Below are positions 1 through 36,509 of a stretch of 36,509 nucleotides of DNA, one piece after another. The DNA lies in NCBI GenBank assembly GCA_013821605.1, contig JACDGP010000050.1, positions 1-36,509 on the forward strand, given 5' to 3'. The DNA comes from Herpetosiphonaceae bacterium (lineage in GTDB: Bacteria; Chloroflexota; Chloroflexia; Chloroflexales; Kallotenuaceae). The position numbers and the translations under genes are program-made. Every line of letters starts with the position of its first letter. Position 1 is the first letter of the stretch. The notes below the pieces were generated by a model. It saw only the letters and a list, made by a program, of their open reading frames with translations, was not told the DNA's origin and did no database searches.

Positions 1-123
1 ACGAATCCCAACGGGGATACAGTATTAACCCAGTGGTTTGAACGGGCGCGCTTCGAGTGGCATCCCGAGGCCGGCAATATTGTCTTGCTCGGTCTGCTTG
101 GGAAAGAGAAGCTCGGGAAGTAG
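1..123 (+). CDS. C-terminal end of a secreted/repeat protein (partial)
   Basis: The window opens inside a plus-strand reading frame that runs 40 codons to a TAG at 121-123. The visible residues include QWFERARFEWHPE and then IVLLGLLGKE. From family knowledge, this closing module (an FERARFE-HPE motif followed by VLLGLLG) ends many large secreted or cell-surface proteins of Chloroflexota, often behind peptidase or unknown domains. Nothing of the main body of the protein is in the window, so its function cannot be given. The gene faces the minus-strand SDR gene, and the hairpin at 142-186 lies between the two stops. The call of a real coding end is fairly safe; the secreted nature is inference from the module. 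Confidence 0.7.
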   Translation, partial: TNPNGDTVLTQWFERARFEWHPEAGNIVLLGLLGKEKLGK

Positions 124-141
124 CTCTGGCCAACGTTACAA

Positions 142-186
142 ATACGGCAACGCCCCATCATAGACTGTGATGGGGCGTTGCGGTAT
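142..186. terminator. Strong inverted repeat between convergent genes
   Basis: A perfect 14-bp stem (147-160 with 168-181, loop of 7) extends outward to 19 bp with a single mismatch at 146/182. It sits between the stop of the partial plus-strand gene (123) and the stop of the minus-strand SDR gene (219), the usual place for a bidirectional terminator. Neither side has a long T tract, so Rho-independent function is likely but not proven. Confidence 0.65.
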
Positions 187-218
187 CTGGTGTGTACCGT
201 TATGCGGCGAGCACCCCT

Positions 219-992
219 TTACTCGTCTCGAAATTGGTCTGCTATTGAGTACCCGCCGTCGACCGGGATGGAGACGCCCGTTACAAAATCTGATGCTGCC
301 GACGCAAGAAACACGCCTGTTCCCACCAGGTCTTCCAAATTACCCCAGCGTCCCGCCGGTGTCTTGCGCCTAATCTGTTCACCGATTGGCGAGGCAGCAG
401 CGCCGGGCGGCGATGACTCGGTCTCGTACCACCCCGGTAAAATTGCATTCGCCTGAATGTTATAGGGTGCCAGATCGACCGCCGTGCTGCGTGTTAGACC
501 CAGCATGCCAGCCTTTGCTGCGCCATAATTCGGAAAGTGATGGGGCCCGAAGATCGAGTACATCGAGCCAATATTGATAATTTTGCCGCCCCTGCCTTGC
601 GCTACCATCGCCTGCGCACCGTATTTCGTGCACAAGAATGCTCCGGTCAGATGTGATGCAATCACAGCGTTCCACGAGTCGAGCGAGAGTTCGAGCACGG
701 AACCGCCTGGGAACAACCCGGCATTATTGACGATGATATCAAGGTGCCCGAACTGGGCTACGACTTCGGTGATTGTCGCCTGGACGGCTGCTTCGTCTCG
801 CACATCAAGCACAAAAACAGCATGGGGATCGCCGAGCTCTTTACCGATCGCCTCATTCTTCGTTGGGTTGCGTCCGGTAACGGCTACTTTCGCACCTGAT
901 GCCTGAAAACCTAGTGCCAAGGCCCGTCCAATGCCCCCGTTGCCACCGGTGATTAAAGCACTTTTCCCTTCGAGCGAAAACAACTGCTGCAT
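219..992 (-). CDS. SDR family NAD(P)-dependent oxidoreductase
   Basis: A 257-residue classical short-chain dehydrogenase. It has the cofactor motif TGGNGGIG at about residues 15-22, NNAG at 89-92, the catalytic Ser near 143, and Tyr156 and Lys160 in YGAAK. The length and the closing VDGGYS are typical of cytosolic sugar-acid or 3-oxoacyl-type reductases; it resembles gluconate 5-dehydrogenase-like SDRs, but the substrate cannot be read from sequence. The ATG is preceded by AGGAG seven bases upstream. It is the last gene of a minus-strand run behind pyrB and a nitroreductase, with 33 bases separating it from the nitroreductase stop. The family is certain; the specific reaction is unknown. Confidence 0.9.
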   Translation of the reverse strand: MQQLFSLEGKSALITGGNGGIGRALALGFQASGAKVAVTGRNPTKNEAIGKELGDPHAVFVLDVRDEAAVQATITEVVAQFGHLDIIVNNAGLFPGGSVLELSLDSWNAVIASHLTGAFLCTKYGAQAMVAQGRGGKIINIGSMYSIFGPHHFPNYGAAKAGMLGLTRSTAVDLAPYNIQANAILPGWYETESSPPGAAASPIGEQIRRKTPAGRWGNLEDLVGTGVFLASAASDFVTGVSIPVDGGYSIADQFRDE

Positions 993-1025
993 GTTGATCT
1001 CCTCATCTATCTTGAAGTGAGCACT

Positions 1026-1532
1026 TTATGCGACAGGCTCACCAAAGCGCTCGCGCGAGGCGATTTCGCCGAGTGGCTTGCGCTTCTTTTTGCCCTGACC
1101 AATATCTGCTGCCGGGTAGCCGAACGGCAGAATCGCGATGACGTCGAGTTCATCTGGGATACCAAGCACCGGTTTGACGTTATCCATGCCGCTAAAGCCG
1201 ACCCAATTAGAGCCAATGCCTGCGGCCCAAGCCGTCAGCAACATCGACTGAATGGCGCGGCTGGCATCGGAGATGGCAAGTGGAGTTTTATCGACCGCAA
1301 CGACGATCGCGATGGGTGCCTGGGCAACATAGGATCCGGTGCGCGCAAGTGTACCGAGCTGGCGTAAGGTGTCGCGGTTCTCAACCACAACGAAATGCCA
1401 GGGTTGTGCGTTCATCCCACTGGCCGATAAACGACCGGCCTCCAGGATTTGCCGCACCACCTCTTCGGGCACGGGCGTTTCCTGGTAATTCCGAACCGCC
1501 AGTAATGTGCGTACCGCCTCAAAGACTTCCAT
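1026..1532 (-). CDS. Nitroreductase family FMN-dependent oxidoreductase
   Basis: About 168 residues of the nitroreductase fold: an N-terminal LLAVRNY motif (FMN phosphate binding), SASGMNAQPWHF, and GIGSNWVGF for FMN and dimer contacts. Such enzymes reduce nitroaromatics, quinones or flavins with NAD(P)H as cytosolic homodimers; the physiological substrate is not predictable. The frame stays open to a TTG at 1556 and an ATG at 1550, but the ATG at 1532 has GAGGAG at a good distance, so I start there. It lies 36 bases after pyrB and 33 bases before the SDR gene on the same strand, suggesting co-transcription. At 168 residues it is among the shorter members of the family. Confidence 0.9.
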   Translation of the reverse strand: MEVFEAVRTLLAVRNYQETPVPEEVVRQILEAGRLSASGMNAQPWHFVVVENRDTLRQLGTLARTGSYVAQAPIAIVVAVDKTPLAISDASRAIQSMLLTAWAAGIGSNWVGFSGMDNVKPVLGIPDELDVIAILPFGYPAADIGQGKKKRKPLGEIASRERFGEPVA

Positions 1533-1568
1533 GGGTGTCTCCTCATGCATGATCAATCATCGTTAATC

Positions 1569-2552
1569 TTACGCCTTACCTAAGACTGCTGCGAGCAAGG
1601 CCATGCGGATATACATCCCATTTTTGACTTGCCGGAAGTAGGCAGCACGTGGGTCGCTATCAACGCGCACGTCGATCTCATTAACGCGTGGCAATGGATG
1701 CATGATGATCGCGTTATCCTTGGCATGCGACATAATCTCGGGCGTTACGCGATAATAGTCTTTGACCTCTTCATACTGCGTCAGGTCGCTGAAGCGTTCT
1801 TTTTGTACGCGTGTGACGTACAGAATATCAGCAGAACCGATGACGTCGGCGACGTTATAGGTTTCGTGAACGGTCTTGTTGGCGGCTTTGAGCTGATTCA
1901 TGTACGGCAGCGGTAGCCGCAACAGCTCAGGCGAAACGAATGAAAACTCAACATCATAGTGCAGCAGGAGTTGCGTCAGCGAGTGGACGGTTCTGCCGTA
2001 GCGTAGGTCGCCCACCATCGCCACATGCAAGCCGTCGAGCGTGCCCCGCTCTTGTTTGATCGTGAAGAGGTCCAGCAAGGCCTGAGTGGGATGTTCGCCC
2101 GCACCATCACCCGCATTAATGATCGGAATTGTGGCTGCTGCCGCCGCTATCCCCGCGGCTCCTGTTTCGGGATGGCGGAGCACGATCACATCCGAATATT
2201 GCTCAAGCGTGCGGATCGTGTCGTGTAACGTTTCGCCTTTTGAAACCGAGCTGAACTGCACACCCTGGGTGATCGGAATGACCGAGCCACTCAGCCGCTC
2301 CATCGCCGCAATAAACGACGACGAGGTTCGGGTCGAAGGTTCGTAGAACAAACAGGTCAGGACCTTGCCGCGTAGCAAATCGGTGCCGCCGATGCGTTCA
2401 TGCATTTCGCGCATTTCCGCTGCGACGTCGAAGACATAGTCGATCAAGGGCGGGTCGAACTGGCTGACTGCAACGATATCCTGGTCAACGAGGCGATGGG
2501 TGGTGGCAGACGGAGTTGGCTGATCAAAGGTGAACAACCGGGGGCGCTTCAT
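1569..2552 (-). CDS. pyrB: Aspartate carbamoyltransferase catalytic subunit
   Basis: A 327-residue enzyme that joins carbamoyl phosphate and aspartate to N-carbamoylaspartate, the committed step of pyrimidine synthesis in the cytosol. It carries the carbamoyl-phosphate site FYEPSTRT (69-76), the SVSKGET loop with Lys105, [11 protein letters not shown] from 154, and HPLPR at 285-289, all diagnostic of ATCase and not OTCase. The length is slightly above the usual 305-315 residues because of an N-terminal extension. AGGAGG lies seven bases before the ATG. No pyrI or pyrC neighbour is present; instead it leads a unit with a nitroreductase and an SDR enzyme. No attenuator or PyrR-type leader is evident in the roughly 40-base leader predicted from the extended -10 at 2599-2607. 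Confidence 0.97.
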
Positions 2553-2598
2553 GTGCGGTCCTCCTGCGAATGCTGCAGATACGTTCCGTACCCCGCCT

Positions 2599-2607
2599 AG
2601 TATAGCA
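2599..2607 (-). promoter_or_regulatory. Candidate extended -10 promoter for pyrB
   Basis: On the minus strand the bases read TGCTATACT, an extended -10 (TGn plus TATACT) about 45 bases upstream of the pyrB ATG. No good -35 is visible at 17 bases, which is acceptable for extended -10 promoters. The assignment rests on the motif alone. Confidence 0.4.
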
Positions 2608-2700
2608 GAGAACGGGATTGCCTTGGCCGCGGGAACAAAACGGGGACATGAAGCATCTATAGGATCACAGATGTAACACTCCAGCTAAAGGAGTACCGGT

Positions 2701-3762
2701 ATGAAGCGGTTGAGTTCGTGGATGATCATGGTCGTCTTGACGGCCACATTCTTGAGTGGATGTGGAGGAAGTGCTTCAACGCCAGCAAGTAGCGGAGGGA
2801 ATTTCGGAAGCCGGGGCGCAACGGACAATATGGCAGGAGGGGCTGCAACGATGGCAGCCATGGCCGGCGCAGCGGGTGGACAGGCCGAAAGCATTGCGGC
2901 ACCCGCGGCCACCGCAGCCTCCGGGGCCAGTCCTGACAAAGGCGGTACGACTGGGCAAGGCAAAGTCGACACCGCGGGCGTACAGAACGCAACCTTCGGC
3001 AACGATGCGAATCGCAAGATCATCAAGAATGGTGATTTGACGGTGCAGGTTGAAAATGTAACCATCGGCATCAGCCGCATCACGACCGTCGCGACGGCCA
3101 ATGGTGGCTACATCCTACAGGTCAAAAGCGCCGATCAAAGCGGTGAGGCAAGCAGCGCCACGCTTAGTTTTGCTGTACCGGTTGATCATTTCGAAATAGC
3201 CATGCAGGGTGTGCGCGAGGCCAGCAAAAAGGTGCTCAGCGAGCAAGCCAGCGGTCAAGATGTGTCGCAGGAATTTGTGGACGTGCAAAGTCAGATCGCG
3301 AACCTCGAAGCAACCCAGGCCCGCGTGCGCACCTTCCTGGATCAAGCGAAGACTGTGGACGAGGCGCTCAAGGTCAACGCACAGCTTTCCGACCTTGAGG
3401 GACAGATTAATCAACAAAAAGGCCGTCTTCAGTTTCTATCACAGCGTACGGCTTTCTCGACGATCACCGTCCAGTTACAGCAGATCATCGGCCCAACGCC
3501 AACGCCCACTGCTGAGCCAACGCCGACACCCATTCCCTGGCATGCCAGCGACACGGTACAAGCGGCTTCTTCGACCTTACGCGGTATTCTGCAAGCTGTT
3601 GCCCAGGTTGGGATCTGGCTAGGGATTGTGGTTGCCCCGTTGCTCCTACCACTAATCGTCGTGTTGCTACTGGTACGTAGCCTGCGCTCACGAAGCCCGC
3701 GCCGGCCTCGCCTGCCGCCGACTGCTAGCGGTGATGGGCCGGCAGGACCAACTAATCCATAA
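2701..3762 (+). CDS. DUF4349 domain-containing lipoprotein
   Basis: 353 residues. A signal peptide ends in the lipobox LSGC (Cys21), so the protein is probably lipid-anchored outside the membrane. A low-complexity Ala/Gly/Ser linker runs to about residue 100, then a DUF4349 domain (about 104-262) beginning RKIIKNGDLTVQVENV, with a coiled-coil stretch at about 195-245. A PTPTPTAEPTPTPIP hinge leads to a transmembrane helix (about 303-325) and a basic Arg/Pro tail. Family members resemble predicted lipoproteins with a C-terminal membrane helix; the function is unknown. AAGGAG precedes the ATG by seven bases. It diverges from pyrB and converges on the kinase gene 3794-5866. Family assignment is good; role unknown. 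Confidence 0.85.
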   Translation: MKRLSSWMIMVVLTATFLSGCGGSASTPASSGGNFGSRGATDNMAGGAATMAAMAGAAGGQAESIAAPAATAASGASPDKGGTTGQGKVDTAGVQNATFGNDANRKIIKNGDLTVQVENVTIGISRITTVATANGGYILQVKSADQSGEASSATLSFAVPVDHFEIAMQGVREASKKVLSEQASGQDVSQEFVDVQSQIANLEATQARVRTFLDQAKTVDEALKVNAQLSDLEGQINQQKGRLQFLSQRTAFSTITVQLQQIIGPTPTPTAEPTPTPIPWHASDTVQAASSTLRGILQAVAQVGIWLGIVVAPLLLPLIVVLLLVRSLRSRSPRRPRLPPTASGDGPAGPTNP

Positions 3763-3793
3763 CGTTGTGGCTCTGGGCGCGGTGGCGGTGTAT

Positions 3794-5866
3794 TTAGTCC
3801 CGAGTGTAGGTCGGGAGCACCGCTACCGGCACTGTAAAGTAGAAGGTCGAACCTGCCTGCACGACGCTTTCCACCCAGATCCTACCACCATGCGCTTCGA
3901 CCGCCAATTTACAGAAAGCGAGCCCGAGTCCGGTCCCACGTCGGTGACCGCTGGGAGCTTGGCCAAAAAGTTCAAAGATTTGGGAGCGATAAGCTTCGGG
4001 AATGCCGGAACCATGATCCTGCACTGCCACGACTACCCACTCGCCAGGGCTATGTGGAAAAGGCAAGGCCGCCGCTAGCTCGACGCGACTGCTGATCGTG
4101 ATCTCGCCGGCCTCATGACTGAACTTTAGGGCATTATCCATCAAGTTTTGCAGAATGCGCCGTACCAGTTCGACATCGATCAGAACCGGTGGCGTGTCAT
4201 CGAGTTGATTATTGAAGCTGATTTGCTGGTCATGCGCCACCCGCTCAAGCCGCTCGATGACGACGTCGACGATCGGCCCTAGCCCCGCTGCCTGCGGATT
4301 GAGTGTGACAGTCTGCGCTTCCAAACGTCGAATATCCAGCAGATCATTGACCATATCTAGCATCTGTTGGCAGCTGGCAGCAGCGATATGTAGAATACGG
4401 CCCTGCTCCTTGGTCAGCGGTCCAACCACCTGCTTTGTTAGCAGGTCCACAGAAATCATCAGATTAGTCAACGGCGCGCGCAGATCATGCACGATCATGC
4501 TTGAAGTATCGGCACGCAGCTTTTCTATCTGCCGTGCTGCGGTGACATCCTGTACCACCAGGAGCGCACCAACACTGCCACCCCCATCACCATGCGCTGA
4601 CATCACCGTCCAATGAACATGGAGCAGGACGGCCTCGGCCACTACGAATTCGCCCTCGATCTGTATATGACCACCGCTTATCACTGCATCAATCGCCTCG
4701 CAAATAGCCTGAGCTGTTGCTGAATCAACTCCTAGCAGCATGTGTTCATCGCACAGATCACTGACACTCAGACCAATGAGGCGTGAGGTCGTCACGCCCA
4801 GCAGCGTCCCGAACGCACTGTTCACCACACTCACGCGCTGGTCCTGGTCAACCATCAAGATGCCTTCACGCGTCGATGCTAAAATCGCCGCTTTGCGCTC
4901 TTCCGCCGACCGCACTTCCTCAAACAAATTTAAGTTCTCTATGACAGCACCGGCCATCTTGGCATACAAAACGGCCATCTCGCGCTCGGTGCGGGTAACG
5001 GTCGACTGTGCAAACCCCAGCCACAGCAAGCCTACAGTACGCTTCGTGCCGCGCATCGGCACCACAATCAAGCGCCGAATATGTGCCTCGAATGCGGCAG
5101 CGGGTAAGGACTCACGGCGCAGCTCTACATAATCTCCATCAATCACATCAATCAGACTTTGCACAGCGTTGCCAATAGTTCCCGGCAGTCCAAGCACATA
5201 GTTCGCTTGGATCTCGCCTTTGTCCACAATCAAGACACCGCCGCCCGTCGCCTCGGTTGTGCCGACCGCGCCCCCAACCGTCATGCGCATGACATGATCG
5301 CTGTTGAGCTGCGCAGTATTGACCGCCAGACTAAGTGCGTTCAAGGCGGTTAAGCGATCCACAGTTTGTTGCTGTTCGGCAGCCAATGCGATGTTGTTGA
5401 TCGCAATGGCCGTTTGGTTCGCCACAATTTCTAAAAGCTGGACCAAGTGCTGATCCAGCGGTTCAGTCCGTTCACTGACGTCGACCACGATCAAGCCCAT
5501 CACCTGACCCTGGCGGTCAAGAATGGTCAGGGCTACGGCCTCACCAAAAGCAGGGAGCGCGGCGTGGGTATCAAAATGGTGCGTCAAGACACCCAGCTTT
5601 CTGGCCGCAGCCAACTGGGTCATCACGGTGCTCAAGGATAGCGGTGCCCACGTCGAGCCAGGCGGAGGAACGAGCCACTGCTGTTCACGGTCAACCAAGG
5701 CCAGCAACACTCGCTCACAGTTCGTCAGCTTCATAATAGTACGCATGACGTTGGCTGCCAATCCAGACAAGCTATCACACGCCTGCAGTGCCGTGCCTAA
5801 GGCCACCAGCTCTGTGAGCTGTGCGTTGCGTTGACTAAGCGTCCTTAACTGGTCGTCCAGCGTCAC
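3794..5866 (-). CDS. Soluble GAF-GAF-PAS sensor histidine kinase
   Basis: 690 residues and no membrane segment, so a cytosolic sensor. The order is GAF (about 20-165), GAF (about 170-315), PAS (about 320-445), HisKA with the phospho-acceptor His460 in MIVHDLRAPLTNL, and HATPase_c with the N box NLMDNALKFS, G1 DHGSGIP (about 617) and G2 GTGLGLAF (645-652). Small ligands, light or redox could be sensed by the GAF/PAS part; the signal is unknown. No response regulator is adjacent. The start is uncertain: GTG at 5866 has only a weak ribosome site, and the frame stays open for about 28 more codons to a TAG without any ATG, GTG or TTG. The gene diverges from the NACHT-like gene across 155 bases. 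Confidence 0.9.
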   Translation of the reverse strand: MTLDDQLRTLSQRNAQLTELVALGTALQACDSLSGLAANVMRTIMKLTNCERVLLALVDREQQWLVPPPGSTWAPLSLSTVMTQLAAARKLGVLTHHFDTHAALPAFGEAVALTILDRQGQVMGLIVVDVSERTEPLDQHLVQLLEIVANQTAIAINNIALAAEQQQTVDRLTALNALSLAVNTAQLNSDHVMRMTVGGAVGTTEATGGGVLIVDKGEIQANYVLGLPGTIGNAVQSLIDVIDGDYVELRRESLPAAAFEAHIRRLIVVPMRGTKRTVGLLWLGFAQSTVTRTEREMAVLYAKMAGAVIENLNLFEEVRSAEERKAAILASTREGILMVDQDQRVSVVNSAFGTLLGVTTSRLIGLSVSDLCDEHMLLGVDSATAQAICEAIDAVISGGHIQIEGEFVVAEAVLLHVHWTVMSAHGDGGGSVGALLVVQDVTAARQIEKLRADTSSMIVHDLRAPLTNLMISVDLLTKQVVGPLTKEQGRILHIAAASCQQMLDMVNDLLDIRRLEAQTVTLNPQAAGLGPIVDVVIERLERVAHDQQISFNNQLDDTPPVLIDVELVRRILQNLMDNALKFSHEAGEITISSRVELAAALPFPHSPGEWVVVAVQDHGSGIPEAYRSQIFELFGQAPSGHRRGTGLGLAFCKLAVEAHGGRIWVESVVQAGSTFYFTVPVAVLPTYTRD

Positions 5867-5946
5867 ATCATTCTCGACCGGTATGTTGGAGGAGTCCCTG
5901 ACCTTGATTGGTTCATCAATGACGACGATGCGAGCGCGTTTCGCAT
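5863..5946 (-). other. Possible 27-codon upstream ORF overlapping the kinase start
   Basis: A minus-strand ATG at 5946 opens a 27-codon frame whose TGA (5863-5865) overlaps the GTG start of the kinase gene as GTGA. Such overlap can couple translation, and the kinase GTG has no strong ribosome site of its own. The small frame also lacks a clear ribosome site, and it lies over an in-frame open extension of the kinase, so either reading could be accidental. Confidence 0.2.
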
Positions 5947-6021
5947 CGAAATTAGGCTAAAATTATGGAATGTGCTGATCGTAGCAGATAAATGACTTTT
6001 TGACAATATTGTGGCGGTGGG

Positions 6022-6981
6022 GTGAATCATTTGCGCGACCTAACCATCGAGGAAGGTGGTCAGCTTTTAGCAGGCTTGCGAGCTGAAGTACTGGTGCCAC
6101 TGGGCGTGGTGGAAACAGCCGTGCGCCTCTATCTCCAAACGCTCGTGGACACGATGGGCGAACCAGATGAAGCTTGCCTGAACCTGCCGACTACTACGTA
6201 TGTCTCCGGCGCTCATCGCCTATGGATGCAGGCCGGCCGGCTGCCTTGTACCATAGCACAGCTGGGAGCTTTGGATGCTCACGCTCACGCAGTGAACCTG
6301 GGTTCCGACCTGCGGCAGTGGCTCGGTGAGTTGCCAACAACGCGTGAAGTGGCGCTCTGGTTTGGCTTGGGGACCGCCAGCGGGGAGCTAGAGACGGCGG
6401 AACGGAGCCATGAACTGCAGGGGATTTGGGAGCGTTTGCTCCTACCGCGTACCGTGGCTGAGGTGTTGCGCCACAGTCTGGCGGTCGTCCTGATCGATCC
6501 AGCCGGTCTAGCCACTGCGGCAGTTCTGCGCCGGCTTGCGAGGCGGTTGGCTCGGTTACAGCTTGATCCTGCCGTGGTTCAATTGGTTGAGCCGGAGCTA
6601 GCATGGCCGGGTCCCCTGTTACTGCCATTCTTCGTTGTGTTGCGCGACTTGGCTAATACGCTCGAAGCAGCACCACACGACGATATACCACTCCTCCAAT
6701 ATCTTGCTCGCCAGCTAGGGGCACAGCCGCATGATGCACTGAACGAGTTCCTTGAGTGGCGTTTAGCAGGAGACAGCGTCTTGCTGTTGCTCGAAAGCCT
6801 GGAGGATGTCGTGGATGCGCAACGGCGCGCGTGGGTGGTGCAGGCAGTGGTACATTTCCGCCGCCGCTGGCCCCAGGCGCGCGTCGTGCTTACCAGCCGA
6901 GATAGCGCACAACGTGAACGAGCACGGTTAGATTTTCATTTCACGATCATCCAGCCACCTAGCGCAGCGCAAGCACAATGA
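6022..6981 (+). CDS. NACHT-like protein with degenerate P-loop
   Basis: 319 residues, GTG start, the first start codon after an in-frame TGA at 6001. The C-terminal half follows the layout of a NACHT NTPase: a Walker A-like region (about 155-173) that keeps the hydrophobic strand and the helix LRRLARRLA but reads PAGLAT where PGxGKS/T is expected; FFVVLRDLANTL (about 203-213), matching the usual LRDLA segment; Walker B-like LLLLESLEDV (254-263), where LLLLDGLDEV is typical; and VVLTSRD (288-294), the sensor-like TSR. The protein stops just after this, without the winged-helix or repeat regions usual in NACHT proteins. The N-terminal 120 residues are helical and unrecognised. It probably cannot hydrolyse ATP. 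This is my own reading of the motifs, with no profile search. It diverges from a sensor kinase. Confidence 0.6.
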   Translation: MNHLRDLTIEEGGQLLAGLRAEVLVPLGVVETAVRLYLQTLVDTMGEPDEACLNLPTTTYVSGAHRLWMQAGRLPCTIAQLGALDAHAHAVNLGSDLRQWLGELPTTREVALWFGLGTASGELETAERSHELQGIWERLLLPRTVAEVLRHSLAVVLIDPAGLATAAVLRRLARRLARLQLDPAVVQLVEPELAWPGPLLLPFFVVLRDLANTLEAAPHDDIPLLQYLARQLGAQPHDALNEFLEWRLAGDSVLLLLESLEDVVDAQRRAWVVQAVVHFRRRWPQARVVLTSRDSAQRERARLDFHFTIIQPPSAAQAQ

Positions 6982-6993
6982 TGGGGAGAGTGG

Positions 6994-7506
6994 CTAAACG
7001 ACGCAATCATCGGGATCGCCACGCAGCTTGTCCAGTGCGTGGGGTAATACCGGCAGAATCACCGCGAGATTTTCGCGGACGGCTTTCGGGCTGCCGGGCA
7101 AGTTAATAATCAAGCTACGGCCCCGCGTCCCGGCCACCATCCGTGAGAGCATGCCAAACGGCGTGATAGCGAGGCTGGCAACCCGCATTGCTTCGGGTAT
7201 ACCTGGCACTTCACGCTCGATGACCTGACGCGTTGCTTCGGGCGTCACATCACGCGGTGCAAGCCCTGTCCCGCCGGTAGTCAAGATCAAGTCAGCGGTC
7301 GAGTCATCGGCCCACTGCGATAACGTAGCCGTAATAGCGGCTATTTCATCAGGCACAATGGCGGTGGTAATCAGCGTTGCGGGTAGTGCGGCCTCAACGA
7401 GGACCCATACCGCAGGTCCACTGCCATCAGGCCGCACACCGGCCGAACTGCGATCACTGATCGTCAAAATTGCTACACGGTAGGGCGGTTGTTGCTCATT
7501 CGGCAT
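6994..7506 (-). CDS. Molybdenum cofactor biosynthesis protein MogA/MoaB family
   Basis: About 170 residues of the MoCF_biosynth fold. VAILTISDRSSAG opens the domain, TTGGTGLAPRDVTPEA is the family signature for molybdopterin binding, and LPGSPKAV follows near the end. Proteins of this kind adenylylate molybdopterin before molybdate insertion (MogA), or are the MoaB paralogue; sequence alone does not separate them. The frame extends to an ATG at 7533, but the ATG at 7506 has AGGAG nine bases upstream and gives the usual N-terminus. It overlaps the end of the mevalonate-pathway gene by 11 bases on the same strand, pointing to coupled translation. No other molybdenum cofactor gene is in the window. 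Confidence 0.9.
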   Translation of the reverse strand: MPNEQQPPYRVAILTISDRSSAGVRPDGSGPAVWVLVEAALPATLITTAIVPDEIAAITATLSQWADDSTADLILTTGGTGLAPRDVTPEATRQVIEREVPGIPEAMRVASLAITPFGMLSRMVAGTRGRSLIINLPGSPKAVRENLAVILPVLPHALDKLRGDPDDCVV

Positions 7507-8494
7507 GGAGATATGCTCCTGGTCCCGGTCCATTAGTAATCGTGAATTGGACCTCTGGTAGGGCCTCTAGCCGTTGCGCGACTGCTGGCGCATCGGACAT
7601 CGCACATAATACATGTACATTGGCCCCTGCATCCATGGTCCAGTAGCTGAGGAAACCTTCCTTGCGCCAGTCATGGACCGCTTGCATGACCCGCAGTGTC
7701 CCCGGTCGCCAATAAAAGGTGGGCGGCTGCGCGGTCATCGCGACCACATGCAATGAAACGGCATCAGCCTCCGCGATCAGGCCCAGAGTAGCAAGCTCAT
7801 GTTCACGAATCGCCCTTAAACAGCCATTCACACGGGCCGGTACCTCTTGCAAGCGGACTTTGAAATAGGGACTCGTGACCGCCAAGCGGTGATTCTCGGC
7901 CGAGCCCACGCTTTTCGGTCCAGTGTCGACAATCGCGACGACATCGGCCAGCGCCCAATCGTTGGGCATCGCCACCGAGACTGCATAGGAGCCCGCGTCG
8001 GTTCCATCATTACGCCAATGGACGAAGCCGGGCGGAATCGAGCGACAGGCAGAGCCTGAACCCGACCGGCGAGTCAGAATCGATAGTTCATGTTCCCCAA
8101 GCTGTAGGCCGGCCGCGCCAGCCGCAGCCGTCGTTAGGGCCGCAAACGCTGAGGCAGAGGAGGCGATGCCAGCATCGGCCGGAAAGGTGTTAGCCGACTC
8201 AACGCGGGCCCATTCTTCAATACCCGCCCGCATCCGTACCCGATCGAGTTGCGCGACGACCCGTTCGTAGGCCTGCCCAGTAACCTCCTCCATCTCGCGG
8301 CCAAACCAGGCGATGCCTACTTCGTCGGCGGGCAGGCTTCCATCGAAGGCGACGGTCGTGGTGGTCGTGCAGTGATCGAGGTTCATCGAGACGGACTCAT
8401 TATAGGGCAGTGTTAAGGCCGAGTCTGCGACGCCCCAATACTTGACCACTGCGATGTTGGCGTGTGCCGTGGCCGTTGCGCGCTGATTTGCCAT
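7496..8494 (-). CDS. mvaD: Diphosphomevalonate (or phosphomevalonate) decarboxylase
   Basis: A GHMP-superfamily enzyme of 332 residues that decarboxylates a phosphorylated mevalonate with ATP on the way to isopentenyl (di)phosphate. Visible are HANIAVVKYWG (12-21), YNESVSM, the ATP loop ADAGIASSASAFAAL (107-121), SGSACRS with Arg151, and MDAGANV with the catalytic Asp288. The frame reaches an ATG at 8533, but the family N-terminus aligns with MANQRATATAHANI at 8494. Position 22, after KYWG, is Val, where canonical diphosphomevalonate decarboxylases often have Lys. In Roseiflexus a homologue acts on mevalonate 5-phosphate, paired with isopentenyl phosphate kinase, so the substrate here is open. 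It overlaps the mogA/moaB-like gene. Confidence 0.88.
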   Translation of the reverse strand: MANQRATATAHANIAVVKYWGVADSALTLPYNESVSMNLDHCTTTTTVAFDGSLPADEVGIAWFGREMEEVTGQAYERVVAQLDRVRMRAGIEEWARVESANTFPADAGIASSASAFAALTTAAAGAAGLQLGEHELSILTRRSGSGSACRSIPPGFVHWRNDGTDAGSYAVSVAMPNDWALADVVAIVDTGPKSVGSAENHRLAVTSPYFKVRLQEVPARVNGCLRAIREHELATLGLIAEADAVSLHVVAMTAQPPTFYWRPGTLRVMQAVHDWRKEGFLSYWTMDAGANVHVLCAMSDAPAVAQRLEALPEVQFTITNGPGPGAYLHAE

Positions 8495-8593
8495 GGAGTA
8501 GGTGATCCTTTCGTTGGCCCAATAGTACCGCATGCCTGACGTACGTATGCGGTGGGAGGTCGAAGGCTTGCGGGTGGTGCCGCGGTAGTGGAA

Positions 8594-9544
8594 TTAGTGC
8601 GGGGCCAACAGGGCTCGTTGAGCCGCGACCAACCTACGTAACTTGTCGACATCATCCTGGCAACAGTCGCGATCACCGACAGCGAGTTGATGTTTCAAAA
8701 ACGCCAACTCGGTGACGAGGTGGTGAAAGCGACGCTGGTGACGGTAGACCAGCCAGCCCCCATGGACTAAGGCACGGACTTCGGCGCGTAGACGAAGGGC
8801 CGGATTAAGCACATGGTGGAGATCGACGGAATCGAGCACATAGCCGTTGCATTCGTCGGGCAAGTGATGGAGCAACCAGCGCTGCTCTTCACGGCGAGCG
8901 AGGATCGCCACTACCAGGACCACTGCAACACCGCCGGTATCGAGCACCCAGGCCAAACCAAGTCCCCATAATCCATTTGCCACGGTCATGTTATGCAGGG
9001 CATGGAACAGAATTGCGAGGGCGAGCGCAAGTGGCAGGCTAGCATAGCCGACCCAGCGCCGCCGCTCCAGACGCACGAGCCCTAAGGCAATGCCGACGAT
9101 GCTCGTAAAAAAGGCGTGGTTGAAGCCGAACAGCACCGACCGTACGAGCCAGAGCGACAGAAGCTGGTTAGGATTGCTCCAAAAGTATAAAAGGTTCTCG
9201 CTCATGGCGAAGCCAAAGCCGACCAGGGCGCCATACATGATTCCGTCGATCACGTCGTTGAATTCACGATGTGCGAAGCGAAACAGCCCGACTAAGGCCA
9301 ACGCTTTGAGTGGCTCTTCAATCAAAGGTGCAATCAGTTGGTTCGGTGCATCCGGGCCAAGCACGTTTCTGGTGATCTGGCCGATGCCGAGCTCGGCACC
9401 TCCTGCCAAGAGTAGGGCGGGCAGGGCACCCCAGCCAAAGGCGGCCAGCAACAGCCACACCGGTTCCTTTTCGTAGCAGTCCAGCCGCCACAGGAGCCAA
9501 CTATAAAGCAGTGTTGGCACCGCCGCCAACAAGAGCGCGGTCAT
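8594..9544 (-). CDS. PrsW-type intramembrane metalloprotease
   Basis: 316 residues. An N-terminal block of about seven to eight hydrophobic segments (to about residue 215) precedes a soluble, charged tail of about 100 residues. The PrsW/abortive-infection (CAAX protease-like) motifs are present: IEEPLK with Glu76, Glu77 and Lys80, HREFNDVIDGIMYGALVGFG, SENLLYF with Glu116, and FNHAFFT with His143. In Bacillus, PrsW cleaves an anti-sigma factor; the substrate here is unknown, and no anti-sigma gene is nearby. The ATG has a poor ribosome site. It lies 18 bases after the DUF2270 gene and about 100 bases before the decarboxylase on the same strand. Confidence 0.85.
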   Translation of the reverse strand: MTALLLAAVPTLLYSWLLWRLDCYEKEPVWLLLAAFGWGALPALLLAGGAELGIGQITRNVLGPDAPNQLIAPLIEEPLKALALVGLFRFAHREFNDVIDGIMYGALVGFGFAMSENLLYFWSNPNQLLSLWLVRSVLFGFNHAFFTSIVGIALGLVRLERRRWVGYASLPLALALAILFHALHNMTVANGLWGLGLAWVLDTGGVAVVLVVAILARREEQRWLLHHLPDECNGYVLDSVDLHHVLNPALRLRAEVRALVHGGWLVYRHQRRFHHLVTELAFLKHQLAVGDRDCCQDDVDKLRRLVAAQRALLAPH

Positions 9545-9562
9545 GGGACGCGACTCGCGGTG

Positions 9563-10336
9563 CTAGTCTTCTTCGGGTGCATGACCGGTGCCGGACGCGA
9601 CATGGTCAAACTTGTCATTGTCGTAGTGCAGAAAGCCGGCAGTGCTTGCCAGGGGGTTGCTGAGTTGGCGTAGTATCGTGCTGCGGCTCAAGGTTTCGCT
9701 GCCTGCGCCAAGCAGCCTGGGAGTAATCATTATGAGCAGTATCAGATAGCTATAAAAGATAAAAACCAGGAAGATGATGGCGTTGCCACTGATTGGCCCC
9801 AAAGCTGCCCGTTGGCGCATAGTGGGGATGGCCGTGCCCCAAGTAGCGGCATGGGGATGGAGTAGGAGCTTCGTACACCACGTCAGCAGGAGAAAGCCGA
9901 AGATCGCCCAATAATTATGGCGCAGGCGGCGCCCCATCGCCTCCGTCCATGATATTTTGAAATGCGGATCGTTCAAATCATAATCAAGGAGCCTATGCCA
10001 TTGTTCATCCGGTCGGATGATATTCGAGCGCAAAATCGGCTCATAATACTCGATCTCCATGACCCGCACCCAGTTGCTCCATAGATCGTAATAGCGGAAG
10101 CGACGGGCCTCGATACATAAAAAGGCGAAGCCGAGAAACATGCCGAGCAGCGCCATAATATGGGAATGCTCGGGATCGGAAAGCAGAAAGGAAGCGATCG
10201 AACCACTTGAGATGACCGCCCAGTTGGTCGTGCTGTCGATGCGGCTGCGCCATGTGGTGGCAAGGTCCATCACACCACGGTAAAAGTGAACCATGATGTT
10301 GGGCGCGAGTGCTGAACTCTGATACTTGTTCTGCAT
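9563..10336 (-). CDS. DUF2270 integral membrane protein
   Basis: 257 residues. The N-terminal part, HFYRGVMDLATTWRSRID followed by TTNWAVISSG and FLCIEARRFRYYDLW, matches the DUF2270 family as I know it. About four membrane segments are visible: two early (about 40-75) and two later (about 145-160 and 185-210). The function of the family is unknown. AAAGAG lies about nine bases before the ATG. It lies between dedA (50 bases upstream) and the PrsW-like gene (18 bases downstream), so three membrane proteins are probably co-transcribed. The family call rests on memory of conserved motifs, not on a search. Confidence 0.75.
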   Translation of the reverse strand: MQNKYQSSALAPNIMVHFYRGVMDLATTWRSRIDSTTNWAVISSGSIASFLLSDPEHSHIMALLGMFLGFAFLCIEARRFRYYDLWSNWVRVMEIEYYEPILRSNIIRPDEQWHRLLDYDLNDPHFKISWTEAMGRRLRHNYWAIFGFLLLTWCTKLLLHPHAATWGTAIPTMRQRAALGPISGNAIIFLVFIFYSYLILLIMITPRLLGAGSETLSRSTILRQLSNPLASTAGFLHYDNDKFDHVASGTGHAPEED

Positions 10337-10385
10337 GGTGTTGAACTCTTTGCTGCGACTAGTGTACAGAACGCAACAAGCGACG

Positions 10386-11045
10386 TCAACTTGCTGCTTG
10401 ATAGCTATCTAATGGACCAGGAAAGGCTGCTTCGGCTGCCGCTTCTAGCCGTGCTTCGTTACTCCGCAGAAAAATGATGAGTCCGGCGGTGAAGATGATG
10501 GCAAGTATCGCCGCTAGCCAGCGAAAAGGTCCTTCCACGCGCTTCACGTTGTCGCCAAGCAGGTAGCCGCCGAGGCCGAAGAGCAGCGACCATACAATGC
10601 CACCGCCTGCATTCGCGAGCAGGAACTCCGGCCAGGGCATACGATTGGTACCTGCCAGAAACGCGGCGAGTGTCCGGAGCAGTGCGATAAAGCGGCCAAA
10701 GAAAACGACCTTGCTGCCATGCTGTTGAAATAAGTACCGGCCTACTTTGAGCTTCCGCTCATCCAAACGAATATACTTGCCATACCGTCGCAATAAGCGA
10801 TAACCCCCGGCATGACCAATCCAGTATCCTATATTATCGCCCAGAATGGCACCGGTAGCTGCTGCAGCAATGATGAGACCGATCGAAAGTTTATGGCTCG
10901 TACCGGCGTAAATCGCGGCGGCCACGAGCATCGTTTCGCCGGGAACCGGCACGCCGATGCTTTCGATGCCGACCAGTAACAGGACCGCCCAGTAGCCATA
11001 GGTCCCGAGTAAAGCGGTTAACTCTTGTGTGGTAAAGTGGAGCAT
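10386..11045 (-). CDS. DedA family membrane protein
   Basis: About 219 residues of the SNARE-associated/DedA fold, polytopic in the inner membrane; family members act in membrane homeostasis, and some are lipid flippases. Diagnostic motifs are IGVPVPGETMLVAAA, GAILGDNIGYWIGHAGG and FFGRFIALLRTLAAFLAGTNRMP; the Arg residues in FxGRF are the conserved functional ones. The frame starts at an ATG at 11066, but the ATG at 11045 follows GGAGGAGGACAGG and gives the normal N-terminus. It heads the same-strand run dedA, DUF2270, prsW-like, mvaD-like and mogA/moaB, and diverges from ligA. Confidence 0.9.
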   Translation of the reverse strand: MLHFTTQELTALLGTYGYWAVLLLVGIESIGVPVPGETMLVAAAIYAGTSHKLSIGLIIAAAATGAILGDNIGYWIGHAGGYRLLRRYGKYIRLDERKLKVGRYLFQQHGSKVVFFGRFIALLRTLAAFLAGTNRMPWPEFLLANAGGGIVWSLLFGLGGYLLGDNVKRVEGPFRWLAAILAIIFTAGLIIFLRSNEARLEAAAEAAFPGPLDSYQAAS

Positions 11046-11153
11046 CCGAATCCTGTCCTCCTCCATGGCCTAGCGAGTCTAAACTTGTGCTTCTGCCCTT
11101 GTACGAGCCACGTCTATAACATGAGCATAGATCGCGCCGGGCGCAAAACGTAG

Positions 11154-11189
11154 CACAGCCCGCTGCGTCTCGCCATGCAACGGGCTGTG
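11154..11189. repeat. Inverted repeat in the dedA-ligA divergent intergenic region
   Basis: A 13-bp stem with one mismatch (11154-11166 with 11177-11189) and a 10-base loop lies in the 258-base spacer between divergent dedA and ligA. It is not downstream of any gene, so it is not an obvious terminator. It could be an operator or a structured leader. Nothing else clear is in this spacer apart from a TATAAT at 11209-11214. Confidence 0.5.
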
Positions 11190-11208
11190 TAACGAAGGAG
11201 GATGCCTT

Positions 11209-11214
11209 TATAAT
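11209..11214 (+). promoter_or_regulatory. Possible -10 element for ligA
   Basis: A perfect TATAAT lies about 90 bases upstream of the ligA ATG. No recognisable -35 stands at 16-18 bases, so this is only a weak candidate. Confidence 0.25.
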
Positions 11215-11294
11215 AGCAGCACGCGCATTATTTGCCTATCCTTCCCCGGTCCTGCTTGGCTCGTTGCCTAGTACCCCAGTGGGAGGGACCTTAA

Positions 11295-13319
<2,025 letters not shown>

Positions 13320-13340
13320 GTAGCGGTGCAATCCATGCTA

Positions 13341-13358
13341 CACTACGCGCTCGTAGTG
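13341..13358 (+). repeat. Short hairpin between ligA and the ANTAR regulator
   Basis: A perfect 7-bp stem (CACTACG / CGTAGTG) with a 4-base loop, ten bases before the GGGAGGA ribosome site of the next gene. There is no T tract, so it is not a terminator. It could hold an operator or modulate translation. Confidence 0.4.
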
Positions 13359-13377
13359 ATGTATCAGGGAGGAATGA

Positions 13378-13962
13378 ATGGCAAGCCTACGGGTGCTGGT
13401 GGCTGAAGATGATCCATTGGTCGCGATCACGTTGACCGATCAAATTGCTGCGCTCGGTCATACAGTGGTCGCTGTGGCCAGTGATGGACAAGAAGCCATC
13501 GAAATGGCCGCCCGTGAGCAGCCCGATATTGCCGTGCTCGACATCAAAATGCCGAATGTCGATGGCATCACGGCAGCGGAAACGATCACGGCCAACCAAG
13601 ACATTCCTTTGTTGATGCTGACCGCCTATAATGACCGGCACCTTATTTTGCGGGCAGCGGAAGCCGGTGCGATGGCCTATCTGCTGAAGCCGGCCTCACA
13701 GGAAACGCTATCGGCACAGTTGAGTGTTGCGCTGGCACGTCATCGTGAGAAGCAAGCGTTGCAGCAAAAGGTGCATGATCTGGAAGAAACGCTGGCTGAA
13801 CGGTCGATCATTGATAAGGCGAAAGCGATTTTGATGGAGCGTGTGCAGCTAACGGAAGATGAGGCGTACAGTCGTATGCGGCAGCGCGCGCGGGAAAAAC
13901 GCATCAAAATGGTTGCTGTGGCTCAAACAATTATTGCTGCTGAGGAGTTCTTGACCGGCTAG
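13378..13962 (+). CDS. Response regulator with ANTAR RNA-binding output domain
   Basis: 194 residues: a receiver domain (about 3-120) with acidic pocket EDD (10-12), phospho-acceptor Asp55, Thr82 and Lys104, a short coiled-coil linker, then an ANTAR domain (about 135-190) with ERSIIDKAKAILMERVQLTEDEAY. ANTAR regulators bind paired hairpins in mRNA leaders and prevent transcription termination, so this protein probably controls RNA elongation. GGGAGGA just precedes the ATG at 13378; a second ATG at 13374 is out of frame. No partner kinase is adjacent; the soluble kinase at 3794-5866 is a possible but unproven partner. The transcript ends at the terminator 13991-14026. Confidence 0.94.
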   Translation: MASLRVLVAEDDPLVAITLTDQIAALGHTVVAVASDGQEAIEMAAREQPDIAVLDIKMPNVDGITAAETITANQDIPLLMLTAYNDRHLILRAAEAGAMAYLLKPASQETLSAQLSVALARHREKQALQQKVHDLEETLAERSIIDKAKAILMERVQLTEDEAYSRMRQRAREKRIKMVAVAQTIIAAEEFLTG

Positions 13963-13990
13963 GTAGGGATCTCCCTGGCTTCCTATAGTA

Positions 13991-14026
13991 GCCTCCCCAC
14001 TATCACGGGGAGGCTTCTTTTGTTTT
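13991..14026 (+). terminator. Intrinsic terminator after the ANTAR regulator
   Basis: A perfect 8-bp GC-rich stem GCCTCCCC / GGGGAGGC with an 8-base loop is followed directly by TTCTTTTGTTTT. This is a textbook Rho-independent terminator for the ligA-regulator transcript. Confidence 0.9.
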
Positions 14027-14042
14027 GTCATAATATGTACTA

Positions 14043-14071
14043 TTGACACATAAAGTGATTTAGTGTAAGAT
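14043..14071 (+). promoter_or_regulatory. Sigma-70-type promoter for the 98-residue gene and pncB
   Basis: A perfect TTGACA at 14043-14048 and TAAGAT at 14066-14071 are separated by exactly 17 bases. The promoter stands right after the preceding terminator and 32 bases before the ATG at 14103. It is the best promoter in the window. Confidence 0.8.
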
Positions 14072-14102
14072 AGACATATTGAACGGGTTGGAGGAAGCCG
14101 TG

Positions 14103-14399
14103 ATGCACGCAAGCCAAGATGATGACCTTCGAGTCATGGTTGAGGTAGTTCCTGTCAGGACAATACAGGCTGTGCAGCGCCGAGCAGATTGTGCCGTACA
14201 ATATCGCTATCTTGTTGGCCGTGCCGGCAGTTCCACAACGCTAGAGTACGTGGAATTACACCATGGTTTACTGAAGAGCTGTGAGCATATTTGCCGGAGC
14301 TTGTCTGCTTCATTCTTGTGGGTTGGGGCTTGGCTGACGAATACAGCTGATCTGCTGGCGGCGACGGATGAACGCCGTCGTCGTGCCGGCTACGAATAA
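14103..14399 (+). CDS. Unknown 98-residue protein upstream of pncB
   Basis: 98 residues, not recognised. GGAGGA stands eight bases before the ATG at 14103; the frame also allows a GTG directly before it and a TTG at 14079, which lies at the predicted transcription start and is therefore unlikely. The N-terminal half suggests beta strands (LRVMVEVVPV, VQYRYLVG, TLEYVELHH); the second half is helical with LSASFLWVGAWL and a basic end RRRR. Three Cys (30, 60, 64) are present. No signal peptide or clear membrane helix. It stands directly behind a strong promoter and 11 bases before pncB, so it is probably the first gene of that transcript. A link to NAD metabolism is only guilt by association. 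Confidence 0.7.
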   Translation: MHASQDDDLRVMVEVVPVRTIQAVQRRADCAVQYRYLVGRAGSSTTLEYVELHHGLLKSCEHICRSLSASFLWVGAWLTNTADLLAATDERRRRAGYE

Positions 14400-14410
14400 T
14401 AGAGAAGGCT

Positions 14411-15763
14411 ATGACGATTTTTGATCACCAACGGCTGGCTCCCGATGTCTTTAAGCTCGACGTAGAACGAATGCGGGCGGGATGGTATTCGGATCAGTAC
14501 TTCGCCAATATTATTGGCATGCTCACCGACCTTGCCCATCAGGGCTACCGCTTTGGCGGCACGTCGCCCTATCTTGACGATCTTGACATCGACCTGCAAA
14601 GCGTCGACATCGGCAACCTTGTAGTCGAGATGCAATGGTTTACCCGCCGTAAACCCTTTTCGGTCGTGGCCGGAGTTGACAAGGCGCTGGCGATGCTAGA
14701 AACGTGTACCGGCTACCTGGAAGACGGTGTCTTTCATTCGACCTGGGACCGATTGCAGGTTGAGGCCGTACAGGATGGGACGATCGTGCACTATGGTGGT
14801 GATCCCCGTCAGGTCGAGCCGGTGATCAAAGTGCGTGGCCGCTACCGTGATTTTGCCCTGGTTGAAACGCCCACCTTGGGTGCCTTAACGCGGGGCACAC
14901 GTGTGGCGACGAATGTGTATAACGTCCTGGTGGCGGCACATGGCAAATCGGTGCTGTTTTTCCCGGCCCGCTTTGACGCGCATGAGGTGCAAGCGGCGGA
15001 TGGCTATGCCTATAACATTGCGGTGCAACGCTTCAACCATGATTTTGCCCAGCAGACCGGCTCGTTTATCTCAACCGATGCTCAAGGTGACTGGTGGGGT
15101 GGTTTCGGCGGCGGGACGATCGCCCATGCAGCCATTGCGGCTTTCCTGGGCGATACCGCTGAGACCATGATGGCTTTTGCCGCCACCCGGCCGGTCGATG
15201 TATCGCGCATCGCGCTGGTCGATTTTCTGAACGATTGTGTGGGAACAACCCTTGACGTTATGGACAAAATGTTTGCACGCTACAAGGTGCTGATGGATGC
15301 CGGCTGTGAAGCAGAAGCGCAAAAATTTAAGCTCTTCGGCGTGCGACCGGACACTGGCGGCACGATGCGGGATGTGAGCGTGCCACCGATCGGTGCTAAA
15401 AAGGTCGATATGGGCGTTAACCCGCGCTTGTGCTTTTTCCTCCGCAGTGCAATCGATAGTGCTTGGCAACGCTGGAACCTTGAGGGCGATTGGCTGCAGC
15501 GTGGCCAGGAGTGGTGCCGTGATGTTAAGATCGTCGTGACCGGGGGCTTTAGCCCGGCGAAGATTCGTCGCTTTGAAGAGTTGAACGTGCCCGTCGATAT
15601 TTATGGTGTCGGTTCCTCGCTGTTCTCGAATAGTGATGCCGACGGTACCAATAATGATTTCACCGCTGATATTGTGCGCGTGCAGATCGAGGGCAGGTGG
15701 TACAACATGGCGAAGGTTGGCCGGCAGCCTTGCGGTAATCCGATGCTCGAACGTATTCAGTAG
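14411..15763 (+). CDS. pncB: Nicotinate phosphoribosyltransferase
   Basis: 450 residues. The enzyme makes nicotinate mononucleotide from nicotinate and PRPP with ATP in the Preiss-Handler route to NAD. Family marks include WYSDQYF near the N-terminus, PFSVVAGVDKALAMLETCTGY (split here at about 82-102), VETPTLGAL (151-159), GGFGGGTIAHA (about 230-240), LVDFLND, VRPDTGGTMRD (311-321) and the phosphate-binding TGGFSPAKI. AGAAGG stands before the ATG, 11 bases after the 98-residue gene. It shares the promoter at 14043. The pseudouridine synthase follows at once, and its reading frame opens before the pncB stop. Confidence 0.93.
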   Translation: MTIFDHQRLAPDVFKLDVERMRAGWYSDQYFANIIGMLTDLAHQGYRFGGTSPYLDDLDIDLQSVDIGNLVVEMQWFTRRKPFSVVAGVDKALAMLETCTGYLEDGVFHSTWDRLQVEAVQDGTIVHYGGDPRQVEPVIKVRGRYRDFALVETPTLGALTRGTRVATNVYNVLVAAHGKSVLFFPARFDAHEVQAADGYAYNIAVQRFNHDFAQQTGSFISTDAQGDWWGGFGGGTIAHAAIAAFLGDTAETMMAFAATRPVDVSRIALVDFLNDCVGTTLDVMDKMFARYKVLMDAGCEAEAQKFKLFGVRPDTGGTMRDVSVPPIGAKKVDMGVNPRLCFFLRSAIDSAWQRWNLEGDWLQRGQEWCRDVKIVVTGGFSPAKIRRFEELNVPVDIYGVGSSLFSNSDADGTNNDFTADIVRVQIEGRWYNMAKVGRQPCGNPMLERIQ

Positions 15764-15771
15764 GGGGCAAC

Positions 15772-16758
15772 ATAACGCACGAACAAGCTACTGCACCCTG
15801 CCGGCGCGCGCAGGTCGGAGCGGCGGCGGAGGGCCTGCCGCTGAGCATCGCTTGTCTGGCACTCGGGTTGGTCGAGCCGGAAGAGTTTCCGGTGAGGCTG
15901 GCGCATGGCGGGGTGTGGGTGGACCGTTGGCGTGCATCCGACGGCGCTATGCTGGTCACGGCTGGTACGGTTTTGACGATTCATCTCCCGCCCGGTGGCA
16001 GCTACCCCACGGTGGAGCTCGAAGCGCACGACATCCTGTACGAGGATGCCGCGCTGATCGTGCTGAACAAACCGCCGGGTTGGTATGTAACGATGACACC
16101 GTGGGACCTTGTGGGCAATGTCCGCGCGGCACTTGAGCGCTGGCTGCAACGACGCGATGGTGTGCTGCAGCCGGTGCATCTGGCTCACCAGCTTGACCGG
16201 GATACATCGGGGGTGTTGATCGCAACCAAGGATCCGCAGGCTAATGCAGGCTTGCAACGATCCTTTGCGACACATACTGTAAGCAAGCGCTATCTGTGCA
16301 TATGTGCGGGGCAGCCAGTGGAGGATAGCTGGACAACCGAAACCGGCCATGGGCGCGGCGCGCATGGCTTGTTTCGGGTCTACCCCTTGGAGCAGGTTGG
16401 GCAGCCGTTGCCGGTGGGCCATAACAGCATCAAATATATGGCGACTGACTTTCGTGTTGTGCGGCGGTTTGCTGGGACCGCCCTGCTTGAAGCCAGCCCG
16501 CGTACCGGCAGGACTCATCAGATCCGCTTGCATCTGCATGCGCTGGGCTATCCGATCTTAGGTGACGCTCGCTATGGCGGACCATTACAGCTTGGCGATC
16601 TCCCGCTCACTCATCACCTGCTGCACGCAGAGTATATCAGGCTACCTCATCCGCTGACACACCACGCACTTGAGGTGGCGGCTCCCCTGTCGCCCTTATT
16701 TACACGTGCATGGGAGGAGCTCGAACAAGCCGACGGCTCGATTATCACCCTAAGATAA
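15772..16758 (+). CDS. RluA-family pseudouridine synthase (start uncertain)
   Basis: This enzyme isomerises uridine to pseudouridine in rRNA or tRNA. The catalytic motif is HQLDRDTSGVL, with Asp as nucleophile; the usual HRLD Arg is Gln here. KRYLCICAG and RTGRTHQIRLHLHALGYPILGD complete the fold. The first normal start codon is TTG at 15868 (296 residues), but it has no ribosome site and would cut an S4-like N-terminal domain whose frame clearly continues upstream (LSIACLALGLVEPEEFPVRL, then GGVWVDRW). A start nearer 15772 (ATA, with a GGGGG tract just before it) would restore the domain, so I give that as the outer limit. A non-standard start, or a base error turning ATG to ATA, are both possible. 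Specific RNA target unknown. Confidence 0.85.
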   Translation: MTHEQATAPCRRAQVGAAAEGLPLSIACLALGLVEPEEFPVRLAHGGVWVDRWRASDGAMLVTAGTVLTIHLPPGGSYPTVELEAHDILYEDAALIVLNKPPGWYVTMTPWDLVGNVRAALERWLQRRDGVLQPVHLAHQLDRDTSGVLIATKDPQANAGLQRSFATHTVSKRYLCICAGQPVEDSWTTETGHGRGAHGLFRVYPLEQVGQPLPVGHNSIKYMATDFRVVRRFAGTALLEASPRTGRTHQIRLHLHALGYPILGDARYGGPLQLGDLPLTHHLLHAEYIRLPHPLTHHALEVAAPLSPLFTRAWEELEQADGSIITLR

Positions 16759-16760
16759 GT

Positions 16761-16790
16761 GCAGCGACGAGGATCGATCCTCATCGCTGC
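16761..16790. terminator. 30-base palindrome between convergent genes
   Basis: A 15-bp stem with one mismatch and essentially no loop lies three bases after the pseudouridine synthase stop and 25 bases before the stop of the FHA gene on the other strand. It probably works as a bidirectional terminator or as a barrier to read-through. T tracts are absent on both sides, so efficiency is uncertain. Confidence 0.6.
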
Positions 16791-16815
16791 GCTGACGTAC
16801 GTTGTGTGGTGGTGC

Positions 16816-18345
16816 TTAGACCTTGAATTCAAACTGCAGCCGTCCGAACTGGAGTTTGTCTCCGTCATGCAGGGACGTCGGGGTGTTGGGTGTAAGCCGG
16901 TTGCCGTTGACGCGTGTGTAATTGGTGCTGTCGAGATCGATGACGCTCCATTGACCGCCCTGGTAATGCATGGTGGCATGGCGGCGACTCACACCGCCTG
17001 CTTCGCCGCCCTGAGTAGTCAGGTCGACGTCAGGATGGATGCCGCTGATCGGGTCTTCACGCCCGACGACCAGCTCTGGCTGCTGCTTGATCGGCACGAT
17101 GGTGCCATCGCTTGCAACCAGTCGGGGACCACTGCCACCCGTGGGCGCAGCGGCGGGTGCCGGAGCAGGGCTTGGGGCAGGCGTGGCGACCGATGCTGGT
17201 GCCGGTGTGAGTTGGACCGGCGGAGTTGTTAGTGGCGGCCCACTGGTGATAGCCGGCGAGGGAATAACTGCCTCAGCCGGCGGTGCCGCATTCGGCAGGG
17301 GCTGGGCTGGCTGGCCAACGCCACCCATCGTAGGGCCCACACTATCGGCGGTGGCCATTGTGTGCGGTGCTGAGGCCGGTTGAGGTTGTGCCCCACCGCT
17401 CCCGGCCGGCACCAGCTCTACCTTGGTCCCGCATTCCAAGCAGAACTTGGCGTTCGGCGGCAGCTCCGCACCACAGTTAACACAGTGAGTCGGGCGGATC
17501 ATCGCCGGCTTTTGTTCGATTTTGGTGCCGCAGTCCAGGCAGAATTTGGCATTGGCCGGGAGAGTCGCGCCACAGTTAGGACAGGTTTGGGTTTCGGACG
17601 CCTGCTGTACCGGGGCTACTTCATGCATCTGGGCTGGGGCAGGAGCTGGTTCGGATGCGCTCTGGGGCGCGACCGGTGGTGGTGATGCTTGCTCTGGGAT
17701 GCCTTGGCCATCGCCAACGGAAGCAGTCGCATCGCCGGCCCGGGTCCCGGCCTCGGGCGTGGATGCGGGCACGGACTGAGCAGGAGGTGTCGGGCTCGTC
17801 TCCGGGACAGACGGTGTACCGGCCAGGGCAGCTGATGGCGGAGCAGGTGCCTCCTGTTCCGGTGGTGTGGTATGCATAGCAGCGACGGATGCCGCTTGAT
17901 CGTTTGGTGCTGGTGCCTGATCAGCTTCTGCTGCTTGGCTGGTCGCTTTTACCCCGTCCAGGGCCGCGCCACACTGCTCACAGAAACGGTCATCAGCACT
18001 ATTATGGTAGCCACAATTGGGACAGACCACAGTTGTTGCGCCGGCAGGGGGCGCAGAGGCCGGGCCTGAGGCGGCAGCATCACTTGAAGTGGTCGGAGTG
18101 GGGCTAGGGGGTGGCAGTTGCGCACCGCAGTTTTCGCAAAATGCCGTTCCAGGCAAATTCTCCTGCCCGCACTGTGGACATAAAATGCTGCCACTGATGG
18201 CGGCATGCATGGGCGCACCGCCTGCGGCTGCCGTTGGCGAGGCGCTAGCCGCTGGAGCATTGGCGGTAGCGAGTGGTGCACCGCACTGGTCACAGAAGCG
18301 GTTACTGGGGTCATTGAGGTGACCATTTGGACAGGCTATCTGCAT
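16816..18345 (-). CDS. Multi-zinc-ribbon protein with C-terminal FHA domain
   Basis: 509 residues. Five short zinc-ribbon motifs lie at about 5-21, 56-73, 108-125, 255-272 and 288-305, each of the CPxCG ... FCxxCG kind; the first has CPNGH in place of the first CxxC. They are separated by long Pro/Ala/Ser linkers. The C-terminus is an FHA domain (about 408-509) with VGRED (GR 428-429), VSRRHA (Ser453, His456), Asn475 and RVNGN (480-482), so it should bind phosphothreonine. AGGAGG precedes the ATG. It follows a PP2C phosphatase gene after 74 bases on the same strand, so the two probably act in Ser/Thr phosphorylation signalling; no Ser/Thr kinase is in the window. The role of the ribbons is unknown. 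Confidence 0.9.
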   Translation of the reverse strand: MQIACPNGHLNDPSNRFCDQCGAPLATANAPAASASPTAAAGGAPMHAAISGSILCPQCGQENLPGTAFCENCGAQLPPPSPTPTTSSDAAASGPASAPPAGATTVVCPNCGYHNSADDRFCEQCGAALDGVKATSQAAEADQAPAPNDQAASVAAMHTTPPEQEAPAPPSAALAGTPSVPETSPTPPAQSVPASTPEAGTRAGDATASVGDGQGIPEQASPPPVAPQSASEPAPAPAQMHEVAPVQQASETQTCPNCGATLPANAKFCLDCGTKIEQKPAMIRPTHCVNCGAELPPNAKFCLECGTKVELVPAGSGGAQPQPASAPHTMATADSVGPTMGGVGQPAQPLPNAAPPAEAVIPSPAITSGPPLTTPPVQLTPAPASVATPAPSPAPAPAAAPTGGSGPRLVASDGTIVPIKQQPELVVGREDPISGIHPDVDLTTQGGEAGGVSRRHATMHYQGGQWSVIDLDSTNYTRVNGNRLTPNTPTSLHDGDKLQFGRLQFEFKV

Positions 18346-18419
18346 CGATTCCTCCTAAACCTCAAACGCATTCACGCCGCCATCATAGCATAGCGTTGCA
18401 ACGTCAATATAGCTTATCG

Positions 18420-19238
18420 TTATGACGCTGAGGTAGCCTCTGGGGTTGCGCTGGGTGCGGCTGCAATGACGACGGCGGAAATATTGTCACGGCCACCGCG
18501 GCCATTGGCCAGATCGATCAGCCGGGCACACGCTGCTTGGGGCGTAGGGGCATCGGCAACCGTGCGTGCAAGCTCGGTATCCGAAAGATGGAGCGTCAGG
18601 CCATCTGTACACAGCAGCAGGCGCTCATTGGCGCGCAGCGTCCGGGCCGTGACTTCGGCCTGGACTTCGCCATCTACACCAACGGCGCGGGATAGCTCAT
18701 GCCGTTGGGGGTGTGCACCGGCCTCGGCATATGAAATGACGCCGTCGCCCACCAGGTCGGCGACGATGGTGTGCTCGGCAGTCAATTGCAGGATCTGTGG
18801 TCGGCGAATGGCCGGTCGCACGAGATAGGCACGGGAATCACCGATATGGGCGATACGAGCGCGGCGCCCGAGCACCACGGTGAGCATCAGCGTCGTACCC
18901 ATCCCATTGAGCCGCGGCTCCATGTGGCTATGGTTAAGGACCGCCGTATTGGCTTGCCGCAGTGCAGCGGTCAGGAGTGCGGACCAGTGGCGTTCGTCGC
19001 GTGGTGGCTGGCGCAGACCTGCACGTAAATAGTCAAGGGCCGTGCTCACAGCCAAGCGGCTCGCATCTGCGCCCGCGCGTGAGCTTCCGATGCCGTCGGC
19101 AATCGCAGCTAGGACCGCGCAACGACCATCTGTGAGGGATATTTCTTCGGCGACGCTGGTGTCGTCGTTGCTTCGGCGCACGCGTCCACGGTCGGAGCGT
19201 TGCGCATACTGCAAGGCGATTGGCTTACGAACGGGCAT
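18420..19238 (-). CDS. PP2C-type Ser/Thr protein phosphatase
   Basis: 272 residues from the ATG at 19238. The frame is open up to 19412, but the extra 58 residues are unlike the family and rich in Arg/Ser/Cys. Metal-binding and catalytic motifs are intact: RSDRGRVRRSNDD (about 14-26), ADGIGS (Asp48), GTTLML, AHIGDSRAYL, CTDGLT (Asp212) and GRDNIS (Asp251). This Mg/Mn-dependent enzyme of the bacterial Stp/PppA kind removes phosphate from Ser/Thr, usually opposing a Hanks-type kinase. The ribosome site is weak (AAGAGAAG). It is the first gene before the zinc-ribbon/FHA protein, whose FHA domain could bind its substrates. Confidence 0.92.
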   Translation of the reverse strand: MPVRKPIALQYAQRSDRGRVRRSNDDTSVAEEISLTDGRCAVLAAIADGIGSSRAGADASRLAVSTALDYLRAGLRQPPRDERHWSALLTAALRQANTAVLNHSHMEPRLNGMGTTLMLTVVLGRRARIAHIGDSRAYLVRPAIRRPQILQLTAEHTIVADLVGDGVISYAEAGAHPQRHELSRAVGVDGEVQAEVTARTLRANERLLLCTDGLTLHLSDTELARTVADAPTPQAACARLIDLANGRGGRDNISAVVIAAAPSATPEATSAS

Positions 19239-19373
19239 AGCTTCTCTTGATTGTGGCATCCGGGGTTTCGATGTTGACCCGCAACGGCGGCGATTATAGC
19301 ATGTGTCGTTGCCCCATCGTCTCCTTGATGGGTGACATCTAGCTGATGGAGCGAAGACGAGTATACTCATAAG

Positions 19374-19397
19374 GGAGGTATGTAGTTGCCTCCATAC
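19374..19397 (+). promoter_or_regulatory. Competing short pairings before the DinB-like gene
   Basis: GGAGG (19374-19378) can pair with CCTCC (19389-19393), and the adjoining GTATG (19378-19382) with CATAC (19393-19397). The two pairings cross, so they would exclude each other. The element lies just before the ribosome site AAAGGA (19400-19405), with a TATACT at 19362-19367 upstream. It may be chance. Confidence 0.2.
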
Positions 19398-19410
19398 TGA
19401 AAGGATTGAC

Positions 19411-19986
19411 ATGCTCGACTTTGGACCATTACGAAATCATGAGGTAACGCTTGCGGATATGAGCCGCGACCTCACCAAGGACGATCTGCGCAAGCTGACG
19501 AACGAGATGATCGATGAGATGCAGACGATCACTGCCGGTGCCACTGATGCGGATGTGGTCTTCGTCCCCGTCGACCCGCAGGCCAAAGATACCTTTGGCA
19601 AGGTGGAAGATGCGGATCTGTCCTGGACATTGGGCCATGTGATCGTCCATGCGACCGCTTCCTCTGAGGAGTCCGCTGCTCTTGCATCGATGCTCGCGCG
19701 GGGCATTCCAGTCGAGGGCCGTTCGCGCGCCGAGGTACCCTGGGAAACGGTGCATACGGTGGCCCAGCTGCGCGCGAGGCTGGCCGAAAGTCGCCGCATG
19801 CGCAATGCCTTCCTTGATACCTGGCCCGACGAGCCCAACCTGGAGTTGACCTATATCCCGTTTCCGCAAGCCGGACCAATCAATGCCGCCGGGCGCGTGA
19901 TCCTCGGCTTGATGCATGATGACGGGCATCTAGAGCAATTACGGGAGATTATGCGCCAGGCACAGGCCGTGCGCGCTGTTCGCTAG
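19411..19986 (+). CDS. DinB-like (four-helix) protein
   Basis: 191 residues. The pattern WTLGHVIVHAT (mid-protein) and MHDDGHLEQLREI (C-terminus) fits the DinB/YfiT superfamily, in which three His bind a metal on a four-helix bundle. Members are often thiol-dependent S-transferases or of unknown function. AAAGGA stands before the ATG. The N-terminal 35 residues are an extension before the first helix. It diverges from the PP2C gene, and its TAG overlaps the stop codon of the convergent oxidoreductase. A second DinB-like gene lies at 26327-26830, distant in sequence. Family likely; activity unknown. Confidence 0.7.
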   Translation: MLDFGPLRNHEVTLADMSRDLTKDDLRKLTNEMIDEMQTITAGATDADVVFVPVDPQAKDTFGKVEDADLSWTLGHVIVHATASSEESAALASMLARGIPVEGRSRAEVPWETVHTVAQLRARLAESRRMRNAFLDTWPDEPNLELTYIPFPQAGPINAAGRVILGLMHDDGHLEQLREIMRQAQAVRAVR

Positions 19987-21017
19987 GGCTTGAGCTGCTG
20001 GGCAATCGCTGCCGCGGCGGCCCAGCCTTGCTCGATGGCGAGATGCACACGTCCTTGTCCGGCGGTATAATCGCCCGCGAAATACAGGCCGGGCAGGACG
20101 GCGTTCAAAATCGCAGGGTCGGCGCGACCGTCGGGCAGAGCGAAGCGCCAACCCTGCCGGTTCGACCACAGTGGTGAGCGTAACGGCTGATCAAGCAAAC
20201 TGGTCAACAGCTGAGCTGCTTCGCCTGCCAGCGCCTCGGGCTGATCATCCCAATGGTCAAGGCTCCATTGAGGGGCCATCTGGAGAATGTAGATGCCTTG
20301 CCCGGCGGTCTTACGGCCTTCCTTGATATGTTCAAGGGCCAGCCAACTGACGGGATGCTGTTTGTCAGTATTAACCAGAGCATAAAAAGGGCGCGGGCGG
20401 GGCCGGCGCGGGTAGCCCAAGGTGATAGTTAAGCAAGGCCGGTAGTGCACCTTGTTGAGCTCGTTGGTCAAGCGGGCTGTGGCCTCCGGATCGAGGTTGC
20501 TCTTTTCGATCAATGCCCCCGTTTGGGGTGCGGGCGGTGTCATGAGCACGGCATCGGCGCGCCCCAAATCTTGTTCACCGGCCCAGAGGGTCCAGCCATT
20601 TTCGCTACGTTCTATGTGAGTGATCTGCTGACCGAAGCGTACGTCAAGGCCGCGTGCCAGCTCCTTCGCCAGCTGCGTATTGCCTTCTTCCCAACTCCAT
20701 TTTGACTCGGTCAACAGCTTGGCATCGCCCGGACCAATCTTGCCCTCATGGTCGAAGGTCCAGACCGGGAGGTCGATGTTGTGCAAGGAATCATGCGCCA
20801 GTGTCGCGGTCAACAGTTCGCGGAGTGCGGCCGATGGCGTTTTGACATATTGAGCCCCATGGTCAAAGGTAGCGCCGTTAAAGCGCCGTGTGGCGACCCG
20901 TCCACCCACGCCGCGACTTTTTTCAAAGATCACAATTTCCAGCCCAAGCTTCATGGTGCGCAGCCGTTGCGCCGCTGCCAGCCCTGCAACCCCAGCACCG
21001 ATAATCATTAATTTCAT
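19983..21017 (-). CDS. FAD-dependent oxidoreductase, renalase-like
   Basis: 344 residues. The N-terminus MKLMIIGAGVAGLAAAQRL has the FAD-binding GxGxxG (7-12), followed by FEKSRGVGGRVATRR and FDHGAQYVKT, which are typical of renalase-like and amine-oxidase-type flavoproteins. The C-terminal GLYFAGDYTAGQGRVHLAIEQG is the second FAD contact. It probably oxidises a small reduced nicotinamide or amine substrate in the cytosol; the substrate is not predictable. AAAGGA stands before the ATG. It converges with the DinB-like gene, and the two stop codons share the bases CTAG at 19983-19986. Confidence 0.9.
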   Translation of the reverse strand: MKLMIIGAGVAGLAAAQRLRTMKLGLEIVIFEKSRGVGGRVATRRFNGATFDHGAQYVKTPSAALRELLTATLAHDSLHNIDLPVWTFDHEGKIGPGDAKLLTESKWSWEEGNTQLAKELARGLDVRFGQQITHIERSENGWTLWAGEQDLGRADAVLMTPPAPQTGALIEKSNLDPEATARLTNELNKVHYRPCLTITLGYPRRPRPRPFYALVNTDKQHPVSWLALEHIKEGRKTAGQGIYILQMAPQWSLDHWDDQPEALAGEAAQLLTSLLDQPLRSPLWSNRQGWRFALPDGRADPAILNAVLPGLYFAGDYTAGQGRVHLAIEQGWAAAAAIAQQLKP

Positions 21018-21127
21018 TCATATCCTTTCGCTGCCTTCATTATAGCGGTGTGTTGGGCCTGAGACCGTAGTTGTCACAATGAGATGCTATAGTTTGTCTA
21101 CCAACGCTGATCTCCACACAGCTACCT

Positions 21128-21156
21128 TGACCTTTGGTCAGGTCGTTACTCGGTCA
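21128..21156. repeat. Clustered GGTCA half-sites upstream of the ABC exporter
   Basis: TGACC (21128-21132), GGTCA (21136-21140), GGTCG (21141-21145) and GGTCA (21152-21156) lie in the 258-base spacer between the oxidoreductase and the ABC genes, forming one inverted pair and direct copies. This looks like an operator array, but the half-sites are short. Confidence 0.3.
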
Positions 21157-21228
21157 AAAGACGGATGCAGGGGTTGTGCATCTAGGGTATTATTAAGATG
21201 GAGTCGTCTCCTAGTGTGCGTTAAAGGC

Positions 21229-21255
21229 CGGCCGGATCTCCTTTAGGTCCGGTCG
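21229..21255 (+). promoter_or_regulatory. Hairpin in the leader of the ABC exporter genes
   Basis: An 8-bp stem with one G-T pair (21229-21236 with 21248-21255) and an 11-base loop stands 20 bases before the ATG at 21276. The loop includes CTCCTTT, which resembles an anti-ribosome-site sequence, so it might affect translation. No T tract follows. Confidence 0.35.
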
Positions 21256-21275
21256 ATCTGTTGTTATGAGGGTCT

Positions 21276-23072
21276 ATGAGCGTAATGAAAAGCGAGTGGT
21301 CGGTCACCGACGCATACCAGTACAATCGTAGCTCTGCCTTGCGCTGGGTGATTGGGCACCTGTTGCGCTACCCGTATTTGCCGTTGCTGGTGATGATCTG
21401 TGGGCTAGGCGAAGCAGGCTTAATGTCGGCCGTACCGGTGCTGATCGGTCAGGCCTTTGCAATCCTGACGGGGCCAAATGCAACGGAGCATGCACTGCTT
21501 GTGATCGGTCTGCTCGTCCTGGGGGCGCGCACGCTACAGGGGGTGTTTGGCCTGCTGGCTTCGCTCAATGTTGAGATCATTGCCCAACGCACCGAGCGCG
21601 ATGCGCGCGACGAGTTGGTGCGCAGTCTGTTGGGTAAGTCACAGACCTTCCATAATCGCCAACAGGTTGGCGACATCATGGCGCGGGCGACCAACGATGT
21701 GCGGCAACTGAATGCGATGATCAATCCTGGCATGAGCCTGATCTTTTCGTCAATGCTGAGTCTGGTTGTACCGCTGGTCACGATTGGCTTTCTGAAGCCG
21801 GTGCTTCTGATTGCGCCGCTGATCTTTACGGTCACCTTCTTCTTCGCCTTGCGGCGCTATATGCAGCAGCTCAACCCGGTTGTAGGAGCCGAGCGTGGTC
21901 AGTTCGGCGTTATGAATGCGGGTCTGGCCGAGTCGATCAGCGGGATCGAAGTGGTTAAGGGCTATGCCCAGGAGCCGCAGGAGCGCGAGAAGTTCAGCCG
22001 GAATGCGCGGCGTTTCCGTGACCTGTTTGTGCAAGAAGGTGTGATTCGCGCGCGCTATCTGCCACTGCTCTTGTTCGGCATCATGTTTGGGGCGGCCTTT
22101 GCTCATGCACTGTGGCTGTACCATGATGGTGTGATCCCCGTCAGCACGGTGATCGCCTATATGGGCCTGCTGGGCGTGCTGCGCTTCCCGACCTTTATTT
22201 CGATCTTTACCTTCTCCCTGGTTCAGATGGGCATCGCCGGTGCGAACCGCATCTTGGAACTGATCAATACCGAGACCGAACTTGACAAGAATACAGGCGG
22301 ACGCGTGCAGCCGATGCAGGGTCGTCTGCAGTTTGAGGGAGTGTCGTTCGGCTATGGCGACAACGAGATTTTACATAACATTAGCTTTAACGCAGCACCC
22401 GGCGAAACGGTCGCGATCGTGGGGCAGACTGGTGCGGGCAAGTCAACGCTGACCAAGCTGGTCAACCGCGTGTATGACGTGACGGCCGGCCGGGTGTTGG
22501 TCGATGATATCGATGTGCGCGACTGGGATCTCGAATCGCTGCGCGGCCAAATCTCAACCATTGAGCAGGATGTCTTCCTGTTTTCGCGCACGATTGCCGA
22601 CAATATTGCCTTCGGTGCGGGTGGCACAGCCACGCGTGAGCAGGTCGAGCAGGCGGCGCGCGAGGCGCAAGCACATGACTTTATTATGGGCTTCCCTGAA
22701 GGCTATGACACGGTGATCGGTGAGCGTGGTGTAACCCTGTCGGGTGGCCAGCGCCAGCGGTTGGCGATTGCGCGCGCGTTTCTGACCAATCCACGCATTC
22801 TGATCCTGGATGACTCGACTAGCGCGATTGATAGTGCCACTGAGGATCAGATCCAACGGGCGATGCGGCGGGTCTTGCAGGGCCGGACCACGCTCCTGAT
22901 CACGCATCGCTTGTCCCAAATTCGCTGGGCCGACCGGATCCTGGTGTTGCGGCAGGGCCAGCTGGTGGACCAAGGATCGCACGAAGAGCTGCTCGAACGC
23001 AGCGAGGCCTACCGCCGCATTTTCGCACGCTACGAGAGTGAGAGCGAGCCTGTCAAGCTGGCAGTCCGGTGA
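21276..23072 (+). CDS. ABC exporter half-transporter with non-catalytic ATP site
   Basis: 598 residues: a six-helix membrane domain (about 20-330) fused to an ATP-binding domain (about 345-598). Walker A is GQTGAGKST (Lys389), the Q loop has Gln431, the signature LSGGQ is at 488-492, Walker B is ILILDD and the switch His is 544. The residue after the Walker B Asp is Asp513 in place of the catalytic Glu. From family knowledge, this substitution marks the degenerate site of heterodimeric exporters such as TM287/288 and BmrCD. GAGGG stands before the ATG. The partner gene follows after 55 bases. Substrate unknown; multidrug or lipid export is usual. Confidence 0.93.
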   Translation: MSVMKSEWSVTDAYQYNRSSALRWVIGHLLRYPYLPLLVMICGLGEAGLMSAVPVLIGQAFAILTGPNATEHALLVIGLLVLGARTLQGVFGLLASLNVEIIAQRTERDARDELVRSLLGKSQTFHNRQQVGDIMARATNDVRQLNAMINPGMSLIFSSMLSLVVPLVTIGFLKPVLLIAPLIFTVTFFFALRRYMQQLNPVVGAERGQFGVMNAGLAESISGIEVVKGYAQEPQEREKFSRNARRFRDLFVQEGVIRARYLPLLLFGIMFGAAFAHALWLYHDGVIPVSTVIAYMGLLGVLRFPTFISIFTFSLVQMGIAGANRILELINTETELDKNTGGRVQPMQGRLQFEGVSFGYGDNEILHNISFNAAPGETVAIVGQTGAGKSTLTKLVNRVYDVTAGRVLVDDIDVRDWDLESLRGQISTIEQDVFLFSRTIADNIAFGAGGTATREQVEQAAREAQAHDFIMGFPEGYDTVIGERGVTLSGGQRQRLAIARAFLTNPRILILDDSTSAIDSATEDQIQRAMRRVLQGRTTLLITHRLSQIRWADRILVLRQGQLVDQGSHEELLERSEAYRRIFARYESESEPVKLAVR

Positions 23073-23127
23073 AGCAACGGATCAGCCGCGCTACCAATAA
23101 TCGGTACATAGTACTTCCGGAGGTTGC

Positions 23128-24936
23128 ATGGGCTTCATCTTAGATGGGCTAGATGCTGAGGGTTACGACCGCAATTATAGTGATGCTACGCTGGTACGCC
23201 GTATCAGCGCCTACTTCCGACCCAACGGTCGCCGTATTCTGGTGGTCGCCGGGATGATCGTGCTCGCGTCACTAATGGATACTGCCGTGCCGGTCTTGAT
23301 ATCGAAAGGGATCGATGCGCTCAAGGGCGATCCGCGGCTGGCACTGTTGCTGGGGCTCGCTGTTACGGTCGGCGTGCTCAGTTGCTTGTCGTGGGCTTTC
23401 AATTACATCCGGCAGCGGTTATCGGCGGCAGCCGTAGCCGATGTCGTGCTGGCACTGCGGGAGGATGCCTTTCAGGCGGTGACCAAGCGCGACCTCTCAT
23501 TCTATGATGAGTTTCCCTCGGGCAAGATCGTTAGCCGCGTGACCTCGGATACGCAGGACTTTTCGTCGGTGGTCACGCTGGTGATGGACCTGCTGGGCCA
23601 AGTGTTGCTGGTCGTGCTGATACTGGGCTATCTGTTCTCGATCAACGTTGGCCTAACCATGCTGACCTTGATTATGGTGCCACTGGTGGCGGGCACCGCG
23701 CTGGGCTTCCGAACCATCGCACGGCGCATGATCAGGCGCTCGCGGCGAGCACAGGCCAACGTCAACTCGCGGGTGCAGGAGTCGATCAGCGGTATTGCCG
23801 TAGCCAAAGGCTTCCGGCAGGAGGGCGCGATCTACGAGGATTTCAAAGGGACCAACCGCCAGTCCTACCATTCTTCGCTACGCGCCGGGTGGACCTTTAG
23901 CTCAATCTTCCCGATCTTAGATATTGTTTCGGGCATCGGCCTAGCGATCGTGGTGTATTTCGGTGGGCTACGTGCCCTGCATGGAGCGGTCACGGCCGGC
24001 GAGTGGTATTTGTTCGTGCAGGGACTGGCGATCTTCGTCTTCCCGCTGACCAGTATCTCTTCCTTCTGGTCGCAATTCCAGCAAGGGCTTTCGGCCAGCG
24101 AACGAGTCTTCGCCTTAATCGATGCCGAGCCGAAGGTGGTGCAAACGGCGGACGAGCCGGTCACCGACATTCGAGGCCAGATCGACTTTGAGCATCTGCG
24201 CTTCGCCTATAAGCCCGAGTCGGTGGTGCTGCCCGACTTCTCGTTGCATATTCCGGCGGGCGAAACGCTGGCGGTCGTGGGCCATACGGGCGCCGGCAAG
24301 TCGAGCCTGGCCCGCTTGATCGCGCGCTTTTATGAGTTTCAGGGTGGGCGTTTGTTGATCGACGGTCGTGACATTCGCACTCTTGACCTGGCCTCCTACC
24401 GCCGTCATATCGGCATCGTACCGCAGTCGCCCTTCTTGTTCTCGGGCACCGTCGCGGAGAATATCCGCTATGGTCGCCGTGACGCCACCGAAGAAGAGCT
24501 CAACCGTGTGGCGCACCAGATCGGCGGCGGCGAATGGGTTGATCTGCTGGAGTATGGCCTCAACACGCCGGTCGGCGAACGTGGCGGCCAACTCTCGATG
24601 GGCCAGCGCCAACTCGTCGCACTCTCGCGGGTGCTGCTGCATGATCCCTCGATCCTGATCCTGGACGAAGCAACAGCCAGCGTCGATCCCTTCACCGAAG
24701 CCCAGATCCAGGATGGCCTTGATCTGGTCATGGTCGGTCGTACCAGCATTGTGATCGCCCACCGCCTGTCAACCGTCAAGCGCGCCGACCGCATCATCGT
24801 CCTCAAGGACGGCCAGATCATCGAATCGGGCACGCACGCCGGCTTACTGCGCCAGGGCGGCCACTACGCCGAACTCTATAACACCTACTTCCGCCACCAG
24901 TCCGCCGACTACAATCCGGAGGCTGTCCCGGCGTAA
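23128..24936 (+). CDS. ABC exporter half-transporter, catalytic partner
   Basis: 602 residues with the same layout as its upstream neighbour: membrane domain (about 25-335) and ATP-binding domain (about 350-590). Walker A is GHTGAGKSS (Lys391), Walker B ILILDE with the catalytic Glu514 intact, and the switch His is 545. Its signature is LSMGQ (489-493) rather than LSGGQ. In heterodimers this altered signature faces the altered Walker B of the partner, so the two changes are complementary, as expected for one dead and one active ATP site. GGAGG stands six bases before the ATG. The two genes are surely one unit. Confidence 0.94.
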   Translation: MGFILDGLDAEGYDRNYSDATLVRRISAYFRPNGRRILVVAGMIVLASLMDTAVPVLISKGIDALKGDPRLALLLGLAVTVGVLSCLSWAFNYIRQRLSAAAVADVVLALREDAFQAVTKRDLSFYDEFPSGKIVSRVTSDTQDFSSVVTLVMDLLGQVLLVVLILGYLFSINVGLTMLTLIMVPLVAGTALGFRTIARRMIRRSRRAQANVNSRVQESISGIAVAKGFRQEGAIYEDFKGTNRQSYHSSLRAGWTFSSIFPILDIVSGIGLAIVVYFGGLRALHGAVTAGEWYLFVQGLAIFVFPLTSISSFWSQFQQGLSASERVFALIDAEPKVVQTADEPVTDIRGQIDFEHLRFAYKPESVVLPDFSLHIPAGETLAVVGHTGAGKSSLARLIARFYEFQGGRLLIDGRDIRTLDLASYRRHIGIVPQSPFLFSGTVAENIRYGRRDATEEELNRVAHQIGGGEWVDLLEYGLNTPVGERGGQLSMGQRQLVALSRVLLHDPSILILDEATASVDPFTEAQIQDGLDLVMVGRTSIVIAHRLSTVKRADRIIVLKDGQIIESGTHAGLLRQGGHYAELYNTYFRHQSADYNPEAVPA

Positions 24937-24993
24937 TGATGCTGGCGGGATAAGATTGGACATCTGCGGATCCCAGGGTAGGGGCAGGGGTAA

Positions 24994-25046
24994 TGTACCA
25001 CCCGGAGGCCATACGTGTACCACCGGGTTCGCCATTGCTAGCAATG
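24994..25046. repeat. Direct repeat and 14-base palindrome after the ABC genes
   Basis: TGTACCACC occurs at 24994-25002 and again at 25016-25024, each followed by a CCGG- or GGG-like run. A perfect palindrome CATTGCTAGCAATG follows at 25033-25046, two bases from the stop of the convergent gene. The palindrome could serve as a weak bidirectional terminator; no T tract is present. Confidence 0.4.
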
Positions 25047-25047
25047 A

Positions 25048-26322
25048 CTATCGAGACCCAAACGTCAGCCGGAGCCATTGGCGTCCGCGTTGCAACGGCA
25101 TACAAACGCCGACGCCCTCGCCGGTCTGGTGCCAGTGTCCAGGTGGCAGCAGCACCCCTTCGTCGCGCATTGGGACGAGCGTCTCGGCTGCTCCTCCTTC
25201 GACTTGGCGAACCACTGCCGCCTCGCGCCGCGCATCAGCAGTGTGCAACAGGCTGAAGGTGAAGTCGGGACACGGGATCGCCGCGTCGAACTCGACCTCA
25301 ATGCCGCCGTCAAGTGGTCGGATGGTAACCGCGCAGGCAGCGGTCGCGGCCTGATACTGCGCGATCTCGCTGTTCTTCATCCATAGCAGGCGTGGTCCCA
25401 CATGCTGGGCTAGTCGTGCGAACGCCACATCCAGTGCCATTAGCCCTGCCCGGCTCCCATCCGAGAAGATCGACTGCCAGTGGCAGACCGTGATCAGCCA
25501 GCCATCGCCCGCGATCAGTTCGACCAAACGTCCGGCCCGACCATCAGCCGTGATGAATCGGTCGACGACCTCTGCAGCCGACCACGCAAGTGGTTGCTGC
25601 GTATTCCAGCAATAATCGCGGCAGGTATTAGCGATGTTCACCACCGCCTCACCCCGTTCGCGGTCGAGCAGCACCACCTTGGGGTCCCAAAATGGCGGCC
25701 CTTCGATATGCTCGTCGATGAAGTGAAAGGTAACCGCAGGCCCTCCCACACTCCGCACCGCTTCCAAAGTAGCTTGCGCATAGTCGCTGCGCGAGCCGCT
25801 GAACGAAACCGGCTGCGTTATGCCGGCTGCGACGAAGCCAGCCTTCTGCAAAATACGCATTGCGGCGCTCATATAGGCGGCGAGCGTGGCCTGCGACTGG
25901 TCCGCCATCCAGGCCTGCTCCGACTGTTCCAGCATCGTGCCGCTGCTAAGGTCAAGCGCCCGGGTATGCGTCAAGATCTCGGGCGTGATGTCGAAATTGG
26001 GCACGACGTCGGCACGCACCATGTCGAGCCAGCGCGTAATCTCGCCCATGTCGCAGCCCTCCCAGCCATGGAGGATGCTCCCCAGTCCGGCCGGATACGG
26101 CAGGATACTGAACTTGCCGCGGATCCCCCGCAGCTTGCACACCGCTACGAAATGATGCATGAAATCGAATGGAATGGACTGGACATGCTGCTCGTAGTTC
26201 TTGCCATCGACCTGCAGCCGGTAGTAGTACAACGGATTAATACACGGTGTGGGATCGTCCACAATCAAGGTAACAGGCACGCCAAGCCGAGGCTTTTCAA
26301 TCCGGATCATACAATGTTCCAT
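25048..26322 (-). CDS. Unknown protein, possibly polysaccharide-deacetylase-like
   Basis: 424 residues, not firmly recognised. Near the N-terminus VTLIVDDPTPCINP has a strand ending in a double Asp, and further on come HFVAVCKLRGIRGKFSILPY and VPNFDITPEILTHTRALDL; this rhythm recalls the beta-alpha barrel of NodB-like deacetylases and glycoside hydrolases (Asp-Asp near the start, later His). There is no signal peptide. The C-terminal 120 residues look like a separate beta-rich domain. An ATG 12 bases downstream (26310) is an alternative start; neither has a strong ribosome site. The start is only four bases after the stop of the DinB-like gene, so translation is likely coupled. Function is inference only. 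Confidence 0.6.
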   Translation of the reverse strand: MEHCMIRIEKPRLGVPVTLIVDDPTPCINPLYYYRLQVDGKNYEQHVQSIPFDFMHHFVAVCKLRGIRGKFSILPYPAGLGSILHGWEGCDMGEITRWLDMVRADVVPNFDITPEILTHTRALDLSSGTMLEQSEQAWMADQSQATLAAYMSAAMRILQKAGFVAAGITQPVSFSGSRSDYAQATLEAVRSVGGPAVTFHFIDEHIEGPPFWDPKVVLLDRERGEAVVNIANTCRDYCWNTQQPLAWSAAEVVDRFITADGRAGRLVELIAGDGWLITVCHWQSIFSDGSRAGLMALDVAFARLAQHVGPRLLWMKNSEIAQYQAATAACAVTIRPLDGGIEVEFDAAIPCPDFTFSLLHTADARREAAVVRQVEGGAAETLVPMRDEGVLLPPGHWHQTGEGVGVCMPLQRGRQWLRLTFGSR

Positions 26323-26326
26323 TGCT

Positions 26327-26830
26327 CTACAAATCCAAACCGGTCAGCCCATGCATACCCAGGATTAAAGAGAGTTCGCCACCATGATGCAGGTCATGTT
26401 CAAGGAGATGCCAGATAATCCACTGCCGCGAATGAGTGTGTACAGCTTTCCCAGGCTCCTCCGGGGGATACGGACTTTGGAAGGTTTCGCTGAGATCGGC
26501 TGGCGTCCAGTGCAGCAGTGCTGCCTCAATCATCTGCCAGGTAGACTCCAGACCGCTAACCAGTTCGGCTACGGAGCGGGCCGGCTGTCCGTCTTCGTCC
26601 CACCTAGCGAGCGGTGCGAGTTCGTCACTACCTTCGCCCAGCCACTCATGGAACCAGCCGACCCGCGTGGCAACGATATGCGTCCCCAGCATCCCGGCTG
26701 ACCACATATGCGGCGCCGTACGCAAAGCCAGTTGCTCCGCCGAGAGCGGCGTGATAGCCGTAACCAGCCGTCGCTGGTACACATCCCAGCCCTGGTAGAA
26801 GGTCGTGAGTGGCAGTTGGTTGCTGATCAT
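26327..26830 (-). CDS. DinB-family protein
   Basis: 167 residues with the DinB superfamily pattern: an N-terminal helix with FYQGWDVYQRRLV, MWSAGMLGTHIVA (first metal His) and WHLLEHDLHHGGELSLIL (second and third metal His). Family proteins are metal-binding four-helix bundles, often thiol transferases; the substrate here is unknown. AGGAG stands eight bases before the ATG at 26830. Four bases separate its TAG from the next ATG of the deacetylase-like gene, so both proteins are probably made together. It diverges from the ABC-2 genes. Confidence 0.85.
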   Translation of the reverse strand: MISNQLPLTTFYQGWDVYQRRLVTAITPLSAEQLALRTAPHMWSAGMLGTHIVATRVGWFHEWLGEGSDELAPLARWDEDGQPARSVAELVSGLESTWQMIEAALLHWTPADLSETFQSPYPPEEPGKAVHTHSRQWIIWHLLEHDLHHGGELSLILGMHGLTGLDL

Positions 26831-26965
26831 CGCTGTTGCTCCTGTGTACGCTTGAACAGTCTACTACGAAAAGCGATAATCATGACTTTCGACACCCCAT
26901 CCATAGCCCGTCCGTGACTAGGTGGACACGAATGGGCGCTGTATACTCCATCGCAGACGAGCTAC

Positions 26966-27865
26966 ATGGAGCATACAGTGGTCAATGTGATTGAGCTACG
27001 GGGCGTCAGCAAGTGCTACGGCAAGCTACAAGCCGTGTATCCGCTTGACCTGGATGTGCAGGCCGGTGATATCGTGGGCTTTCTGGGGCCGAACGGTGCC
27101 GGTAAAACCACAACGATGAGCATGATGCTCGGTCTGCGTCGCCCCACGAGTGGTACGGTGCGGCTCTTTGGTCAGCCACCAAGCAGCTTACAGAGCCGGG
27201 CACGAGTTGGCATCATGCTACAAGAGTCAGGTGTACCGGGCAGCTTGCGCGTCGACGAGCTGCTGCGCCTGTTCCAAAGTTATTATCCCTACACGTTGCC
27301 CACCGCCGAACTGTTGGAGCGGGCCGGATTAGTGGAAAAGCGCCACGCGTTAGTATCGGCCTTGTCGGGCGGGCAAAAGCAACGCTTGTATTTCGCGCTG
27401 GCGCTGGCCGGTGATCCCGATCTGTTGTTTCTCGACGAGCCGACGGCGGGCATGGATGTTGAGGCACGGCTGCACTTTTGGGAGCAGGTGCGCGGCTTCA
27501 CCGCTCTCGGCAAAACAATCTTATTCAGTACCCACTATTTAGAAGAGGTTGATGCTCTGGCAACCCGCATCATCGTGATCGATAAAGGGCGCATCATTGC
27601 TGAGGGCACCCCGCACGAGATCAAAGGCTTGACCGCCGACAAGCATGTGATCCTCAGGACCAATCTGCCGGCCGATCTAGTCAATGGTTATCCAGGCGTG
27701 CGAACAGCCCAAGTACAGAATGGCGAACTTCAAGTAGCGACCACCCGGCCCGAGGATTTCTTGCGACGCGTTTTCAGCGAAGGCTGGGAGGTCAATGATC
27801 TGCGGGTCAAAGAGGTCGATCTTGAAACCGCATTCTTGAGTCTTACCGAGGAGGTCCATGTATGA
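26966..27865 (+). CDS. ABC-2 type transporter ATP-binding protein
   Basis: 299 residues. Walker A GPNGAGKTT, Q-loop GIMLQESG, signature LSGGQKQRL, Walker B LLFLDEPTAGMD and switch His in FSTHYLEEVD are all intact. The C-terminal 80 residues form the extra domain common in drug- or bacteriocin-export ATPases of this class (DrrA/CcmA-like). The ATG at 26966 has no strong ribosome site; the next in-frame GTG is five codons on. The stop overlaps the start of the permease gene by four bases (ATGA). It is the first of five same-strand genes ending in a two-component system, the usual layout for antimicrobial sensing and export. Confidence 0.95.
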   Translation: MEHTVVNVIELRGVSKCYGKLQAVYPLDLDVQAGDIVGFLGPNGAGKTTTMSMMLGLRRPTSGTVRLFGQPPSSLQSRARVGIMLQESGVPGSLRVDELLRLFQSYYPYTLPTAELLERAGLVEKRHALVSALSGGQKQRLYFALALAGDPDLLFLDEPTAGMDVEARLHFWEQVRGFTALGKTILFSTHYLEEVDALATRIIVIDKGRIIAEGTPHEIKGLTADKHVILRTNLPADLVNGYPGVRTAQVQNGELQVATTRPEDFLRRVFSEGWEVNDLRVKEVDLETAFLSLTEEVHV

Positions 27866-28698
27866 GCTACGTACTGCCTGCCCGATCCACCGCGGTATCA
27901 CCGCAACGTGCCCTTAGTCCAACGGCGGTCCGTTCGGGCCGCTGGCTGCCGATGCTGGGCCAGCAAATTCGCACCGAATTCATGAAGCTATGGCGCATTC
28001 CGGCCTTTTCGGCATCCGTACTGCTCTTCCCCGTGATCTTGTTTGTCTTATTTGCGGTGCCCTATGCCCGCGAAACGTTGCCAAATGGTTCGAGCGCCGG
28101 TAAATATCTGCTGGCCTCGTTCTGTGCCTATGGTCTGTTGGGCGTCGCCTTCTTTAGTTTCGGCATCAGCGTTGCAACTGAGCGAGGTCAAGGCTGGATG
28201 CGCTTGATCCGAGCCACGCCGCTGCCGGCCACTATTTTTATCACTGCCAAAATTGTAATGGCCTTGATGTTTGCCGTGTTATTGCTGGCATTGATGTTTC
28301 CGCTCGCGTTTTTCGCCGGCCATGTCCGTATGGCGACCTACGAATGGATCATGCTGTTCATCAATCTCGTGGTGGGCGTGCTACCCTTCAGCATGGTAGG
28401 CTTTGCCTTGGGCTACTGGGCTGGCCCGAATAGTGCAGCGCCGATTGCAAATATCGTCTATCTACCCCTATCATTCGCGTCGGGCCTGTGGCAACCACTC
28501 GAGTCGCTGCCGGCCATCGTGCAACGGATCGCGCCCTATCTGCCGCCGTATCATTATGCGCAGCTTGTACGGCGTGCTGTTGGCGTTGAGGATGGGAAAA
28601 CAGGCCAACACCTTGCTTGGCTGCTAGGGACCGCGCTTGTCTTCGGCCTCCTGTCCGCTTGGGGCTACCGGCGTGATCAAGACAAACAGTACGGCTAG
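27862..28698 (+). CDS. ABC-2 type transporter permease
   Basis: 278 residues with a cytosolic N-terminus of about 40 residues and six membrane helices, in an ABC2_membrane layout. The early GQQIRTEFMKLWRIPAFSA is the usual start of such permeases, and the last loop contains SFASGLWQPLESLPAIVQRIAPYLPPYHYAQLVR, read here in two parts around the family's conserved Pro/Tyr region. The ATG overlaps the ATPase stop, so the two are translationally coupled. The substrate is unknown; regulated drug or peptide export is likely given the downstream kinase and regulator. Confidence 0.93.
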   Translation: MSYVLPARSTAVSPQRALSPTAVRSGRWLPMLGQQIRTEFMKLWRIPAFSASVLLFPVILFVLFAVPYARETLPNGSSAGKYLLASFCAYGLLGVAFFSFGISVATERGQGWMRLIRATPLPATIFITAKIVMALMFAVLLLALMFPLAFFAGHVRMATYEWIMLFINLVVGVLPFSMVGFALGYWAGPNSAAPIANIVYLPLSFASGLWQPLESLPAIVQRIAPYLPPYHYAQLVRRAVGVEDGKTGQHLAWLLGTALVFGLLSAWGYRRDQDKQYG

Positions 28699-28744
28699 CG
28701 ACGGAGATGAGGACGTTTTATACTATCTAAGGAGGGTGATCACG

Positions 28745-29218
28745 ATGGAACAACGAACGTATCACGGCAATGTGCCTCCGGAAGGACTGGCGGACTATCT
28801 GGTACAGCACTACGATCCACAAGCGGATCTCCAGGCCCAGAAGATTGGCCAAGGCGACTCGCTCATGGTTCAGATTGGGCGTGGCGATACCCCCGACGAA
28901 TTAAGGAACGCACTGACCTTGGGGATCACTCGCAGTCCCAACGATGCCACGGCGCTGCTTGTTACGATGGGTCAGCAGCAGTGGATCGACCCGAAGATGA
29001 TGGGATACGTGGCGATGATGGGGCTGATCAGTATCATGGTGACGCCCTGGGCCTTGTTTGCGCTGATCTGGCCGCTTTCTCGGATGCTCAGCAGCACGAC
29101 GTTGCCCAACGACATCTGGAATACGATTGAGCTGTACACGGCAAGCCAGGGCGCAGCGACGGGCGCGACACAAAAGTTGGTCCATCCACACTTTGATCAA
29201 GATGCTGGTCAGCTATAA
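28745..29218 (+). CDS. Unknown small membrane protein in the ABC-2/two-component run
   Basis: 157 residues, not recognised. AAGGAGGG stands before the ATG at 28745; the frame is open upstream, but this is the clear start. Residues 1-85 form a soluble domain (ADYLVQHYDPQADLQAQKIG, then GDSLMVQIGRGD) with an alpha/beta look. One or two membrane segments follow (about 86-112), then a short tail ending in HPHFDQDAGQL. It lies 46 bases after the permease and six before the kinase gene, so it is part of the same unit. It might be an accessory or sensing subunit; that is only context. Confidence 0.75.
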   Translation: MEQRTYHGNVPPEGLADYLVQHYDPQADLQAQKIGQGDSLMVQIGRGDTPDELRNALTLGITRSPNDATALLVTMGQQQWIDPKMMGYVAMMGLISIMVTPWALFALIWPLSRMLSSTTLPNDIWNTIELYTASQGAATGATQKLVHPHFDQDAGQL

Positions 29219-29224
29219 CGAGCC

Positions 29225-30463
29225 ATGGGCATAGATCAGTTCCCAGTCCGCACACTCGCACGCTTCGGCATATTTTGGACCATTATCCTGTATGCTGGCC
29301 TAGGTCTGACCGTATTCGGCTGCTACGTGGACCAGCCCACATTGTTGCGGGGTTGGTCTGGCGTTGGACTATGGGGGCTGATCGCGGCGTTCTTTAGCGT
29401 GTACCACCTCGTGTATCTACGCCGTGTGCGCCGTTGGCCGATACCCTTCGGTTATGCCGTCTTTTACGCAGTGAGCCAAAGCCTGGTGCTCTGGCTCCTG
29501 TCTCGCTACAACATAGGTTTTGCCTGGCTCGGCTATGCACTGCTTGCACAAGTCACAACTGCAATCCCACCGCTGCAATGGCCCATACCCATCCTTGCCA
29601 TCGCGGCACTGCTGGTCGGGCCAAGTGGGCTGTACACGGCACTGGTTGGGCGCAACTGGCTTGGCGTGAGTGGGATACTCTTCACCTTCGTTATTATCCT
29701 GGCGCTTTATCTCTTCATAAACCTGATGGTGTCACAGCGCTTTCGCCTAGCGCATGTGGTGGCAGAATTACGTCAGGCGAAGCACGAGCTTGAGGAGCGG
29801 GCGGCGCAAACCGAGGAACTCGCCGCCCTGCGTGAGCGCACGCGGCTGGCGCGCGAGATGCATGATAGCCTGGGACATGCGCTGGTGCTGGTTAACGTTA
29901 AACTCGAAGCGGCACAACGGCTGTATGCCGTGGACGCCCTGCGCGGTGCCCGCGAACTGGATGCGACCAAGCTGCTGGTACGCGATACGATGAACGAGCT
30001 GCGGCGCTCGCTGGCGAACCTGCGCAGCCCACTGCCCGACCAGGACTTGTGCGCCGCCCTGCAACGTCTTGGTGCTGAAGCCTGTCGTGGTGGGCAGCTT
30101 ACGGTTAGCTGTAGCATCGCACCCGAACTACCCGTGATGAACGCTGAAACGACCGAGACACTCTGGTACGTGGCCCGTGAAGCCTTGACAAATGTCGAAC
30201 GGCACGCCGCTGCCCAGCATATGAGCGTTGGGCTGGCATACTGTGATCACCAGTTCGTGTTGCGCGTGAGCGACGATGGGCGGGGTCTACAGCTTGGCGA
30301 TCTGCAGCGTGCAGGACATTATGGCATTCTTGGCATGCGCGAGCGCACCGAAGCACTAGGTGGGACACTTTCTATCGGCGTTAGGGCTGAAGGCGGAACG
30401 GTGATTGAGGCACATGTGCCGGCTACGGCGAACCGGTTGGAGCAGTCCGTTGAGTCCGTCTGA
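29225..30463 (+). CDS. NarL/DesK-type sensor histidine kinase
   Basis: 412 residues. About six membrane helices fill residues 10-170, followed by a coiled-coil and a HisKA_3 dimerisation domain with the phospho-acceptor His213 in AREMHDSLGHAL, and an HATPase_c with EALTNVERHA and SDDGRGL. GMRERTEALGG is typical of LuxR-regulator partners. The sensor part has no large outer domain, as in kinases that sense the membrane or a partner transporter. The ATG lies six bases after the preceding stop without a strong ribosome site. The stop is one base before the regulator's ATG. Confidence 0.93.
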   Translation: MGIDQFPVRTLARFGIFWTIILYAGLGLTVFGCYVDQPTLLRGWSGVGLWGLIAAFFSVYHLVYLRRVRRWPIPFGYAVFYAVSQSLVLWLLSRYNIGFAWLGYALLAQVTTAIPPLQWPIPILAIAALLVGPSGLYTALVGRNWLGVSGILFTFVIILALYLFINLMVSQRFRLAHVVAELRQAKHELEERAAQTEELAALRERTRLAREMHDSLGHALVLVNVKLEAAQRLYAVDALRGARELDATKLLVRDTMNELRRSLANLRSPLPDQDLCAALQRLGAEACRGGQLTVSCSIAPELPVMNAETTETLWYVAREALTNVERHAAAQHMSVGLAYCDHQFVLRVSDDGRGLQLGDLQRAGHYGILGMRERTEALGGTLSIGVRAEGGTVIEAHVPATANRLEQSVESV

Positions 30464-30464
30464 C

Positions 30465-31115
30465 ATGGCGTCTCCTGCTATTCGCGTGCTGCTGGCCGAA
30501 GATCAAACACTGATGCGCCAGGGGCTCAAAACGATCCTTGAGCTTGAGGATGGTTTTGAGGTCGTCGGGGAGGCCGGTGACGGCGCGGCAGCGGTGGTCC
30601 AAGCGCTGATCCATCGTCCGGATATCGTCTTGATGGATGTGCAAATGCCCCAGATGAATGGCGTGTTGGCGACCGCGCAATTAAGTGCTGCACTTCCGAC
30701 CACGCGCGTCATTATCCTCACGACCTTCGATTATGATGAATATGTCTTCGACGGTATCAAAGCCGGCGCGCGTGGCTATCTGCTCAAGGATGTCCCGGCC
30801 GACGAATTATTGGCGACGATTCGGCGGGTGCATGCCGGCGAAAGCATGATCCAGCCCAGCGTGGCTACGCGTATAATCGCCGAGTTTTCCCGTCGCCACA
30901 CCGCCGAGCAACAGCCTAAGTATGAGCCATTAACAGAACGGGAACGCGAGGTGTTGCGTCTACTTTCGGATGGCTTGAGTAACAAGGCTATCGCCCTGCG
31001 CCTGACCCTGGCCGAGGGCACGATCAAAAATCATGTGTCCACCATCCTCGACAAGCTGCAGGCCGCGAATCGTACCGATGCTGCCCGCCTCGGCCGCGAG
31101 CAAGGGCTTATCTAA
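30465..31115 (+). CDS. LuxR/NarL-family response regulator
   Basis: 216 residues from the ATG at 30465, which directly follows the kinase TGA with one base between. The frame is open further upstream, but that part lies inside the kinase gene. Receiver: AEDQ acidic residues (11-13), phospho-acceptor Asp58, TTFDYDEYV, and Lys in YLLKDVPA. The LuxR helix-turn-helix follows (about 150-210) with LTEREREVLRLLSDGLSNKAIA and EGTIKNHVSTILDKL, quoted in two parts. It probably binds DNA when phosphorylated by the adjacent kinase, most simply to control the ABC-2 operon. It ends 20 bases from the stop of the convergent oxidoreductase. Confidence 0.95.
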   Translation: MASPAIRVLLAEDQTLMRQGLKTILELEDGFEVVGEAGDGAAAVVQALIHRPDIVLMDVQMPQMNGVLATAQLSAALPTTRVIILTTFDYDEYVFDGIKAGARGYLLKDVPADELLATIRRVHAGESMIQPSVATRIIAEFSRRHTAEQQPKYEPLTEREREVLRLLSDGLSNKAIALRLTLAEGTIKNHVSTILDKLQAANRTDAARLGREQGLI

Positions 31116-31135
31116 CGTTGGATCGCGTGTCCATT

Positions 31136-32287
31136 CTACAAGCTTTGCGTCGCCGGATCGAGTGGCAGTTGGACGGGTCGCCCGCCATCAGCGGAAGACT
31201 GGCGCAGAGCGGTGATCAGTTCCTGATCCAGCCGCCCTTGCTCAGGTCCGTAGGATGGTTCTCCACCACTACGCACGGCATCGATCAAGCTCATGATACA
31301 GCTGGCGACGCCGATTTCGTCGTCGTGCCACTGGACGCCGTGACCCTTAACGACCGGCGTGAAGGGATTGTCCCAGCGCACGATCGGCTGTGCCGGGTCG
31401 CCGGTATGCGCGACCAGTGCCACCAGGGCGCCACCATCGTTGCGTTCCCAACGGCGCTCAATCGTGACAAACTGCGGAGCTTCACCACCGGGCGCGAGCA
31501 GCGAGAGCTGTTCCTCCACCTCCAGGTTAACGCCGAGGGTAATGCCCATGCCTTTCTCGGCTAAAAACCGGCTGCTGCGCCACCAGCGTAGGGGCGAGTC
31601 ATAGCCCACATCTGTCCAATGAAAGATGCCGAGCCGTCCCTGCTCAAACTCGATGATACCGTGCTCTTGTGTCTCGGTCCGTGGCCCATACTTATCCGAC
31701 AGCCTGCTCCATTGCGGGGCCAGTTCATACTTGCGCACAGCACCCGTCGCCTGCACCGGGCGAGCGTCGAAGCCGAGGTAGCTGCGCATGACGCTGATGC
31801 CATGGTAGCCATGGCCGGCGAAATCGTTGAAGGAGCTATGGACCTGACCGAAGAGGCCCGACGCGAGCAGCTTCAGCTTGATTTGCTCAAGCGGACGGCG
31901 ATGAAACTGCTCGGCCACCTCGATCTTCAGATTGCGCGCCCGCGCTGCGGCAATGACCGCGTCGGCGTCGCTCAACTTGTGGGCAATCGGTGTTTCGACC
32001 AAGACGTGCAAACCATGTTCCACGGCCATCAGTCCCACCTGACCGTTGGCCCCGTAGGAGACCGAAACGACGCCGATCACCGGCGCTTGCTCCCTGATCA
32101 GCCGGTCAAGATCGGTGTACCACGGCACTGCGAGGCTGGTCCCCAGCTGCTTGGCAGAGTCGGGACTACGACCCCAGACCCCCACCAGTTCGACGTCAGG
32201 CAGTGCCTGTAATAACGGTCCATACAAATAATCGGAGCGCTTGGCCGTCCCGATAATGGCGACGCGGATGGGCGTTGATTCTGCCAT
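31136..32287 (-). CDS. Gfo/Idh/MocA-family oxidoreductase
   Basis: 383 residues from the ATG at 32287, which has AGGAGAGG at a good distance; the longer frame to 32335 is not supported. The Rossmann N-terminus reads IRVAIIGTAKRSDYLYGPLLQAL, here quoted only as the family landmark up to residue 28. The family's usual EKP motif reads ETP here (98-100), so the conserved Lys is Thr99. A C-terminal alpha/beta substrate domain follows. Such enzymes oxidise or reduce sugars, inositols or related cyclic polyols with NAD(P); the ETP change questions a standard dehydrogenase mechanism. It is divergent from the aldo/keto reductase gene and convergent on the regulator gene. Confidence 0.88.
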   Translation of the reverse strand: MAESTPIRVAIIGTAKRSDYLYGPLLQALPDVELVGVWGRSPDSAKQLGTSLAVPWYTDLDRLIREQAPVIGVVSVSYGANGQVGLMAVEHGLHVLVETPIAHKLSDADAVIAAARARNLKIEVAEQFHRRPLEQIKLKLLASGLFGQVHSSFNDFAGHGYHGISVMRSYLGFDARPVQATGAVRKYELAPQWSRLSDKYGPRTETQEHGIIEFEQGRLGIFHWTDVGYDSPLRWWRSSRFLAEKGMGITLGVNLEVEEQLSLLAPGGEAPQFVTIERRWERNDGGALVALVAHTGDPAQPIVRWDNPFTPVVKGHGVQWHDDEIGVASCIMSLIDAVRSGGEPSYGPEQGRLDQELITALRQSSADGGRPVQLPLDPATQSL

Positions 32288-32391
32288 GGTTCCTCTCCTG
32301 TGTGTGCCGTGCTTGACTGCAGCACATAGTAGCACGGGCGATTGGGCCAGAAGAGTATGCTATGCTTGGCTGAGCTAAGGAGAACAGAGCG

Positions 32392-33381
32392 ATGGAATAC
32401 CGCAAGCTGAGCACAACTGATATCGATGTGTCGGTCGTGGCGCTGGGTTGCTGGGCGTTCGCGGGTGATGCAACCTGGGGTCCGCAAGACGAAGATGCAG
32501 CGCTGGCAACCGTTCACGCCGCGCTTGATGCAGGTGTGAACTTTTTTGATACGGCCGAAGCTTATGGCGCAGGATCGTCGGAGTTGTTGCTCGGCAAGGC
32601 GCTGGCGGGCCGGCGTGGTGAGGCGGTGATCGCCAGCAAAGTGAGCGGCGATCACCTTGCACCCGCTGAGTTGCGGCAAGCCTGTGAGCGCAGCTTACGC
32701 CAGCTCAATACCGACTACCTTGACCTGTACCAGATCCACTGGGCGAATCGTGAGATCCCGCTGGCCGAAACCTACGGGGCACTTGAAGAGTTGCGGTCAG
32801 AGGGCAAAGTGCGGGCCTTTGGTGTTTGTAATTTTGGCGTGGGCGATTTGACGGATCTATTCGCGGTTGGAGCTTGTGCTACCAACCAGTTGCCCTATAG
32901 CTTGCTGTGGCGCGCGATCGAATACGAGATCAGGCAGAAATGCATCGACCACGGGATCGGGATCCTGTGTTATAGCCCGCTCATGCAGGGCTTGTTGGCC
33001 GGAAAGTTTGCCACGGCCGATGAGGTGCCGGAGGGCCGAGCGCGCACCAGGCATTTTTCCAAGGATCGCGCACAAGCGGTCCATGGTGAGCCCGGCTGTG
33101 AACAGGAGACCTTTGGCGCGCTGGAGCAGATCCGGCGGATCAGCGGCCAGATCGAGGTGCCTATGGCGCAGGTGACGCTGGCCTGGTTAGCACAGCAACC
33201 CGGCGTGACCTCGATCCTGGCTGGCGCGCGGAGCCCCGACCAAATCCTGGACAATGTGCAAGCGGCAAAGGTGACCCTCCCGCTGGCGGTGGTCGCTGAA
33301 TTATCAGCAGCGACCGAGCAAGTTAAGTGGAAGCTTGGCCCGAACCCCGACATGTGGCGGGCAGAGTCGCGCTTTCGCTGA
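32392..33381 (+). CDS. Aldo/keto reductase
   Basis: 329 residues with the AKR TIM barrel. The catalytic tetrad is complete: Asp53 and Tyr58 in FFDTAEAYG, Lys83 in ASKVSG and His116 in YQIHWAN. The C-terminal NADPH-binding part has GARSPDQILDN. It reduces aldehydes or ketones with NADPH in the cytosol; the exact substrate is not predictable. AAGGAG stands nine bases before the ATG. It diverges from the Gfo/Idh/MocA gene with a 104-base spacer, so the two may share regulation and act on related carbohydrates. That link is inference. Confidence 0.95.
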   Translation: MEYRKLSTTDIDVSVVALGCWAFAGDATWGPQDEDAALATVHAALDAGVNFFDTAEAYGAGSSELLLGKALAGRRGEAVIASKVSGDHLAPAELRQACERSLRQLNTDYLDLYQIHWANREIPLAETYGALEELRSEGKVRAFGVCNFGVGDLTDLFAVGACATNQLPYSLLWRAIEYEIRQKCIDHGIGILCYSPLMQGLLAGKFATADEVPEGRARTRHFSKDRAQAVHGEPGCEQETFGALEQIRRISGQIEVPMAQVTLAWLAQQPGVTSILAGARSPDQILDNVQAAKVTLPLAVVAELSAATEQVKWKLGPNPDMWRAESRFR

Positions 33382-33482
33382 GTGTGGGATGTACCGGGCG
33401 CTGGAGCACAGCTTGCACGATTAGCACGTGTCGGTGTATGTTTAGCACTGGGCCAAGAGCAATACAGAAAGGACTATCCCCT

Positions 33483-33812
33483 ATGAGCGAGAATGTGCCA
33501 CCAGTGTCCGCACAGCATGATCAGATAGCGACCCACATTGGCGAACTTGCCCAACGTGCAGCGCAAGCAGAGGCTCAGATCCAGACGCTTGACCGGCAAC
33601 TTGCTGCAGCCGAGGGTCAGCAGCGCAGAGATTTAGAAGGGCAGTTGCGCGCGCTCGTCGCGGAGTATAGTTCACTCATTAAGGAGGCGAATGCCCTCCG
33701 TGGCCAGCTTGGCTTGCCGGTCGTCGTGCCAGTTGTGCCACTGCCAGCGATTATGACCGATCAGCCGGCGAGTCACCCAGAAGACGAATGGACTACGACG
33801 CAGGGCACATAA
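33483..33812 (+). CDS. Small coiled-coil protein of unknown function
   Basis: 109 residues from the ATG at 33483, with AAAGGA about ten bases upstream. The frame is open into the aldo/keto reductase gene, but that part is not expected to be translated. Residues 10-80 form one long amphipathic helix rich in Gln, Ala, Glu and Arg (heptad-like IGELAQRAAQAEAQIQTLDR), followed by a Val/Pro stretch (LPVVVPVVPLPA) and an acidic tail. It resembles small coiled-coil proteins of no known role. It lies 101 bases after the aldo/keto reductase and is followed by a hairpin. Confidence 0.65.
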   Translation: MSENVPPVSAQHDQIATHIGELAQRAAQAEAQIQTLDRQLAAAEGQQRRDLEGQLRALVAEYSSLIKEANALRGQLGLPVVVPVVPLPAIMTDQPASHPEDEWTTTQGT

Positions 33813-33814
33813 CC

Positions 33815-33838
33815 GCCGTGCGGGTAATCCCGTACGGC
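33815..33838. terminator. Hairpin after the coiled-coil gene
   Basis: A 10-bp stem with one G-T pair and a 4-base loop (33815-33824 with 33829-33838) starts three bases after the stop. There is no T tract, but it lies between convergent genes, so a terminator role is likely. Confidence 0.55.
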
Positions 33839-33890
33839 TGTGAATTCGCTGCGAGCTAGGTAGCCGTTACGCTGGGAATGTGGTGCTAGC

Positions 33891-36509
33891 TTAACTGACT
33901 TCGACCAGTGCTCCGGGCATCCAACTATACAGCACAGCTTGTAGCGCTTCAGTTTTGATCGGCTTAGTAAGGTAATCGTCCATGCCGGACTGTAAACAGG
34001 CTTCGCGGTCACCTTGCATCGCATTGGCGGTCATCGCAATGATCGGTATGTGCTGACCGCTGCTACGCTCGGCGGCCCGAATCGCTGCAGTTGCTTCAAA
34101 GCCATCCATCTCCGGCATCTGACAGTCCATCAACACCAACGCGTACGCTCCTGTGGTGGCAGCAACGACAGCCTTGCGACCATCCTCAACGACCTCCCCC
34201 AGGTAACCCAGCTTCTTAAGTTGGAGCAGGGCTACTTTCTGATTGACCCGATTATCTTCCGCGACAAGAATGGGCAGTAGTGCTGGGGCCACCTGCTCGG
34301 ACGGTAGACTGTCGATAGGCTGTGGTAGTTCCACTCGCGTCTCCAAGTCTTGCTGCTCCTCGCCTATTGTGGCCATTACAATGGCATCAAGGAGCGTCGA
34401 TTGCTTCACCGGTTTGGTAATGACCTCCCTAAAGCTAGCCCGCGTTTCCGCAGCGACCTGCTCGCCATAGGGGGTTAGTAGCAGAAGTCGCGTTTGGGCA
34501 AGGAGCGGATCACGCTGCATGATCGTTACGAATGACGTCAGACCCGAGAGACTCTGGTCGATGAGTGCTATCTCATATGGATCGGCATGTGCTGCATGGA
34601 GCAGTGCGAGCCCTTCCTCAAGACTGCTTGCGCTGTCGCTGCGTATGCCCCAGGCCCGCAAGTAGGTTGAGACAACGTGGCGATGGGTCTCCCCACCGTC
34701 CAAAATCAGCGTGCGTCGGCCACGCAGCTTCGTAGCCACATCCAGTTCGGCTACCGCTGCTGAGCGCCGGAGAGGTATGCGGAACCAGAAGATGCTGCCC
34801 TCCCCTTCGCTGCTTGTGAGGCCGATCTCGCCACCCATCAGTTCTACCAGCCGCTTAGAAATAGCGAGGCCGAGACCGGTTCCGCCGAAGCGGCGGGAGG
34901 TTGATCCATCGGCCTGCATAAAAGGCTGAAAGAGGCGGAGGCGGGCCGTTGCCCCAATGCCGATGCCCGTGTCACGGACTTCAAAGCGGATCTGAACGGG
35001 ATCAGCGAGCGGATCTGCGGGTTCCTCCGCTGTCACACGTACCTCCACCTCACCCTGTGCTGTGAATTTGATGGCGTTGCCCACGAGATTGAGCAGAATC
35101 TGGCGGAGGCGGCCAGGATCACCTTGGAGCCTTGAGGGGATGGTTGGTGCAACGAAGGTCGATAGCCCAATCTGCTTTTCGCGCGCCTTTGCCAGTAGTA
35201 GATCGACAGTACTTTCTACGAGTCGGCAAGGGTCGAAGTCAAGGGTGTCAAGATCAAATTTGCCTGCCTCGATTTTGGAGAAGTCGAGGATATCATTGAT
35301 GATGGTGAGCAATGCTTGTCCCGAATCCCGCATGGTGGCGGCAAAGTCGCGTTGCTCGGTAGTGAGCGAGGTCGACAACAGCATTTCCGCCATCCCGATC
35401 ACGCCGTTCATCGGGGTGCGGATCTCGTGGCTCATCGTTGCGAGGAAAGCACTCTTGCTACGGTCGGCCGCTTCGGCATGATCTTTTGCCATCCGCAACT
35501 CGCGTTGCCCGTGGGCCAGTGATGCCACCATGCCGTTGATCGCGGTGGTCAGATGTGCCAGTTCATCGGAGCCGGTAACGGACAACCGTGCATCAAAATC
35601 ACCGCTCGCGCCAATGGCTGCAACACCTGCGTCAAGCCGGCGGAGCCGCGATAGCACAGTTTTTTCGAGCAGTACGAGCACGACGATGATGAGCAGGATA
35701 CTAATCAGCCCTAGCGAGAGCATAAACAGCGTGATGCTCTGCTTCCCCTGAAGGTAAATGGTCCGTGGCATCTGGAGGCTTAAGATTAACGCCGGCTGGT
35801 CATAGACGTCTTTGAGCAGCGCATAGCCGCCCATTGTGGTCGCGTCGATTGGTTGCACAGCTTGCGCTTGACCATGAAGCAACGTAGTACGGACTGATGC
35901 TGGCACTAGGGACAGATGATCGTCGAGCCCATGAAGGTCAATACTGAGGTGGGTCGTCTGCGCCAGCGCCGCTACTTCGGTCTGACTTAGATAGCGCCCT
36001 GTCAACAATGAACCGTGTAGGGGACCTTTGAGGTCACTCGTAATGATCGGGCGTGAGGCGATGAGCATCGGTCCAGCTGGGAGTTGAATAATCCCTTTGA
36101 CCATGCTGTCCACGCCCTGGTGCTGAAGTAAGCGGTCGTGCTGCATCGCGGCCTGCCCCATCCGAACTGGTAGGGGTACGGCCTGATTGCGGACGAGATC
36201 GAACGCTTTGCCGAAAAGGAGCTTATTCGACGTATCGTAGATCAGTAGTAGGTTGATATGATTGGTTGCAAAGACACCGTCAGTCGTGTTTACATCAAGG
36301 TAGGGCTGATTGTGGTCTACGGCGAAGCGGTATGTGTCGTCCCAGGCGGCCCAGTCATTAGCATTGAGGTCAAGCCCATTAATATCGGTCGTTAGAGCAT
36401 CAAGAGCACGGTCAATGTTGGTCTTCGCCGTCTGAGTTTCTACATTAAGGAAGCTACCAAGCAAAATGATCCGGAGCGTGACATAGAGCGCCAGCACGCT
36501 GCCGACGAC
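33891..36509 (-). CDS. CHASE4 hybrid sensor histidine kinase (5' end missing)
   Basis: At least 872 residues; the frame stays open to the window edge, so the true start is outside. Visible, numbering from a GTG at 36497: the end of a first membrane helix, a CHASE4 outer sensor (about 20-175, with [13 protein letters not shown]), a second helix (about 256-277), HAMP (about 278-330), HisKA with His357 in [12 protein letters not shown], HATPase_c ([19 protein letters not shown]), a first receiver (about 590-705) and a second receiver (about 745-860) with the acidic AEDN, phospho-Asp in [11 protein letters not shown] and Lys in TKPIK. The first receiver has LDGGE in place of the usual double Asp, so it may not be phosphorylated. 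No regulator gene is adjacent within the window. Confidence 0.93.

Follow-up and report, generated by a model that had tools for sequence, protein, structure and literature searches.

How should a bacterial NACHT gene be read when it is shortened at both ends and has an altered nucleotide site, but still has an uninterrupted reading frame: as a disabled protein that is retained, or as what is left of a decaying gene? The question is raised by one gene in the window, i.e., the whole 36,509-nucleotide stretch of DNA that was analysed. The gene and its parts, all on the forward (+) strand, are as follows.

6022-6981, +: gene (P0001) for a NACHT-derived protein of 319 aa, assigned by homology, with a frameshift-free alignment from 6031 to 6957
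6031-6441, +: remnant of the N-terminal domain, residues 4-140, about 33% identical to the intact relative L004
6442-6978, +: NACHT nucleotide-binding domain (NBD), residues 141-319, with a predicted P-loop NTPase fold
6490-6522, +: degenerate P-loop LIDPAGLATAA, residues 157-167 (LLGDPGSGKTT in relatives)
6640-6654, +: LRDLA, the LR-x-(F/L)-A motif of the family, kept according to the alignment
6781-6810, +: altered Walker B motif LLLLESLEDV, residues 254-263 (ILLLDGLDEV in L034)
6892-6900, +: sensor-1-type TSR, kept according to the alignment

The reading frame opens with GTG and closes with TGA at 6979-6981. Since its GC content by codon position (0.747/0.447/0.600) resembles that of the neighbouring genes and its codon usage lies inside their range, 6022-6981 looks like genuine coding sequence with a strong coding signal, as the first-pass annotation had held on the letters alone. 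That annotation also placed the NACHT landmarks in their usual order, and LIDPAGLATAA, VLRDLA (residues 206-211), LLLLESLEDV and LTSR (residues 290-293) are all found in the sequence; the nearest intact relatives read VQLRRFA at the second of these positions and the same LTSR at the last. The statement that the frame stops directly after the TSR motif has to be corrected, as the stop lies 26 residues further, beyond the next strand (FTIIQP). In composition, the protein has the lowest total of Phe, Ile, Asn and Tyr (6.9%) among the window genes measured, and it contains no lysine at all. The latter adds little, as L004 is lysine-poor as well, with only about four lysines over the matching stretch (counted by eye).

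The origin of the gene is nearly certain: it is a derivative of a NACHT-FGE gene. Residues ~4-312 are homologous, with 39-40% identity overall and 42-45% in the NACHT part, to the N-terminal domain and the NACHT NBD of Chloroflexales NACHT-FGE proteins of ~950 aa; across L034, L035 and L036, identity in the NACHT part is 34-45%. The best matches (E = 2.8e-32 and 2.2e-33) are ~950-aa proteins (open frames of 992-993) in two genomes of the order, and E = 2.2e-33 was reached with the single sequence against an intact relative in another genome, which is above chance. Dozens of further proteins match more weakly. The relatives tested score above the Pfam NACHT cut-off (28-36 bits vs 26.7 for PF05729), and the proposed NACHT origin is thereby borne out through them. 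The protein itself has no match in Pfam, NCBIfam or PADLOC, in Pfam not even at E 5, so a NACHT profile search of the 319 residues stays below the gathering cut-off of PF05729; a sequence profile compared with the PDB gives mostly generic P-loop matches.

The intact relatives have both Walker motifs, ~45 additional N-terminal and ~575 additional C-terminal residues, and L004 and L005 carry an FGE-sulfatase domain at their C-terminus that the 319-aa protein lacks. Compared with them, the gene has thus lost sequence at both ends, and its C-terminal cut falls at the boundary of the NBD; the post-NBD region of STAND and NLR proteins (HD1, winged helix) is absent because the frame ends at that boundary. 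This agrees with the earlier suggestion that the protein is a piece of one that was once longer. The comparison is most direct with L034 (Chloroflexales bacterium ZM16-3), L035 (uncultured Oscillochloris) and L036 (Herpetosiphon llansteffanensis), which are colinear with the protein from the N-terminal domain to the end of the NBD and share its motif order; judged by these named matches, the window probably comes from the order Chloroflexales. Unlike it, they have GxPGSGKTT, LLDG(L/V)DE, the ~45 further N-terminal residues, the post-NBD region and a C-terminal FGE-sulfatase domain (PF03781). Within the N-terminal remnant, several in-frame indels separate the protein from L004.

Structure prediction points to the same domain. 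Given an alignment, AlphaFold models most of residues 141-310 at a pLDDT of about 80-95 and residues 48-123 at low confidence. The best structural match of this model is the NACHT domain of NLRP3 (Z 14.2, 2.9 A over 186 residues), followed by those of NOD2 (Z 14.0) and NLRC4, and its last residue lies opposite NLRP3 residue 379, the end of the NACHT NBD. When AlphaFold is given the single sequence alone, it does not reach a confident fold (pLDDT 42), so the alignment-based fold is partly inherited from the relatives. Thus, a match to P-loop NTPases is found, albeit an alignment-dependent one, and the model places the protein among the NACHT NBD folds.

What sets the protein apart is where it has changed. 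At the P-loop, the invariant Gly, Lys and Thr are lost: the stretch reads DPAGLATA and does not fit the Walker A pattern GxxxxGK[ST], and the protein has no lysine elsewhere. In Walker B, LLLLESLED does not fit hhhhD-G/A/S-x-D-E, as D is exchanged for E, G for S, D for E and E for D, whereas the strand residues are retained; the changes are conservative (LLLDGLDEV to LLLESLEDV) and keep the acidic character, yet every acid is exchanged. The earlier reading of both motifs as altered is confirmed by the intact relatives. To quantify this pattern, columns conserved in at least 85% of 25 intact relatives were taken, 28 of them in the NACHT region. The protein keeps 2 of the 12 columns of the nucleotide site (P-loop and Walker B), compared with 14 of the 16 other conserved columns (Fisher p 3.3e-4). 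At the other thresholds between 0.7 and 0.95, p lies between 3.7e-4 and 3.3e-3, and at 1.0, where few columns are left, p is 0.055. If the columns counted are those on which the three nearest relatives fully agree, 1/12 is kept in the site vs 45/72 elsewhere. Of the hydrophobic columns, 42 of 45 are kept. Aligning the P-loop by hand with a gap (DPAG-LAT against DPGSGKT) leaves the number of lost site columns equal. The protein is the sole one without GK[ST] among 95 distinct NACHT regions, drawn from the order and from related loci as a sample of best-scoring matches in which some genomes are sampled repeatedly. Judged by these residues, the 319-aa protein probably does not bind NTP normally and would be a pseudo-NTPase: a protein that folds as an NBD and appears unable to bind NTP, or to hydrolyse it, as such domains normally do.

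Selective loss with an intact frame does not resemble plain decay. A frameshift-aware alignment contains no frameshift at three penalties, even when frameshifts are cheap, and its nine indels all comprise whole codons; compensating frameshifts behind the altered P-loop, considered as its origin, do not occur at any of the three penalties. In a neutral simulation that takes the gene itself as its starting point, places no constraint on the frame at any stage and leaves indels out of account, 50% changed residues come with 7 stops on average, and each of 400 runs has acquired at least one stop; the gene has none. As neutral drift that erases the P-loop predicts several stops, ordinary decay seems an unlikely description. 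The remaining pseudogene marks point the same way, since neither stops, frameshifts nor a uniform loss of conserved residues are seen and only the nucleotide site is affected, although the truncations, taken by themselves, would also fit a pseudogene. The gene does stand on an accelerated branch (1.46 substitutions per site vs 0.25-0.38 in the sister lineage). On that branch a codon model rejects an omega of 1 (2dlnL 28), a result that is down-weighted because synonymous sites are saturated, with near random identity, and base composition differs between the lineages; with such saturation, the test reports mostly old and not present selection.

Broken NACHT genes of the order serve as controls. 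One in the same genome (L072:5010-7975, on contig C156 of G000) is split by a frameshift and has GTPGSGKT and LDGLDE intact. A truncated, NACHT-only ORF of 366 aa (L110:82-1179, on contig C139 of G043) keeps 11 of the 12 site columns, and a frame-broken NACHT-FGE gene (L111:56-2099, on contig C140 of G059) keeps all 12. In these genes the motifs are preserved, which is the opposite of the pattern in 6022-6981, where both Walker motifs are lost and the scaffold is retained. The gene thus looks more like one for a disabled, retained protein than like plain gene decay, in line with the initial impression that it was 'not simply decaying'. Some details of the controls may be added here. The C156 gene, a second NACHT-FGE gene of this genome, is divided over two frames of 391 and 714 aa, for which a recent frameshift, an assembly error and a programmed shift are alternatives. 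The L110 ORF, with an intact P-loop (GMPGGGKS), ends before the remainder of the protein, and L111 is broken by a deletion plus a change of frame, its first part being 61% identical to an intact gene of another genus.

The surroundings of the gene give the truncation its context. The features on either side are the following.

3794-5866, -: histidine kinase gene (GAF, PAS, HisKA, HATPase), divergent
6982-6993, no strand: 12-bp gap between the stop of the gene and the convergent MoCF gene; the junction at which the C-terminal ~575 aa are missing
6994-7533, -: MoCF gene (molybdopterin-binding, MoaB/MogA type), intact, 69-73% identical in five family genomes

In the five family genomes, MVD and MoCF are codirectional with the g11304 gene, either adjacent to it or with a kinase in between. 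In the window, the MVD-MoCF block (6994-8533) is inverted relative to g11304 (11304-13319). Because of this inversion and the distance of only 12 bp to the MoCF stop, the truncation seems to coincide with a rearrangement breakpoint at the 3' end of the gene. Within the block, the ORFs of MoCF and MVD have 38 bp in common. At the other side, the kinase is ~485 aa shorter at its N-terminus than homologues of ~1170 aa in four family genomes. No remnant of the C-terminal part is present downstream within the window, nor is there a long + strand open frame in the gap at 5867-6021; 'DNI' just before 6022 was considered as what is left, out of frame, of the missing 45 residues and rejected as too short. 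A loose FGE fragment on contig C245 was likewise discarded as the missing C-terminal half, as its nearest relatives belong to another subfamily (57-60% identity to L010 and L011, 39% to L034).

This junction is one ground for reading the ORF as a relic, i.e., as the non-functional leftover, still without stops, of a full-length NACHT-FGE gene that lost both of its ends to rearrangement. The MVD-MoCF block would have been inverted and the DNA between the block and the kinase lost, and the changes in the active site would have arisen earlier or through a few local events. Such a history is possible, with clearly less than an even chance. It fits the truncation at both ends of a gene known in one copy, the gene order, which departs from that of each of the five family genomes right at the 3' end, the adjoining kinase that also lacks its N-terminal part, the occurrence of broken NACHT genes in this genome and in related ones, and the accelerated branch. 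It accounts poorly for the loss of Walker motifs that the broken genes of the order keep, and for a frame without stops or frameshifts after divergence this deep. That a chimeric join cut a normal gene is, in contrast, extremely improbable. The genome is a draft of 259 contigs and the gene order at the junction is unique, but an assembly artefact would leave the residues of Walker A and B unchanged, and the matching C-terminal half is found on no contig, the C245 fragment being of the other subfamily.

The gene is known in a single copy. No orthologue of the short form occurs in 82 genomes of the order or in 400 sampled from the phylum, none is found in genome contigs, plasmids and viral contigs, and the five family genomes hold no close relative. 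A long form at the same locus is also absent from the genomes searched. Close paralogues are lacking as well, the best one in the same genome being 33% identical in the matched part; no fewer than four NACHT loci are present there besides this one. In the ZM16-3 genome, NACHT genes are clustered near the closest relative (L034:4004-9350 and L128), with at least four on contig C46. The first-pass annotation took orthologues with a full GKT motif and a longer C-terminus as a sign of local decay. Homologues of this kind do exist, albeit as distant relatives of 40-45% identity, and none is an orthologue; with neither a short nor a long form at the locus in the genomes searched, they do not prove local decay.

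A further possibility is that a full-length ancestor lost its nucleotide site while it was functional, e.g., as a pure sensor or partner, and was truncated recently, so that the ORF is a fresh fragment. This would explain both the selective motif loss in a preserved frame and the rearrangement junction, and requires no selection on the short form. It is nevertheless quite unlikely: among the 95 regions no full-length NACHT lacks GK[ST], and the cut falls at the NBD boundary, where a random breakpoint would rarely fall.

The reading proposed here, for which the chances are about even, is that the gene encodes a lineage-specific retained pseudo-NTPase, a NACHT-FGE derivative with a dismantled nucleotide site and an NBD scaffold under constraint. 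Of a NACHT-FGE STAND protein, the NACHT NBD and some of the N-terminal domain remain, with Walker A erased and the acids of Walker B exchanged, and the NBD scaffold would have stayed under constraint. Missing are both the FGE sensor and the post-NBD region with which NACHT proteins enclose their nucleotide, and without them the protein could neither sense nor switch. Its likeliest role would be that of a nucleotide-independent partner, decoy or damper of the other NACHT proteins in the cell, with contacts through the NBD or the N-terminal domain and with the other NACHT genes of the genome as possible partners.

Known systems offer partial parallels. In plants, NRG1C and NRCX are truncated or disabled 'modulator NLRs' that damp full-length relatives (PMC9851556). 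The likeness lies in being a cut-down or disabled NLR and is a functional analogy, with no claim of membership: the plant proteins have an NB-ARC and the 319-aa protein a NACHT domain, and NRG1C is without its N-terminal domain. By this analogy, the protein might be a bacterial 'modulator NACHT': NBD-only and blind to nucleotides, it would be kept by selection to damp or scaffold full-length NACHT sensors of the same cell, convergently with the plant modulators; this more specific idea is speculative and rather doubtful. Putative antigen-sensor STAND/NACHT proteins with C-terminal CLec or FGE domains, some of them diversified by retroelements (PMC10907252), share the general architecture of the gene's intact relatives, whereas the 319-aa protein has lost the FGE sensor. 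With anti-phage proteins of the bNACHT25 type (PMC12169576) it has the NACHT NBD in common; these carry an effector and C-terminal modules, unlike its partial N-terminal domain and NBD with a site that is not intact.

If the gene is not retained, it would still be a clear case of selective active-site loss as opposed to plain decay, and it would still illustrate the turnover of NACHT genes in Chloroflexales. If it is retained, it would be a bacterial NLR-type protein without a switch, kept as a scaffold or damper, and the regulation of NACHT proteins in multicellular bacteria would become testable.
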